From assembly GCA_022560615.1 (NCBI GenBank), contig JADFSR010000030.1, positions 1 through 54,102 on the forward strand: 54,102 nucleotides of DNA. The letters are read 5' to 3'. Within the stretch, counting starts at the first letter, position 1; each line of letters starts with the position of its first letter. The DNA is from Gemmatimonadota bacterium (GTDB taxonomy: Bacteria; Gemmatimonadota; Gemmatimonadetes; Longimicrobiales; Gaopeijiaceae). The position numbers were made by a program, and so were the translations under genes. The notes beneath the pieces are model-generated. The model had not been told where the DNA came from and searched no databases. It was given only the letters and a program-made list of their open reading frames with translations. This document shows positions 1 to 54,102 of this stretch, one piece after another.

Positions 1-76
1 GTTGTCGCGCTTCGGCCTGGGGGCGGACGATAGGCCGCTGCTGGCCAGTTCCCGCCGACAGAGTAAAGAGTAAACG

Positions 77-173
77 ATGTGTGGAATCATAGGGACATAG
101 GTCAGCGAGAGGCGATGCCCATCCTTGTCGACGGCCTGCGCCGACTCGAGGTTCTGTCGGCGAGGCATGTCCC
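77..173 (+). pseudogene. glmS: glmS 5' fragment (glucosamine-6-phosphate synthase remnant)
   Basis: The first codons read MCGIIG, the invariant start of GlmS, whose Cys2 is the glutaminase nucleophile, and then run into TAG at 98-100. In the frame that begins at 79 the reading continues as IGQREAMPILVDGLRRLE, the next stretch of GlmS. Restoring one T before the AC at 95-96 (GGG TAC ATA) joins the two frames into an ordinary GlmS N-terminus. Past about 150 the match becomes gapped (TCGGCG, GGC and GTC survive with extra bases) and then vanishes. No glutaminase or isomerase domain follows. This is the scar of a lost, moved or duplicated gene and cannot encode an enzyme. Confidence 0.7.
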
Positions 174-606
174 GCAGGAACTCGTACACCGACGATGTCG
201 GAAATATCATGAAGTGCAACTCGATCAGGTTGTCGAACCGCGATTGCCTCCACAACCACCGCACTCCTCCGCAACGGCTGTTTTGTTTGGTGCGCCGCCA
301 TCTAGCCCCATGAGGCCGAGGGACAACATACCGAGACCCGGCGTCCCCAAGGGGTGTTGCCACGATGCGCCGAGCGACCGGCTACCATGCCGCGCACGCC
401 AATTGTCGGCTGACGCCTCCTGCGTCCCACATTTGTTGCATCGGGACATCGCTTTCGGCATCATATGAACAGTGATAACTCCCTGTATGACAACGGCTTA
501 TCATTGTTTGTCCAGGACGTTAAAACGGGTATGAATATTGCTAAAGTTATGGTCAGTGAGTCTGTATAGTGTGTCGTTTTTATCCAGTGGTGGTGGAGGT
601 CAGACA
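174..606. other. intergenic stretch, no gene recognised
   Basis: Short reading frames exist on both strands but none has a recognisable family, composition or ribosome-binding site. The last 130 bases are visibly AT-richer than the surroundings and probably hold the promoter of the PEP-CTERM gene. I see no clear sigma-54 (TGGCAC-N5-TTGC) site. Confidence 0.5.
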
Positions 607-1392
607 ATGGCAGTGAAGTCCGGAAGAATCCTGGCGGTGGCAGCGGTCATGACCGTTCTTGGAACAACGCAGGCGTGGGCCGACCCGGTGCCGTTTGTGA
701 CGTTCCGCGAGTATTGCACTACCGGCGCAATCAGGGCTTGCGCGAGCTTGGAAGTGTACACGCTCTTCGACGTGGCCACCGGGAAGACCTTGGTTCGGGT
801 TCGCGTCGCGAACCTTCAGGGTTGGCACCCCGATGCGACGGTGGCGGCGGCGTTGTACGAGATCGAGCTCACAAAGGGCCGAACCGATCTCGACGACCCG
901 GACCCCACAGAATTCATGGTGGCCGCGATTGACGGGGCAGGGAATGTCAACGATGCGGGCTCGCAGTGGGAGATCAGGCCAAAGGGTCACGAAATCGAGT
1001 TCAGGCTGACCGGCCGCGATAACGCGTCATCGGTGCGGGACAACCCCGAGGGAGCGCTATTCGGTTGTGATGTATCGGACCTGAACCCCAGCTCTTATTT
1101 CACGACCTGCGGCGGCGGTTGGATAGAGTTCTCGTTTGTGACTGAATACGAGTGGGACGAGAATATTTCGCTGGGGCTCGAGTGGGAAGTCGTGATGGAC
1201 GGTAAGTATTACCAATGCGACACCGACGACGGTCCGGGCCAAAGCGACTACTGCATTTCGGTCCCGAATCCGGTCCCGTCGACCGTCAGTCCTGAGCCCG
1301 CGACGGTAATTCTGCTCGCTTCCGGACTGTTGGGACTCGGGGGTGTCGGGATGATTCGCCGACGGCGGGGTCTTACCGTCGAAAGCGAGTAG
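607..1392 (+). CDS. PEP-CTERM sorting domain protein
   Basis: A secreted protein of 261 residues and unknown function. The ATG at 607 is preceded by GGAGGT and opens a signal peptide (residues 1 to about 24, ending QAWA-DP), so it is preferred to the upstream ATG at 538. The C-terminus has the PEP-CTERM layout: the PEP motif, a hydrophobic helix rich in Leu and Gly, and an RRRR cluster. Family knowledge: such tails are cut by exosortase at the inner membrane and the proteins go to the outer surface or extracellular matrix. The middle is acidic with several Cys and is not recognised. No exosortase gene lies in the window, so it must be elsewhere. Confidence 0.85.
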   Translation: MAVKSGRILAVAAVMTVLGTTQAWADPVPFVTFREYCTTGAIRACASLEVYTLFDVATGKTLVRVRVANLQGWHPDATVAAALYEIELTKGRTDLDDPDPTEFMVAAIDGAGNVNDAGSQWEIRPKGHEIEFRLTGRDNASSVRDNPEGALFGCDVSDLNPSSYFTTCGGGWIEFSFVTEYEWDENISLGLEWEVVMDGKYYQCDTDDGPGQSDYCISVPNPVPSTVSPEPATVILLASGLLGLGGVGMIRRRRGLTVESE

Positions 1393-1437
1393 TCGGCCCG
1401 CCACTGGGGCCACCAGAAAAGAAGGGCTCCGGCAAGG

Positions 1438-1971
1438 TCACAGCCGCGTCTTGCGCCATAGATACGCCGAGAGCCAGCCGTAGAAGGCCATATAGACGGT
1501 GGCGAATACTACGGCCTTGGCGATGGCCTTCTTGATTATGGGTACGATGGCGGGGGCGACTCCTCCCAATGCGACCGCTACGTCCAACAGATAGATGGCG
1601 AAGATTCCTACGAGACCCAGCGTGATCAACGCAAAGAGCCCGGAAAGCACGCGGGTCGCCAATCGCCACCCCAGGCCCATGACAGCGACCGCCAATGTTA
1701 CCAGACCGATGGTACCGAGTGGCATTCCGTCGTAATGAGCACTGATCGTCCCAAATTCCCACTCGGGGTTACCAAAATTCAACGGATACCAGAGGAGGGC
1801 CAGGTCAGTCCATCCGATCACGGCTATGGTAACACCCAGCCCGGCGAGGATCATCCAGAGCGTCGATGGCTCCGCCTCGAACCGAGCTGCCCGATGCTTG
1901 CTGTCGGCGAGGAGAATCTGCTTCCCTTGTCCACTCTGAGATGGGCTGTTCTTCAGGCTCGGTGCGGTCAT
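1438..1971 (-). CDS. hypothetical membrane protein
   Basis: A protein of 177 residues not assigned to a family. After a polar head of about 45 residues it shows four to five hydrophobic segments (for example MILAGLGVTIAVIGW and two long Leu/Val/Ala helices), with a short WYPLNFGNPEW loop between the first two, and ends in KTRL. The ATG at 1971 was chosen because the upstream extension is Pro/Arg-rich and looks untranslated; no strong ribosome-binding site is visible. It lies 130 bases downstream of the S9 peptidase on the same strand and may be co-transcribed with it. Confidence 0.6.
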   Translation of the reverse strand: MTAPSLKNSPSQSGQGKQILLADSKHRAARFEAEPSTLWMILAGLGVTIAVIGWTDLALLWYPLNFGNPEWEFGTISAHYDGMPLGTIGLVTLAVAVMGLGWRLATRVLSGLFALITLGLVGIFAIYLLDVAVALGGVAPAIVPIIKKAIAKAVVFATVYMAFYGWLSAYLWRKTRL

Positions 1972-2102
1972 GATCCATGGCCTCGTCGTTGAACAGGGGC
2001 GAGCGGCCGGATATGGTCGCTGGTCGAGTCCGGCGCACGTAGGCAGTATCGCGCCGGGGAGAGGCAAGAATCAAGCCCGCCACACGGCTGGCCGACTTTG
2101 GC

Positions 2103-4505
2103 CTAGAACGTGATCTTCCTCCCCGGCTTCACGTACGTGTCGAACCACTCGATCATCTCGGCAAGCGTGTGCAGGACCGACTCGCGACCGCGGTAGCCGT
2201 GAGACTCGTTCGGGAGCATCACGAGTCGGACGGTCGCTCCGTGCCCCTTGAGCGCGTGGTACATGCGCTCGGACTGGATCGGAAACGTGCCTGAGTTGTT
2301 GTCCGCGGTGCCGTGGATGAGGAGCAGCGGCTCGTTGATCTTGTCCGCGTTCATGAAGGGCGACATCTCGAAGTAGAGCTCGGGCGCCTCCCAGAAAGTG
2401 CGCTGCTCGCTCTGGAATCCAAACGGAGTGAGGGACCGGTTGTACGCACCGCTGCGAGCGATGCCGGCAGCGAACAGGTCGGAGTGCGCGAGCATGTTGG
2501 CGGTCATGAAGGCGCCGTAGCTGTGCCCACCGATGCCGATGCGATCGGCTTCGGAGATGCCGAGATCCACGAGCACATCGACGGCCGCTTGGCCGCCGGC
2601 CACGAGCTGTTCGACGTAGCTGTCGTTCGCCTCGTCCCCCCCGACGATCGGGATCGCGGCACCGTCCAGTACGGCGTAACCCTGCGTGAGGAAGAACAGG
2701 TGCGAGTAGCCGCTGATGCGCGTAAACCGGTACGGTGAGCCGCGCACCTGCCCCGCGAGGTCGTCGGTCTGGTACTCGCGCGGGTACGCCCACACGACGG
2801 ACGGGACCTTGTCACCCTCTTCGTACCCGGGCGGCAAGTAGAGCGTGGCCGAGAGTTGCACGCCGTCCTCGCGCTCGTACGTAATGAAGCGCTTCTCCAC
2901 CTCGCTGAGCTGGGGGTGCGGGTTCGCGAACGCCGTGATCTGGTCCCCGTTCCCAGTGCGTGTGTCGCGGATGAAGTAGTTCGGAAAGTCGCTCGTCGTC
3001 TCGTAGCGCGTGAGAATCCTGCGGCCTTCGTTGTCGAGCATCTCGATGATCGCCTCGTACGTCCCCGCGGCCGCCTGCCAAAGCCGCTCGGTCACCTTCG
3101 TGCGCACGTTGAAGCGATCGAGGAAGGGCCTGTCCCCGTCGTCCGAGCCACCTGGCCCGGACAGGAAGACCCAGTCACCGTCCTGGATCATCCGATAATC
3201 GCCCTGCGCGTCGGGCGCCATCATCGGTGTGCCCGGGTCGTTGTACCGATCCTCGGTGTTGACCTCGAACATGAGCTCGGGCTCGGAGCCGCCGGCCAGA
3301 TCGATCCTCCACGTGCGCCGTGTGCGGCTGGGGCGTTCGGACTCGGTCAGGAACGCCATCGTCCCCTGGCCCCGTCGGAGCCCGGAATAGCGGAGGGTGG
3401 TGCGAGCGATTTCGGTGCCCGCCCCCGCGAAGGGAGCCTCGAGCCTCATCAGCTTGTCCCGCTCCGGAGCCGGCGCCCGCGTGTTGCCGCCGTCGAGCGC
3501 TTCGACGTAAACGACCGTATGCCGCTCTCCGTCCAGCCACCCGAAGTTGCGACGACCGGTTTGCACACCGCCGATCGGCACGGTCTCCCGCAGCGGCACG
3601 TCGGCGAGCGTGGCGACCACGTTTCCCTCCCCATCCCAGACCTCGACATCCATGGGGAAGGAGCGATCGGTGACCAGGTAGCTGAAGGGCTTCTTCCTGT
3701 GCTCGGCGAGGAAGTAGTCTCCGCTGGGGGACGCCACGAGCCCCGCATAGTTGCCCGAGACCCCGATCGGGCTCGTCGCACCGGTCTGGACATCCACCAG
3801 AATCGGCTGAGACGCCATGTAGTAGTCGTACAGCGCGATGTCGTGCTGGTCCTTGAGCAGGTCCTGATAGGTCCGAACCACCGCGACGACACCCAGGTTC
3901 TGCTGCATCACCGGAGCCGCAGGCACGGCGGGCTTCTCGGGCGCGCTTCCACGTCCGTCGATCACCTGATGACAGAGCAGGTGCTCCGAGTCCGGCATCC
4001 ACTGACAAGCGCCGCCGCGCGCGGTGTTGAGGACCGGGCCCGGAATCCGCTCGGCCGTGGCGGCCTGGACGTCCCCGATCCAGAGCTCGACGCCGGAGTC
4101 GCTGTCCCTGGTCACAAAGAAGCGGGCGCCGTCGGGCGAGAAGCCCGGGGAGCTCCAGCCGTCCTCATGGGGCAGGTCGATCGCGCGCTCGCTCCCGTCC
4201 GACACTCGCATCACCGAGAAACCTGTGACCAGACTGGGGTTGAAGCGGCCGTTGGTCGCCGGGTTGATGCGCCGGCCACCGATGCGCAGCATCGGCTGGG
4301 ACATGTCGGCCAGCGACGGCATGTTCTTGCGGTGCGTGAGGATCAGCCACTCGTTGTCAGGGCTCACACTCACCGACGGAGCGCCCGGTGCATCGAGGAT
4401 CTCGACGACCTCCGGCGGCGGCAGACGGTAACCGTCCTGGGCAGCCAGAGGCGCAGCGACGAACGACGCGAACAGCAGGAACGCAAACAGACGACAGCGG
4501 CTCAT
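2103..4505 (-). CDS. secreted S9 family (prolyl oligopeptidase-type) serine peptidase
   Basis: An 800-residue exported peptidase. The start at 4505 follows a G-rich ribosome-binding site and opens a signal peptide ending LAAQ-DG; the longer frame to 4646 adds only a polar extension. The first 500 residues form a beta-propeller-like domain. The C-terminal alpha/beta-hydrolase domain carries GGHSYGAF with nucleophile Ser662, Asp735 in LIHGTADN and His769 in NESHGY, the complete S9 triad. The order and the NESHGY motif resemble the glutamyl-endopeptidase-like branch of S9. Its role is likely breakdown of oligopeptides outside the cytoplasm. It stands alone on the minus strand, with a 270-base gap to the next gene. 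Confidence 0.9.
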   Translation of the reverse strand: MSRCRLFAFLLFASFVAAPLAAQDGYRLPPPEVVEILDAPGAPSVSVSPDNEWLILTHRKNMPSLADMSQPMLRIGGRRINPATNGRFNPSLVTGFSVMRVSDGSERAIDLPHEDGWSSPGFSPDGARFFVTRDSDSGVELWIGDVQAATAERIPGPVLNTARGGACQWMPDSEHLLCHQVIDGRGSAPEKPAVPAAPVMQQNLGVVAVVRTYQDLLKDQHDIALYDYYMASQPILVDVQTGATSPIGVSGNYAGLVASPSGDYFLAEHRKKPFSYLVTDRSFPMDVEVWDGEGNVVATLADVPLRETVPIGGVQTGRRNFGWLDGERHTVVYVEALDGGNTRAPAPERDKLMRLEAPFAGAGTEIARTTLRYSGLRRGQGTMAFLTESERPSRTRRTWRIDLAGGSEPELMFEVNTEDRYNDPGTPMMAPDAQGDYRMIQDGDWVFLSGPGGSDDGDRPFLDRFNVRTKVTERLWQAAAGTYEAIIEMLDNEGRRILTRYETTSDFPNYFIRDTRTGNGDQITAFANPHPQLSEVEKRFITYEREDGVQLSATLYLPPGYEEGDKVPSVVWAYPREYQTDDLAGQVRGSPYRFTRISGYSHLFFLTQGYAVLDGAAIPIVGGDEANDSYVEQLVAGGQAAVDVLVDLGISEADRIGIGGHSYGAFMTANMLAHSDLFAAGIARSGAYNRSLTPFGFQSEQRTFWEAPELYFEMSPFMNADKINEPLLLIHGTADNNSGTFPIQSERMYHALKGHGATVRLVMLPNESHGYRGRESVLHTLAEMIEWFDTYVKPGRKITF

Positions 4506-4776
4506 GGTATCCCCCCGGGTCCGACGATCTGTGACCGACGTCAGTGTCCTGTGACTGGGCCGGACGGACATGATCGAGGACAAATCGCTGGGAGGCAATC
4601 CCCTACTCGGTTCTGAAGCTGCCGTCCCCTTCTTGTTCTTCGTCATCCGAGGTCACCGCGAAGTACGGCGCCGACGGCGTCCACATGGTCCGACCAACGC
4701 CGTGCCTGAGACTCGAGGCGCAGCGGCCGATCTTCCCACCCGGCCTCTCCCCCTGACTGCCGCCCTCGCCCTGTGG

Positions 4777-6483
4777 CTAGTCGTAGACGGAGCTAAAGCG
4801 CTCCTGCTGCTCCGCGCTGCCCAGGGCGACGAGCGTCGAGCCCTCAACCAGCCGCTGGTTGGGCGTCAGATTCGTGACGATATGCCCGTCCTTCTGGACG
4901 CCGATCACGTTCAGGCCGGTGCGCGCGCCGATCCCCGCCTCGGCGAGCGTCTTGTCCGCGAGCGACGGAGGGAGCGGCATGTAGAAGAGATCAACGCCCT
5001 CGCCCAGCACGACGAGCTCCCGTCCCTGCACGATCGAGTACACCGTCTGCACGCCTAAGGACGCGTAGCTCAAGACGAAGTCGGCGCCTGCGCGCTGGAT
5101 GGCCTCGACGTTCCGCTGGTGCGTGACCCGGGTGATGATGCGCGCGTTGGGATTGAGCCGCCGGCAGTACACGGTCAGGTAGACGTTCATCGCATCGTCG
5201 TGCGTCGTGAGCAGGACGCACGGTGTCTCGGCGATCCCCGCTTCGTCGAGTAGGCGCCGGTCGGCGGCGTCGCCCAGAAACAACCGGTCCGGAATGCTCG
5301 CGATCCGCGGCTCCAGTTCCGGGTTGCGCTCCACCATATGCACGGGGATCTCCCGCCGTTTGAGGGCCGCAGCGGCGGCGCGCCCCACCTTGCCGCCGCC
5401 GACGATGAGCACCGGATTCGGATTGGGGTCGTAGATGACGAGCACTTCGTCCAGCTCCGAGATCTGCTCGGGTGTGCCGATCACGACCGGCACGCAGAGC
5501 GGTGAGAGCTCGAGATCCGGTCGCGAGGGCAGGAACCGCCCACCCTCCCATACGCCCACGATCGTGGCCCCGGTAAACTCGCGCAACCGTGTGTCGCGGA
5601 TGGTCTGGCCCTGGAACGGCGTGTTGTGCACCGGGAACTCGGCGAGCAGCAGGTGATGGAACTTGCCGATCACGTTGGCTCGCGACGTCCCCGCGCTCAC
5701 CCGGTTGGCGAGGTGCTCGCCGAGTTGGTGGATCAGCGGCAGCACGTGCGTGGCGCCGCTGAGCTCCAGCACGTCGATCGAGTCTTCCGCTTCGGCCAGC
5801 GCGACGATGGGCACCGAATCGGACAGCTCGCGCACGGTGAGGACGATGTTGGAGTTGATCGTGTCCGATGCGTTGGCCAGGACGAGGCGAGCCCGTGCCG
5901 CTCCGGCGGCTCGGTAGGTCTCGACGGAGTCGATCTCGCCAGTGACAACCGGCACGCCGACATCTTGCAAGTGCATCGCAAGGTCGGCGTCGGGCTCAAT
6001 CACATAGACGGGCTCGTCCGCTAGTTGAAGGCGGCGGATGAGCCCGGGCGCAATGGGATCGTTGACGCAGATCAGCACGTGACCCGCGACGCCTTCCGGC
6101 ACGGACTGGAGCTCGCGGATGCGGCGGCGGCTCCGCTGCTCGAGCCACGGGGCGTACACAACTCGGATGAAGAGGAACGGGAGGATGATGAGGAGCAGCA
6201 CCATGCCGGTCAGCAGCACGAGGGTGCTGAACACACGGCCCAGGTCGCTCTCGAACGTGATATCACCGAAGCCGAGCGTGCTCATCACGGTGAGCGCCCA
6301 ATAGACTCCCGTGAACCACGAGTGGTCCTGACCCTCCCGCGCCATGATCGCGTGGAACAGCCAAGCGTAGAGCGAAACGACCGCGACGAGGAGGACCACG
6401 TACTTTACGAACGGCGCGAGCTGCCGGCGCAGTTTGATTTCCCCCGCGAGCAGCGTGGCCAGATGGGAGCCGATGGTCTTCAT
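4777..6483 (-). CDS. two-TM potassium channel with RCK/TrkA region
   Basis: A 568-residue ion channel. Two membrane helices (about 27-48 and 84-108) flank a pore loop with the selectivity filter TLGFGD at 69-74. A cytoplasmic tail with two Rossmann/TrkA-C repeats follows. The second repeat has an intact dinucleotide motif (VGGGKVGRA, about residue 360); the first reads HVLICVNDPIAPG and lacks the glycines, so it is probably structural. Family knowledge: RCK channels assemble as tetramers gated by nucleotides or cations. Oddity: the filter is GFGD instead of GYGD, which other prokaryotic K+ channels tolerate. It is followed on the same strand by nothing obviously related. Confidence 0.9.
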   Translation of the reverse strand: MKTIGSHLATLLAGEIKLRRQLAPFVKYVVLLVAVVSLYAWLFHAIMAREGQDHSWFTGVYWALTVMSTLGFGDITFESDLGRVFSTLVLLTGMVLLLIILPFLFIRVVYAPWLEQRSRRRIRELQSVPEGVAGHVLICVNDPIAPGLIRRLQLADEPVYVIEPDADLAMHLQDVGVPVVTGEIDSVETYRAAGAARARLVLANASDTINSNIVLTVRELSDSVPIVALAEAEDSIDVLELSGATHVLPLIHQLGEHLANRVSAGTSRANVIGKFHHLLLAEFPVHNTPFQGQTIRDTRLREFTGATIVGVWEGGRFLPSRPDLELSPLCVPVVIGTPEQISELDEVLVIYDPNPNPVLIVGGGKVGRAAAAALKRREIPVHMVERNPELEPRIASIPDRLFLGDAADRRLLDEAGIAETPCVLLTTHDDAMNVYLTVYCRRLNPNARIITRVTHQRNVEAIQRAGADFVLSYASLGVQTVYSIVQGRELVVLGEGVDLFYMPLPPSLADKTLAEAGIGARTGLNVIGVQKDGHIVTNLTPNQRLVEGSTLVALGSAEQQERFSSVYD

Positions 6484-6548
6484 GCAGATACGTTAATACG
6501 TGCTGGAAGCGTACGGTGGTGACCGCTGGGCCAGCTACCCACGGCGCG

Positions 6549-8633
6549 CTAGCCCCGCGGCAATCCCAGCGCCGCCAGCCCATCCGCGAGTTGGATGATT
6601 ACGTACTGCCGCCCCTCATGCACCCAACTCGACATACCGTAGCGGGTGAAGCCAGGCAGTTCGAGCTCACCGACTCGCTCGCCGCTGGCCTTGTCGATGG
6701 CGAACAGAGTCGGCGTCCCGTCACTGGTCTGGCCTGAAGCCAACAGCAGCGTCGCCGTTGCAACCATGGCAGCGTGCCCGCTCCTGCCCTGGTTGGTCGG
6801 GACGCCAGCGACACCCTGAAGCAGCGGGTGATTCCGGATCAACTCCTGCTCGTCGTCCGGCGCATCACCGTTGGGGATGATCCAGAGGTACTCACCCGTG
6901 TTCAGATCGATCGCGCTGATCCGCCCGACGGGTCCCTTCCAGATCGAAAGCCCATCGATCCTGGCGGCCTCGAACCAACGTCGACCCCCTCCTCCCTGAC
7001 CCTGGGCATTGGACCAGTCGGAGTGGGTCACGCCCGTCTGCTCGGGGCCGTCCAACGGGGACTCGACGCCGGGGGCGACCTGCAGCGGACCGCAGGCACT
7101 GTGTGACGAGATGAAGATCACGCCCGCCACCGGGTCAGCCACCGGCGCACCCGTGATGTTCACGCCGCCGGTGCCTCCCGGACAAATCATCCCGGGCCCC
7201 GCCGGATCGCCCACGTGCGTCGGCGGATTGAACATGGGTACGAACAGGTTGTTGTTTCGCGCGACTTCCAGCGCCCTCTGATAGATCTCGGGCGTGTAGT
7301 CGATGAGGTGGTCCTCGTTACGACCCTGGAGGTCGAAGGCAGCCGGCTTGGTCGGGAACGGCTGGGTGGGAGCCGACTGCTCGCCCGGCACCCTCGATTG
7401 CGGCACCGGCCGCTCCTCGATCGGCCAGATCGGCTCGCCCGTCTCCCTGTTCAGCGCGTAGAGGAACGCCTGCTTGGTGGCCTGGAACACGCCCGGGATC
7501 TCTTCGCCATCGACCGTTACGTCCATCAAGATCGGCGCGGCGGAGGTGTCGTAGTTCCAGATGTCGTGATGCACGAGCTGGAAGTGCCACGCTCGTTCAC
7601 CGGTCGCGACGTCGAGCGCGATGATGCTCGTGCTGTAGAGGTTGTCCCCTGGATGGAAGCCGCCGTAGTAGTCGATGGTGACGGTGTTCGTCGGGATGTA
7701 GACGAGGCCGAGCTCCGGATCGGCGGCCATCGGCGCCCACGACGATACATCGCCCGTCCACTCCCACGCGTCGTTCTCCCACGTCTCGTGCCCGAACTCT
7801 CCGGGGCGCGGGACGACGTGGAACTTCCACAGGTATTCTCCGGTGCGAGCGTCGTACCCCATGATGTCGCCCGGCACCATCTCCTGACGCGTCTGGAGGT
7901 AACCCTGCTCGGCGGAGTTCCCGACGACCACCACGTCGTTGACCACGATGGGTGGCGACGAAGCAGTGATGAAGCCGATCTCGATCGGCATCCCCTGGTA
8001 GGGATCGTAGGGTTGGTTCAGCTTCTCCCACGGGCCCCAGTCTCGGATCAGATCCTCCACGAGGTCCACGGTGCCACCCGGGAACCCTTCGATCGGAACG
8101 GGCCTGCCCCAGCCCTCGAGCGGCCGACCGGTCTCGACGTCCAACGCATGCAGGAAGAAACCGGGGCTCGTGATATATACGACGCCTCTTCCGTCGATCT
8201 CGCCGTACGCTATTCCCTTCCCGTACGGAGATCGCATCGAGTATTCGGAGCGAAACGTGGTCGGCGGAACCCAACTCCAGAGCAGCTCCCCGGTCGCTGG
8301 ATCGAGCGCGATCACGTTTCGATTGTAGCCGGTGACGGTGATCAGCTTGCCATCGACATACGTCGGCGTCGCGCGGGGCGTGCTCGGACCGAAGCTTGCT
8401 GCCTGGAACTGCCAGAGCACCTCGAGGTCCTCGAAATTCGATGCGTCGATTTGGGTCGCCGGGCTATAGCGCGTGTGCCACGCGTCCCCACCGAGGAAAG
8501 TCCACTGCCCGTTCTCGGTCCCCGGTCCCTGTGCCATCGCCCCCGTCGGTGCGGCAAACAACGAGCCGAGCGCCACGGTGAGCCAGGTGGAGGGGGACAG
8601 ACGCTGAAACCGCCAGCACTTGCCGTTCGTCAT
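6549..8633 (-). CDS. PQQ-dependent dehydrogenase (quinoprotein), periplasmic
   Basis: A 694-residue exported quinoprotein. The ATG at 8633 opens a signal peptide ending AMAQ-GP. The mature part is an eight-bladed propeller with repeated tryptophan-docking motifs (blades ending GE.LW or GERAWHFQ). [15 protein letters not shown] at its start and a Gly-rich GGTGGVNI segment are typical of membrane-bound PQQ glucose and alcohol dehydrogenases. Such enzymes oxidise sugars or alcohols in the periplasm and pass electrons to quinone or cytochrome. No fused haem domain and no CxxCH motif is seen, so a separate acceptor is needed. Substrate unknown. No PQQ biosynthesis genes are in the window. Confidence 0.85.
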
Positions 8634-8712
8634 GATCTTCGCTCCCGCGTTCGACCCGCTTGACTGCGGGCCACCGCACCCATCGTGATCTCTCGGTGCG
8701 CAGCGCGCAATC

Positions 8713-8862
8713 ATGACACGAAATCAGACTCTCGGCGAGATGGAGCATCTCGTGCTTCTGGTCATCGTCCGGTTGGGTGACGAGGCCTACGGCATGCGCA
8801 CCTCAGAAGAGTTGACGGAGCGAACGGGTCGCGACGTGGCAATCGGGTCCGTATCGTTCTTG
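8713..8862 (+). pseudogene. truncated PadR-family regulator
   Basis: The reading frame opens with LGEMEHLVLLVIVRLGDEAYG and continues through EELTERTGRDVAIGSV. This is the N-terminal half of a PadR winged-helix domain, including the conserved L(G/L)xxEhxVLLhhhRLG..AYG pattern. The family continues here with Y.TLDRLE..G, but this sequence loses all similarity at about 8862, and the frame to 9447 only overlaps the next gene. About 50 of the usual 100-110 residues remain, so DNA-recognition and dimer helices are missing. It diverges from the PQQ dehydrogenase and may once have regulated it or the downstream set. Confidence 0.65.
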
Positions 8863-8996
8863 CCGAGTGTACGATCACCGAGCTGGGGAAGCGGTGACCC
8901 TACCCGCGAAATCGCATACGTTTGCGTAGGATTCTCGGCTGAGGAGCCGCGCACCGTCAGGACATCACGAGACCAACATCACCAAGGCAGTCTGTC

Positions 8997-10124
8997 ATGC
9001 GTACGCCCATCCGTGTCCTTCGTCTTGTCGCCTCGCTGGTTCTGCTGGCCGGGCCCGCTGCGGCTCAAGATCTCGGGCCCACGGGACCGAACCCGTACGA
9101 CATCGTCGAGGGCTGGCCGACGCGGTTCGCGTCCGAGGGGTTCGCGTGGGGTGGAAACTCGGGGGTCTACGCCGAGTCCCCGGACCGGATCATCGTGCTC
9201 CAGCGGGGCGAGACCCGGCTACCCGACCCCGTTCCGGATGGCTTCGAGGGTTTTGTGGGCTCGATCGGAATCAATGCGCTCAGCGGCGAGGGCCGGACGT
9301 GGCAGAACTGCATCTACGTGGTCGACGGCGACGGCAACATCCTCGACGTCTGGGACCAGTGGGATTACCTGTTCGCAGGGACGGATGGACCCGGACCGCA
9401 CAGGATTCGGGTCAGTCCGTACGACCCCGAGCGCCGCGTGTGGGTGATCCACGAGACCGGGCACCAGATTTTCGTGTTCTCGAACGATGGGCGGGAGCTC
9501 CTGATGACGCTCGGTGAGAAGAACGTCGCTGGTCAGGACGAGACCCACTTCGGCAAACCGCAGGACGTGGCGTTCCTTCCCGATGGCCGGATCCTGGTCG
9601 CCGACGGTTTCGACAACGGGCGCGTGATGGTCCTCGATTCCGATGGAAAGTACTTGACCGAGTTCGGCGAGAGAGGAGACGCGCTCGGTCAATTCAACGT
9701 CGTGCACGGAATCGCTGTCGGACCCGACGGCTCGATCTTCGTCGTCGACCGCGACAACAGCCGCGTCCAGGTGTTCCGCCAGTCCGACGAAGCCGCGGAC
9801 TGGTACCATCCGGAGTTCGCGCCGGTCGCGGAGTGGACCGGGTTCGGGCTGCCGCTCGACATCATCGTCAGCGGCGACCGCGTCTGGGTAACCGACCTCC
9901 GCCCGGCGAAGATCGTCCAGCTCGACCTGGACGGGAATCGGCAGTACTCGTTCAACCTTCCGACGGAAGGACCACACCGATACCTCGAGATGCACTCGTT
10001 CGCCGTGGATTCCGACGGCAACCTCTACGGCGCGGACAACCAGCACGCGCGTATACAAAAGTTCGTGCCGAAGCCGGGTATCGACCGGAGCTTGTTGGTG
10101 GGGCAGCCGTACGTGCGGCGTTGA
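8997..10124 (+). CDS. secreted NHL-repeat propeller protein, peptidyl-hydroxyglycine lyase-like
   Basis: A 375-residue exported protein with a signal peptide ending AAAQ-DL. The body is an NHL-type six-bladed propeller, with repeats such as HFGKPQDVAFLPDGRILVADG, VVHGIAVGPDGSIFVVDRDNSRVQVF and HSFAVDSDGNLYGADNQHARIQKF. The best-known relatives are the peptidyl-alpha-hydroxyglycine alpha-amidating lyase domain and bacterial homologues with no known substrate. I see the propeller scaffold but cannot verify metal ligands. It is the first gene of a plus-strand run with the flavoprotein and the aminopropyltransferase-like gene. The 77-base gap to the next gene suggests, but does not prove, co-transcription. 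Confidence 0.8.
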   Translation: MRTPIRVLRLVASLVLLAGPAAAQDLGPTGPNPYDIVEGWPTRFASEGFAWGGNSGVYAESPDRIIVLQRGETRLPDPVPDGFEGFVGSIGINALSGEGRTWQNCIYVVDGDGNILDVWDQWDYLFAGTDGPGPHRIRVSPYDPERRVWVIHETGHQIFVFSNDGRELLMTLGEKNVAGQDETHFGKPQDVAFLPDGRILVADGFDNGRVMVLDSDGKYLTEFGERGDALGQFNVVHGIAVGPDGSIFVVDRDNSRVQVFRQSDEAADWYHPEFAPVAEWTGFGLPLDIIVSGDRVWVTDLRPAKIVQLDLDGNRQYSFNLPTEGPHRYLEMHSFAVDSDGNLYGADNQHARIQKFVPKPGIDRSLLVGQPYVRR

Positions 10125-10201
10125 GCTGGGCTTCATCGAGCGTCGGTATGGGACCGCCCAAAGGGACCGCCCTAAAGGCACACGCGCGCGGGGGGACAAC
10201 G

Positions 10202-12217
10202 ATGTCGGAAGGCAATGACCGCGACCTGGGAATGGGCCAGGGTATTACCCGCCGCGATTTCCTCAACGGGGTCGCCGTGACCGTCGGCGGTTCGATGTTG
10301 CCCTCGCGGTGGCTCGAAGAGCAGGCCGGACCCCGGCTTGGATACGGCTGGCCTCAGGAGACGTATTACCCACCGGCGGCGACGGGCTTGCGGGGCAGCC
10401 ACGCGGGCTCGTTCGAGGTCGCGCACGGCTTCCGCGACGGACGCACCTGGACCGGAGAGGATTCGGGCGAACGCTACGATATGGTCGTCGTGGGCGGGGG
10501 GCTGAGCGGGCTGTCCGCGGGCTTCTTCTTCCACGACAGCGCCGGGCCGGGATCTCGCGTTCTGATCCTCGACAACCACGACGACTTCGGAGGCCACGCC
10601 AAGCGCAACGAGTTCTCGTACGGGGGTCGCACGCTGTTGCTCAACGGCGGCACCTCGAACCTCGAGGCCACCCATCATTACTCGACCGTCGCCCGCACCT
10701 TACTGGCCGCAGTCGGACTGGATCTCGAGCGGGCAGAGGCGGCCGACGCCACGAGTCGAAGCTTTTACAGATCGTTGGGCCTGACGGGAAGCACGTTTTT
10801 CAGCCAAGAGGTCTTCGGGGACGATCGACTGGTGACCGGCTCGGCAGGCGGTTTCGCTTCGGACTCCGCCCGACGTGGTTGGCGAGAGTGGCTCGCGCAA
10901 ACTCCGTTGTCCGACGGTGCGCAGCGAGACATCGTGAGGCTTCAGGAGGCCGGTGCACTGGCGGACGGCTGGTCAGGGCTCTCGGACGGAGAGCGGAAAA
11001 TGAGGCTCGCGAAAATGAGCTACGCGACCTTCCTGCTCGACCACGGCCGGGTGCGGCCGGAGGCCCTGTTGCTCTACGACGACCGGCCGAAAGGCCTCTT
11101 CTGTGTCGGTATCGACGCGCTACCCGCGCTCTTCGCCTGGGCGATGGGTTATCCGGGATTCCAGCAGCTCGGCCTGCGGCCCTTCTCTCGGGTCGGGCCG
11201 CTCACGCACATCGGCGGAGGACAGCACGGTCGCGAACGGCAGTTCAGCGGTGGACCGACGATCGAGCTTCCCGACGGCAACGCGACGCTCGCTCGCCTCC
11301 TCGTGCGGGCGATGATTCCCGACGCGCTTCCAGGGTCGACGCTGGAGGACTCGATCATGGCTCGCCTCGACTATTCACGTCTCGACCGCGCGGGCTCGTC
11401 CGTGCGTATCAGGCTCAACAGCACCGTGGTCCGAGTGCGGCATCGGGGGCGCCCGGAGAATGCGTCGGAGGTCGAGATCACGTACGTGGGGCAGGACGGG
11501 AGCGCGAGGACCGTTCGCGCGAACCACGTCGTCATGGCGTGCCACAACGACATGATCCCCTATATCTGTCCTGAGATGTCTCCCGAGCAAAAAGCCGCGC
11601 TCGGTTATGGCGAGCGCATGCCGATCGTGTACACCAACGTCCTGATCCGCAACTGGACCGCGTTCGCGGATCTCGGGATCCGGAGCGTTACCTGCCCTGG
11701 CATGTATCACTCGAACTTCAGCCTGGGGCGCGCCATGGAGATCGGGGCGTACAACCCCCCACGGTCCCCGGAAGACCCGATGGTCCTCCACATGACGCGC
11801 ACACCCTGTGCGCCCGGGTTCCCCAGGAAGGAGCAGCATCGGCGCGGTCGCCGCGACCTCCTGGAGACCACCTTCGAGACGTTCGAGCACAACATCAGGG
11901 ACCAGATCGGGCGCGCTCTCTCCGGTGGAGGATTCGACCCCGCGCGGGACATCGCCGCGATCACGGTAAACCGCTGGCCGCACGGGTATGCCTACTCGTA
12001 CGACACGCTCGACGACCCCATCGAGTGGGCGTTGTTCGAAGCGGACGACCGGCCATGCGTCATCGGCCGTCAACGTTTCGGCCGCATCTCGATCGCGAAC
12101 TCCGACGCGGCCGCGACGCCCCACACGGACGCGGCGATCGATGAAGGATATCGCGCTGTCGGCGAGCAGCTCGTGGCAAGAAGTAAGGCTGGAGTCGCCG
12201 GGCTTCCTAGCATCTAG
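10202..12217 (+). CDS. Tat-exported FAD/NAD(P)-binding oxidoreductase, spermidine dehydrogenase-like
   Basis: A 671-residue flavoprotein. Residues 15-22 (ITRRDFLN) form a twin-arginine signal with Arg17-Arg18 followed by a weak hydrophobic stretch, so it should be exported already folded with FAD. The dinucleotide motif VVVGGGLSGLSAG comes near residue 100, then LILDNHDDFGGHAKRNEF, the typical second FAD contact of this group. Total length and the late RWPHGYAYSYDTL segment fit bacterial spermidine dehydrogenase-like proteins, which cleave polyamines oxidatively. The start is fixed by the signal; the upstream extension of the frame only overlaps the NHL gene. The next gene, 8 bases on, is a spermidine-synthase-like protein, which supports a polyamine link. 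Confidence 0.8.
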   Translation: MSEGNDRDLGMGQGITRRDFLNGVAVTVGGSMLPSRWLEEQAGPRLGYGWPQETYYPPAATGLRGSHAGSFEVAHGFRDGRTWTGEDSGERYDMVVVGGGLSGLSAGFFFHDSAGPGSRVLILDNHDDFGGHAKRNEFSYGGRTLLLNGGTSNLEATHHYSTVARTLLAAVGLDLERAEAADATSRSFYRSLGLTGSTFFSQEVFGDDRLVTGSAGGFASDSARRGWREWLAQTPLSDGAQRDIVRLQEAGALADGWSGLSDGERKMRLAKMSYATFLLDHGRVRPEALLLYDDRPKGLFCVGIDALPALFAWAMGYPGFQQLGLRPFSRVGPLTHIGGGQHGRERQFSGGPTIELPDGNATLARLLVRAMIPDALPGSTLEDSIMARLDYSRLDRAGSSVRIRLNSTVVRVRHRGRPENASEVEITYVGQDGSARTVRANHVVMACHNDMIPYICPEMSPEQKAALGYGERMPIVYTNVLIRNWTAFADLGIRSVTCPGMYHSNFSLGRAMEIGAYNPPRSPEDPMVLHMTRTPCAPGFPRKEQHRRGRRDLLETTFETFEHNIRDQIGRALSGGGFDPARDIAAITVNRWPHGYAYSYDTLDDPIEWALFEADDRPCVIGRQRFGRISIANSDAAATPHTDAAIDEGYRAVGEQLVARSKAGVAGLPSI

Positions 12218-12225
12218 CAGTCCCG

Positions 12226-12948
12226 ATGGTCCCCTCCAATCTCGAAATCCTCGCCTACGAGATGACGTCTCTCGGCGATCTATGCCTGCGCCGCCGGGAG
12301 CTCCTCTCCAGGCCCGGCACCGTGATCACCGAGATCACGCTCGATCACCAGCTGCTGATGAGCAGCTACAACACGGTATCCGAGCGCGCGCTGGCGGATG
12401 AAGCGCTCGCGCGCCACCCAGGGCACGACCTGTCCGTTCTCGTGTGCGGGCTGGGTCTCGGCTATACCGCGGCCGAGGTGCTACAGTCGGCGCGTGTACG
12501 GAGCGTCGAGGTGATCGAGCTCTTCGGGGCGGTCGTCGGTTTTCTGCGGGAAGGCCTGGTTCCGCTTTCCGCGGAGCTGCTCGCGGATCCGCGGTTCAGG
12601 GTCCGCGAAGGTGACGCCTACGCGACGCTCCGTGAACAGGCCGACGAACCCTGGGACCTCGTGCTCATCGACATCGACCACTCACCTGAGGATCATCTCG
12701 GGGGCGGCAACGAGTCGTTTTATACGGAGTCCGGGCTCGCCCGCGCGAAGCACCACTTGGCGCCGGGCGGAATCCTGGCCGTCTGGTCGTATGCGGAGAG
12801 CTCACCGTTCGTCGATGCACTGCGCGCCACGTTCGCAGTCGTCGAGATTGTGCCGGTGAGTTACGTGAACGACCTCGTCGACGAGCAGCATACGGACTGG
12901 CTCTTCCTCGCCCGAGACGAGCCGGCTACAAGCGGTGGCGTGACCTGA
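12226..12948 (+). CDS. spermidine synthase-like (polyamine aminopropyltransferase family) protein
   Basis: A 240-residue cytosolic enzyme of the SpeE/methyltransferase fold. Visible parts are an N-terminal beta segment (TVITEITLDHQLLMSS) like the SpeE N-terminal domain, a nucleotide-binding loop VLVCGLGLGYTAAEVL, acidic VEVIELF after strand beta2, EGDAYATL, and LVLIDIDHSPEDHL, where SpeE has the catalytic D-x-x-D-P region. That last loop lacks the usual proline, so aminopropyl transfer is not certain and it could be a related transferase. It begins 8 bases after the flavoprotein and is almost surely translated from the same transcript. Confidence 0.75.
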   Translation: MVPSNLEILAYEMTSLGDLCLRRRELLSRPGTVITEITLDHQLLMSSYNTVSERALADEALARHPGHDLSVLVCGLGLGYTAAEVLQSARVRSVEVIELFGAVVGFLREGLVPLSAELLADPRFRVREGDAYATLREQADEPWDLVLIDIDHSPEDHLGGGNESFYTESGLARAKHHLAPGGILAVWSYAESSPFVDALRATFAVVEIVPVSYVNDLVDEQHTDWLFLARDEPATSGGVT

Positions 12949-13028
12949 TTGCCTTGCTGGCATGCGCTGCTCGCTCTACCGTGGCGGTCACCCATTGGGT
13001 CAGGCGGAGCTCTCCCGGGAGGAATGGA

Positions 13029-13997
13029 ATGCGGTTCAGGCTCACGATCGGAATGGCGACTCTGGCACTCGTGGTCGGTCCGGTTTCCGGATACGCGCAG
13101 AGCGCGGAGCGGCTCAACCGGATGATCACCCTGCACCAGCAGAGCAAACCGGTGTTCGGGCTCTACGCGCCACGAGCGCGCACGGGACGCGGACGGGGCG
13201 GGGGGGCCGCCCCCACGGGCCCGGCGAAGACGCCCACGGAGCTCGCGAGCGAAACGCTTGCGTACGCCTCGAGCGATTTTGTCTTTGACGGGTCGATGGA
13301 GAGGGGTGTGGACCAGGCGCTCTCCGCATTCACGGGTTTCGTCGGCGCGATGCGGGCCGCTGGCGCCACCACGCGCTCGAACCCGCTCGTCGTAAAGATG
13401 CAGGAGATCGGCACCAACTATGACGGCGCACGAGAGGCGATCGCCAAGCAGCTCGACGCGGGCGTGAGCACGATCATGTTCGTGGGCGTCGAAAGCGCGG
13501 AGGAAGTCCGGCAAGGCCTCGCCGCGATGCGCTTCGCCTCGAACGGAGGGACTCGACCGGATCCGGTCGGTCAGGCACCTGCCTACTGGGGGGTGAGCGA
13601 AGCCGAGTATCGCCAGAAGGCCGACCTGTGGCCGCTGAACCCCGACGGCGAGCTGCTCAACTGGACGATCGTCGAGAGCCACGAGGGCCTGGAGCACGTC
13701 CGCGAGATCGCCGCCGTTGAAGGGATCGGTGTGCTCTGGCCCGGAGCCGGCACATTACGCGGGCTCTTCTCGACCACCGACGCCGCCGGTGAGCGGGTGC
13801 TCGACGCCGAAGGCTGGGAGAACGCGATCCAGACCGTCCTGGCCGCGTGTAAAGAATTCGACGTACTCTGCGGCTACCCAGCCAACGCGAGCGATATCGA
13901 GATGCGTATGGAGCAGGGCTTCAGCGTCTTCGTGATGGGTTGGGGTGAGGCAGGCTTCGCGACGGTCGATCTCGGGCGGAGGCTTTCCGGCCGATAG
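13029..13997 (+). CDS. secreted HpcH/HpaI aldolase-like protein
   Basis: A 322-residue protein. The ATG at 13029 lies just after GGGAGGA and opens a signal peptide ending GYAQ-SA. A Gly/Arg-rich linker (RTGRGRGGG) follows near residue 50. The rest is the TIM-barrel class II aldolase fold of HpcH/HpaI: YDGAREAIAKQLDAGVSTIMFVGVES is the segment that carries a metal-binding glutamate in the family, followed by the AMRFASNGG loop. A signal peptide is odd for a family that normally cleaves cytosolic acyl-carboxylates. Substrate unknown. Its TAG stop (13995-13997) is immediately followed in the same frame by the integrase reading frame. Confidence 0.75.
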   Translation: MRFRLTIGMATLALVVGPVSGYAQSAERLNRMITLHQQSKPVFGLYAPRARTGRGRGGGAAPTGPAKTPTELASETLAYASSDFVFDGSMERGVDQALSAFTGFVGAMRAAGATTRSNPLVVKMQEIGTNYDGAREAIAKQLDAGVSTIMFVGVESAEEVRQGLAAMRFASNGGTRPDPVGQAPAYWGVSEAEYRQKADLWPLNPDGELLNWTIVESHEGLEHVREIAAVEGIGVLWPGAGTLRGLFSTTDAAGERVLDAEGWENAIQTVLAACKEFDVLCGYPANASDIEMRMEQGFSVFVMGWGEAGFATVDLGRRLSGR

Positions 13998-14078
13998 GTA
14001 AGGTCAGACAGACCTCGGGGTGAGTCAGGGAAGGCGCTAGGGCGTAGGCATCTGAGCAAGCGCACTGAGAAAACGTAT

Positions 14079-15005
14079 GTGCGGTGGATTCGCCGCTACA
14101 TGTCCTATCACGGCAGGACAGATCCCGCGGCGATGGGTAGCGAGGAGATCGACCAGTTCTTGTCCTACTTGGCCGAAGACCTCGAGCTGGGCGCCGACTC
14201 ACAGAACCAGGCTGCGTCATCGATCGCGTTCCTGTACAGAGAGCTTTACGGGCGGGATTTGGCCGCGCGCGGTGGCATCACCCGGGCTAAGGAGCCCCAC
14301 GTACTGCCCAGGTACGCACCCCCGGGGGACGTCGATCGTTTTCTGGCGGAGTTGCGAGGGCTGCCGCTCCTCGCGTCGATGATCATCTACGGCGCGGGGC
14401 CTCGGGTGAGCGAGGTCGTGGACATCCGTGTGAAGGACCTGAACCTGACACACAGGGAGTTGATGATCCGAGCGGGAAAGGGACAAAAAGATCGGATCAC
14501 CGTTCTCCCGGACGCCGCCATCAGCTCAATCAGAGACCAGATCGAAGCCGTCGCCGACCAGCATGCGCTCGATCTGGAGGCCGGGCACGGCTGGGCCCAC
14601 CTTCCGGGCGCCTTGCATCGGAAGGATCCCGAGGCCGGGTGGGATCTGGCATGGCAGTTCCTCCTTCCTTCCACGAAGCTCACCAAGGACGAAAAGACGA
14701 ATCGATGGGGAAGGCGCCCCATCCACATCACGAGTATCCAACGCCCGATCAAGACCGCCTGGCGTCGGTCGGGCGTGGCTACTCCGATCACCGCGCACGT
14801 GCTCCGCCACTGCTTCGCTACTGAGATGGTTCGCACCGGTTGTGACGTGCGTACGCTTCAGCAGCTCATGGGTCACAACGATATCCGCACGACGATGCGG
14901 TATCTCCACTTCCTGCACCGACCCGGCCTGAACATCGAGAGCCCATTCGACCGACTCCCAAGCCAGCAGAGAAAACGGCTCGAGGGCGGATTGTCAGGTG
15001 GATGA
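14079..15005 (+). CDS. intI: integron integrase (IntI-type tyrosine recombinase), start uncertain
   Basis: Site-specific recombinase that moves gene cassettes between attC and attI. Counting from the GTG at 14079, Arg109 (GAGPRVSE), Lys134/137 (GKGQKDR), His240 and Arg243 (HVLRH), His266 (LMGHND) and nucleophile Tyr275 (MRYLH) complete the active site. HLPGALHRKDPEAGW followed by LAWQFLLPST at about 174-198 is the extra segment that separates IntI from Xer and phage integrases and contacts the extrahelical bases of attC. Similarity runs upstream of 14079 (HLSKRTEKTYV, from about 14049), yet no ATG, GTG or TTG lies in frame before 14079. A CTG at 14052 is possible. Either the first 10-15 residues were lost or the start is unusual. 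Confidence 0.85.
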   Translation: MRWIRRYMSYHGRTDPAAMGSEEIDQFLSYLAEDLELGADSQNQAASSIAFLYRELYGRDLAARGGITRAKEPHVLPRYAPPGDVDRFLAELRGLPLLASMIIYGAGPRVSEVVDIRVKDLNLTHRELMIRAGKGQKDRITVLPDAAISSIRDQIEAVADQHALDLEAGHGWAHLPGALHRKDPEAGWDLAWQFLLPSTKLTKDEKTNRWGRRPIHITSIQRPIKTAWRRSGVATPITAHVLRHCFATEMVRTGCDVRTLQQLMGHNDIRTTMRYLHFLHRPGLNIESPFDRLPSQQRKRLEGGLSGG

Positions 15006-15138
15006 CCTTGCAACCCAATCGATTATCGCCGCCCCAGCCCCGTACCGAACGTCAGCACAGGCGCGGCTCCCCCGGACCCAGTTGCGCTCGAGCCGCCATA
15101 TCTCCCATCCTGAAGCACAGGACGCAATCCAATCATTA

Positions 15139-15145
15139 GTTAGGT
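15139..15145 (+). other. GTTAGGT recombination-core candidate (attI or cassette boundary)
   Basis: This heptamer fits the GTTRRRY core of integron recombination sites. It lies 133 bases after the integrase stop and 44 bases before the lipoprotein start, exactly where attI would be if cassettes lie downstream of intI. Only the core is visible; no attC-type fold surrounds it. A seven-base match alone is weak. Confidence 0.35.
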
Positions 15146-15188
15146 GGCCCTGGTAACGATCACCACGAGCTTGTCCGCAGAGACCATC

Positions 15189-16361
15189 ATGCCCAAGTCG
15201 ATCAGTGCTCCTCGTGTCCTTCTGGCCCTGATCGCGCTCCATGCGTGTACGACGGGGGCCATCCAGGATGGCGACGTGGGTCCTGGCGAGCCCGGTCGCT
15301 TGGTCATCATTGGAGGCGCGCTCCAAGCGGACAACGCGACCGTGTACCAGGCCATTGTGGAGGCTCGGGCGGGGGGCGGCCCGCTATGCGTGGTTCCGAC
15401 TGCCAGCTCTGACCCCGAAGAGTCGATGGCCGGTGCGGTGCAGAGGTTGGCTGAGTACGCCGGAGTTGGTTCGGTAAAGGGTATCCTCATTTCGACTGAG
15501 GACCCCGCTCGGGCTCAGGATCCGTCCGTTGTCGCCGAACTGGCGGCCTGCTCCGGCTTCTACTTCACAGGCGGATCCCAAAGCCGAATCGTCGATGTAT
15601 TCCTTCCGGCGGGGGATACCACGGAGGCGTATCGCGCGGTAAAGCAGCGGTGGCTGGAGGGTGCTGTTGTCGCGGGCTCCAGCGCCGGGGCGGCCATGAT
15701 GAGCCGTGTGATGATCTCCGGCGGGAGCTCTGCTGAGGCCGTTTCCGACGGGGTCGCGGCTGATCAGGACGCTGACGGTGTCCAGATCCGCCAAGGCATG
15801 GGTTTCTTCGAGCCGTTGCTGGACCAGCATTTCCTGGCGCGAGGCCGGATCGGGCGACTCCTCATTTCTGTCATCCAGACGGACTTGCCCCAGGTCGGGT
15901 TCGGGATCGACGAGAACACGGCTCTCATCGTTGAGGGCGACTCCGCGGTAGTTGTCGGCGCTTCCGGCGTCATTGTGGTTGACGGCCGCACGGCGAGGCG
16001 GACCGCAGCGCACCGCGCGTCGGAGTTGACGGTGAGTCTGGCTGGGGCGGGGGATGTCATCGACCTGCGGACACTTGAGATAAGGGTGCGAAGCGACAAG
16101 AGGGCGGTGCCCATTGTTGACGCGTCCGTTGAGCTGCCTGAAGACCCGTTTGCACGATGGGCCTTCCTTCATTTGGTGGCGGGACTGGCTCGCAGCTCGG
16201 CTCGGGAGGCCACCTTCGACTTGTCGGACGCGACTCTACGGGTCGTCAAAGATGCTGGCTTCTCCGCGTCCATGGTGGAGTCCACCGGTGGGGTCGAGAT
16301 GACTCCGATGGGCCTGTCGGCGGGGCCCTTCAGAGTGGACCTGCTGCCATCGGGTTCTTGA
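15189..16361 (+). CDS. cyanophycinase-like (peptidase S51) lipoprotein
   Basis: A 390-residue protein. The ATG at 15189 opens a lipoprotein signal with lipobox LHAC (Cys20). RLVIIGGAL and the nucleophile elbow VAGSSAGAAMM with Ser165 mark the class I glutamine-amidotransferase-like S51 fold of cyanophycinase, which cleaves beta-Asp-Arg dipeptides from cyanophycin. GGSQSRIVDVF and QHFLARGRIGRL also fit the family. A surface location argues for use of external polymer or peptides. It is the first gene after the integrase and the GTTAGGT core, so it may sit in a cassette, but its length is large for one and no attC is seen behind it. Confidence 0.8.
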   Translation: MPKSISAPRVLLALIALHACTTGAIQDGDVGPGEPGRLVIIGGALQADNATVYQAIVEARAGGGPLCVVPTASSDPEESMAGAVQRLAEYAGVGSVKGILISTEDPARAQDPSVVAELAACSGFYFTGGSQSRIVDVFLPAGDTTEAYRAVKQRWLEGAVVAGSSAGAAMMSRVMISGGSSAEAVSDGVAADQDADGVQIRQGMGFFEPLLDQHFLARGRIGRLLISVIQTDLPQVGFGIDENTALIVEGDSAVVVGASGVIVVDGRTARRTAAHRASELTVSLAGAGDVIDLRTLEIRVRSDKRAVPIVDASVELPEDPFARWAFLHLVAGLARSSAREATFDLSDATLRVVKDAGFSASMVESTGGVEMTPMGLSAGPFRVDLLPSGS

Positions 16362-16559
16362 CCCCCCCCGTTTGGGCCGTTTTCGGGTCAGAAACGCAGT
16401 AGCCCATCTGACAAGCGCGTCGTGGATCCTCTTTTAAGCGCCAAATGACGTAGGCATTGTCACCAGCCGCCGGGGCAAAGAAACCGCCCGCTGAGGATCA
16501 CGCCCTGATCCTGATCCGAAGTAAGAACGCCGGGATGTCGGCCTCCGGTTTTCAGGGTC
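16362..16559. other. non-coding stretch after the S51 lipoprotein
   Basis: No gene is recognised. GACCC at the start and GGGTC about 25 bases later could pair, with a C-rich run between them, but there is no U-tract of a classical terminator. Confidence 0.3.
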
Positions 16560-17180
16560 GTGCTTCGCTCGCTCCGTTACCCCCAGGAGTTTCGGGGACA
16601 TGAGGACCCTCGGTCTGTGCCCAGGCTCATGTTTCCCTCCCGAGGTTCTGCCTCAACACTGGCCGCCTTTGCTCCGCTGGGTCCGGGTGCCGAACCCGTT
16701 CCCCACCATCATCGCTCGTATGCAGCCATCCGACTCCCCATGCCGCGTCAGCATGCCTCCGGTCTGCCCTCGGCTATGCCTTACCAGTCGCGCAAGCGTT
16801 GGTTCTGTGCGCCACGACTCTCGTCGTGAGGCCGGCCGTCGGTCCGCTTGCAGCCGACGGCGCGTCGGAGTGGGTCACCGGTTCTCCGTCGCCCGGATCC
16901 TACGACTGGACGGTCAGGGGTCTCCCAGGTTACCGGGCCGTCTTCTTCGGCCGTGCCACAGTCGTCCACCCCGCCGGTCCCCCTTCGGCTCGCCTTTAAC
17001 GCCTCCGGGGATGCTGCTTTCATGGTTGCTGAGCCCCTGAGCATCCGGGATGAGCATTTCGAGGCTGCATATCCTGCGGCCCAACTCGCTCGCCTGACTA
17101 CGCATCAACCGCCCCCTTACGGAGACGACTGCAAGTCTAGCTACCAGCCTGCTGGCTATGCTTTGACTGGGTGGGGATCG
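16560..17180 (-). other. unexplained structured region, possibly the 5' part of a group II intron
   Basis: No reading frame here looks like protein. Read on the minus strand it begins near 17178 with GTGCG, the usual first bases of bacterial group II introns. Stretches such as CTGGTAGCTAGACTTGCAG and CCGTAAGG follow, resembling domain I of such introns. Near the left end is an ATG whose few codons could be the start of a maturase before the sequence breaks off. It directly abuts the cut end of an IS110 transposase fragment. The identification rests on memory of intron sequence style, not on an alignment. A non-coding, bridge-RNA-bearing end of an IS110 element is the main alternative. Confidence 0.3.
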
Positions 17181-17206
17181 CACCCACTAGACAGCTCTTC
17201 AAAGTT

Positions 17207-17569
17207 TCAGTCTACATCCGCTGACCTCCTCTCCGACCGGCATTGCCTGGTCGCTTCCAGCAATCGCTCCGACAGATGGTCGGCATCAATCCGGTCCCCC
17301 TTGTTGCCCGATCGCTTCTCGCCTCTCAGGTCGCACACGATCACCCGGCCCACCCGAGGACGCAGCAGGTCGTACAGCCACTGTGCCTGCGTGCCCTCTT
17401 CGAACGCTACGTGCACCGTCCCGGCCAGCGCGTCGAAGAACTCTGTGATCGAGCGCTCGCTCGTCTCGATCACGCTGCGCGCGATCACCCGCCCTCCTTC
17501 CGTCCGCACCGTCACCGCTGTCATTGCCTGATGTACGTCGAGCCCAACATACTTGTTGTTCCGTTTCAT
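17207..17569 (-). pseudogene. IS110-family transposase, N-terminal fragment
   Basis: About 120 residues of the RuvC-like DEDD domain remain: YVGLDVHQ (first Asp), VAFEEGTQAQWLYDLL (Glu), VCDLRG and GDRIDADHLSERL (last two Asp). After this the frame reads unrelated residues and stops, so the remainder of the catalytic domain and the whole C-terminal serine-recombinase-like domain (more than 200 residues) are absent. The ATG at 17569 was chosen from the family start (a few polar residues before YVGLD). The sequence upstream of the gene reaches a GTTAGAA core at 17646. IS110/IS1111 elements are known to enter attC sites, so the position may not be accidental. Confidence 0.75.
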
Positions 17570-17645
17570 GAGAGCCGCCCTCTGTTTCGGTCCATGGTCG
17601 TTTCGTAACTCCACGGTACCCACAGGGGGCGTGCTTTCAAGTTGT

Positions 17646-17652
17646 GTTAGAA
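17646..17652 (+). other. attC-type core GTTAGAA, left edge of the Phd/ParE unit
   Basis: Identical to the 3' core of the complete attC at 20600-20606, including the following AAG. The rest of an attC is not present on its left, where IS110 sequence lies. It is proposed as a cassette boundary whose attC was replaced by the insertion. Confidence 0.4.
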
Positions 17653-17687
17653 AGAGCTGGAGCTGTCCGGGCCGTACAACATGTGTA

Positions 17688-17703
17688 GTACCTTGTATGG
17701 TAC
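17688..17703. promoter_or_regulatory. possible autoregulatory operator of the Phd/ParE pair
   Basis: GTACC and GGTAC form an inverted repeat around a six-base spacer, 22 bases upstream of the antitoxin start and overlapping a likely promoter. Phd/YefM antitoxins repress their own operon by binding short palindromes; this is the only one visible here. Confidence 0.3.
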
Positions 17704-17724
17704 CAAGTGACGTTCAGAGGAGCC

Positions 17725-18006
17725 ATGTCGAGTCTAAGGCCGAGTCAAGATATTCAGCCCCTGTCCGCCTTCCGGGCGAATGCTGCCGGCTTCCTGAAAA
17801 GTGTCCGCGAGTCGCAACGACCGCTCATTCTTACTCAGCACGGGAAAAGTGCTGCGGTCGTTCTCGATGTCGAGCACTACGAAGCCCTTATCGAGGAGCT
17901 GGAGGTGATCCGGGATATCAGGCAGGCGCGGGCGGAGCTCGAAAGCGGCGAGGGGATTCCTCACGAGACGGCGATGGCAGAACTCCGGGCAAGAGTCAGT
18001 CTTTGA
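17725..18006 (+). CDS. Phd/YefM-family antitoxin
   Basis: A 93-residue antitoxin. The ATG at 17725 follows AGAGGAGCC, a good ribosome-binding site. The sequence has the Phd/YefM signature: IQPLSAFRANAAGFLKSVRESQRPLILTQHGK is the conserved N-terminal DNA-binding block, followed by AAVVLDVEHYEALIEELEVI. The charged C-terminal part (AELESGEGIPHETAMAELRAR) is the usual toxin-wrapping segment. Its stop overlaps the region of the toxin start, so the two are translationally coupled. It should neutralise the downstream toxin and repress the operon. It lies in the integron region, bounded on the left by a GTTAGAA core. Confidence 0.9.
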   Translation: MSSLRPSQDIQPLSAFRANAAGFLKSVRESQRPLILTQHGKSAAVVLDVEHYEALIEELEVIRDIRQARAELESGEGIPHETAMAELRARVSL

Positions 18007-18007
18007 A

Positions 18008-18313
18008 TTGAAGGTTGTCTGGTCGCCGCTTGCTCTACGCCGGGCCGCCGACATCGTCGATTTCATCGGGAAGGACCGTCCGCAAGGTGCGCTGGACTGG
18101 ATCGAGGGGCTCGAAGAGCGCTTGACGGCGCTCCCTGGGTTGCCGGAGCAGGGCCGCGTCGTGCCCGAATGGTACGAGCGGACGGTTCGTGAGCTGATCT
18201 ACCACCGGCATCGCGTCATCTACGAGGTCCACCAAGACCATGTGGAAATCCTCACCATCCGCCACAGTCGGGCAGCAGCTTGGCGAATTGGGGGACGAGT
18301 AATCGGGCGGTGA
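18008..18313 (+). CDS. ParE/RelE-family toxin
   Basis: A 101-residue toxin. It starts with TTG at 18008, one base after the antitoxin stop; the residues KVVWSPLALRRAADIVDFI then match the usual opening of the family, so the rare start is credible and would keep toxin yield below antitoxin. EQGRVVPEW, ELIYHRHRVIYEV and VEILTIRHSRA are the other ParE/RelE blocks. ParE members poison DNA gyrase and RelE members cut mRNA on the ribosome; the sequence alone does not decide. The reading frame looks intact. An IS481-type terminus begins about 10 bases after its stop. Confidence 0.85.
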   Translation: MKVVWSPLALRRAADIVDFIGKDRPQGALDWIEGLEERLTALPGLPEQGRVVPEWYERTVRELIYHRHRVIYEVHQDHVEILTIRHSRAAAWRIGGRVIGR

Positions 18314-18323
18314 GCGGTAACCC

Positions 18324-18359
18324 TGATGGGTAACACTTACTGAGTACTGATGGGTAACA
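18324..18359. repeat. IS481-type element terminus with doubled TGATGGGTAACA
   Basis: TGATGGGTAACA occurs at 18324-18335 and again, identically, at 18348-18359. Its complement, TGTTACCCATCA, is typical of IS481-family terminal inverted repeats. It sits outside the transposase tail at 18514-18722 in the correct orientation to be that element's right end. The opposite end is missing. Confidence 0.55.
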
Positions 18360-18513
18360 GTTCTCGTTCTAAGCTGCTTGTGTAATTATTTAGTTTTACC
18401 TCCTGGCCAGGGAGTCCGCAGCGCGAAGCGCGGAGGAACCCCGAAGGGGAGCGAGCCCCTCGAGGGTAGCGGTTTTGCGAGTGTGCTGAAGCGGCGGGGA
18501 GGTCACGCGGTTC

Positions 18514-18722
18514 TCAGCACCGAGGGTTTCGAGACGAGTGGCCGTCATGATCGAGGATGGCCGGTTCGCGGACGTGAAGCCAGCCGAGCGAGACGGGGCC
18601 GAAGTAGACGGCCCAGATGTCGTTGTCGATCTGCTCGAGCCCGATGTACTCACCGCCGAGCAGATGGGAGACGTTGACCCATTCGGAGTGCCATCGGATG
18701 CCTCCGTTGGTGGAGACCTCCC
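18514..18722 (-). pseudogene. IS481-like (DDE) transposase, C-terminal fragment
   Basis: About 65 residues remain. STNGGIRWHSEWVNVSHLL, then EYIGLEQIDNDIWAVYFGPVS and LGWLH are the beta-barrel tail found after the catalytic core of IS481-type integrases (pattern GLEx(I/V)DDGIWxVYFGPxxLG). No DDE core is present; the upstream part was replaced by the IS110 relic that begins at 18727. Together with the terminus at 18324 it marks an older IS481 insertion, later interrupted. Confidence 0.65.
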
Positions 18723-18726
18723 GTGC

Positions 18727-19360
18727 TCACGTGCGTGCATAGAAGCGTTCGATATCGAAGTCCTCGCTGTTCTTGAGCATGAAGTAGGTGGCACGACCGA
18801 GGCGTGCGGCGAGAACACTGAGCGCTTTCCCTTTGCCGTGGCGGCGCTCGAGCTTCTTGAGATGAGCCTGGCCGCGGGTGTTGTCCTTGAGGAAGAGCAC
18901 GGCGGCCTCGCTGAAGGCCTATTTGCGATGGGCGTTACCGATCTTGGCTGCCGACGCCGGAGCAGATCGCGCGTCGCGCGCATGTCACGCGGATAGACGC
19001 AGGCCAGAGGGAACGCACCACCACGCAGCAGCACCGCCGTCTTGTGGGAGTCGATCTTGTCGTTCTTGGCCTTGGCACTGTGGATCGCTTTCATGTAGAG
19101 CGCGTGACCGAGCACGAAGGCGATCCCCTCACGGGCACAGAGATCGGCGAGCCAATACCAGCAGAAGATGCACTCGCTGCCCATGACGAGATCCGAACGG
19201 TAGGGCTCAAGCGCGCGAAGCAAGGCCTCGGGCTCACAGCGCAGCCTTTTGTGCAGACGCACTTCGCCTTGGGAATCCAAGACGCACAGGTAGAGCGTGC
19301 GAGCATGAAGGTCGATGCCACAGTAGTATAGATGCTGGCCCTTGAATTGAAGAAACGCAT
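18727..19360 (-). pseudogene. IS110-family transposase relic (frameshifted, internal deletion, nonsense codon)
   Basis: From the ATG at 19360 the frame MRFFNS must shift by one base to reach YYCGIDLHARTLYLCVLDS, then GSECIFCWYWLADLC, AFVLGHALYMKAIH, KNDKIDSHKTAVLLRGG and MRATRDLLRRR, the DEDD N-terminal domain. It then jumps directly to IGNAHRK-stop-AFSEAAVLFLKDN, where the family has a Trp (TGG became TAG). It ends HGKGKALSVLAARLGRATYFML, the family C-terminus. Roughly 130 central residues are missing. The non-coding stretch upstream (19360-19480) contains a strong hairpin (CCTCTCG paired with CGAGAGG); in active IS110 elements that region encodes the bridge RNA. Confidence 0.8.
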
Positions 19361-19497
19361 GGTTCCCCTCCTGGGAAAGATGGATTGAGCTTGCGCTCTG
19401 ATCCTTCCGCCCTCTCGGCGAGAGGTCCAGGAGGGGGCCTGCATGAGTATCAAGCGATTGCTACAGTCGCGGTGGAGCGTCGCGGCTCGCGATCTGC

Positions 19498-19540
19498 GTC
19501 GGCATCGTGGTCCCGCAGCAGAATTCCAAAGACGTTAGAG
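19498..19540 (+). repeat. attC site, 3' half only (left boundary of the HicAB cassette)
   Basis: The 42 bases at 19498-19539 equal 20564-20605, the 3' half of the complete attC, at all positions but one, and end in the core GTTAGAG. The complementary 5' arm is absent. Upstream is IS110 non-coding sequence and a short CGGCTCGCGAT-CTGC stretch like another attC arm. The insertion or deletion that created this junction probably destroyed the site. Confidence 0.7.
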
Positions 19541-19570
19541 AGCGGCTCGTCCACCAATAGGATCAGGCGA

Positions 19571-20122
19571 TCAGCGAGCCTTGGTAGCCGGCTTCCGGCT
19601 TGCTGATGTTTTCGCCTTACGCGCTCTAGCCGTCGCTGACGCAGCCTTGGCCGGTGCCTTCGCTGCCGCCGCTTTCGCCGCCCGCGGCTTCGGGACCTTC
19701 CGCCGAGGGGCAGGAGACTTGGACTTCGTTGAGCTGGCTCCCTTGGACTTCGTCTTTCTAGAGTCGTCGAGCACCAAGACCTCAGCCGCTCGGTCTATGG
19801 CTGATAATCCAGACTCCAGCAGTCCACCGATCCACTCATTCATGGAGAGTCCTGCCGCTGCGGCCGCCGCCGCGATCTGTCGATGTGTGGTGGGGCCGAC
19901 CCTCACGTTGAATCGTCCCGAGAACGGCTTCTCCGGCTTCTCGCCCCGGATCTTGCACACCTCGAGGTATTGATCCACAGCGCGACGCATCGACTCGGAT
20001 AGCTCCTCTACAGACTCGCCTTCGAAATAGAGCTCGTCGCGTAGATCCACTACGTGTCCGGCGAACAGCGCGAGTTCCGCGTCGAACTCGAACACACCTG
20101 TATACCCCTGATATTCAATCAT
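19571..20122 (-). CDS. hicB: HicB-family antitoxin with a long Ala/Lys-rich tail
   Basis: A 183-residue antitoxin. Residues 1-60 are the HicB partial RNase H fold (YQGYTGVFEFDAELALFAGHV, YFEGESVEELSESMRRAVDQYLE). Residues 70-115 form the DNA-binding domain (GRFNVRVGPTTHRQIAAAAAAAGLSMNEWI). The last 60 or so residues are a low-complexity Lys/Ala/Pro/Ser tail (AAKAAAAKAPAKAASATARA) resembling a histone H1 C-terminus, which ordinary HicB proteins of 110-150 residues lack. It is encoded 63 bases after hicA on the same strand, against the direction of the attC site. It should bind HicA and the palindrome upstream of hicA. Confidence 0.85.
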   Translation of the reverse strand: MIEYQGYTGVFEFDAELALFAGHVVDLRDELYFEGESVEELSESMRRAVDQYLEVCKIRGEKPEKPFSGRFNVRVGPTTHRQIAAAAAAAGLSMNEWIGGLLESGLSAIDRAAEVLVLDDSRKTKSKGASSTKSKSPAPRRKVPKPRAAKAAAAKAPAKAASATARARKAKTSASRKPATKAR

Positions 20123-20185
20123 TATGACGCGCCTCCCTTTCGGTTCTAGCCGAAGTCCGCGTACCGATGAAGCGCTCGACTTCCC

Positions 20186-20428
20186 TCATAGCCGACCCGC
20201 TGCGTCCAAAAAAGACCGAAGGCGCTTCACCAACCCCTTTCCACACTCTCGCCGTGAATGGGGCCGATCCACGGTGAGTTTTCGTTCCCCGATGACGAAA
20301 GTGACTGTCGACCCTGAACCTTCATACACCTCCGCTTCCAAGTGCTTGAGGAGGGCCTCTGCCTTCTTCCAATCCAGACCGCCATTCAGGCGCCGAATCT
20401 GTTCGACGGTCTTATCGTGCTTCCCCAT
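20186..20428 (-). CDS. hicA: HicA-family toxin
   Basis: An 80-residue toxin. The start at 20428 gives MGKHDKTVEQIRRLNGGLDWKKAEALLKHLEAEV, then GSTVTFVIGERKLTVDRPHSRRECGKGLVKRLRSFLDAAG. This is the HicA branch with a D/HRPHP-type motif. The usual GS-H catalytic His near residue 40 is replaced here (EGSGSTV), as in that branch, so the His in DRPHS may matter instead. HicA proteins are dsRBD-fold mRNA interferases. The longer upstream frame only translates the attC site. The hicA-hicB order is the common one, and the pair forms one cassette transcribed towards the integrase. Confidence 0.85.
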   Translation of the reverse strand: MGKHDKTVEQIRRLNGGLDWKKAEALLKHLEAEVYEGSGSTVTFVIGERKLTVDRPHSRRECGKGLVKRLRSFLDAAGRL

Positions 20429-20456
20429 GGTGTCATATGATGGCGCCACCCGGAAC

Positions 20457-20479
20457 GTGGTGTCAACATGTGACACCAC
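20457..20479. promoter_or_regulatory. perfect palindromic operator of hicAB
   Basis: GTGGTGTCA and TGACACCAC are perfectly complementary nine-base arms around a five-base centre. The site lies 29 bases upstream of the hicA start and 12 bases from the attC edge. HicB-type antitoxins repress their operon from such palindromes, so this cassette carries its own promoter and operator. Confidence 0.75.
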
Positions 20480-20490
20480 GGGCCGCTGCT

Positions 20491-20606
20491 CTCTAACACG
20501 GAATTGCTGCTGTCCGGGTAGGCTGCTGGGTCTGAAGCACCCGCCTTGCAACTCGCGTCTCAGGTCGGCATCGTGGTCCGGCAGCAGAATTCCAAAGACG
20601 TTAGAA
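20491..20606 (+). repeat. complete attC-like recombination site (HicAB cassette)
   Basis: A 116-base imperfect palindrome with attC architecture. The outer R stem is CTAAC (20493-20497) with GTTAG (20600-20604). An unpaired spacer follows (two bases on one side, six on the other). The L stem then pairs GGAATT with AATTCC, CTGCTG with CAGCAG and CCGG with CCGG. Two bases, G506 and T513 (20506, 20513), have no partner and would be extrahelical, the marks by which IntI recognises the folded bottom strand. The loop between arms is about 60 bases. Recombination would cut after G20600. It shares sequence with the partial sites at 19498, 21107 and 23295. Confidence 0.85.
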
Positions 20607-20641
20607 AGCACACCACCTTGGCGACTGTCTGAATCAGGGCG

Positions 20642-21005
20642 AAACGCTTGGCACGAGACGATTTCACCAAGAAGACGGCCCGTCTACTGGCGGATAGGGT
20701 TGGGAGGTTCCTCACAACCCTCAGCGAATAGTGTCGGCGCCACCGGCACTTGCCGCTCGCGGACCGACACGCCGCGCTCAGCAGGCGATTGCGCGGACAT
20801 TTCCAGTACTTCGGCGTGAACGGCAACGGCCGGAGACCTCAGCAAGTGCACCTCCAAGCCACAAGGATGTGGTTCAAGTGGCTCCAGCGCCGAAGCCAAC
20901 GCGGAAACCGCCTGATCTGGGAGCGGTTCGGTGCCTATATATCTCAAGGCTCACCCGCTTCCTCCACCCCGGATCTGTGTCCAGATCTGGGCCCGAGCTC
21001 CGTGA
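20642..21005 (+). pseudogene. ltrA: group II intron reverse transcriptase/maturase, C-terminal fragment
   Basis: The frame reads TKKTARLLADRVGRFLTTLSE, then TAG (20729-20731) where a Trp is expected, then CRRHRHLPLADRHAALSRRL and RGHFQYFGVNGN, and then TRMWFKWLQRRSQRG. That is the thumb-to-maturase end of bacterial group II intron proteins. One extra A near 20938 shifts the frame; correcting it gives a tail HPLPPPRICVQIWARAP and a stop at 21003-21005, 15 bases before domain V. The RT palm and the 5' half of the intron are missing. The intron class that inserts at attC sites (IIC-attC) is the natural candidate, given the position between two attC sites. Confidence 0.8.
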
Positions 21006-21020
21006 GACTCCTCGGCGGAA

Positions 21021-21091
21021 GAGCCGAGTGGTGGAAATCTCCTCGCTCGGTTCTGGGAGGGCCCAGGTGGGCAACCACCCGGGCTACTCGA
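21021..21091 (+). ncRNA. group II intron domains V and VI
   Basis: Bases 21021-21054 fold as a 34-nucleotide domain V: GAGCCGAG pairs with CTCGGTTC with the characteristic G-U near the AGC catalytic triad, and a GGAAAT loop caps the top. A second hairpin (GGTGG with CCACC) follows as domain VI, and CTACTCGAC ends the intron near 21091. The spacing from the maturase stop is as in intact introns. Without domains I-III it cannot splice by itself. Confidence 0.75.
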
Positions 21092-21106
21092 CCAGTCGCG
21101 GAAGGA

Positions 21107-21203
21107 GTTAGTGGGTCTGAATGTTAGTGGGTCCGAAGCACTCGCCTTGCGGCTCGCACTTCGGATCGGCATGCTGGCCGCGCAGCATCGCGAGCCGTTA
21201 TGA
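21107..21203 (+). repeat. partial attC site with a 16-base tandem duplication
   Basis: The central and 3' parts align with the complete attC: TGGGTCCGAAGCACTCGCC and CTTGCGGCTCGC, then TCGGCAT, then a 3' arm ending in GTTATGA (21197-21203). The matching 5' arm is missing and the group II intron end lies there instead. The 16 bases from GTTAGTGGGTC are duplicated in tandem (21107-21122 and 21123-21138). Internal pairing CGGCTCGC with GCGAGCCG and ATGCTG with CAGCAT gives an alternative shorter hairpin. Confidence 0.6.
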
Positions 21204-21215
21204 AGCCCGGTCTGA

Positions 21216-21629
21216 CTACGCGATGAGGGCAAGCAGTTCGGGTGGGGTGACGGTCTTCACCGGGGACTTCTTGAAGCCTCTCTTATCGCGTGTGACGAGA
21301 TAGTCAGCCTCGGCCTTCTCGGCGCACGCCGCCTGAGCCGCATCCTCGAAGTCCGTCCAGTCCAGAGCCAGAGCATGGCGAATGCGGTCTTCGTCCACGG
21401 GCACTACTCGGACCACATGGAGCAGATCCGTGAGGACTCTCCGGGCCTTCGCTTTCCCCATGTGCTTCGAGAGGAGAAAGTGCAGGGTCGTGATCGTGTG
21501 GGCGGCGACCAGCCCTTCGACGGCCCGAGCCTCGACGTGCCGAAGTACGGCCTCGGCATCATCGGCGAACGGCTCTCTACTAGCCAGGACGTCGAGCACG
21601 ACGTTGATGTCGAGAAGGACCCTCGTCAC
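21216..21629 (-). CDS. PIN-domain toxin (VapC-like)
   Basis: A 137-residue toxin. Start GTG at 21629 overlaps the antitoxin stop by four bases. The PIN acidic residues are visible: LLDINVVLDVL (Asp7), TLHFLLSK with a preceding Thr/Ile strand, DWTDFEDAAQAACAEKAEADYLVTRD (Asp-x-x-Asp and the final Asp). PIN toxins are Mg2+-dependent RNases that cut tRNA or rRNA. The full domain is present and looks intact. It is transcribed against the attC direction, like hicAB. The GTTATGA core of the preceding attC lies 13 bases beyond its stop, placing the module just inside a cassette boundary. Confidence 0.85.
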   Translation of the reverse strand: MTRVLLDINVVLDVLASREPFADDAEAVLRHVEARAVEGLVAAHTITTLHFLLSKHMGKAKARRVLTDLLHVVRVVPVDEDRIRHALALDWTDFEDAAQAACAEKAEADYLVTRDKRGFKKSPVKTVTPPELLALIA

Positions 21630-21856
21630 TTGTGCTTGGCCTCAAGGTGAGCGCGGTACTCCTCCCGTGACGCAGAGGAGGGAAGGACGCCTCGAAGGCG
21701 CGTGACTACTGGAGTCGCGGTCCCCCCCTCGTCTTCAAGCGAGCCGAGAAACGAAGAGACGAGCTGGGAGACAGAAGTGTCGTTGAGTCGCGAGAAGCGC
21801 TTGGCGCGCTCAACGACGGCCGAGTCGACCGAAAGTGTGAGTTTCGTCTTAGGCAT
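21626..21856 (-). CDS. DUF6364-like antitoxin paired with the PIN toxin
   Basis: A 76-residue antitoxin. The ATG at 21856 gives MPKTKLTLSVDSAVVERAKRF, a ribbon-helix-helix start (strand KLTLSVD, helix AVVERAKRFSRLNDTSVSQLVSSFL). A short acidic and then basic tail, SREEYRAHLEAKHK, follows and should wrap the toxin. The upstream reading to 21934 is AT-rich promoter DNA. RHH proteins of this kind repress their own promoter; the repeated TATACGTAC just upstream is the expected target. The four-base overlap with the toxin indicates translational coupling. Confidence 0.8.
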   Translation of the reverse strand: MPKTKLTLSVDSAVVERAKRFSRLNDTSVSQLVSSFLGSLEDEGGTATPVVTRLRGVLPSSASREEYRAHLEAKHK

Positions 21857-21870
21857 GAGTCCGCTCCTGG

Positions 21871-21902
21871 TATACGTACTATCAATATCAATATATACGT
21901 AC
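21871..21902. promoter_or_regulatory. paired TATACGTAC sites upstream of the PIN module
   Basis: TATACGTAC occurs at 21871-21879 and 21894-21902, 23 bases apart, about two helical turns, with AT-rich DNA between. Each core is itself palindromic (TACGTA). RHH repressors bind such spaced pairs as dimers on one helix face. The local AT content against a GC-rich background also marks the promoter. Confidence 0.55.
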
Positions 21903-21934
21903 GATGGTTCTGGGAGCAATGCGGCGAACTTCAT

Positions 21935-22694
21935 AACGAGTATCAGGCCCTCGGAGTCAAAAGCGCGCAGGTTCCCCTACCCGCCGGGGCGCGGCGGTCG
22001 AAAGTAAGGCGTCGGTCGTCGTGGTCTCTGACTTCATTTCAGCAGCTGGAGCAGAGCTTGAGTCTCTGCACCAAACACATATCGAGGTTCACCCGCGGGT
22101 CCCCCTGAGGCGAGCTCGGCAGGGGCGGGAGCAGAAGCCGCGTGGGCTCCTGCGACCTAGAAATTCAACTGTGCCCTCGTACCGTCCGACTACGATTCAA
22201 GGCGAGCAGGCTCAGGGCCGTGAGGCCGGTGGCCAGTTAGCTCCGGGCTCGGGTGAGGGGCAGAGACCAAGTTCGAGCGATTGTGATGTAAGTAGGGAGC
22301 GGGAGGCGGCGTCCAATCAAGCGAAGCGGCTGCCGGGCGTCGTCCGGTGTGCGCCGCAGCTCGAGGTAGCAGTCACGGCTCGGCCAACCTCCCCTCCGTC
22401 CTCAGTGAACTCCTAGGGCGTGCTGAGTTCCCCGGAAGCGTACGGGTGCATGAGATCGCTTCGGACTTTGTCCCCGGAGTCGAGCGAGACGAGTTCGATG
22501 TCCCCTACGTCGTGCGTTTCCCCCTACATGATCCTGAACTGATCTTGCCGGGCTGAGATCTCGTCGTCCGGGTGTCGCTCCTTAAAAGCGATTGCTGTTG
22601 CTGCGGGAGAACGGGAGGGTCGCGCGCTTCGCGCTCGGCCGCCATTCTTGTCGCGCAAAAGAATCGCAGACCGTCAGGAGGCTCGAGGGAGAAA
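21935..22694. other. 760-base stretch without a recognisable gene
   Basis: TCATAAC at 21931-21937 is complementary to the preceding GTTATGA core and could be the 5' edge of a lost attC. An open frame ending at 22556 (LSELLGRAEFPGSVRVHEIASDFVPG and onward) has protein-like composition and may be the tail of a decayed gene, but I do not recognise it. At 22586-22675 GCGATT and AATCGC could close a long imperfect hairpin around GCGCGCTTCGCGC, perhaps another eroded attC. Confidence 0.35.
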
Positions 22695-23278
22695 GTGTCG
22701 GAGTGGCAAGCAGATATCGACACAATTCTCGGGCACCGGCACGACAACGGTGCGGACCACTGGGCGACCCCTGACGGACGGATCTACGTCGGCAACCCGT
22801 ACAGCACGATCGCGTCGCTATGCATGCTTCACGAACTCGGCGTGGAGCAGGATCACGAGGCTGTAGCGGGTGGCGTCACAGCGATCATTAATGCCAGTCG
22901 GCTCGACGGTCGAATTCGCGTCGCCCCGAAGGCTCCCCTCTATCCATGCTACACGGCCGAAGCCACTGGGTGACACGCCGACCTATCGGTCCGTGCCACT
23001 GGGGAATCGGCGGACTCTTCATGCAGGTCGAGTACCCGTTCCTTCGCTACAACCTGTTCTACTATGTGTACGTCCTGTCGTTCTTCGGGCTGGCACAGCA
23101 AGACGAACGGTTCCGCTGTGCGGTAGCCGTGCTCGAATCCAAGCTTGACGGTGATGGTCAGCTCGTGGTGGAGCGGCCGCATCGCGGACTGAAGGAGCTC
23201 ACGTTCTGCGCGAAAGGGAAGCCGTCTCTTCTAGCCGCAGCACGGTATCGGGAGATCGGGCAGAACCTATCCCGGTGA
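22695..23278 (+). pseudogene. prenyltransferase/squalene-cyclase-like alpha-toroid protein, internally deleted
   Basis: The first part starts with GTG at 22695 after GAGGGA and reads WQADIDTILGHRHDNGADHWATPDGRI, then NPYSTIASLCMLHELG, then LYPCYTAEA, ending at 22973. The second part, in another frame, reads THWVTRRPIGPCHWGIGGLF, MQVEYPFLRYNLFYYVYVLS and ERPHRGLKELTFCAKGKPS and stops at 23278. In related proteins these blocks are separated by roughly 90 residues holding more toroid repeats (..DGGWRC..). Here they are fused out of frame near 22960. The whole is therefore broken, although both pieces are well preserved, which suggests recent loss. Confidence 0.65.
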
Positions 23279-23294
23279 CTCCAATGCGATGGGC

Positions 23295-23372
23295 CTCTCA
23301 ACACGGGTTTGCTGCTGTCCGCGTAAGCTGTGTGGGTTCGGAAGCGCTCGCCTTGCAGCTCGCGCTTCTGTC
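23295..23372 (+). repeat. attC-like site, 5' half (right end of the array)
   Basis: CTCTCAACACGG then TTTGCTGCTGTCCG, TGGGTTCGGAAGC and GCTCGCCTTGCAGCTCGCG run parallel to the 5' arm and loop of the attC at 20491. The complementary 3' arm is weak: GAAGCAG and GTTG at about 23390-23404 are all that remains. It follows the broken toroid gene, as expected for a cassette, and is the last integron-type sequence before chromosomal genes resume. Confidence 0.55.
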
Positions 23373-23466
23373 TTCTGTGTCCGAGATCGAGAAGCAGTGG
23401 GTTGGTCCAGCGTATCGCTTTCCGGCCACCATTCACGCCCCGGCAGACGTATGCTAGAGCTAGTTG

Positions 23467-24411
23467 CTAGTAGACATCGAGGTCCTTCCCCGACACGAGC
23501 GGTCCGGAGTAGCCGGCGGCCCGGATTTCCCGGATCAGACCCTCGTCGTCAGTGCCCCACATAAGGTGGTGGTATAGGACCAGCAGCCCCGGTCGTGCGC
23601 GGTTCGCGATGTCCGCGAGCTCCACGGTGGACGTGTGGAAACTGGTGTGGTAGCGCTGCCAAGCAGGAGGGCGCGTGGGAAGTCGCTCGGCACTGTAGAC
23701 CTCGTGCACCAGGATGTCGCACCCGCCGCATGCCTCCACGATCGATGCGCTCGGCGCCGCGTCACCGCTGATGACGATGGTCCGGTCCGGACCCTCGAAG
23801 CGGTATCCCACCGGTTGTTCCCAACCACCGTGGTCCACGAGGATCGCGTAGACCTTCACGAGATCGTCCTCGTACACGAGCCCGGGCTCGATCTCCGTGG
23901 TCAGCGCGCGGTAGGCGTCACGGTTGGCGTCGCGCGGCTCAGGGCCATCGATGCGCACGGTGATATCCGCCGACCACGCCTCGACGATCCCGTCCATCAT
24001 CTTCTTCGTGCCGGGCGGACCGTAGACGTTGAGCGGCACGGGGCGATCCAGAACCCATGGACTGAGTAGCAGGTCCGGCAATCCGACCGTGTGGTCGGAG
24101 TGCAGATGCGTGAGGAACACGTGGTGGAGCCGCGCCACTCGCAGAGCAGGGATTCCCCGGTCGCGAGCCGCCATAGCGGCGCGCCGCACGATGCCGGGAC
24201 CAGCGTCGATGAGGTAGGCTCGGTCGTCTACCACGATCGCGGTGGCCGGACCCGAGCGCTCGGGGTCTGCGTTGGGCGTCCCGGTGCCGAGCAGCACCAG
24301 CCGTGTGCGAGGCGTCTCCTGAGCCTTGGCCTCAACGCTCACCAACCCGCCGATGAGGAAGTGACAGAGGAGTGCGAGCTGGCGCATACGCAGGAGGAGA
24401 ATGTCATTCAT
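23467..24411 (-). CDS. secreted MBL-fold metallo-hydrolase, RNase Z-like subgroup
   Basis: A 314-residue exported protein with a signal peptide (hydrophobic 11-27, ending EAKAQ). LVLLGTGTPNADP and the metal motif THLHSDHTVGLPDLL (His102, His104, Asp106, His107), then VISGDAAPS and LYHHLMWG, give the five MBL signatures in the RNase Z/arylsulfatase-like arrangement. A cytoplasmic tRNA 3'-nuclease would not carry a signal peptide, so a periplasmic phosphodiesterase or esterase is more likely. It is the first chromosomal gene to the right of the integron. The AddA-like gene lies 29 bases upstream on the same strand, so they may be co-transcribed. Confidence 0.85.
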   Translation of the reverse strand: MNDILLLRMRQLALLCHFLIGGLVSVEAKAQETPRTRLVLLGTGTPNADPERSGPATAIVVDDRAYLIDAGPGIVRRAAMAARDRGIPALRVARLHHVFLTHLHSDHTVGLPDLLLSPWVLDRPVPLNVYGPPGTKKMMDGIVEAWSADITVRIDGPEPRDANRDAYRALTTEIEPGLVYEDDLVKVYAILVDHGGWEQPVGYRFEGPDRTIVISGDAAPSASIVEACGGCDILVHEVYSAERLPTRPPAWQRYHTSFHTSTVELADIANRARPGLLVLYHHLMWGTDDEGLIREIRAAGYSGPLVSGKDLDVY

Positions 24412-24440
24412 GGACCGCGACCTCAGAGGAAAGAATTGCG

Positions 24441-27400
24441 TTACCAGGACTCCACGCGTCCCTGTGCCGTGAAGAAAAGGACGCGCTCCTTCACCGGCTC
24501 ACCCGTGAGCCGGGCCCACGCCTCCGCGTACAAGTCGACTTGCCGCCGATAGGCGTCCAGCCGCGTTCCGAAGTCTGGGTCGGTCCCCAGGTCGGTCTTG
24601 TAGTCGGCGATCACCCAACCGTCCGCCTCCAAGAACGCCAGGTCGATCACGCCTTCGAGGACCTGGTGGGCTCCAGAAGGCTCTTCGGGCGCCGGCTCGC
24701 TCTCGCTTTCCTGGATCGCATCTAGAGAGAAGAGGTCGAGCTGCTTGCGCGGCCTCTCATCGGGACCGCGCGCGTCGCGCGGCGGGCCCGCGGCCGGCGC
24801 GTCGTCGACGCCTAGGTCGGTGGGCTGCGACGCGGCAAAGGGCACTTCGGAGAGCACGCGTTCGGCCCGGTGCGCTCTCTGCCACAGATCCGACGCAAGC
24901 ACGGATTCCACGACGCCGAGCAGTTCGTCCAATTCGGTCGGATCCCCGTGGTCATCCAACGGTCTCTCGTACTCGACGAGCAAATCACGGCACGCGGCAC
25001 GCAGCGCTTCCGGTGTAGTACCTTTCCCGGCTGCGGCGAGCGCCCCATGAACCGCGCTTCCCCACGAAAAGCCACGGAAGGCCTGCCTGTCGCCCTGGTC
25101 GCCGTCCGCCGGAGCACCCGTCGGAGCCGGTTCGCCCCGCTTCGAGAGCTCGGTCACCGAACGGTACACGAACGAGGGTGTGCTGAGCGCCTCGAGCCGG
25201 TCCGCGGCCTCGCGTCGCATTTTCTCCACGGCCTCAGGGGTCAGCTCCAGTTGCTCCCGCGGCTCGGGCTCGCTCGCCTCCAGCTCGAGTTCCTCCGCGT
25301 GTTCGTCCAACCACGGGTCGAGGGCCCGCCAGGGCGACCGGTCGTTTCCATCCGGCCAACGCGCGACCACCAGCTCCTTCTTCGCACGGGTCACCGCAAC
25401 GTAGAGCAGCCGCACCTCCTCAGCCGCTTGGAAGCGACTCTCCGTGGACTCGTGATCCGCCCAGCCCTCGGGTCGCGCCAGGACCTGATCTCCGCGGAAA
25501 CCATCTCGGAACTCCGTGACGCGCAGATACCCGACCGCGGTGCCGTCGTCCGTCCGGTGCATGTGAATCTCGGGGATTCTGGCCCTCGAACCAGTCGGGT
25601 CCGCCAGGATCACGACCTCGGCCTCGAGACCCTTCGCCTGATGCAGGTTCATGAGACGCACGACATCCGGGCGCCCGGGCTCCAGAGGAGCCTCGGCTTC
25701 CGCGAGCTCGAGCGCCGCCTGGAGCGCCTCGAGCGCTCCCGGCAATGAAGCGTCACCCGCGAGTGCCGCAGCGCGAACCGCGTCCAATGCGTATACGAGC
25801 GCACCTGCTCGGAGCGTCCCTAGCTCACCGGCGGCGGCGAACGGCAGCAGGCCGAGCTCGCTCGTGAGTCTCGAGACGAAGATGTCCGCCGGTTGCACCG
25901 TCGAGACTCGCCACCATTCGTTCAGGGTTTGCAACGCTTGCGCTACGTCGGCTTGCCCGCGCTCCCGCGGCCGGATGACGTCGAAGGCACCTCCGTCGAG
26001 ACGGTGCTGAACCAGTCGCTCGTAGTCGATGCCGAAGAAGAGCCCGACCAAAACCGCGACGACCTTCACTGGATTGGTCGGGTCGATCAGGCACGCCAGG
26101 ACCGCTTGCAGCTCACGTAGCTCGCTCTCGACGCCGACACCCGCACCGGTGACCTGGACCGGCAGGCTGAAGGCCTCCAAAGCTCGTGCGTAGCTGTCGA
26201 GGTGGGACCGCGTCCTCGTGAGGATCATGAAGTCTCCGCTCGACCGTTCTCCGGAGGCGACCCGGCTCGCGATCCAGCTCGCGATACGCGCGGCATCGTC
26301 GTCTGCCGCCGCGGAACCTCGGGCAGCGTCGGGGGCCACGGCGTACCAGAAGACGCCCTCGCGCGAGGTCGGCTCTCCTGGCCGCGTGTTCAGCGGCTCG
26401 AAGCCCGCCTGCTCCGGAGTCGCCGACGTGGGGAAGAATCCCTCGGCATCGAACAGCTCATTGACCAGATCCCCGATCGGCGGACGCGAGCGGAAGTTGG
26501 TCGTGAGTTCGAGCACGGCTCCGAAGTCGCGGAAACGGTCCTTGACGAATCCGTAAAGCTGGATGTCCGCGCGCCGGAACCGATAAATACTCTGCTTCGG
26601 GTCCCCGACCACGAAGAGCGCTCCGTCTCTGGGGACCGCGGAGCGCCAGTCCGCCCCCTCAGCCGGACCGTCTCCCTCGTGCGATGCGTCCTCGTCGTCG
26701 ACGTCGGGATCCGAAGAAAGCAGCAGCATGATCTCCGCCTGCAGCGGATCGGTGTCCTGGAACTCGTCCACCAGAAGGCGTCGGTACCGCCGCCCCAGCT
26801 GTCGGCGAACGTGTGGGTTCGACCTGAGCAACTCGGCGGTCAGCAGCAGCAGGTCCTGGAAATCGAGCCGTGCGGTCCGTTTCCGGTGCTCGGCAAACTC
26901 GAGCGCGGCGTGTCGTGCCAGGCGAACCGCGAGCGCGTAGCGATGCGCGTACCATCGGTTCACCAGATCGCGGGCCGCCGTGTCTCCGACGCCGAACTCG
27001 TCGACCCGACGGCACAGCGCCTTCGCCATCGATCCGTCCCTCCACCGGTTCTGCGTAATCGAATGGCCCCGTGGGCCCCGCTTGCAGAGACGTGACAGCG
27101 CGTCGAAGAAGTCGGCCGGCTCTTTCCACCCTGTGACGTCGCGGGTGAAGTGGAGCGTCCTCAGTTTCTTCTGGAGCGGATCCCAGCCGCGGTTCGGTTC
27201 ATGATCCGGCATGAGCTCCCACGCGCGATCAACGAGGTCGACCAAGACCGCTCGGACCTCGCTGAGCTCCGCGGCTGAAGGAGGTTGAGTGTCGTCCGTC
27301 GGAAAGTGCACGTCCGGATTCTCGACCAGATGGCCGAACAAACCTCGCAGCCGCGAGGGGCGCAGCCCTGCGTCCGACAGCTCTTCCAGAATCGGGTCCG

Positions 27401-27890
27401 CGTCGCGGGTGAGTCGTTCGAGATACGCCTCCCAAAAGTGTCGACGTAGCCGCAAGCGTTCCTCGATGGCGAGCTCTTCGAACGCCGGATCGAGGCCGAC
27501 CTCCAAGGGCCGTTCACGCAACAGTCGGGAGCAAAACGCGTGGATCGTGCCAACGAAAACCCGGTCGATGTCGTCCAGCGCCGTAGAGAGCCGCTCTCGC
27601 ACCAGGTCGTCGCCCTCCGGCTCACTAAGTTCACCGACGCGTTCCTCGAGATACATCTGGAAGCGCTCACGCAGCGCGGCAGCGGCCTTGCGCGTGAACG
27701 TCACGGCGGCGATCTCGTCGACGGTTGCCACCCCCGAAGCCACGAGGGCCACCATGCGCGCTACGAGCTCGGTGGTCTTCCCCGACCCGGCACCGGCTTC
27801 TACGAGCAAGTTCGTGTCGAGGTCGTCGCCAATGCGCGCGCGCTCCTGCGCGTCCGGAAACGGGAGGGTGATCACCGCGGGGTCATTCAT
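24441..27890 (-). CDS. addA: AddA-like UvrD-type helicase-nuclease
   Basis: A 1149-residue DNA repair enzyme. The ATG at 27890 is chosen because the family begins shortly before Walker A, EAGAGSGKTT (31-40). Further helicase motifs: AAVTFTRKAAAALRERF (Ia), LLVDEFQDTDPLQAEIM (II), VVGDPKQSIYRFRRAD (III), ELTTNFRS (IV), VVRLMNLHQAKGLEAEVVIL (V), LLYVAVTRAKKELVV (VI). The C-terminus is a RecB-type nuclease: GVIDLAF and IADYKTDLG hold the Asp and the D-Y-K motif, with QVDLYAEAW after. Together with AddB it should resect double-strand breaks. The partner gene is at 36944-40075, not adjacent as is usual. Confidence 0.9.
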   Translation of the reverse strand: MNDPAVITLPFPDAQERARIGDDLDTNLLVEAGAGSGKTTELVARMVALVASGVATVDEIAAVTFTRKAAAALRERFQMYLEERVGELSEPEGDDLVRERLSTALDDIDRVFVGTIHAFCSRLLRERPLEVGLDPAFEELAIEERLRLRRHFWEAYLERLTRDADPILEELSDAGLRPSRLRGLFGHLVENPDVHFPTDDTQPPSAAELSEVRAVLVDLVDRAWELMPDHEPNRGWDPLQKKLRTLHFTRDVTGWKEPADFFDALSRLCKRGPRGHSITQNRWRDGSMAKALCRRVDEFGVGDTAARDLVNRWYAHRYALAVRLARHAALEFAEHRKRTARLDFQDLLLLTAELLRSNPHVRRQLGRRYRRLLVDEFQDTDPLQAEIMLLLSSDPDVDDEDASHEGDGPAEGADWRSAVPRDGALFVVGDPKQSIYRFRRADIQLYGFVKDRFRDFGAVLELTTNFRSRPPIGDLVNELFDAEGFFPTSATPEQAGFEPLNTRPGEPTSREGVFWYAVAPDAARGSAAADDDAARIASWIASRVASGERSSGDFMILTRTRSHLDSYARALEAFSLPVQVTGAGVGVESELRELQAVLACLIDPTNPVKVVAVLVGLFFGIDYERLVQHRLDGGAFDVIRPRERGQADVAQALQTLNEWWRVSTVQPADIFVSRLTSELGLLPFAAAGELGTLRAGALVYALDAVRAAALAGDASLPGALEALQAALELAEAEAPLEPGRPDVVRLMNLHQAKGLEAEVVILADPTGSRARIPEIHMHRTDDGTAVGYLRVTEFRDGFRGDQVLARPEGWADHESTESRFQAAEEVRLLYVAVTRAKKELVVARWPDGNDRSPWRALDPWLDEHAEELELEASEPEPREQLELTPEAVEKMRREAADRLEALSTPSFVYRSVTELSKRGEPAPTGAPADGDQGDRQAFRGFSWGSAVHGALAAAGKGTTPEALRAACRDLLVEYERPLDDHGDPTELDELLGVVESVLASDLWQRAHRAERVLSEVPFAASQPTDLGVDDAPAAGPPRDARGPDERPRKQLDLFSLDAIQESESEPAPEEPSGAHQVLEGVIDLAFLEADGWVIADYKTDLGTDPDFGTRLDAYRRQVDLYAEAWARLTGEPVKERVLFFTAQGRVESW

Positions 27891-27933
27891 CGCGCCAATT
27901 TGGGCAGGGTCGGCGGCCGGCGGAAGGCGAGGC

Positions 27934-29016
27934 TCAGGAAGCTTCGCTGTTGAGGTCGTACCGCATGATGCGGCCGTGCGGCCCGTCTCGATCGCGCTCC
28001 AAGCCGAACACTTCACCCAAGGGCCCAGGCGCGGCGTCCACGTGCCGGCGGATGCGAGCATGGTCGGTGGCGGACAGAGTGAAAGCCAGCGCACGGACGT
28101 TGCGTTCCATCTGCCCGACCTTCGTCGCGCCTACGATCACGGCGGCAACGTGAGGCTGATCGAGCACGAAACGTAGGGCGACCGTGGCCAGATCCACGCC
28201 ACACTCTCGCGCGATCTCCCCGAGTTCGCCGAGCAGCCGCTGGAATGGGGCCCAACCGCCGAATTCATCGATGATGAGCCGATACTTCACCAACGAACGG
28301 TTCGCGAGGTCCGATGGTTCGTTGCTCTCCAACCAACGGTCGGTGAGGAAGCCGCCCGCCAGTGTGCCGTAGCTGAGCAATCGCATTCCGGTGGAAGATG
28401 CGTGCTCGGCCAGGCCCGCCTCGGGCCGACGATCGAGCGCCGAGTACTGCACCTGGTCTGCGACAATGCGGATCCCCGCGTCCTCGATCCTACGCAGACG
28501 GTCGACGCTCATGTTCGTTGCGGCGACGTGGCGAATCTTGCCCGCCGCCTGGAGATCGCCGAGCCAGCCCACGGCCTCCTCCATGCCCGGGACATCGTCG
28601 CGCCACCAGTAGTACTGAACGAGGTCCAGCCGGTCGACGCCGAGGCGTGAGAGCGACCGGTTGACGCTGCGCTCGACGTACGCGCGATCCACGCGGTCCA
28701 ATGTGGAGTAGTCAGGCACGAACTTCGTGTGGATCTGGAGCGGCGCAGCGTGCGACGTGCTCTTCCAACGTGTGATGAACCGCCCGTACAGCTCTTCCAC
28801 GCCTGAGTAGATATCCGCGCAGTCAAACGTGGTTAAACCGAGATCGGCCGACCGTACCAGCACCTCGAGCGCGTCATCCAGGCCCTCCGCGGTGAGCCGA
28901 TGCCCACTGGAGAACTGCCACCCCCCCTGAATGATTCGGGAGATCGAGTAGTCGCCGGCGAGCACGTACCTCCCGAGGTCTCCGGAGCCGCTCGTCACCT
29001 GCTCACGTCCCGTCAA
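27934..29016 (-). CDS. aldo/keto reductase
   Basis: A 360-residue NADPH-dependent oxidoreductase of the AKR family. Catalytic residues are visible: TTFDCADIYSGVEELYG (Asp and Tyr), IHTKFVP (Lys) and the substrate loop region LVQYYWWRD, where many AKRs have His. The cofactor-binding end AAVIVGATKVGQMERNV is intact. The start is either TTG at 29016 or GTG at 28998; both overlap or nearly touch the upstream small gene. The TIGR04076-type gene ends inside this start, so they are probably translated together. Substrate unknown. Confidence 0.85.
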   Translation of the reverse strand: MTGREQVTSGSGDLGRYVLAGDYSISRIIQGGWQFSSGHRLTAEGLDDALEVLVRSADLGLTTFDCADIYSGVEELYGRFITRWKSTSHAAPLQIHTKFVPDYSTLDRVDRAYVERSVNRSLSRLGVDRLDLVQYYWWRDDVPGMEEAVGWLGDLQAAGKIRHVAATNMSVDRLRRIEDAGIRIVADQVQYSALDRRPEAGLAEHASSTGMRLLSYGTLAGGFLTDRWLESNEPSDLANRSLVKYRLIIDEFGGWAPFQRLLGELGEIARECGVDLATVALRFVLDQPHVAAVIVGATKVGQMERNVRALAFTLSATDHARIRRHVDAAPGPLGEVFGLERDRDGPHGRIMRYDLNSEAS

Positions 29017-29353
29017 CGCCCTCCAGCGGGACGCGGGTGACCTCGGAGTGCCGGAACGTCGTGGTTCCCGTGCGCGTGATCCGGAATCGGGCGCCGCACA
29101 GCGGATCCGGGCACGCCACCTCCGTGTCGGTCGTCATCCAATCGTTTGGGTCCGTCTTGCGCTGCTTTGCCGGCAGCAGAGGGAGCAGCGCCGCCAGCGA
29201 GTAGATCGGGAACGTCTGGCCCGGAGGGATAGTGAGGTTCTCACCGGACAGCTCGAAGTAGTCTCCGACCTTGTGGTTGCAGACCATGGGTCGGTCACCC
29301 ATTACGACCTCGACGCGAAGGTCGTAGAGCGTGAACTCATCGTGTGCGGACAA
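29003..29353 (-). CDS. TIGR04076 family protein
   Basis: A 116-residue protein of unknown function. The TTG at 29353 is preceded by AAAGGA and starts LSAHDEFTLYDLRVEVV, matching the family start; the longer frame to 29452 has no family support. CNHKVGDYFELSGENL, FPIYSLAALLPLLPAKQR, DPNDWM and ACPDPLCGARFRI are the family hallmarks. Three Cys (one in CNH, two in ACPDPLC) may bind metal. Members often sit beside an aldo/keto reductase, as here, where the genes overlap by 14 bases; this suggests a shared pathway that is not known. Confidence 0.8.
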   Translation of the reverse strand: MSAHDEFTLYDLRVEVVMGDRPMVCNHKVGDYFELSGENLTIPPGQTFPIYSLAALLPLLPAKQRKTDPNDWMTTDTEVACPDPLCGARFRITRTGTTTFRHSEVTRVPLEGVDGT

Positions 29354-29467
29354 CGGCAGATTCCTTTCAGAGGTGCTTGTCGGAACGTAGGATTCCGCCG
29401 GCCCGGACACGACCCCTGCGGACACGACCCTGGCCACGCGCGACTCTGCCACACATGACCCTAGACG

Positions 29468-30853
29468 GTGATCCTATTGCACCAGGCTTCGCCACCTGCA
29501 CCGCTCTCCTTCCATGGGGGTGTCGCGGGGGCGCTCGCGCCGTTCGTGCTCTTCCTGGCGGGTGTCTCTTGGCTCGGCCTCTCAGGCGCACCCGACGAGA
29601 CGGGCTTCTGGCCGGTGCTCTTGATCGCCATCGCTCTCGGGCTCTTCCTCGCCACCGACAAGTCGGCGTACTCCGAAGCCGTGATCGACGGAATGAGCCG
29701 ACGGATCGTCATGATCATGCTGCTCGCGTGGCTGCTGGCTGCCGTGCTCGGTGTGCTGCTTCGGGAAAGCGGCCTCGTCGGAGCACTCGTGTGGGCGACG
29801 AGCGCCGCTGGAGTGAGCGGCGGCGGCTTCGTCGCGGTGAGCTTCCTCGTGTGCGTCGTCTTTTCGACCGCTACGGGCACCAGCCTCGGCACCATCCTCG
29901 TGTGCGCGCCACTGCTGTACCCCGCAGGCGCCCCACTCGCGGCGGACCCGGCCTTCTTGATCGGGGCGATCATCGCTGGAGCCACGTTCGGCGACAACGT
30001 CTCTCCCATCTCCGACACCACGATCGCGTCGGCGACCACGCAGGGCGCAAAGCTGGGCGACGTGGTCCGATCGAGGCTCAAGTACGCGCTACCGGCCGCG
30101 GCGGTCGCGCTACTCGTGTTCGTGTTGTTCGGCGGGTCCGGTGCCGCCGCGGATGGCCTACAGACCGAGCCCGACGCCCTCGGGCTGCTCATGCTGGCAG
30201 TGCCGGCACTCGTGCTTACCGTACTGATCCGTCAGCGGCACCTGATGGAGGGGCTCATCTACGGAATCGTGAGCGCCACGCTGCTCGGTCTGGCCCTGGG
30301 GCGGTTCGCCGTCGCCGATCTGCTCTCGATCGACCGGGACAACTTCATCGCGACCGGCATGATTCTCGACGGCATGCGCCGAGCGATCGGCGTGTCGATC
30401 TTCACCGTGCTGCTCATGGGACTCGTCGGTGGGCTCGAGGGCGCCGGCCTGCTCGGCCGCCTGACGCGCTGGGTACGGGCGCGCGCCACCTCAGCGAAGA
30501 GGGCGGAGTGGTGGATCTTCGGGACAGTGTCTGGCGCCACTGTGCTGACCACGCACTCGACGGTCGCGATCGTCACGGTCGGTGATCTGGCGAGGGACAT
30601 CGGCGAGGCGTCGGGAGTCGGGGCGAACCGCAGGGCGAACATTCTCGACATCGCGGTCTGCACGTATCCGTTCTTGCTGCCGGTCTTCATACCCACCGTT
30701 CTCACGGCCTCAATGACCGCCGACGTGACGGGAATGCCACGGCTATCACCCTGGGAGGTCGGGCTGCACAACGTTCACTCGTGGGCACTGCTGGCGGTGC
30801 TCGTCTTCGCGATCGCCACCGGCTGGGGTCGGACCGCTCAGGACCCTGCCTGA
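29468..30853 (+). CDS. NhaC-family Na+/H+ antiporter-like transporter
   Basis: A 461-residue inner-membrane protein with about eleven hydrophobic helices. The family signature is present: ATGTSLGTILVCAPLLYPAG, then IIAGATFGDNVSPISDTTIASATTQGA in the first half, and AEWWIFGTVSGATVLTTHSTVAIVTVG in the second-half repeat. These form the two re-entrant transport motifs of NhaC-like exchangers. Ions could be Na+/H+ or an organic acid pair. It begins with GTG at 29468 and is divergent from the TIGR04076 gene with about 115 bases between, which probably holds both promoters. It converges with the AcnX gene on the right. Confidence 0.85.
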   Translation: MILLHQASPPAPLSFHGGVAGALAPFVLFLAGVSWLGLSGAPDETGFWPVLLIAIALGLFLATDKSAYSEAVIDGMSRRIVMIMLLAWLLAAVLGVLLRESGLVGALVWATSAAGVSGGGFVAVSFLVCVVFSTATGTSLGTILVCAPLLYPAGAPLAADPAFLIGAIIAGATFGDNVSPISDTTIASATTQGAKLGDVVRSRLKYALPAAAVALLVFVLFGGSGAAADGLQTEPDALGLLMLAVPALVLTVLIRQRHLMEGLIYGIVSATLLGLALGRFAVADLLSIDRDNFIATGMILDGMRRAIGVSIFTVLLMGLVGGLEGAGLLGRLTRWVRARATSAKRAEWWIFGTVSGATVLTTHSTVAIVTVGDLARDIGEASGVGANRRANILDIAVCTYPFLLPVFIPTVLTASMTADVTGMPRLSPWEVGLHNVHSWALLAVLVFAIATGWGRTAQDPA

Positions 30854-30865
30854 GTCACAAGCCCC

Positions 30866-31285
30866 TCACGAGCCTGCCTGAGTCACGATCCCCTTGGGCG
30901 TCACGTGGAGCATCACGCCCTGTTCGAAGCTCGCGAGTTCGGAGACCGGCACTTCCAAGACGGGGATGCCCGCGTACCCGAGCTCCTGGCCAACGATTAC
31001 GCCCAGCGGCAGGATCGCGTCGGCTTTTCCCAGAAGAATCGCCGCCGGCGCCGTGCCCTCGCGCAGCAGCTCCAGCATGATCGCGCTCGACGAGCTCGAG
31101 CCCACCGAGGATGAGATCGCGAGGACCGTCCCGGAAATCGACGCACCGTAGTTCGCGTGTCTCGGATCAGCAATCGTACCTGAAACGGGATCGACCCCAC
31201 CCCAAAAACTGATCGCCTGATCGAGCCTCAAGAACGGTCCCTCGCCCTCGCCCGCCACCAGGACGCGGCCCACTACCACGCCCAT
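30866..31285 (-). CDS. aconitase X small (swivel, DUF126) subunit
   Basis: A 139-residue swivel-domain subunit. GRVLVAGEGEGPFLRLDQAISFWGGVDP, TGTIAD-type turn (SGTIADPRHAN) and the SSSVGSSSSSAIMLELL serine cluster are the DUF126 hallmarks; the catalytic base of AcnX is a serine in that cluster. It pairs with the large subunit encoded immediately upstream, whose stop overlaps this start by 13 bases. Bacterial AcnX enzymes studied so far dehydrate cis-3-hydroxy-L-proline or related substrates, and archaeal ones act on mevalonate-5-phosphate; the substrate here is open. Confidence 0.85.
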   Translation of the reverse strand: MGVVVGRVLVAGEGEGPFLRLDQAISFWGGVDPVSGTIADPRHANYGASISGTVLAISSSVGSSSSSAIMLELLREGTAPAAILLGKADAILPLGVIVGQELGYAGIPVLEVPVSELASFEQGVMLHVTPKGIVTQAGS

Positions 31286-32535
31286 ACCTCTTCGCTGCTC
31301 AGGGCGCGACCCGCCACAGCCGAATCGACACAGTCCTCGAGGCTCCCGTACAAGACTTCGTACCCGGTATTCGACGGGCCGTAGTGGGCGAACTTCCCCG
31401 AGTTGGTCATGAGCACGCCGCCCGATGCCGGCAGGATAGGCGTCACGACCACGCAGGTGTCCACGATGATCTCGACGCCCGCTTCCCGCAGAATCTCAGC
31501 GTCGCCCCGCTCCTCCAGAGCGAGCAGGGTCCCGCGAGCCGTGCACGCGTAGAACGGCACTGCCAACCGTCGACCGCTCACCAACCGCTTCAGGTGCTCG
31601 AACTCCTCGGCCGAGAAGTGCGGGCTTCCGACGGCGACGGCGTCGACTCGACCAGCCTCGTCGGCGGTCGACAGTCTCGCCAGAGAGCCACGCAGCATGT
31701 CCGCAGTTAGGGTGATCGTTCGTGCCGGAAGCTGCCCGCGCGTCGCAGCGTCGAGCGTCGGCGCCTCGGGCGTCACTCCAACAACGTGGAAGAGCGCGAC
31801 CGCGCCCGTCGACGACGCCGCCGCCCCAAGCGCCTTCAACTGGTCGCGTGTGACGGTGGCAGGCAGGCCAACGATCGCCGCTATGTCTCGACCCACCTCA
31901 AGTCCGAGCCAGGTACCGAGCACCGGGTAGAAGACGTCCCGCGCCTTGAGCGCCGTCGGAACGAGCGAAGCGTCCACTACGACCGTGGCCGCACGGTTCT
32001 CATCCTGGTGCAGCCCGTGCAGCGGCGCGCGGCCGGTGAGCGCGCAGCATGCGTCGAGGAAGTCCCCGTATCGCTCGGTCCGCGCGCCCAGTACGGAATT
32101 CACGAACGCGATCGCGTTGGACTCCCCCCAAGCGACCTGCTCGCCTAGGCGCGGCAGATGACCGATCTGATAGGGAGCACAAGTGAAAGTCGGCTCGGCG
32201 CCCATGCGGACGTACGCCTCCATCTGACGCCGCGCCATCTCGGTCTTGTGCGCCCCGGCACGGACCTTGTCCGGGTGCAGAAGGTCCAGAGCGCCCACAT
32301 TGAGCGTGGTGTCTACGGCCACACGCCCGCCGCCGTCTGCCAGGCGTTCGGCGAACTCCACGCCACCGTCGCCGTGATGAAGACATCCATCGATGTGCGC
32401 GGAGCGGATCTCGACGAGCTGGCCGGCCCCCACCAGCTCGGCGGCGGACACGAGAATGCGCATCGCCATGGCGGTGGCGTCGCCTCGGGCACCGCCGAGC
32501 AGCGCGCGTTCGTGTGTGGTGAGCTCGAGCGTCAT
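31273..32535 (-). CDS. aconitase X catalytic (large, DUF521) subunit
   Basis: A 420-residue iron-sulfur dehydratase subunit. It opens with LTTHERALLGGARGDATAMAM, the AcnX start. Cys119 (TFTCAPYQ), Cys331 (YACTARG) and Cys361 (VDTCVVV) occupy the three cluster-ligand positions, and MTNSGKFAHYGP near the end is the substrate loop. Nothing looks broken. It lies 12 bases after a DUF819 transporter on the same strand and overlaps the small subunit, so the three genes form an operon: import of a substrate followed by its dehydration. Hydroxyproline-type compounds are the best guess, by family knowledge only. Confidence 0.85.
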   Translation of the reverse strand: MTLELTTHERALLGGARGDATAMAMRILVSAAELVGAGQLVEIRSAHIDGCLHHGDGGVEFAERLADGGGRVAVDTTLNVGALDLLHPDKVRAGAHKTEMARRQMEAYVRMGAEPTFTCAPYQIGHLPRLGEQVAWGESNAIAFVNSVLGARTERYGDFLDACCALTGRAPLHGLHQDENRAATVVVDASLVPTALKARDVFYPVLGTWLGLEVGRDIAAIVGLPATVTRDQLKALGAAASSTGAVALFHVVGVTPEAPTLDAATRGQLPARTITLTADMLRGSLARLSTADEAGRVDAVAVGSPHFSAEEFEHLKRLVSGRRLAVPFYACTARGTLLALEERGDAEILREAGVEIIVDTCVVVTPILPASGGVLMTNSGKFAHYGPSNTGYEVLYGSLEDCVDSAVAGRALSSEEVWAW

Positions 32536-32547
32536 CGCCTATCCACC

Positions 32548-33720
32548 CTACACCCCGCGCATGAGCGCGGCAATCGCTAGCCCGGCATAGTTGCCCACAG
32601 CGTATCCGAGAAGGCCAACGGCCATTCCAGGCAACAATCGGTCGGTGTAGCCACGCGCGGTGGCCAACGCCATCGCGGAAGCCGGCCCACCCACGTTGGC
32701 CTGTGAGGCCACGGCGAGCGTCTTGAGGTCGAGGCCGAACATGCGACCGACCCCAAAGATCACGAGTCCGTGGATCGCGACTGTAATGCTCGCGAAGTAC
32801 ACCACCGGCAGGCCGACCACGAAGATATTCGCTACCACGGAGCGCGCGCCGTTGCTGGCTAGAAAGAGCAAAACGAGGTAGTTGCCGATTACGCCGGCTC
32901 CGCGAAGCCTCCGGACCGCCGGGATCTGTGCGAGCAGAAGCGCGATCGTCGTAAGCCACAACACGCCCGGAATCGATGCCAACACGTCCCCGAGCACGTC
33001 CGACGCCCACAGCGTCCCCAATACGATCGCGGCGAGCGCAGCCAGGTCGACGAGCCCGACGTCCCCCAGGCTCGTGAACAGCATGCGCTCGGCTCCGGGC
33101 TTCGCGGCATGCTGGGTCTCTTCGTCGAGCGAGCTCGTGCCCGACGGGTCCGCCACCGCGAATCCTGCCGATTTCGCCGCCAAGCGACTCCCGAGCAACA
33201 TCGGCACCGCGAGACACGCGGCCATCCAAATCGCGGTGAGGATCACATCCGCGGCGATGGCGGCCGCGAAGAGCTCCCCGCTGGTCTCCAGCTCCGCGCC
33301 CACCGCCGCGAAGTTCGCGCCCCCTCCGGTATAAGTAGCGGTGTACTGACCGGCGAGCTTCCACGTCTCCGGACCGATGCTGTCCGCGAGCAAATAACCG
33401 GCGACTGAAGCCCCGAGGGCCGAGCCGACGGCGCCCACCGCGAACGCGGCCAGCATCGTGGGGCCGGCCTTGATCACGGTTCGCACGTCCACCCCGAGAA
33501 GGATCAGGGCGATGCCCGCGCTGACAGCAGGCCCACTCAGAAATACGTACGCGGATGACTCTCCGGGGATGATCCCCGTGTTGGAGAGCACCATGGCGAA
33601 CAGGATCCCGAGCAACGCAGACCCGAGGGACCTGAATAGATGGTGACGGGCCTCGAGCGCGACCGCGACGGCCACGACCGCTGCCAACACGAATAAGACT
33701 GCGGTCGGGTCGTTGATCAT
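32548..33720 (-). CDS. DUF819 family membrane transporter
   Basis: A 390-residue inner-membrane protein with about ten helices. The start at 33720 (MINDPTAVLFVLAAVVAVAV) is chosen because the extension to 34038 is hydrophilic and crosses the divergent promoter region. TYTGGGANFAAVGAEL and ANVGGPASAMALATARG are the paired Gly-rich motifs of the DUF819 (YjcL-like) family, related to Na+-dependent symporters. It heads the AcnX operon, and uptake of the AcnX substrate is a reasonable inference. It is divergent from the YdjM-like gene, with about 140 bases between. Confidence 0.85.
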   Translation of the reverse strand: MINDPTAVLFVLAAVVAVAVALEARHHLFRSLGSALLGILFAMVLSNTGIIPGESSAYVFLSGPAVSAGIALILLGVDVRTVIKAGPTMLAAFAVGAVGSALGASVAGYLLADSIGPETWKLAGQYTATYTGGGANFAAVGAELETSGELFAAAIAADVILTAIWMAACLAVPMLLGSRLAAKSAGFAVADPSGTSSLDEETQHAAKPGAERMLFTSLGDVGLVDLAALAAIVLGTLWASDVLGDVLASIPGVLWLTTIALLLAQIPAVRRLRGAGVIGNYLVLLFLASNGARSVVANIFVVGLPVVYFASITVAIHGLVIFGVGRMFGLDLKTLAVASQANVGGPASAMALATARGYTDRLLPGMAVGLLGYAVGNYAGLAIAALMRGV

Positions 33721-33861
33721 CGGTGCTTCGCGTGTTCTCGGCTCCGAAGGGCAATCTAACTGCGCCGCCAACGTCGGTCCTGTGTCGGGCTCGCGCCACC
33801 ACGACGAGGACGGTAGCATGGGCGCGCCCACCAAGTCTACGAAGCTTCCTAGGAGATCCGG

Positions 33862-34974
33862 CTGGACAATCTGACGCACGGCCTGGTAGGCGCCGCGATC
33901 GGGAAGTGCGGGGCGGAACGCGTGACCCCACTCGCGACGGTTACCCTCGTGCTCGCGGCGAACGCCCCCGACATCGATGTCTTCAGCTACGTACGCGGCG
34001 AGTACTTCGCGCTCTCGTTCCGCCGCGGCATCACCCACGGGTGGCCCGCGCTCCTCGTCCTCCCGTTCGTGGTTACCGGTCTAGTGCTGCTGTACGACCG
34101 TGCGGTGCGCCGACGACGGAACGCGGGGGCGGAGCCCGCCCGTGCCCGTCCCCTGCTCGCCCTATCCATGGTGGGTGTGCTGACGCACCCCGCGCTCGAC
34201 TGGATGAACACGTATGGCATGCGCTGGGGACTCCCCTTCAGCGAAGCTTGGACGTACGGGGACTCGCTCTTCATCATCGATCCCTGGATCTGGCTCGTTT
34301 TGGGCGGAGCCGTTTTCCTCGCGTCTTCGCCATCCGTCGCCGCCCTCGCCGCGTGGGCGCTCATGGGCGCGCTCGCGTCACTGGTGGTCCTGGCGCTTCC
34401 GCTCGGCATTCTCGCCAGGTCGATCTGGGTCGGCGGACTCGTCACGATCGCCGTGCTGCGATTCCGCCGTGGCACTCCGCCCGCCCTGCACCGCCTGCCC
34501 ACCGCATCGCTCGCGATCGTTGCCGTCTACATCGTGACCATGATGGGTGCCGACCTCGCGGCGCGGCGCCAGGTTCGGGTAGCCGCCGAGTCGGCTGGCC
34601 TTCGGTTCCGGGACGTCATGGTGGCCCCCTTGCCTGCCAACCCCTTCAGCGCGGAAGTCGAGGTCATCACCGGCGTCGGTTTCGTGCCGGGCCTCCACCG
34701 GTGGTTCGGGAGTCCACGCGTAGAGCTCTACCCGGAGGACATCGTACCGCTGCTCGAGGGCCCAGTCGGGGTGCCGGTCGCAGAATTGGAGCGCATCGCG
34801 GCGCTGGCTCGGCTCGAGCCGGACGTCGCTCGCTATCTTGTATGGTCTCGATACCCCTACGTGCGGATCGAAGCGGAAGGTACGGGCTGGTGGGTCCACT
34901 TTAGCGACGCACGCTACGATGGGCGGGCAGGAAGCGGGGGGCTGAGTGGCCTGAGAGTGCGGATCCTCGACTGA
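33862..34974 (+). CDS. YdjM/LexA-regulated-type membrane metal-dependent hydrolase, probable CTG start
   Basis: A 370-residue membrane protein. Family members start M-DNLTHGLVG; here the matching codons begin CTG-GAC-AAT at 33862, six bases after a perfect AGGAG, and a TAG lies in frame just upstream at 33850. The first ATG-class alternative, GTG at 33922, would remove the conserved NLTHGLVGAAIG block including a predicted metal-binding His. Later blocks are APDIDVFSY, RRGITHGW, LTHPALDWMNTYG and DSLFIIDPWIW, the conserved acidic and His residues of the family. The C-terminal 130 residues are soluble and not recognised. It is followed after 7 bases by a thioesterase gene. Confidence 0.75.
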   Translation: MDNLTHGLVGAAIGKCGAERVTPLATVTLVLAANAPDIDVFSYVRGEYFALSFRRGITHGWPALLVLPFVVTGLVLLYDRAVRRRRNAGAEPARARPLLALSMVGVLTHPALDWMNTYGMRWGLPFSEAWTYGDSLFIIDPWIWLVLGGAVFLASSPSVAALAAWALMGALASLVVLALPLGILARSIWVGGLVTIAVLRFRRGTPPALHRLPTASLAIVAVYIVTMMGADLAARRQVRVAAESAGLRFRDVMVAPLPANPFSAEVEVITGVGFVPGLHRWFGSPRVELYPEDIVPLLEGPVGVPVAELERIAALARLEPDVARYLVWSRYPYVRIEAEGTGWWVHFSDARYDGRAGSGGLSGLRVRILD

Positions 34975-34981
34975 GCATGTC

Positions 34982-35443
34982 ATGGAAACGAAGCTATTCA
35001 CCGTCGACGAGCGGGTTCGATGGTCCGCGGTCGACAAGGCGGGCATCATCTTCTACGGTGCCTACGTGCGCTTCTTCGAACTCGCTGAGATGGAGCTCTT
35101 TCGGGCGGCCGGCGTGCCGTACGGCGAGGTCTTCGATCGCTTCGGAATCTGGCTGCCACGCGCCCACCTACAGTCTGATTTCCACTACCCCTCCCGGCTC
35201 GACGACAATCTCCGGGTGGCTGCGTATTTCACCCGTTTCGGCACGAGCTCGTTGCAGATCAACTTCGACGTGATGCACATCGAGACCGGTACACTCGCCG
35301 TGAGCGGGCATGAAGTCCTGGTGTGTACGACGCAGGATACGCTGCGACCTCGGCGCCTACCGGACGAACTCAGGGCCCTTCTCTCGCCGTACCTGATGTC
35401 CGTGGAGGAAGCGCGGGCGCAACTGGGCTGCGACGCTCCCTAG
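34982..35443 (+). CDS. YbgC/4HBT-type acyl-CoA thioesterase
   Basis: A 153-residue hotdog-fold enzyme. DERVRWSAVDKAGIIFYGAYVRFFELAE is the 4HBT signature, where the Asp that activates water (usually in the D-x-x-G/H-h-h-x-x motif) is Asp18. HLQSDFHYPSRLDDNLRV and the SSLQINFDVMH strand follow as in YbgC. It should hydrolyse short acyl-CoA or 4-hydroxybenzoyl-CoA type esters. It begins 7 bases after the hydrolase gene and so is in the same transcript. Its end overlaps the convergent lipoprotein gene by four bases. Confidence 0.85.
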   Translation: METKLFTVDERVRWSAVDKAGIIFYGAYVRFFELAEMELFRAAGVPYGEVFDRFGIWLPRAHLQSDFHYPSRLDDNLRVAAYFTRFGTSSLQINFDVMHIETGTLAVSGHEVLVCTTQDTLRPRRLPDELRALLSPYLMSVEEARAQLGCDAP

Positions 35444-35886
35444 CTGATCCTCTGACCCCGGACGCGCGCGGTGCAGCCCTCGCTCAGGTCCGTGTAACCC
35501 AACGCCATATTGTCGTTGTCGAGAAAAATTCCCTCCATCCAACGCACCTCGGAGATTAAGTCGAACCTGACCTCCCCGGTATCCCGCTTCAACTCGCCTA
35601 CGAGGTCTCCCGAAAAGGTGTCGCCAAGCACTTGCCACGAGCCGAACAGTCGAATGTTCTCCCGCAGTGCGCCACCGTCACCGAATTGAGCGAAGCTCAA
35701 CTCCATTCCTTGGAGTAAACACGTCGTGCTCGAGAAGGTCAGCAAGAATCGACCGTGAAGCGCCGCAGCGTTGATCGCATCCAACTCCGTGGGGCTTTCG
35801 GCGTTGCAGCCGACGGCGGTAATGCAAAAGAGCAAAAAAATGGTCTTGCTCCTCACGACTCCCGATCCACCTGTCTCTGGTTCCAT
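35440..35886 (-). CDS. hypothetical lipoprotein
   Basis: A 148-residue protein with a lipoprotein signal: positively charged VRSK, hydrophobic TIFLLFCITAVGC, with the lipobox Cys at about residue 27. The mature part reads ALHGRFLLTFSSTTCLLQG and then GSWQVLGDTFSGDLVGELKRDTGEVRFDL, suggesting a small lipocalin-like or other beta-barrel domain; no family is recognised. The start may instead be the GTG ten codons in. It is probably an outer-membrane or periplasm-facing lipoprotein. Confidence 0.65.
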   Translation of the reverse strand: MEPETGGSGVVRSKTIFLLFCITAVGCNAESPTELDAINAAALHGRFLLTFSSTTCLLQGMELSFAQFGDGGALRENIRLFGSWQVLGDTFSGDLVGELKRDTGEVRFDLISEVRWMEGIFLDNDNMALGYTDLSEGCTARVRGQRIS

Positions 35887-35954
35887 CGATTACACACGAG
35901 CGCCTCGCGGTCGCCGAAGCTAGCCGGAGACGCCCGGGTGAGCCATCGTCTTGC

Positions 35955-36947
35955 ATGCAGCCGATCGCACCGATTCCGGTGGAGGCCATCGAAGCCGCGC
36001 GAGACCGAATCGCCGGTGCGGCGATACGCACCCCCTTGCTTCCCCTGGAGGCGCCGGACGCGCCTTGCGAGGTGTGGCTAAAGCTCGAATGCCTGCAGCC
36101 GATCGGATCGTTCAAGATCCGGGGCGCGACGAACGCCATGCTGCTCGCCGATCCCAAAGAGCTCGCTCGAGGTGTGTACACGGGCAGCGCCGGCAACATG
36201 GCGCAGGGCGTCGCGTTCGCCGCACTGCGCCTGGGAATCGAGGCTCGCGTGATCGTCCCGGACACCGCGCCTCGCACGAAGCTCGATGCCATCGTCCGTC
36301 TTGGAGGCACCCCCGTGCCAGTGCCGTTCGACGAGTGGTGGTCGGTGATCCGAGACCACGGCCACCCGCAGGAGGACGGGTTCTTCGTGCACCCGGTGAG
36401 CGATCCAGCGGTGATCGCGGGCAACGGGACGATCGGGCTCGAGATTCTCGAGCAGCTACCGGGCGTCTCGGCCGTCGTCGTACCGTACGGCGGCGGAGGC
36501 CTCTCGTGCGGGATCGCGTCCGCCATCAAGGCGAAGCGCGATGACGTTGCCGTCTATGCGGCGGAAGTGGACACCGCGGCGCCTCTCTCGGCGTCGATCG
36601 ATGCCGGCAAGCCCGTCGATGTCGACCGGATAGCGACGTTCGTCGACGGCATCGGCGGCAAAGGCCTGCTGCCCGAGATGTGGCCGCTCGCTTCGTCGCT
36701 ACTGGACGGGTCGCTGGTCGTTTCGATCGAACAGATCTGCGACGCGATCCGCACTCTGGCGACCCGCGCCCACATCGTGGCCGAGGGCGCGGGCGGCGCC
36801 TCGGTGGCGGCCGCGCTCAGCGGCCGTGCCGGGGGCGGCAAGGTTGTCGCGGTTGTCTCGGGCGGAAATCTGGACGCGTCGGACCTGGCAGCGATCCTGA
36901 GAGGCCGGACGCCCGCGACGCGGCCGCGCGAGCCTCTGCTGCGCTAG
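35955..36947 (+). CDS. PLP-dependent serine/threonine dehydratase-like enzyme
   Basis: A 330-residue fold-type II PLP enzyme. CLQPIGSFKIRGATNAM contains the Schiff-base Lys54. GSAGNMAQGVAFAALRLG is the phosphate-anchoring substrate loop in the serine/threonine deaminase style. VVPYGGGGLSCGIASAIKA is the PLP-phosphate loop, and SGGNLDASDLAAIL closes the C-terminus. There is no ACT regulatory domain, so it is the catabolic or racemase-like short form (threonine/serine dehydratase, or hydroxyaspartate dehydratase or serine racemase). It ends over the stop of the convergent AddB-like gene. Confidence 0.85.
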   Translation: MQPIAPIPVEAIEAARDRIAGAAIRTPLLPLEAPDAPCEVWLKLECLQPIGSFKIRGATNAMLLADPKELARGVYTGSAGNMAQGVAFAALRLGIEARVIVPDTAPRTKLDAIVRLGGTPVPVPFDEWWSVIRDHGHPQEDGFFVHPVSDPAVIAGNGTIGLEILEQLPGVSAVVVPYGGGGLSCGIASAIKAKRDDVAVYAAEVDTAAPLSASIDAGKPVDVDRIATFVDGIGGKGLLPEMWPLASSLLDGSLVVSIEQICDAIRTLATRAHIVAEGAGGASVAAALSGRAGGGKVVAVVSGGNLDASDLAAILRGRTPATRPREPLLR

Positions 36948-39900
36948 TCCTCGAAGGTTCGCACGCGCTTCAACTGAGCGAACGCCGGCCACAGTCCGGT
37001 ATTCAGGTGCTGCTCGGACCACTCGGCGAGCGGGGATATCATTTTCCCGAACCGTGCCTGCCGGGCACGGCACACGTCGGCGTAGTCGCAGAAGCGGCAG
37101 TCGTCCGCCCGCTCGGTCGGCACGAAGCTGCCGGAGGCGACGGTGTCCAACATCAGGTCCAGCAGTGGGCCGACGCCAGCTAGCCGCACGCGATCGAATA
37201 CGAACGCCTGATTCTCGCCACGTCGCGTCGGGAAGTGGTACTCGCCCGAGACGACCGTACCGCCGAGCCGTTGTTCCGCAGCGTGCGCGTACAGTGCGTG
37301 CTGTAGACGACGGCCGCCGTCGAACGTGCCGCTGCCGCCCTCCAGGCTCCTGGGCACGCCCGTCTTGTAGTCGACCACGTGCACGCCTTGAAGGTCCTCG
37401 TCCACGCGGTCGATCGCGCCACGCAGGCGAAGCTGTCCGTGCTCGAGGTCGAGAACGACCGGTTCGTCGTCGCCAATGCCGAAGTCGAGCTCGAGCGCCA
37501 CCCATGGAGCCCCCTGCTGGCGGACCATGCGCACGAAGGAACGCACGTCCTCTTCGAGCGCAACCAACTCCCTCCTGAGCGCACCCTCCCCGGGAACCGG
37601 CACCTCGGCCCTCAGCCGCTCGGCGCAAATCTCCAGGGTCTTCACCGCGAGTGTTTCGAAGCCCGGCTCCTCCATATCGAGCTTCCGCGTACGGGCCTCG
37701 CGCAGCGACGTCTCGAACACTTGGTGTAGAAGACCCCCGCGGCGCAGAGGGTTGAGCCACCGATCGGGATCCAGCTCCGGGTCGTCGGGCGCGTAGATAC
37801 GCAGCACCGAACGGTGGAGGTACCGAAGCGGACAGGCGCCCAGGTCCTCGAGTCTGCTCGCCGACACGACCAGCGACGGATTCTTCCGGGGATCGAGCTC
37901 CTGTGGCCTCGCTTCGATCACGCCGTGCGCGGGGCCTGGTACGCCGTCACTGCGTTCGAGCAGCAGCGACAGTCCCGCGTCGAGCCCGGGGAACGCCGCC
38001 CGCACGCGATCGACGCCGTGCCGCATCACCTCCCCCGAGCCGAGGCCCGCCATCCAGATGTCATCTCCGTCCAGCGGGGGGCGGTCCGCGTGGGGCACGC
38101 GGCACACCACACGGCCCAGCGTCTCGTACAGGTCTCGAAACGTCAGATGCGGATCTCGCCGCTGGAGGCGAAGCGCCGCCAGCAATACCGGCGATGGTCC
38201 GATCGAACGCGCCTCTGTCGCATCCCACGCACGATAGCTGAGCGTGACGCGGGCACCGCGCAGGCGGGCAAAGAACGCCGCGAACCGGAAGGTCCGCTCT
38301 CGCAGCAGTTCAGACGATGTGGGCAGACCCTCCCCGAGCACGCGCCGATCGCTGTCGAGCAGCACGGGGTCTTGCGTGCCCGGACCCGGTAGGTGCTCCG
38401 CGTCCGCTCCCACGACGAAGACCGCGGGACGCCCCGTATATCCTCCGTGCTCCATGTCGGACAGATGCAGCTGTCCCCCCTCGGACGACCACGGCGCACC
38501 GGCGTCGTCGACGCCGGTGTCGGGTCCCGGTGCACGCACGCTTATCTTCAGGTCTCGCCGGAGAACGGTCGCCGCCGCGCGGAAGTCCGTGCGGCGCCGG
38601 AGTGTGGCCTCCACCCGCTCGAGCACGTGGTTGATACGTTCTCGCGCGCTCAGATCCGCGCCGTCGCCTCGAGGAACGCGCCGGAGAAAAGCACGTAGTC
38701 CCCGCGCTAGCTCGGCTGGGGAGACCGGCGCGCCGCCCTCTCCCATGCGGTCCGGGATCGCCGGCGTCGCCTTCAAGGTCGGAAAGAGGATCGAGCGCAA
38801 CGCCCTCAACTCGCCTTCCGCCTGCGCACGCCTTCGCTCGAACGTCTCGGCCCGCTCCCACTTCCTCGGCCCGAGTTCCTCGAGTCCGGCGAGGGCCGTG
38901 CGGATCTGGCTGCGGTATCGCTTACGACCCCAACCGATGCGGAGGCTGCGGAACCGACGCGCCAACTCGGCCGGCGCGTGGTAACGGCGCGTGCGACCAG
39001 GCCGCAGATCGCCGGCCTCGAGCAGCCTTCGGATCGGGCTGGCCTGAAAGCCTCCCTCGATCCAGTCCAGGTAGGCGCGTACCACTCGGCCCGGCCGCGT
39101 GCGCTCGACGGGAAGGCCTACGGCGTACGTGACCGGAATGCCGAGCTGCGCAGAGAGCGCATGGAGCGCCGACCCGTAGGCGGCGGGATCCGGTGTGACG
39201 ATCTCGACCTGGTCCCATGCAAGACCGCGCTCGATCACACGCCGAACGACTTCGCGCAGCTCGTCGGTGATGGAGGCCGCGTGGAAGAGTTCGAGCTCGG
39301 AAGACGGCGGGTCGCCGGCCATCTGCTCGGGAGCGAATAGATAGGAGTACGCGGATCCATCGGAGTGACGGTTCCAGAGCACGGAGTCCGGCACATCGAG
39401 CCCCACCACTGGGTCCGTCTCGAGCACCTTGGCACCCCGCGCTTGAAGCGCGCTGAGCAGCTGCCCGCTCAGCCCACGGGTGCTGACCCCAGGCACGATT
39501 ACGACGACCTCGGCACCCAGGGTGTCCGGCATGCGATGACCGTCGTTCTCCAGCGATGCGAGCGCAAGCCGGAGTACGGAGGCGGTGTCAGCGAGCCGTC
39601 GTTGGCCCAAGAGCCGTTCGTAGCGCTGTAACAGGCGCAGCAGGAAGAGCCGCTTCGAGGAGTCCGCAAGCCGCGCTCGATCGAGCTCCTTGGGACCGAT
39701 ACCAGAGAGCCGCAACGCCGTGACCGCACTGTGCACGCGCTCACGGAAGCCGACGCCTTCAGCGAGATCCCCGAGGCCCCGTCCCTCGGCGAGGAGAGCA
39801 GCGTCGAGACACTCATCGAGAAGTGCTCTTTCGTCGAATGCGTCCATCGCGCGCATCGACGCTCGCTCCATCCCATCGCGCGCGAGTCGAAGCGCCAACG

Positions 39901-40075
39901 GCGCTTGGGTCACGACCTCGAAGCCGATCCACCCGGGGCCCTCGAGAGAGAGCCGCCTCAACAGTTCGCGCCCAACGCCGAATGTCTGTGAGATGACGAG
40001 CTTACGGCCGACAGGGTGACGTCGCGCGATGCGGGCGAGCGCGTCGACGAGGTGAGGGGCCGAGGAGGTCGTCAT
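36944..40075 (-). CDS. addB: AddB-like PD-(D/E)XK nuclease subunit
   Basis: A 1043-residue protein, the expected partner of the AddA-like helicase at 24441-27890. The C-terminal nuclease has RGAIDRVDED and VHVVDYKTGVPRS (Asp and D-Y-K). Four Cys arranged as one upstream (GACPLRYLH) and three at the end (CRFCDYADVC) are the AddB iron-sulfur cluster ligands that lock the nuclease fold. The N-terminal inactivated-helicase part is recognisable by ISQTFGVGRELLRRL in place of a Walker A, so ATP binding by this subunit is doubtful. AddA and AddB are usually encoded side by side; here seven other genes and 9 kb separate them. Confidence 0.8.
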   Translation of the reverse strand: MTTSSAPHLVDALARIARRHPVGRKLVISQTFGVGRELLRRLSLEGPGWIGFEVVTQAPLALRLARDGMERASMRAMDAFDERALLDECLDAALLAEGRGLGDLAEGVGFRERVHSAVTALRLSGIGPKELDRARLADSSKRLFLLRLLQRYERLLGQRRLADTASVLRLALASLENDGHRMPDTLGAEVVVIVPGVSTRGLSGQLLSALQARGAKVLETDPVVGLDVPDSVLWNRHSDGSAYSYLFAPEQMAGDPPSSELELFHAASITDELREVVRRVIERGLAWDQVEIVTPDPAAYGSALHALSAQLGIPVTYAVGLPVERTRPGRVVRAYLDWIEGGFQASPIRRLLEAGDLRPGRTRRYHAPAELARRFRSLRIGWGRKRYRSQIRTALAGLEELGPRKWERAETFERRRAQAEGELRALRSILFPTLKATPAIPDRMGEGGAPVSPAELARGLRAFLRRVPRGDGADLSARERINHVLERVEATLRRRTDFRAAATVLRRDLKISVRAPGPDTGVDDAGAPWSSEGGQLHLSDMEHGGYTGRPAVFVVGADAEHLPGPGTQDPVLLDSDRRVLGEGLPTSSELLRERTFRFAAFFARLRGARVTLSYRAWDATEARSIGPSPVLLAALRLQRRDPHLTFRDLYETLGRVVCRVPHADRPPLDGDDIWMAGLGSGEVMRHGVDRVRAAFPGLDAGLSLLLERSDGVPGPAHGVIEARPQELDPRKNPSLVVSASRLEDLGACPLRYLHRSVLRIYAPDDPELDPDRWLNPLRRGGLLHQVFETSLREARTRKLDMEEPGFETLAVKTLEICAERLRAEVPVPGEGALRRELVALEEDVRSFVRMVRQQGAPWVALELDFGIGDDEPVVLDLEHGQLRLRGAIDRVDEDLQGVHVVDYKTGVPRSLEGGSGTFDGGRRLQHALYAHAAEQRLGGTVVSGEYHFPTRRGENQAFVFDRVRLAGVGPLLDLMLDTVASGSFVPTERADDCRFCDYADVCRARQARFGKMISPLAEWSEQHLNTGLWPAFAQLKRVRTFED

Positions 40076-40211
40076 GCTCTCCGGTCAGGGAGCGGTCGTG
40101 GAGGACGACGCCAAGATAGACCCGGACACCACGGGAGGGGAGCCCGCAGCGTGCGGCGGCGCCTACCCCCCGGGTCGCCATGTGCCGATCGAGCCCGACG
40201 GTGTAGCATCT

Positions 40212-40595
40212 TCAGTCGATCCGAGGCCTCGAGGCCCAAGAGCTCTTGATAGAACTCCGCCGAACGACATACCGGAAGCTGGTCAGGAAGAGCTCTCCCA
40301 GTGCGGACGGATCGGCGGCTGAGCCCTCGGGGAGGAGCACGTACTCCTTCTTCACTTTCCCCCCGTCGAAGTAGCGCAACGGTCGGCCACGCCCATCGGC
40401 CAACATGACTTCACGTACAGCGAGCGGAAGCTTGACGGCCAACCCGACGGGCGTCAGAGAGGCGCATATTTTGCCGTCGGCATACAGCGCCGCGCCACCG
40501 AAGAAGTGCCGGCACTCGAGGTCGATGCCGGGCAGCTCGCCGAAGCCCAAAGCCTCGACCAGGTCGCTCAGCTGTCCGAGATAGGGTTCCGCCAT
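40212..40595 (-). CDS. TfoX N-terminal domain protein
   Basis: A 127-residue protein of the TfoX/Sxy N-terminal family. ECRHFFGGAALYADGKICASL is the conserved motif (R-x-M/F-F-G-G..Y.. in the family), followed by AVKLPLAVREVM and LRYFDGGKVKKEYVLLP. The C-terminal TfoX domain is absent. Full-length Sxy controls competence with CRP, whereas single-domain proteins like this one have no known role. It sits 15 bases after the FG-GAP lipoprotein gene and may be co-transcribed with it. Confidence 0.8.
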   Translation of the reverse strand: MAEPYLGQLSDLVEALGFGELPGIDLECRHFFGGAALYADGKICASLTPVGLAVKLPLAVREVMLADGRGRPLRYFDGGKVKKEYVLLPEGSAADPSALGELFLTSFRYVVRRSSIKSSWASRPRID

Positions 40596-40610
40596 TGTCC
40601 AGAGGTGCTG

Positions 40611-42104
40611 TTAGCGGGCGAGCCGCATCTCTTCACTATCCACGGCCCGTGCTGGTTCGAAGGAGCGTCTCGGCTCAACCGAGCGCACCTGCTCGAGCCA
40701 GAAGACGCCGTCGTACGGAGCGCTGTTTCCGCGCGTCGATACGAAGTCGACATCGCCGTCTCCGTCCATGTCGCGGGCTACGAACTTGTCGAACATGCCC
40801 CGTTTTCGCCGTGAGATATCGTGCCGCGTCCAGGGCGCAAGGAGGTCGCCCGGATGCTCGAACCAGGCGAGGCGGCCCATGGCCGCCGAGAGATCCAAGT
40901 CATCGTCCTGATCCCGGCTTCCACCACTGTATCCGCCCGTGATGACGTCCGGACGACCGTCGCCATTGATGTCGGTCACCTCGAGTCCTACCAGCTGATC
41001 GGGCCAGTGCGTCCCAATGGCATGGAGCTCCCAGGTGCCGTCCGGATCCGACGGCTGCTCGAGCCACACCAGCGTGTGGCCGGCTTCGGCCAACACGATG
41101 TCGAGACGACCGGACCGGTTCATATCCACGAAAGCCATATTGAAGCCATTGACCCACGCACCTTCGCGCTCGAGCTCCCGAGGCCGTCGCCGGTCTAGCG
41201 GGACCGCCGTCCCCGAAATCTGGATGGCGTGCTCGGAGAACTCGCCGCCACCCAGGTTCTCGAACCACATGATTCGGGCCTCCGCCACCGACCCGCCGAC
41301 GACGTCCATGTCGCCATCTCGATCGAGGTCCACAGGCTGGGCGTTGATGGGCCAGCGCACCCGCGTCAGCTCATGCTCCGTCCAGCTCGCGGACTCCAGT
41401 GGGTCGCCCTCGATCGAAAACCATGAGATGGCCTTCGCTTCCATCTCCACGTTCGGGTTCTGCGCGCCCTTGTTGGCCGTCACTACCTCGAGGCGGCCAT
41501 CCCCGGTCAAGTCGGCGAGAAAGACCCTGATGAAGGACCCACGGCCTGAAGCGCCATCGGGAATGAGCCTCTGCCAGGTCTCTGTTTGTGCGCCGGCACC
41601 CGGGTTCTGCAGATAGATCAGATGCCCCAACTCGCTAGCGGCTACGATGTCGGGATACCCGTCGCCATTCATGTCTCCGACGGCCACGTCCTCGGGCGCC
41701 CCGGCCTCAGACCCCTCCGCCACGGTTATCGACACCCACACGTTGGGGTCCTCCGAGCCGAAAGCGATGCGAATGAGCCCGTCGGCCACCCCGTCGTATT
41801 CGGTGTCCGACTCGTGCACGGAGACGATATCCTCGTAGCCGTCCAGGTTCAGATCGACCATCACCAGGCCGTCGCTACCTCTGAGTTGCACACCTCCGGT
41901 CGTCTCTTCATCGATGATGCGCTCACGCCAGGAGATGTAGCGGCCATCGGTCGCCAACGCAGTGGTGAGAGAGGCGCCGACAGGAGTGTCCGCTCCCGGC
42001 GAGGAAGCCTCATCCGAACCCCGACCGGGTTCGGCCGGTTGACATCCTCCAACGGCTAGGAGAACGAGGGCACCAAGCAGTGGAGTTGTGACCGTCCGAT
42101 TCAT
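40611..42104 (-). CDS. FG-GAP/VCBS repeat lipoprotein
   Basis: A 497-residue surface lipoprotein. The ATG at 42104 opens a lipoprotein signal with lipobox LLAVGGC. At least six FG-GAP-like repeats with calcium loops follow: VDLNLDGYEDIVSV, GDMNGDGYPDIVAA, DLTGDGRLEVVTA, DLDRDGDMDVVGG, DMNRSGRLDIVLA, DINGDGRPDVITG and DMDGDGDVDFVST. These build an integrin-type seven-bladed propeller. No enzymatic domain is attached, so binding of a polymer or structural use at the cell surface is likely. The calcium-loop aspartates are conserved in almost all repeats. Confidence 0.85.
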   Translation of the reverse strand: MNRTVTTPLLGALVLLAVGGCQPAEPGRGSDEASSPGADTPVGASLTTALATDGRYISWRERIIDEETTGGVQLRGSDGLVMVDLNLDGYEDIVSVHESDTEYDGVADGLIRIAFGSEDPNVWVSITVAEGSEAGAPEDVAVGDMNGDGYPDIVAASELGHLIYLQNPGAGAQTETWQRLIPDGASGRGSFIRVFLADLTGDGRLEVVTANKGAQNPNVEMEAKAISWFSIEGDPLESASWTEHELTRVRWPINAQPVDLDRDGDMDVVGGSVAEARIMWFENLGGGEFSEHAIQISGTAVPLDRRRPRELEREGAWVNGFNMAFVDMNRSGRLDIVLAEAGHTLVWLEQPSDPDGTWELHAIGTHWPDQLVGLEVTDINGDGRPDVITGGYSGGSRDQDDDLDLSAAMGRLAWFEHPGDLLAPWTRHDISRRKRGMFDKFVARDMDGDGDVDFVSTRGNSAPYDGVFWLEQVRSVEPRRSFEPARAVDSEEMRLAR

Positions 42105-42179
42105 GCGCCAGATCCTCCCAAGGAGTCCATCATTCTGTCGCAGGAAACGATACTCGCGCAACGTCGCGGGGAGCCCGCC

Positions 42180-42740
42180 TCAAGGCGCGGCTACCGTGAG
42201 CAGTGAGCCGTACGCGCTCAAGGTTGCAACCAGGATCAGCACTGCACCAGCGAGATGTACCCGCCTATCGGGGGTCCAGGCGAGGAGCAGGAAGACCACG
42301 CCTGCGATAGAGGTGATACGGTTCACCAAATGGAGTAGTGGGCTTTCGAAGAGGGAGATGTTGCTCCAAGTCATGGCAACCATCAGCGTCGCGGCAACGG
42401 GGAAGAACCGACCTCGAATCTCGTAGAAATAGTCAGTGAGGTTGGTCTGTGCGTCCCCGAGCGGGAATGCCAGCTCGGCAAGTGCGAACAAGAGGATCGG
42501 GACGAGGAGAAAGCTCAACAAATCCCAAAACGTCCATACCGGGCGGTCCGCGACTACCCAGCGTCCCGACCAGACGCCCACGTGCATGACGAACACCCAA
42601 ACGACCCAGATCGCATGAACCAGGCCGGGCGCGGTGGTGGTGTCGGGGCGGAGGGACCTGACTACGCCCCGAAGAAGTGTGGTGATGCCGAGCCCCATGA
42701 TGATCGACACCAGCACCATGATGAACTCAAACGGGTCCAC
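42180..42740 (-). CDS. hypothetical membrane protein
   Basis: A 186-residue inner-membrane protein with about six hydrophobic helices, beginning MDPFEFIMVLVSIIMGLGITTLL with an N-terminal membrane segment that is not cleaved. LVHAIWVVWVFVMHVGVW and FWDLLSFLLVPILLFALAELAFP are further membrane segments. I do not recognise the family beyond a general likeness to small bacterial membrane proteins of unknown function. It lies between the FG-GAP lipoprotein and the metallophosphatase, all on the minus strand. Confidence 0.6.
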   Translation of the reverse strand: MDPFEFIMVLVSIIMGLGITTLLRGVVRSLRPDTTTAPGLVHAIWVVWVFVMHVGVWSGRWVVADRPVWTFWDLLSFLLVPILLFALAELAFPLGDAQTNLTDYFYEIRGRFFPVAATLMVAMTWSNISLFESPLLHLVNRITSIAGVVFLLLAWTPDRRVHLAGAVLILVATLSAYGSLLTVAAP

Positions 42741-42830
42741 GTCTTCGTGCCCTCCCTGGGTTCAGAACCACTACCTCAACGATCCCCTCCCCGTGGCATG
42801 CGTTCCGCTCCGACATGGGGAGGGCGAGGC

Positions 42831-44045
42831 CTACCGGCCCCCGACTGTGTCAGACAGACTCGTCCGCGAGCTCCGGTAGGGCCGGAAGTCCCTCCCCCAG
42901 TCCACGCCGATCACCTCCATCCATACTTCCGCGCCGTCCACATGGACCACGACGTAGTGGTACGGATTGTCGCCTCGCTCCGGACCCGGGCGGACCAGGT
43001 GGGTGACCCGGACCGAGTCGGCCGCAGCCTCGGCGAGATACGGTCGAAGGTCCGGCTCCCCCCGGTATGAGTAGAGTGGCGCTCCGCCCCCTCCGGTCAC
43101 GATCTGGTCTATCCGCCTCCATCGCCCGGTGCCGTCCAAGTACCGTTCGATCCAATGCTCGAAGAGATGCTCGTGACCGGTGAACACGAGGTCCACGCCG
43201 CGCTCGCGGAAGAGCGGCATCCAGCGGGCCCGGACTGCCGCGGTGGGGCGTTCCACGCGAGCCGCGCCGTGGGGGCCCGACGAGTACGCGGGATGATGGA
43301 AGAAGGCCACCACGTGGACGTAGCGTTCGCGGTCCAGCCCCTCGAGCTGGGCGGCAGCCCAAGCGAACTGCGTGGGATCATCTGCGATGTTCGAATCCAA
43401 GGCGAGCACGAAGGTGTTGCCGTATCCGAACGCATAGGTCGGGTAACCGTCCAGCCTGCGCGTTGCGCCGTCCGCGGGGATCAGCCTCGACACCGCTGCC
43501 AGATAATTGCGGAGGCCCCGCAAGCGCCCCGGCGCGTCTAGATTCGACGCGGCCGTGACATCGTGGTTCCCAGGAGCGAGGAAGTAGGGGACTCCGGCCT
43601 CCTGGGTGAGCCGGTTGATGAGCCCCACGAAACTGACGTTCCACTGTGTCGCGTCCTGTCCGTCGAACACCGCGTCGCCGCTCTGAAGCACGAAGCGCAC
43701 CGGGTCGGGCCCCGCTTGGAGAGAGGCTATGGTGCGGAGCATCGACTCGACGACGAGGGAGTGCTCGTACTGGGGGTCCTTCCCGTCCCGGCGTCCCCGA
43801 GTGTCGCCGTAAACGATGAACGAGAAGCGGGTGACGTCGACGCTCTCTGCTTCGGGCGGAAGCGGGATGCGTGGCGGCTCGATGGCTACCACTTCTTGCT
43901 CAGACGCTCCCGGGCCGGCAATCGGGACGATCTGGGCGCTGGATGCGCCGGGCATGGCGAGGTACGCGGCAACCACCAGGGCCCGAGGCCCGAGATCGTT
44001 GAGCATACGTGGCAGATCCACCCAGTCAGGCCTATAGGTCTTCAT
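42831..44045 (-). CDS. exported metallophosphoesterase (calcineurin-like)
   Basis: A 404-residue exported phosphoesterase. The N-terminal 38 residues look like a signal (RALVVAAYLAMPGASSAQ). Metal motifs follow in order: YGDTRG (Asp), QSGDAVFDG (Asp), APGNHDVT (Asn-His), FFHHPAYS (His) and FTGHEHLFEH (His-x-His), the complete dinuclear metallophosphatase set. The substrate could be a phosphomonoester or a diester; phosphatase D and purple acid phosphatase relatives share these motifs. A C-terminal beta domain of about 100 residues (HYVVVHVDGAEVWMEVIG) resembles that of purple acid phosphatases. Confidence 0.85.
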   Translation of the reverse strand: MKTYRPDWVDLPRMLNDLGPRALVVAAYLAMPGASSAQIVPIAGPGASEQEVVAIEPPRIPLPPEAESVDVTRFSFIVYGDTRGRRDGKDPQYEHSLVVESMLRTIASLQAGPDPVRFVLQSGDAVFDGQDATQWNVSFVGLINRLTQEAGVPYFLAPGNHDVTAASNLDAPGRLRGLRNYLAAVSRLIPADGATRRLDGYPTYAFGYGNTFVLALDSNIADDPTQFAWAAAQLEGLDRERYVHVVAFFHHPAYSSGPHGAARVERPTAAVRARWMPLFRERGVDLVFTGHEHLFEHWIERYLDGTGRWRRIDQIVTGGGGAPLYSYRGEPDLRPYLAEAAADSVRVTHLVRPGPERGDNPYHYVVVHVDGAEVWMEVIGVDWGRDFRPYRSSRTSLSDTVGGR

Positions 44046-44149
44046 CGCACGCTCTCCTGGATTGTTACCGGGACTACCGACGAAGCTGGCGACCGAAAAT
44101 ACGGCGCTCAGCAGCCGCGGCTATCCGCGGGCCGTTGGACGCAGGAAAC

Positions 44150-44662
44150 TCAGTCGTGAGGGGCAAATTCCGGAGAGTTGTCGTCGAAACTCCATATGTA
44201 CGGAGGCTCAGCGCCACACACCCGGGCATATGCGTAGAGTTGCCCGCGGTGATGGAGGAACTCGTCGCTGAGGATATTGAAGAGAACCCAGCCCGGAAGC
44301 GTCATATCCCACGGGGTCGGTACCATGGCGCTCAACTCCGCGTCGCCGATCGAGGCCACGGCCGCGTCCGCCTCATCCCAGCATGCCCTGGCGAACGAAA
44401 CGACATCGGCCTTGTTCGCGAGGCCGGTCGCGATGCTTTCTTCTGATGATTCATCGGCCGTGACCTCACCCTTCGCGATACCTTGGGCGATGTTTCGCAC
44501 GAGCGCACCTGACGTGTGGACCACCATCTCAGTCGGCGTGCGCATTCCCTGGACTGGATTGCTGTGGAATTGATCGTCGGGAATCACCTCGAGCAGGCGA
44601 AGGTACACCCCGTACTTCTGTCGGATCTGGTCCCACGCTTTGTCTAGCGTCTGCTTGTTCAC
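44150..44662 (-). CDS. DinB-family protein
   Basis: A 170-residue four-helix-bundle protein. The DinB metal triad is visible: EMVVHTSGALVRN (first His), and DEFLHHRGQLYAYAR near the end with two more His. TPWDMTLPGWVLFNIL between them is typical. Members are metal-binding thiol transferases or proteins of unknown activity, and the name derives from an SOS-induced gene. The ATG at 44662 gives the usual start, TLDKAWDQIRQKY. Confidence 0.8.
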   Translation of the reverse strand: MNKQTLDKAWDQIRQKYGVYLRLLEVIPDDQFHSNPVQGMRTPTEMVVHTSGALVRNIAQGIAKGEVTADESSEESIATGLANKADVVSFARACWDEADAAVASIGDAELSAMVPTPWDMTLPGWVLFNILSDEFLHHRGQLYAYARVCGAEPPYIWSFDDNSPEFAPHD

Positions 44663-44862
44663 AACTCCCTCCCTCTTATCCGAGGCGGCCGGCCCTCAGT
44701 CGGGTGTCAGCGAGGCACGGTGTCCCGAAGGACCGGGCCCGCAGATCATCGTAGACCCACCTGCACCATTCGCGAAAGCGAGCTAGGCCAAGGGCCTGCG
44801 CCGGAGTCCGGCGTTACATGACGTGGCGTTGGGACTTCGACCCGTCCCATCCGCCTTCGTTA
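44663..44862. other. 200-base intergenic gap
   Basis: No gene seen. It probably holds the promoter for the DinB gene and the end region of the phosphatase gene. No terminator hairpin with a T-run is visible. Confidence 0.3.
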
Positions 44863-45441
44863 CTAGCCCGTTAGGCGAAGTCCGTATTCAAGAACCACAA
44901 CCTGGGGCCACTCGACTTCAAACACGGACACCGCCGCGGCAGGTCCACTGAAAACTTCGTCGCCACCGTGAAGGTCGGCGTTAGTACCCAGCCGGTATAG
45001 GAAGTCGATCGTACCTCCGTGCGTGACCGCCAACACATGGTCGTGGACCAAGATGTCCTCTAGCCACGCAACGACCCGATCAAAGTGCTGACCTCTACTC
45101 TCTCCGTTCGGGATCACGTACTCGGCGTCCAATCGGCGGAACGAGCGGAACTCATCAGGAAACGTGTCTTGGCATTGGCCGGCCGTAAGCCCCTCAAAGA
45201 TCCCAAAGCATCTCTCGGCGAGTCTTGGCTCCTCAACGTTTTCTAAAATACCAAGGCTCCGTGCGGTCTCTTTGCACCTGGTAGCTGGGCCGCAGTAAAC
45301 GGCGTCGTATTCCGCGGTGCTGAAGCTGGTCGCTTCCAGCTCTAGTCGTTGAACTTCCGTCAGACCCTCATCGCCAGCACCGCTGAAGATCCCCTGCTCG
45401 TTCAACGCGGTCGTTCCGTGCCTCAAACAAGACACCCTCAT
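44863..45441 (-). CDS. histidine phosphatase superfamily protein
   Basis: A 192-residue phosphatase. LRHGTTALN near the start is the Arg-His-Gly catalytic motif, with VYCGPATRCKETA and RCFGIFEGLTAGQ following, and VTHGGTIDFLYR carries the second catalytic His. The pattern matches cobC/phosphoglycerate-mutase-like phosphatases acting on small phosphates or adenosylcobalamin precursors. No cobalamin genes are nearby. The start at 45441 gives a compact N-terminus exactly at the RHG strand. The codon choice looks slightly less GC-rich than neighbours, but the signal is weak. Confidence 0.8.
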   Translation of the reverse strand: MRVSCLRHGTTALNEQGIFSGAGDEGLTEVQRLELEATSFSTAEYDAVYCGPATRCKETARSLGILENVEEPRLAERCFGIFEGLTAGQCQDTFPDEFRSFRRLDAEYVIPNGESRGQHFDRVVAWLEDILVHDHVLAVTHGGTIDFLYRLGTNADLHGGDEVFSGPAAAVSVFEVEWPQVVVLEYGLRLTG

Positions 45442-45580
45442 AACACTCGCGTCCGTTCAGTCCCGTGAGAGCATGTCATGTCAACGGACCGCTCGCGTCG
45501 TATGTCGCGAGTGGCGTAGGACCATGCAGCCTCACCACCCGAGCCGCCCGGTCACTCAGATGGCAGCTTCTTGCCAGCAG

Positions 45581-46555
45581 TCAGTCTCCGAGCACGTATC
45601 CGAAGATGAGCGGCGCTACGATCGAGGCGTCCGAGTTGATCTCGAAGCGGGGCGTCGAGGGATCGAGCTTGCCCCACGTGATCTTTTCGTTGGCGGGAGC
45701 CCCAGAGTAGCCGCCATATGATGGTTGGGCGTCGGTGATCTGGCAGAAGTATCCCCAGAACGGGACGTCTTCGTTCAGGTCCTGGATGAGGCTGGGCACC
45801 GCACAGATCGCAAAATCCCCCGCGATGCCACCCCCGATCTGGAAGAAACCGACCGACGGCTCCGCACCGGCTCCGTGGTTGGCCCGATACCACTCGATGA
45901 GCGCCTGAAACTGCTCCGTGCCGGTCTTCACACAGAGGTGATCTGGCAGCAAGCCCAGGATTACGTTGGCGGCAAACATGTTGCCCGTGGTGGAGTCTTC
46001 CCACCCGGGTGCGAACACGGGGATTCCCATCTCTGCGGCCGCGAGCATCCAGGAGTGTGCGGGATCACCCTGATAGTGGTCCGAAAGCGTTGGGTCCTCG
46101 AGTACTTGCAGGAGGAACTCGCCCGGGGTCATCCGGTCTCCGTTCTCGGCCGCGGCCTGCCACGCCGCGAGCAACCGGGCCTCGATGTGTCGCATGACCG
46201 TCTCCGGAATGCACGTGTCGGTGACACGGTTCATCCCCCGCTCATGGAGCGTCTGCTCATCCCTGGCGGAGAGATCCCGCCACGAGGAGACGATCTCATA
46301 GTCGCGATTCGCCACCAAGTTGAAAACGTCCTCCTCCAGGTTCGCACCGGTGCACGAGATCGCGTGCACTTTCCCCTCGCGAATCATGCGCGCAAGGATG
46401 ACCCCCAACTCGCCAGTCGAGGCGGCCCCGGCCATCGCGAGCAGCATCTTGCCACCCGCGTCTATGTGCGCCTCATACGCCCTCCCGGCCTCAAGGACTT
46501 CTCGCGCGTTGAAGTGGCGATAGTGCTTCTCGAGGAAATCCCGGACTGTGCCCAA
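45581..46555 (-). CDS. deoxyhypusine synthase-like protein
   Basis: A 324-residue NAD-dependent enzyme of the deoxyhypusine synthase family. MAGAASTGELGVILARMIREGKVHAISCTGANLEEDVF is the family start, followed by TPGEFLLQVLED, PVFAPGWEDSTTGN, VGFFQIGGGIAGDF and APANEKITWGKLD, whose Lys is at the position of the active-site lysine of the eukaryotic enzyme. Bacteria have no eIF5A, so these homologues are thought to transfer the aminobutyl group of spermidine to another acceptor, for example making homospermidine. It is 13 bases after the deacylase gene on the same strand. A second polyamine-linked pair lies at 10.2-12.9 kb. Confidence 0.85.
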   Translation of the reverse strand: MGTVRDFLEKHYRHFNAREVLEAGRAYEAHIDAGGKMLLAMAGAASTGELGVILARMIREGKVHAISCTGANLEEDVFNLVANRDYEIVSSWRDLSARDEQTLHERGMNRVTDTCIPETVMRHIEARLLAAWQAAAENGDRMTPGEFLLQVLEDPTLSDHYQGDPAHSWMLAAAEMGIPVFAPGWEDSTTGNMFAANVILGLLPDHLCVKTGTEQFQALIEWYRANHGAGAEPSVGFFQIGGGIAGDFAICAVPSLIQDLNEDVPFWGYFCQITDAQPSYGGYSGAPANEKITWGKLDPSTPRFEINSDASIVAPLIFGYVLGD

Positions 46556-46568
46556 TCAACGACTCCTA

Positions 46569-48155
46569 CTACGAGACCTCTCGTCTCCCCTTCTGCAGTA
46601 CCCGACCCGCACGCACACCCGTAAACGCCCCGTCCTTGATAGCGGCCTCGCCGTTCACGAAGACGTGCACCATGCCCTCCGAGTAGTGGTGCGGATCGGT
46701 GTATTCGGCCACGTCACGTACTGCATCGAGATCGAACACCACGATGTCCGCAATCGCACCGGCGCGCAGCACGCCCCGGTCGGGCATCCCGAACACCTGC
46801 GCCGGTAGCGACGTCATGCTCCGGATCGCCTGCTCCAGGGAGACCGTGCCCTTCTCCTTCACGTAGAGCCGTATCTTTCGTGCGAACGCCCCATAACTGC
46901 GCGGGTGCGGCACTCCTTCGTCCATCGGCACCAGACCGCCGTCAGACGACGTCATCGTCCACGGCTGCACCATGAGTGTCTCGACATCGTCGTCGTGCAT
47001 GTTGAACGAGACGATGCTCACGCTCCCGCCCCGGATGAGATCGATCGCGGTGTCGATCGGGTCCTGCCCTCGCTCCTCGGCGACCGCACTCAGGAGCCTG
47101 CCCTCGATCGACTCGTCCGGGCGGTATCGGCGGAACTGGATTCGGTCCGCGCCACCTCGGCGAGCGAGGCCCTCGACCATTCCCTCACGGATGCGAGCCA
47201 TGACGTCGGGGTCGTCCATGCGGGCCATCAGTGAGTCGCGTCCGCCCGCTTGCGACCACCTTGGCAGCAAGGCCGCGTTGAGCCCCGTCGCCGACGCGGT
47301 GTAGGGATACTGGTCCGCGAAGACCTGCACGCCCTCGGCCCGAGCGCGTTCGACTCGCTGCACGATGGCGGCCCCATATCCCCATACGTCCGGTCCCAGC
47401 GCCTTCACGTGGGTCAGCACCGTCGGGATACCGGCAACGCGTCCTACGTTGATGACCTCCTCGACCGAGGCGATCAGGCCTATGCTGTACGTCGACTCGT
47501 CTCGGTGGTGGCTCGTATACGAGCCACCGAATGGCGCGACCTCCTTGGCGAGTTCCTCGATCTCCTCGGGCGGGGCGTAACTGCCCGGCACGTAATAGGT
47601 CCCGGAAGAGAGGCCCCACGCCCCTTCCGCCATGCCGTCGCGCACGAGCCGACGCATGCGGTCGAGCTCGGCCGGCGTCGCTACGCGATCCTCGCTGCCA
47701 AGCACCGCGCGGCGCACGGATCCATGACCCACGAGTTGGGCCGCGTTCACTCCGAGCCCGTCGACCTGCAGTTCAGCTCGTTGCTCAGCCAGATCGAGGC
47801 TGCCGCCACCGTCCGGATTCACGAAGACCGTGGTCAGACCCATCGCCAGCAGCGGCTCAGCGTGGCTCAACCCGGGCGAGGCGAGCCCTGGTCCTGCATG
47901 GGAATGCACGTCGATGAAGCCGGGTGTCACATAGAGGCCCGTAGCGTCGATCACCTCGTCGGCCGCAACGTCACCCAGATTGCCGACAGCCTCGATCCGG
48001 TCGCCTCGGATGAGCACGTCCGCGCGAATCCATGGATTGCCCGAACCGTCCATGACTCGACCATTCCTGATCAGAATCGTGCGGTCCTGACCGGCTACTG
48101 CGGTGGTGGCGCAAAGGCCGATCGCGCAGAGGACGGTCATGGCGCGTCGCATCAT
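46569..48155 (-). CDS. secreted N-acyl-D-amino-acid deacylase-like amidohydrolase
   Basis: A 528-residue exported hydrolase. The ATG at 48155 follows GGGAG and opens a signal peptide ending AVAGQ; the longer frame to 48641 overlaps the divergent ATPase gene. ILIRNGRVMDGSGNPWIRADVLIRGDRI is the amidohydrolase N-terminal beta part, and TPGFIDVHSHAGPG holds the first metal His pair. GLSSGTYYVPGSYAPPEEIEELAK, TVLTHVKALGP and SSDGGLVP complete the D-aminoacylase layout. It should remove acyl groups from D-amino acids in the periplasm, possibly from peptidoglycan fragments. Confidence 0.85.
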   Translation of the reverse strand: MMRRAMTVLCAIGLCATTAVAGQDRTILIRNGRVMDGSGNPWIRADVLIRGDRIEAVGNLGDVAADEVIDATGLYVTPGFIDVHSHAGPGLASPGLSHAEPLLAMGLTTVFVNPDGGGSLDLAEQRAELQVDGLGVNAAQLVGHGSVRRAVLGSEDRVATPAELDRMRRLVRDGMAEGAWGLSSGTYYVPGSYAPPEEIEELAKEVAPFGGSYTSHHRDESTYSIGLIASVEEVINVGRVAGIPTVLTHVKALGPDVWGYGAAIVQRVERARAEGVQVFADQYPYTASATGLNAALLPRWSQAGGRDSLMARMDDPDVMARIREGMVEGLARRGGADRIQFRRYRPDESIEGRLLSAVAEERGQDPIDTAIDLIRGGSVSIVSFNMHDDDVETLMVQPWTMTSSDGGLVPMDEGVPHPRSYGAFARKIRLYVKEKGTVSLEQAIRSMTSLPAQVFGMPDRGVLRAGAIADIVVFDLDAVRDVAEYTDPHHYSEGMVHVFVNGEAAIKDGAFTGVRAGRVLQKGRREVS

Positions 48156-48272
48156 TCGCTCGTCTCCCGTCTCAACTCGGTGCTGGGGCGACGACCCCGG
48201 GGCTTGAGGCGAAAGTATACTACCAGACGGCAGGCACGGAAGCGGGCCCAGACAACCAGCAGGACGGAGGCC

Positions 48273-50012
48273 ATGCGCGACGCGAGCGAACTGGCGAAGC
48301 TGCTCGAGCGGATCGACGGACGGGGGTACAAGGCGTACAAGGAGATCTCTGGACCGTGGCGGTTCTCGGACTTCACGCTGCACGTCGATCACGTGCAGGG
48401 GGACCCGTTTGCGGCCCCTACTCGGGTGCGCGTGACGCTGAGCACGGACGTCGTCGACCTCCCGCAGTCGGCCTACCGAACTCGGCCGCGCGCGCTCGGT
48501 ACGGCGGCGTTCCTCGCTCGGGCTTTCGCGCAGGCCGCCCGCGGCGGCGGTCGGTCGGGCAGCGGCAAGAGCGGAGAGATCCGGATGGAGGATCCTGGTC
48601 AGACCGTTCTCCTGCAGACCGCCGTGCTCATGCGCGAACACGGGGATCTAGAGGCCCGCTTTACGGTCGGGCTACCTGCGCAAGGGCGCCGTGTGCTCGG
48701 CCGCCAGGCGTCCGAATTGCTGACCGCGCGCGTCCCGCAGCTCGTGCGCGCCACGCTGATAGCGTCGGCGCACGACGTCGCCGAGATCGAAGCTCACGCA
48801 GCCACCAACGAAGACGCCGACGCCCTCAGAAGCCAACTGGAGGGGCAGGGATTGGTCGCTTTCATAGCGGATGGCTCGGTGCTGCCACGCCGAAGCGGAA
48901 TCGACGATCGACCGCTAGAGGGCGAAAACGTCGTTTCCTTCCGCTCGCCCGAGTCGCTTCGAGTGACGCTCGAGCTTCCGAGCGCCGGTACGGTGTCGGG
49001 CATGGGCGTTCCACAGGGTGTGACGCTGATCGTGGGGGGTGGCTTCAACGGCAAGAGTACGTTGCTCCGTGCCATCGAGTCGGGCGTCTATAACCACCGG
49101 CCCGGGGACGGGAGGGAACGGGTGGCCACCCGATTCGACGCGGTGAAGGTGCGCGCGGAAGACCGACGTTCGGTCTCGGGCGTCGACATATCGAGCTTCA
49201 TCGATGGACTCCCGTTCGGACAGGACACGAAGCGATTCTCCACGGAGAACGCCTCGGGATCGACGAGTCAGGCCGCGGCGATCGTCGAAGCGCTCGAGGC
49301 CGGTGCGCGACTGCTGCTCGTCGACGAAGACACCTCGGCGACGAATTTCATGATCCGTGATCGCCGGATGCAGCAGCTCGTTCCGAAGGAAGGCGAGCCG
49401 ATCACGCCCTTCGTCGATCGCGTACGCGAGTTGTACGAGAGTCGGGGCGTGAATTGCGTGCTCGTGCTCGGAGGGAGTGGGGACTATCTGGACGTGGCCG
49501 ACACCGTGATCCGTATGACCGATTACGCACCGTGGGACGTCACCGCGGAGGCGAGGACCGTGGCGGCGGAGATCCCGACCGGACGAGCGACGGAACGGAA
49601 ACGACCGCTTACTACGTTCTCCCTCCGTCGCGTTCAGCCGCGTTCCGTCGACCCGAGCAAGGGCCGTCGTGCGTCGTACGTGCGCGTGCCAGACGACCGA
49701 ACTCTCATCTTCGGCAGTGAGACCATCGACCTCGCCGGCGTCGAGCAGATCGCGAGTCGCGCGCAGATGCGGGCGATCGGACAGGGTCTCGTCCTGTTGG
49801 CCGAGCGAGTCCTGGGGGAAGACTCCGCTGAAGCAAGCAGGCCCCTCAGCAGCGCAGTCGACGTTGCCGGCGCGCTGGACGCCGTCGAGAGCCTCCTCGA
49901 GGAGGGAGACTTGGACGTCCTCGACCCCCGCCGCGTCGGCGACCTCGCGGAGTTCCGGCGCTTTGAGCTGGCCGCCGCGTTGAACAGGTTGCGCACATTG
50001 CGGGTAGATTAG
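48273..50012 (+). CDS. ABC-class ATPase, PF09818 type
   Basis: A 579-residue soluble P-loop protein. The ATG at 48273 follows GGAGG. Walker A is VGGGFNGKSTLLRAIESGVY near residue 257, Walker B is LLLVDEDTSATNFMIRD near 350, and NASGSTSQAAAIVEAL before it resembles an ABC signature. The N-terminal 240 residues and the C-terminal 150 match the layout of the putative ABC-ATPase family PF09818, which has no membrane part and no known function. It is divergent from the deacylase, with 117 bases between. The ORF ends 26 bases before the inverted-repeat element. Confidence 0.85.
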   Translation: MRDASELAKLLERIDGRGYKAYKEISGPWRFSDFTLHVDHVQGDPFAAPTRVRVTLSTDVVDLPQSAYRTRPRALGTAAFLARAFAQAARGGGRSGSGKSGEIRMEDPGQTVLLQTAVLMREHGDLEARFTVGLPAQGRRVLGRQASELLTARVPQLVRATLIASAHDVAEIEAHAATNEDADALRSQLEGQGLVAFIADGSVLPRRSGIDDRPLEGENVVSFRSPESLRVTLELPSAGTVSGMGVPQGVTLIVGGGFNGKSTLLRAIESGVYNHRPGDGRERVATRFDAVKVRAEDRRSVSGVDISSFIDGLPFGQDTKRFSTENASGSTSQAAAIVEALEAGARLLLVDEDTSATNFMIRDRRMQQLVPKEGEPITPFVDRVRELYESRGVNCVLVLGGSGDYLDVADTVIRMTDYAPWDVTAEARTVAAEIPTGRATERKRPLTTFSLRRVQPRSVDPSKGRRASYVRVPDDRTLIFGSETIDLAGVEQIASRAQMRAIGQGLVLLAERVLGEDSAEASRPLSSAVDVAGALDAVESLLEEGDLDVLDPRRVGDLAEFRRFELAAALNRLRTLRVD

Positions 50013-50038
50013 TCCCCCGATGAGACCCGGTCCGACTC

Positions 50039-50310
50039 TAGAAGGGTGATCGGCAAGGGGGGTGGGCCGCGCGACCCACGCCATACGGCGTGGGTGCCCC
50101 GTGCTTGCGCGCGTTCAGGCAAGGAACGACGAGGAGTCGTAGCCGAGCGGGCACCGACGCCGAAGGCGGCGGTGCGACGAGGAGAGACGATGGATCAACC
50201 GCGCGGGCACCGACGCGAAGCGTTGGTCGCCATGTGCCCAACACCATGATGAGAGGACACACATGTCTGTGGGTTGCGGTGGCACGGCCCCCTTGCCGAT
50301 CACCCTTCTA
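50039..50310. repeat. 272-base structured element with perfect 23-base inverted termini
   Basis: The first 23 bases (50039-50061, starting TAGAAGGGTG) are the exact reverse complement of the last 23 (50288-50310). Inside are hairpins: ACCCACGCC with GGCGTGGGT (50074-50095) and GCACCG with CGGTGC (50151-50175). GCGGGCACCGACGC occurs twice. A second copy of the left part of the interior begins at 53998. No transposase is encoded, so it could be a MITE-like element or an RNA gene. No target-site duplication is obvious. Confidence 0.7.
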
Positions 50311-52080
50311 GGAGGGCAGCTACCGGCCGCGATCCCGGAACTGGGCGCCGCAGTCCCTGGGCTCGCAGTATCCGGCACCGCGAGCGCGGAGCCGTTCCTC
50401 ATCGAGGGCGAAGCCGCCTCCGCCCAGGGTGTGCTCAAAGGCGGGATCGACCGCATCCGCATCCATGACCGTGTGGTCGTGTGCGACCTGACAGTCGGAG
50501 ACTCACTCGGGGTCAATTTCATCATGATGCCAGGGGCGCTTCGACGGGAACGGACAGGCCCCCTGGGGACCGTCATGGAGAACATTGTCGTCACGCCGAC
50601 GCTGCCGTTGGTGGCGGTGCAGTGGAGCGGATCGCCGGTGGGAGACGATGGCGCGTTACGGCTCACGGTCACCCCGGGCGGTACGCAAGTCCGGTACGAC
50701 GTGCACGACGGAGTCCTGCGCGCGGTTGGCCAAGATCCAGACCGGTCGGTCGCGGTGGTGCTGTACGGAGGCACGGGGAAGTGGACTCTTGCGGACGAAG
50801 GCGACGGCCGCGTGCTCGCGTCACACGAGATGGGCGGCGACGGGCCGCTGACGCTCTTGGTCACCGCAGGAAGCGAGGCCGCGCTCCGCTCCACGCTCGC
50901 TGCAGCCGCTCACTTACCTGTGCATGAACGGCGCGCCGCGTCGTCGACGACCGATAACGTCCGGGTCGTGACGGGGGTCGCGGAGCTCGACGACGGCATT
51001 GCGTGGGCGTCGTTCCGCGTTCGTGCGTCACTCCGGCGTGGCGCCGTGACGACTCCCGGCCACCACGCGTTCTGGTCGGGCCTCGGGGCGCTCGCGGTCG
51101 CGGACGTGGAGAGCGCAAGCCGGGCTGTGGCGCTCCTGGAAGGCAAGCTCGGGGCGGGAGAGGCATGCCAGCCGGCGTGGCCCGTGGACGCGATGGCTGC
51201 GCTGCTCGCGGCGCGCTTGGCGCTCGCATCCGACGACGCCTCGGCCGCCCGGCACCACGCCCGGCTGATCTTGGATCGGGTGTGGTCTCCAAGGGAACTG
51301 CCCTCCGACGGTGCACGCCTCTGGGCGTTCGCGCTCGAGACGCTCGCGGACGCCTTGCGCTACACGGAGACCGACGACCGCATCGCGAAGCTGAGGACGC
51401 TCGCGGCGGAGCTGCCGTCCAGCGCTGCGGACGGCATGCGACTATCGATGATCGACGACGAACGTCCCGACGCAGGAGACTTCCTTCGATCGGTTCTCGC
51501 CGGCGGCTTGGGCTACGCGCCCCAGACGGGCATCCGGAGACTCGACGATACACTGCGCACGTGGTCCGGCTTCGGCGAGGACGCCGATGGAGCGTGGGGG
51601 CGGTGGCGAAGGACCCTCTCCGAAGGGCTCGTGAGCGGGCCCTCGGGCCCCGCTAGCTGGGATGAGGTCGATGACGTGCTCGCGCCCGGCGCCCCAGTCG
51701 CCGGGGCCGTGCTCGCAGCATTCTCGCACAGCGTACTGGGCTACATGCCCGACGCGCCGTCCGGACGACTGCGCCTCGCGCCACGGCTCCCGTCTCACGT
51801 GCGCTCTCTCACCGTTGAGAGACTACGTCTTGGGTCTACTTCCATCACGCTTCGATACGAGCGCTCGAAGACCCGTCACCGCTTCGTGCTCGAACCGACT
51901 TCGGCTCGTGTGCCACCGATGCTGGTATTCGAACCTTCGATCCCGGGGACGCGCCTCGCTGAGGCGCATATCGGAGACGCCCGCGTGGACCTCGAGGCGA
52001 CTCCGGAGGGCGAGCGTGTCCGGGTGCGTGTCCAACTCCCGCTCGAAGGGCCGTGCACGATCGACCTCAGGACCGAATAG
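50263..52080 (+). CDS. conserved hypothetical protein, alpha-helical/glycosidase-like, start uncertain
   Basis: A protein of up to 605 residues. The middle (residues 290-480) is rich in helical segments with Trp/Asp, such as GHHAFWSGLGALAVADV and PSDGARLWAFALETLADALRY, and the C-terminal beta part reads SGRLRLAPRLPSHVRSLTVERLRLG. This layout recalls (alpha/alpha)6 glycosidases with a C-terminal beta domain, but no catalytic motif is certain. The first 17 codons lie inside the inverted-repeat element (50039-50310). No ATG, GTG or TTG start is obvious soon after it, so either the element supplies the start or the gene is 5'-truncated. No signal peptide is seen. Confidence 0.6.
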   Translation: MSVGCGGTAPLPITLLGGQLPAAIPELGAAVPGLAVSGTASAEPFLIEGEAASAQGVLKGGIDRIRIHDRVVVCDLTVGDSLGVNFIMMPGALRRERTGPLGTVMENIVVTPTLPLVAVQWSGSPVGDDGALRLTVTPGGTQVRYDVHDGVLRAVGQDPDRSVAVVLYGGTGKWTLADEGDGRVLASHEMGGDGPLTLLVTAGSEAALRSTLAAAAHLPVHERRAASSTTDNVRVVTGVAELDDGIAWASFRVRASLRRGAVTTPGHHAFWSGLGALAVADVESASRAVALLEGKLGAGEACQPAWPVDAMAALLAARLALASDDASAARHHARLILDRVWSPRELPSDGARLWAFALETLADALRYTETDDRIAKLRTLAAELPSSAADGMRLSMIDDERPDAGDFLRSVLAGGLGYAPQTGIRRLDDTLRTWSGFGEDADGAWGRWRRTLSEGLVSGPSGPASWDEVDDVLAPGAPVAGAVLAAFSHSVLGYMPDAPSGRLRLAPRLPSHVRSLTVERLRLGSTSITLRYERSKTRHRFVLEPTSARVPPMLVFEPSIPGTRLAEAHIGDARVDLEATPEGERVRVRVQLPLEGPCTIDLRTE

Positions 52081-52134
52081 GAAACGAGGCCGACCAGTGA
52101 ACTCTCTGGCCCCGTAGCGATCAGCCCTTGCTGA

Positions 52135-52326
52135 TCAGTCCTCTTCGAGATAGCCGTGCTCGCGGAGCAACTCCTTGATCCGAGGCTCTCGATCGGCCAG
52201 CGTCGTCTTCGCAATCTCACGCGCAAACTCGACACGATGGACCTCGGACACGTTGTCCAACACGGCGATCGGCGCTCCGTAGCGCAGTAGAATACGTTTG
52301 GCGTCGACAGTGACGGAATCGTTCAC
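52135..52326 (-). CDS. small conserved-looking protein (63 residues)
   Basis: The GTG at 52326 lies behind GGGGGAAAC, a plausible ribosome-binding site, and gives a 63-residue protein NDSVTVDAKRILLRYGAPIA through VLDNVSEVHRVEFAREIAKT to EPRIKELLREHGYLEED. It is charged, helical and acidic at the end. The longer frame to 53127 is antisense to the next gene and has no family features. I do not recognise the protein. Divergent with the membrane protein gene that starts at about 52356. Confidence 0.55.
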   Translation of the reverse strand: MNDSVTVDAKRILLRYGAPIAVLDNVSEVHRVEFAREIAKTTLADREPRIKELLREHGYLEED

Positions 52327-52355
52327 GTTTCCCCCAGAACCATGCCGCGGATGAG

Positions 52356-53504
52356 GTGGCGAAAGCGGCAAGGGATAATAACATAGACCATTCGCATCGA
52401 GTGAAACGGCGCTTCTTGGCGTTCTGCGCGCTGGTCGTCGTGCCGTGCGGTGTAGCCTCCGGGGCCGCGGGTCGCGCCGCCGACGATGCGTGGGAGGAGC
52501 TCGCGCACGTGTCGGCGGCCCGCATCGCACAGTTGGCTCTCGGCGCGCTCGAGCAGGAGCTGGGGGCTGTGGTCGACTCGCTGCTAGGCTCCGCCGATCC
52601 GCTACCCAGCCCGGACACCACGATCGAGGCGGTTCGCCTGGCCATGGCGGGCGACACCGTGTCGGCCCTCGATCCGACGGCTTCGGGCGTCGAGGTGATG
52701 GTCCTGTTTCCGGACGCCGAAGGCCTGCTACGCTTCGCCAACGGCATGTTGGTCCCCGTGGCTGCCGTTCTGGTGGGTCGGGTCGCTCGAGCGCGCGTCG
52801 GCCTCTATCTGAACGGTGAGCTGTGGAGCGCCACGGACCCGCCACCGTCCGTGGAAGTGATCGACCGGGAGACGCTGCTCGCGGTATCGCGAACACCGGG
52901 CGGTGTAAGGAGCGACGCCGGAAGCATCGTTGCCATGGACCCGCGCAGTGGACTCCCCGCCGCGATCGCGGCGTTCGCCCAGCTGGAGGGCCGTGGCGAG
53001 CAGGCCGTCCCGCTGGCGGTCCGACTCGTAGTCGGCCTGCTCCTGCTCTTTTCGGCGGTCGCCGCCTGGATCCTATTCGCGAAGGTGAGTGGTTCGGAAA
53101 GGGAAGTGGCACCGAGTCGTGCAGCATTGATTCTGCTGGTGTGCGTTCCCCTCTTTACTCTCTTGGGCATGCTCGCGCACGTGCAACGCACGTTCGATGC
53201 CGCCGCCCGCGAGCATGTCACCCGGGACCTGGCCCAGACCCTGACCGTTGTCGGCACGCTGGGCATCGGAGAGTCACCGGCCGGAGCACGCGCCCTGAGC
53301 GGCTTCCATGCGGCTCGCATCCAGGGAGGTGTCGTGACGGCCTCCACCCTCGCTGGCGACGCGGCGGCGTTGGGAGCGGTGCCATCGGCCCGGATCGGAG
53401 CGCTGCGCAAACGGTTGATGCTGATCAGCGGTGTGCTGGTGGGCTGGCTGCTACTCGTCGCGGGCAGTCTGACCGTACGCTCGAACCGTGCTGAGAACAG
53501 CTAG
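52356..53504 (+). CDS. hypothetical membrane protein with central membrane helices
   Basis: Up to 382 residues. The GTG at 52356 and the GTG at 52401 (VKRRFLAFCALVVVPCGVASG) are both possible; the second gives a tight signal or anchor helix. A periplasmic domain of about 200 residues follows, then membrane segments VPLAVRLVVGLLLLFSAVAAWILF and AALILLVCVPLFTLLGML. A second extracytoplasmic stretch of about 100 residues leads to a last helix (LMLISGVLVGWLLLVAGSL). The extracytoplasmic part with paired helices resembles sensor-like membrane proteins, but no kinase or cyclase domain is attached. Its stop overlaps the convergent apaG stop. Confidence 0.6.
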   Translation: MAKAARDNNIDHSHRVKRRFLAFCALVVVPCGVASGAAGRAADDAWEELAHVSAARIAQLALGALEQELGAVVDSLLGSADPLPSPDTTIEAVRLAMAGDTVSALDPTASGVEVMVLFPDAEGLLRFANGMLVPVAAVLVGRVARARVGLYLNGELWSATDPPPSVEVIDRETLLAVSRTPGGVRSDAGSIVAMDPRSGLPAAIAAFAQLEGRGEQAVPLAVRLVVGLLLLFSAVAAWILFAKVSGSEREVAPSRAALILLVCVPLFTLLGMLAHVQRTFDAAAREHVTRDLAQTLTVVGTLGIGESPAGARALSGFHAARIQGGVVTASTLAGDAAALGAVPSARIGALRKRLMLISGVLVGWLLLVAGSLTVRSNRAENS

Positions 53505-53935
53505 TTCATCAGATTCGGCTCGTCGTCGTCATCCATCTCGACCAGCGGCGACGGCAGTACGAATGGGCCACTCAACTCGAAACGCGGCACCTCTACCCTG
53601 AACTGCTCCCCGTCGGGGCGGACGAAGGTGTAGTATCCCTCCATGTATCCGACGGGTGAGCGGAGTACGCAGTAGCTCTGGTACTGGTGGGAGTCTCCGG
53701 GCCCGAGCGTAGGCTGCTCACCCACCACGCCTTCGCCATCGATCTCGGTGTCCTCTCCCGAAGCATCGTGAATATGCCAGTGCCGGAAGAGGAGTTGGGC
53801 CGAGGTCTTGCCCTCGTTCCGCAACATGATGTCGTAGGAGAACACGAACTTGCCGCCCTCCGGGTTGGAGTCGGCGAGCGAAAACCGGGGTCGAACCCGG
53901 ACAAGGATACCGTCGGTGGCTTGCTCGTAGCGCAT
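53501..53935 (-). CDS. apaG: ApaG domain protein
   Basis: A 144-residue ApaG protein. The start at 53935 (MRYEQATDGILVRVRPRF) is the family start; the extension to 53965 is not. YDIMLRNEGKTSAQLLFRHWHIHDASG, then GEGVVGEQPTLGPGDSHQYQSYC, and SPVGYMEGYYTF are the conserved fibronectin-III-like strands. ApaG was named for an effect on Co2+ resistance and Ap4A levels, and its biochemical role is unclear. The acidic tail EMDDDDEPNLMN is longer than in E. coli. It converges with the membrane protein, with stops overlapping by four bases. Confidence 0.9.
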   Translation of the reverse strand: MRYEQATDGILVRVRPRFSLADSNPEGGKFVFSYDIMLRNEGKTSAQLLFRHWHIHDASGEDTEIDGEGVVGEQPTLGPGDSHQYQSYCVLRSPVGYMEGYYTFVRPDGEQFRVEVPRFELSGPFVLPSPLVEMDDDDEPNLMN

Positions 53936-53997
53936 GACGGATGCTAACACCGACGGCGCAAGCACGCAGCCCGCTAGCAGCCCGTGGTAGAAGTACA

Positions 53998-54102
53998 GTG
54001 GGCCGCCACCCGCAAGCGGGTACCCGGGGGTCTCGCGAGTTCAAGAGTAGGAAGGACGACGAGTCGTAGCCGTAGCGGGCACCGCCGCCGAAGGCGGTGG
54101 TC
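53998..54102. repeat. second copy of the structured repeat, cut by the window end
   Basis: From GTGGGCCGC this stretch follows the interior of the element at 50062 onward: an ACCC-type hairpin, then GTTCA, GACGACGAGTCGTAGCCG, AGCGGGCACCG and a GGCGG hairpin. The first stem here is ACCCGC with GCGGGT, while at 50074 it is ACCCACGCC with GGCGTGGGT. The second is CACCGCC with GGCGGTG. Sequence differs in the stems but pairing is kept. The right part lies outside the window. Confidence 0.6.

Follow-up and report, generated by a model that had tools for sequence, protein, structure and literature searches.

The locus examined here raises the question of whether the imperfect palindrome at positions 20491-20606 is a true attC, the recombination site of an integron cassette, and whether it could still be used by an integrase. 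We analysed it within the window, the whole 54,102-nucleotide stretch of DNA in which it lies. Very probably it is an attC, belonging to a HicBA gene cassette of a sedentary chromosomal integron, and would recombine as other attCs do. Elements of this kind are well known, and the site is an ordinary example, with protruding bases and a central spacer typical of its lineage (Table 1).

Table 1. Integron features of the window, in order of position
Feature	Positions	Strand	Details
Integron integrase gene intI	14037-15005	+	TIGR02249 296 bits (cut-off 265); Pfam
attI-like stretch	14998-15144	+	Ends GTTAGG (15139-15144); near-identical copy in C44 up to GTTA
Cyanophycinase / peptidase S51 family gene, first cassette	15144-16361	+	
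Group II intron remnant (D1-D4-6)	16959-17180	-	Rfam RF02005, 120 bits
IS110-type transposase fragment	17207-17623	-	NF033542, E 9.5e-9, below cut-off
R' core, remnant of preceding attC, start of Phd/ParE cassette	17646-17652	+	GTTAGAA, from sequence
Phd/YefM-type antitoxin and ParE-type toxin cassette genes	17725-18313	+	Antitoxin 17725-18006; toxin 18008-18313
Degenerate IS110-type element, inside attC of Phd/ParE cassette (R'' side)	18396-19280	-	NF033542, E 1.3e-11, below cut-off
Interrupted attC of Phd/ParE cassette	19446-19539	+	42 bits (clade model); R' 19534-19540 starts HicBA cassette
HicBA gene cassette, 1,066 bp	19535-20600		hicB 19571-20122 (-); hicA 20186-20428 (-)
Complete attC	20491-20606	+	Anatomy, folding, covariation, covariance-model score
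attC R''	20491-20497		CTCTAAC
attC L''	20500-20517		GGAATT 20500-20505, G20506, CTGCTG 20507-20512, T20513, CCGG 20514-20517
attC variable terminal structure	20518-20577		
attC L'	20578-20593		CCGG 20578-20581, CAGCAG 20582-20587, AATTCC 20588-20593
attC spacer	20594-20599		AAAGAC
attC R'	20600-20606		GTTAGAA
Group II intron 3' remnant, abutting left side of next attC	21019-21092	+	Rfam RF00029, 42.6 bits
attC, right part only	21093-21203	+	R' GTTATGA from 21197; 19.5 bits (clade model); 93% match to C48 attC parts
PIN-domain toxin and DUF6364 antitoxin-like cassette genes	21216-21934	-	
attC with both L arms, decayed R cores	22580-22678	+	CCTTAA / GTCAGG; 58 bits (clade model)
attC, left half only, last recognisable in array	23295-23364	+	

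Structure of the site and its relatives

Every pairing listed by a sequence-only reading of the site, together with the unpaired G20506 and T20513, was present where it had been placed. Compared with the consensus RYYYAAC / GTTRRRY, the inner six bases of each R core fit and pair fully, and the outermost base deviates on both sides. Sixteen L pairs enclose the variable terminal structure, and the unpaired central spacer, narrowed by three extra pairs next to the L box, is asymmetric, with 2 nt facing 6 nt. The two unpaired bases are found on the left arm (R''-L'') only, six nucleotides apart. That reading had called for folding of both strands and for scoring with an attC covariance model, and both supported it: with DNA parameters the arms came together on each strand (-21.1 kcal/mol for the top and -22.5 kcal/mol for the bottom strand; z of -2.1 and -2.8, respectively, in comparison with dinucleotide shuffles), and the exact stem with both bases out made up approximately 0.53 of the folded ensemble of either strand.

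BLAST searches with the attC identified a full-length relative (76%) in contig C48 of its own genome, partial ones in C6, C30 and C48, and more sites in the sampled related genomes. A palindrome scan of these loci showed a common plan of YYYAAC, 2 nt, six pairs, a protruding G, six pairs, a protruding T or A, about four pairs, the terminal structure and the mirror arm. When 14 sites were aligned, 96.7% of the cells were paired and nine pairs (34 cells) had changed on both sides; among the L pairs, 8 of 16 showed such changes across the relatives. None of 500 shuffles reached any of five covariation measures, and sliding the partners by 1-3 columns lowered the pairing in the 14-site alignment to 23-42%. 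The compensatory changes among the 14 sites thus lend support to the stem.

We then scored the site with a clade covariance model trained on 13 other attCs, the window site being left out. It obtained 91 bits on the plus strand (E 2.1e-23) and only 17 bits on the minus strand, and the asymmetry that sets strand choice is thus present. With a foreign model made of Gemmatirosa and class 1 sites only, it was the best and the single clear match in the window (E 0.0024). The clade model reached the Gemmatirosa attCs (down to 1e-6) and weakly found the class 1 attCs of the cmlA5 (0.04) and dfrA15 cassettes. A search of the window against Rfam at the gathering threshold returned group II intron pieces only and no attC match, and a palindrome scan of a Pseudoalteromonas plasmid, included as an extra reference, gave no convincing attC. 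At E <= 0.01, attCs of the same type were found in 35 of the 116 sampled genomes of the family, often in dense arrays, with some genomes holding 25-32 sites. Five related sites lie in the window, and more in contigs C1, C6, C22, C44 and C48 of the same genome, those in C22, C44 and C48 including well-scoring ones. Several independent tests confirm that the site, which a reader had picked from the raw sequence, is a true attC and not a chance palindrome: its structure, its covariation, its model score, its place in a cassette array and a nearby integron integrase all agree.

A partly decayed chromosomal integron

The integron around the site is an ordinary, partly decayed chromosomal integron. 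Its intI is the sole frame in the genome above the TIGR02249 cut-off and is transcribed towards its cassettes, as in the relatives G019, G027, G030 and G045 and in Gemmatirosa, and opposite to the direction in class 1. The catalytic R, K, HxxR, H and Y of tyrosine recombinases are intact in the translation, where we take them to be the R in GPRVSE, the K in GKGQKD, HVLR, GH and the Y in MRYLHF. In a plasmid collection the best match was the integrase of Gemmatirosa kalamazoonensis at 40% identity, the nearest named integrase found (Gemmatimonadota) and only a hint; among the genome contigs searched for named relatives of the integrase, the only match was at 24%. The intI frame is open from 13998 (the preceding stop ends at 13997) and contains no ATG, GTG or TTG before GTG 14079, which falls inside the conserved first helix of IntI, a helix that is complete in the relatives; the stretch at 13995-14081 marks a possible loss of the 5' end. 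The gene may be broken, have an unusual start or reflect an assembly error, and its present-day activity is uncertain because no usual start codon lies ahead of the conserved first helix.

A putative attI adjoins intI, and the first cassette appears to be joined at its GTT. The 151 bp at 14998-15148 recur at 97% in C44, where another cassette comes next, with three attCs that share its direction, and a shorter partial copy (87%) is found in C57. The near-identity of the window and C44 extends through ATTAGTTA and then gives way to divergence, as expected if cassettes were inserted there. The sequence read around these two copies (L139:3870-4020 in G000:C44 and L140:4599-4755 in G000:C57) showed no adjoining integrase; the one in C44 stands at the head of an array with at least three attCs.

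The HicBA cassette occupies the 1,066 bp between two successive R' cores and is closed by the complete attC. Its hicA and hicB oppose the cassette direction and therefore presumably have their own promoter; a palindrome just upstream of hicA, TGGTGTCA-N5-TGACACCA at approximately 20459-20479, is a likely operator of the toxin-antitoxin operon. Searches for the whole cassette elsewhere in the sampled genomes found no copy; what matched was the attC and, weakly, the toxin-antitoxin genes. Following the PIN/DUF6364 pair, a short frame of no assigned family ends the gene list of the array. A 230-bp stretch at 22136-22365 of the window is repeated at 96%, inverted, beside another attC (L013:15166-15393, G000:C6). 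Elsewhere in the same genome, 4,448 bp of cassette array (L035:11292-15739, G000:C48) are 99.7% identical to G095:C39, and 1,193 bp are 99.9% identical to G007:C54. As these genomes are classed as different genera, the near-identical blocks reflect either recent cassette-block transfer or mis-binned metagenome contigs.

The complete site had been said to contain both arms in full, unlike its neighbours, and this was essentially right: four of the five recognisable attCs in the window are damaged, the neighbours being interrupted, truncated or decayed. The attC at 19446-19539 has no paired R core and is a mosaic, its L'' arm (GCGATTGCTACAG) and L' arm (CAGCAGAATTCC) coming from two different attC types and pairing incompletely. 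The two group II intron remnants in the array lie on opposite strands; group IIC introns insert in attCs (PMC7923331). The IS110-type fragment together with the R' core (window 17353-17655) is 97% identical in G004:C156 (L121:1-303), after which the sequences differ. The junction gggggcctgcatgagtatcAAGCGATTGC between the degenerate IS110-type element and the attC L'' arm is the same in the window (19430-19475) and in G004:C131 (L122:4840-4890); its presence in two genera suggests an attC-targeting IS110/IS1111 lineage, and targeting of attC sites is known for IS1111-type relatives (PMC11187229).

Two explanations dispense with an attC altogether. A bare R/L palindrome of equal score arose in 6 of 300 simulated 54-kb sequences with the dinucleotide content of the window; at 2%, we regarded the palindrome score as weak evidence and gave it no weight, and a chance inverted repeat gains what credit it has from this figure. 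In none of the 300 did a palindrome carry two bulges confined to the left arm and spaced 5-8 nt from each other, and homologous sites with compensatory changes, together with an E of 2e-23 for a site held out of the model, refute chance, whose probability we consider negligible. It is very improbable that the palindrome serves the neighbouring hicBA operon as terminator or operator. It adjoins the promoter end of hicA, and TGGTGTCA-N5-TGACACCA is a separate short palindrome of the kind often found at autoregulated toxin-antitoxin operators, but that operator-like palindrome lies outside the attC, and a terminator would not need the conserved bulge pattern and R cores. We dropped this reading as sites of this attC type are found in many other locations across the genome and the family.

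The remaining alternative overlaps with the reading as an attC and disputes present-day activity only: the site may be a fossil, intact by recency and no longer recombined as the integrase of the platform is broken. We consider this quite possible, if somewhat short of probable. No usual start codon precedes the conserved first helix in the IntI frame, the damage extends to four of the five recognisable attCs of the window, and intron and IS110 remnants lie within the array. On the other hand, pairing within the site is perfect, C22, C44 and C48 contain well-scoring sites of its type, the catalytic residues (R, K, HxxR, H and Y) are intact, and the missing intI start may stem from an error of assembly or from unusual initiation. 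The description of the site as functional-looking thus holds for the attC, which by analogy with other attCs looks competent for recombination, but not clearly for the platform, with its intI without the usual start codon and most neighbouring sites damaged.

If the HicBA attC works as other attCs do, the bottom strand would fold into a hairpin when the region is single-stranded, with the R and L boxes pairing and an A and a C, six nucleotides apart, protruding from the 3' arm. These bases would orient the strand for the IntI protomers, and cleavage by IntI would fall beside the R' core, in top-strand terms between G20600 and T20601. The cassette could then leave the array as an excised circle, or be integrated at attI or a further attC. 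For the strand that is used, the point of cleavage and recombination itself, we draw on studies of other attCs. Since the array is partly decayed, movement today would depend on the activity of an IntI that starts at GTG or is otherwise initiated.

Protruding bases and spacer across the lineage

The sequence-only reading had IntI enzymes recognise protruding bases in the folded bottom strand. Two such bases are indeed present, though as met by IntI they would be the complements C (from G20506) and A (from T20513) rather than the G and T noted; the arrangement is A-N6-C, the usual bases being T and G. Among 121 distinct related sites of the family, 58 are of the A-N6-C and 32 of the T-N6-C type, together 90, a tally skewed towards the seed model's geometry. 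A less biased check comes from the Gemmatirosa sites, which were mostly found without the model; T-N6-C is found in 14 of 17 of them. T-N6-G is found in 3 of 5 class 1 sites. The central spacer is 2/5 or 2/6 in 103 of the 121 related sites, and the three pairs by the L box, two of which show compensatory changes, are absent from the class 1 sites.

The extrahelical base of L'' is reported to be G in the bottom strand "almost exclusively" (PMC2727003), and by this usual criterion the C of our site deviates. We did not count that as grounds for exclusion because the change from G to C in the VCR had a small cost, with integration falling at most 2.7-fold and deletion even rising slightly (PMC2727003), and because the class 1 site of cmlA5 that we fetched also has C. 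Mutagenesis has further shown that C at the L'' protruding position raised excision by several integrases and that A-N6-C is among the types excised by some integrases (PMC3053210).

We tentatively propose, as a possibility we hold to be real but not the probable case, a family-wide shift of the attC code, in which the strand-selecting base is C instead of G, the second base is A or T, the L stem is longer by three conserved, covarying pairs that narrow the spacer to 2/5-6, and IntI has co-adapted. If this is true, the lineage would offer a natural experiment on the reading of attC structure by integrases. It has well-populated integrons whose attCs naturally bear the A/T-N6-C bases found by mutagenesis to favour excision by several integrases, so that a natural comparison could address why G is the base in most known attCs.

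Comparison with known systems

The site shares with the class 1 attCs (aadA, blaGES, cmlA5) the R''-L''-L'-R' order, the YYYAAC/GTTRRR cores and protruding bases on the L'' arm, the first of them 8 nt after AAC and the two six nucleotides apart. It differs in the identity of these bases, which are commonly T and G in class 1 but A and C in its own bottom strand, and in the spacer, which is unpaired over 5/6 in class 1 and over 2/6, with three further L-box pairs, here. The Vibrio cholerae VCR (PMC2727003) follows the same logic of folded-strand recognition and has a partly paired central spacer, but with three protruding bases (G16, T20 and T24) as compared with two in our site. The chromosomal integrons of Treponema (PMC3607928), although of a different lineage, likewise have an integrase transcribed towards the cassettes. 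In the identity of its protruding bases the site corresponds to attCdfrA1 and the A-N6-C and T-N6-C mutants (Larouche and Roy 2011, PMC3053210), among which the engineered A-N6-C was excised efficiently by IntI2*179E and SonIntIA; what was engineered in that study is a natural and common type in the present lineage.
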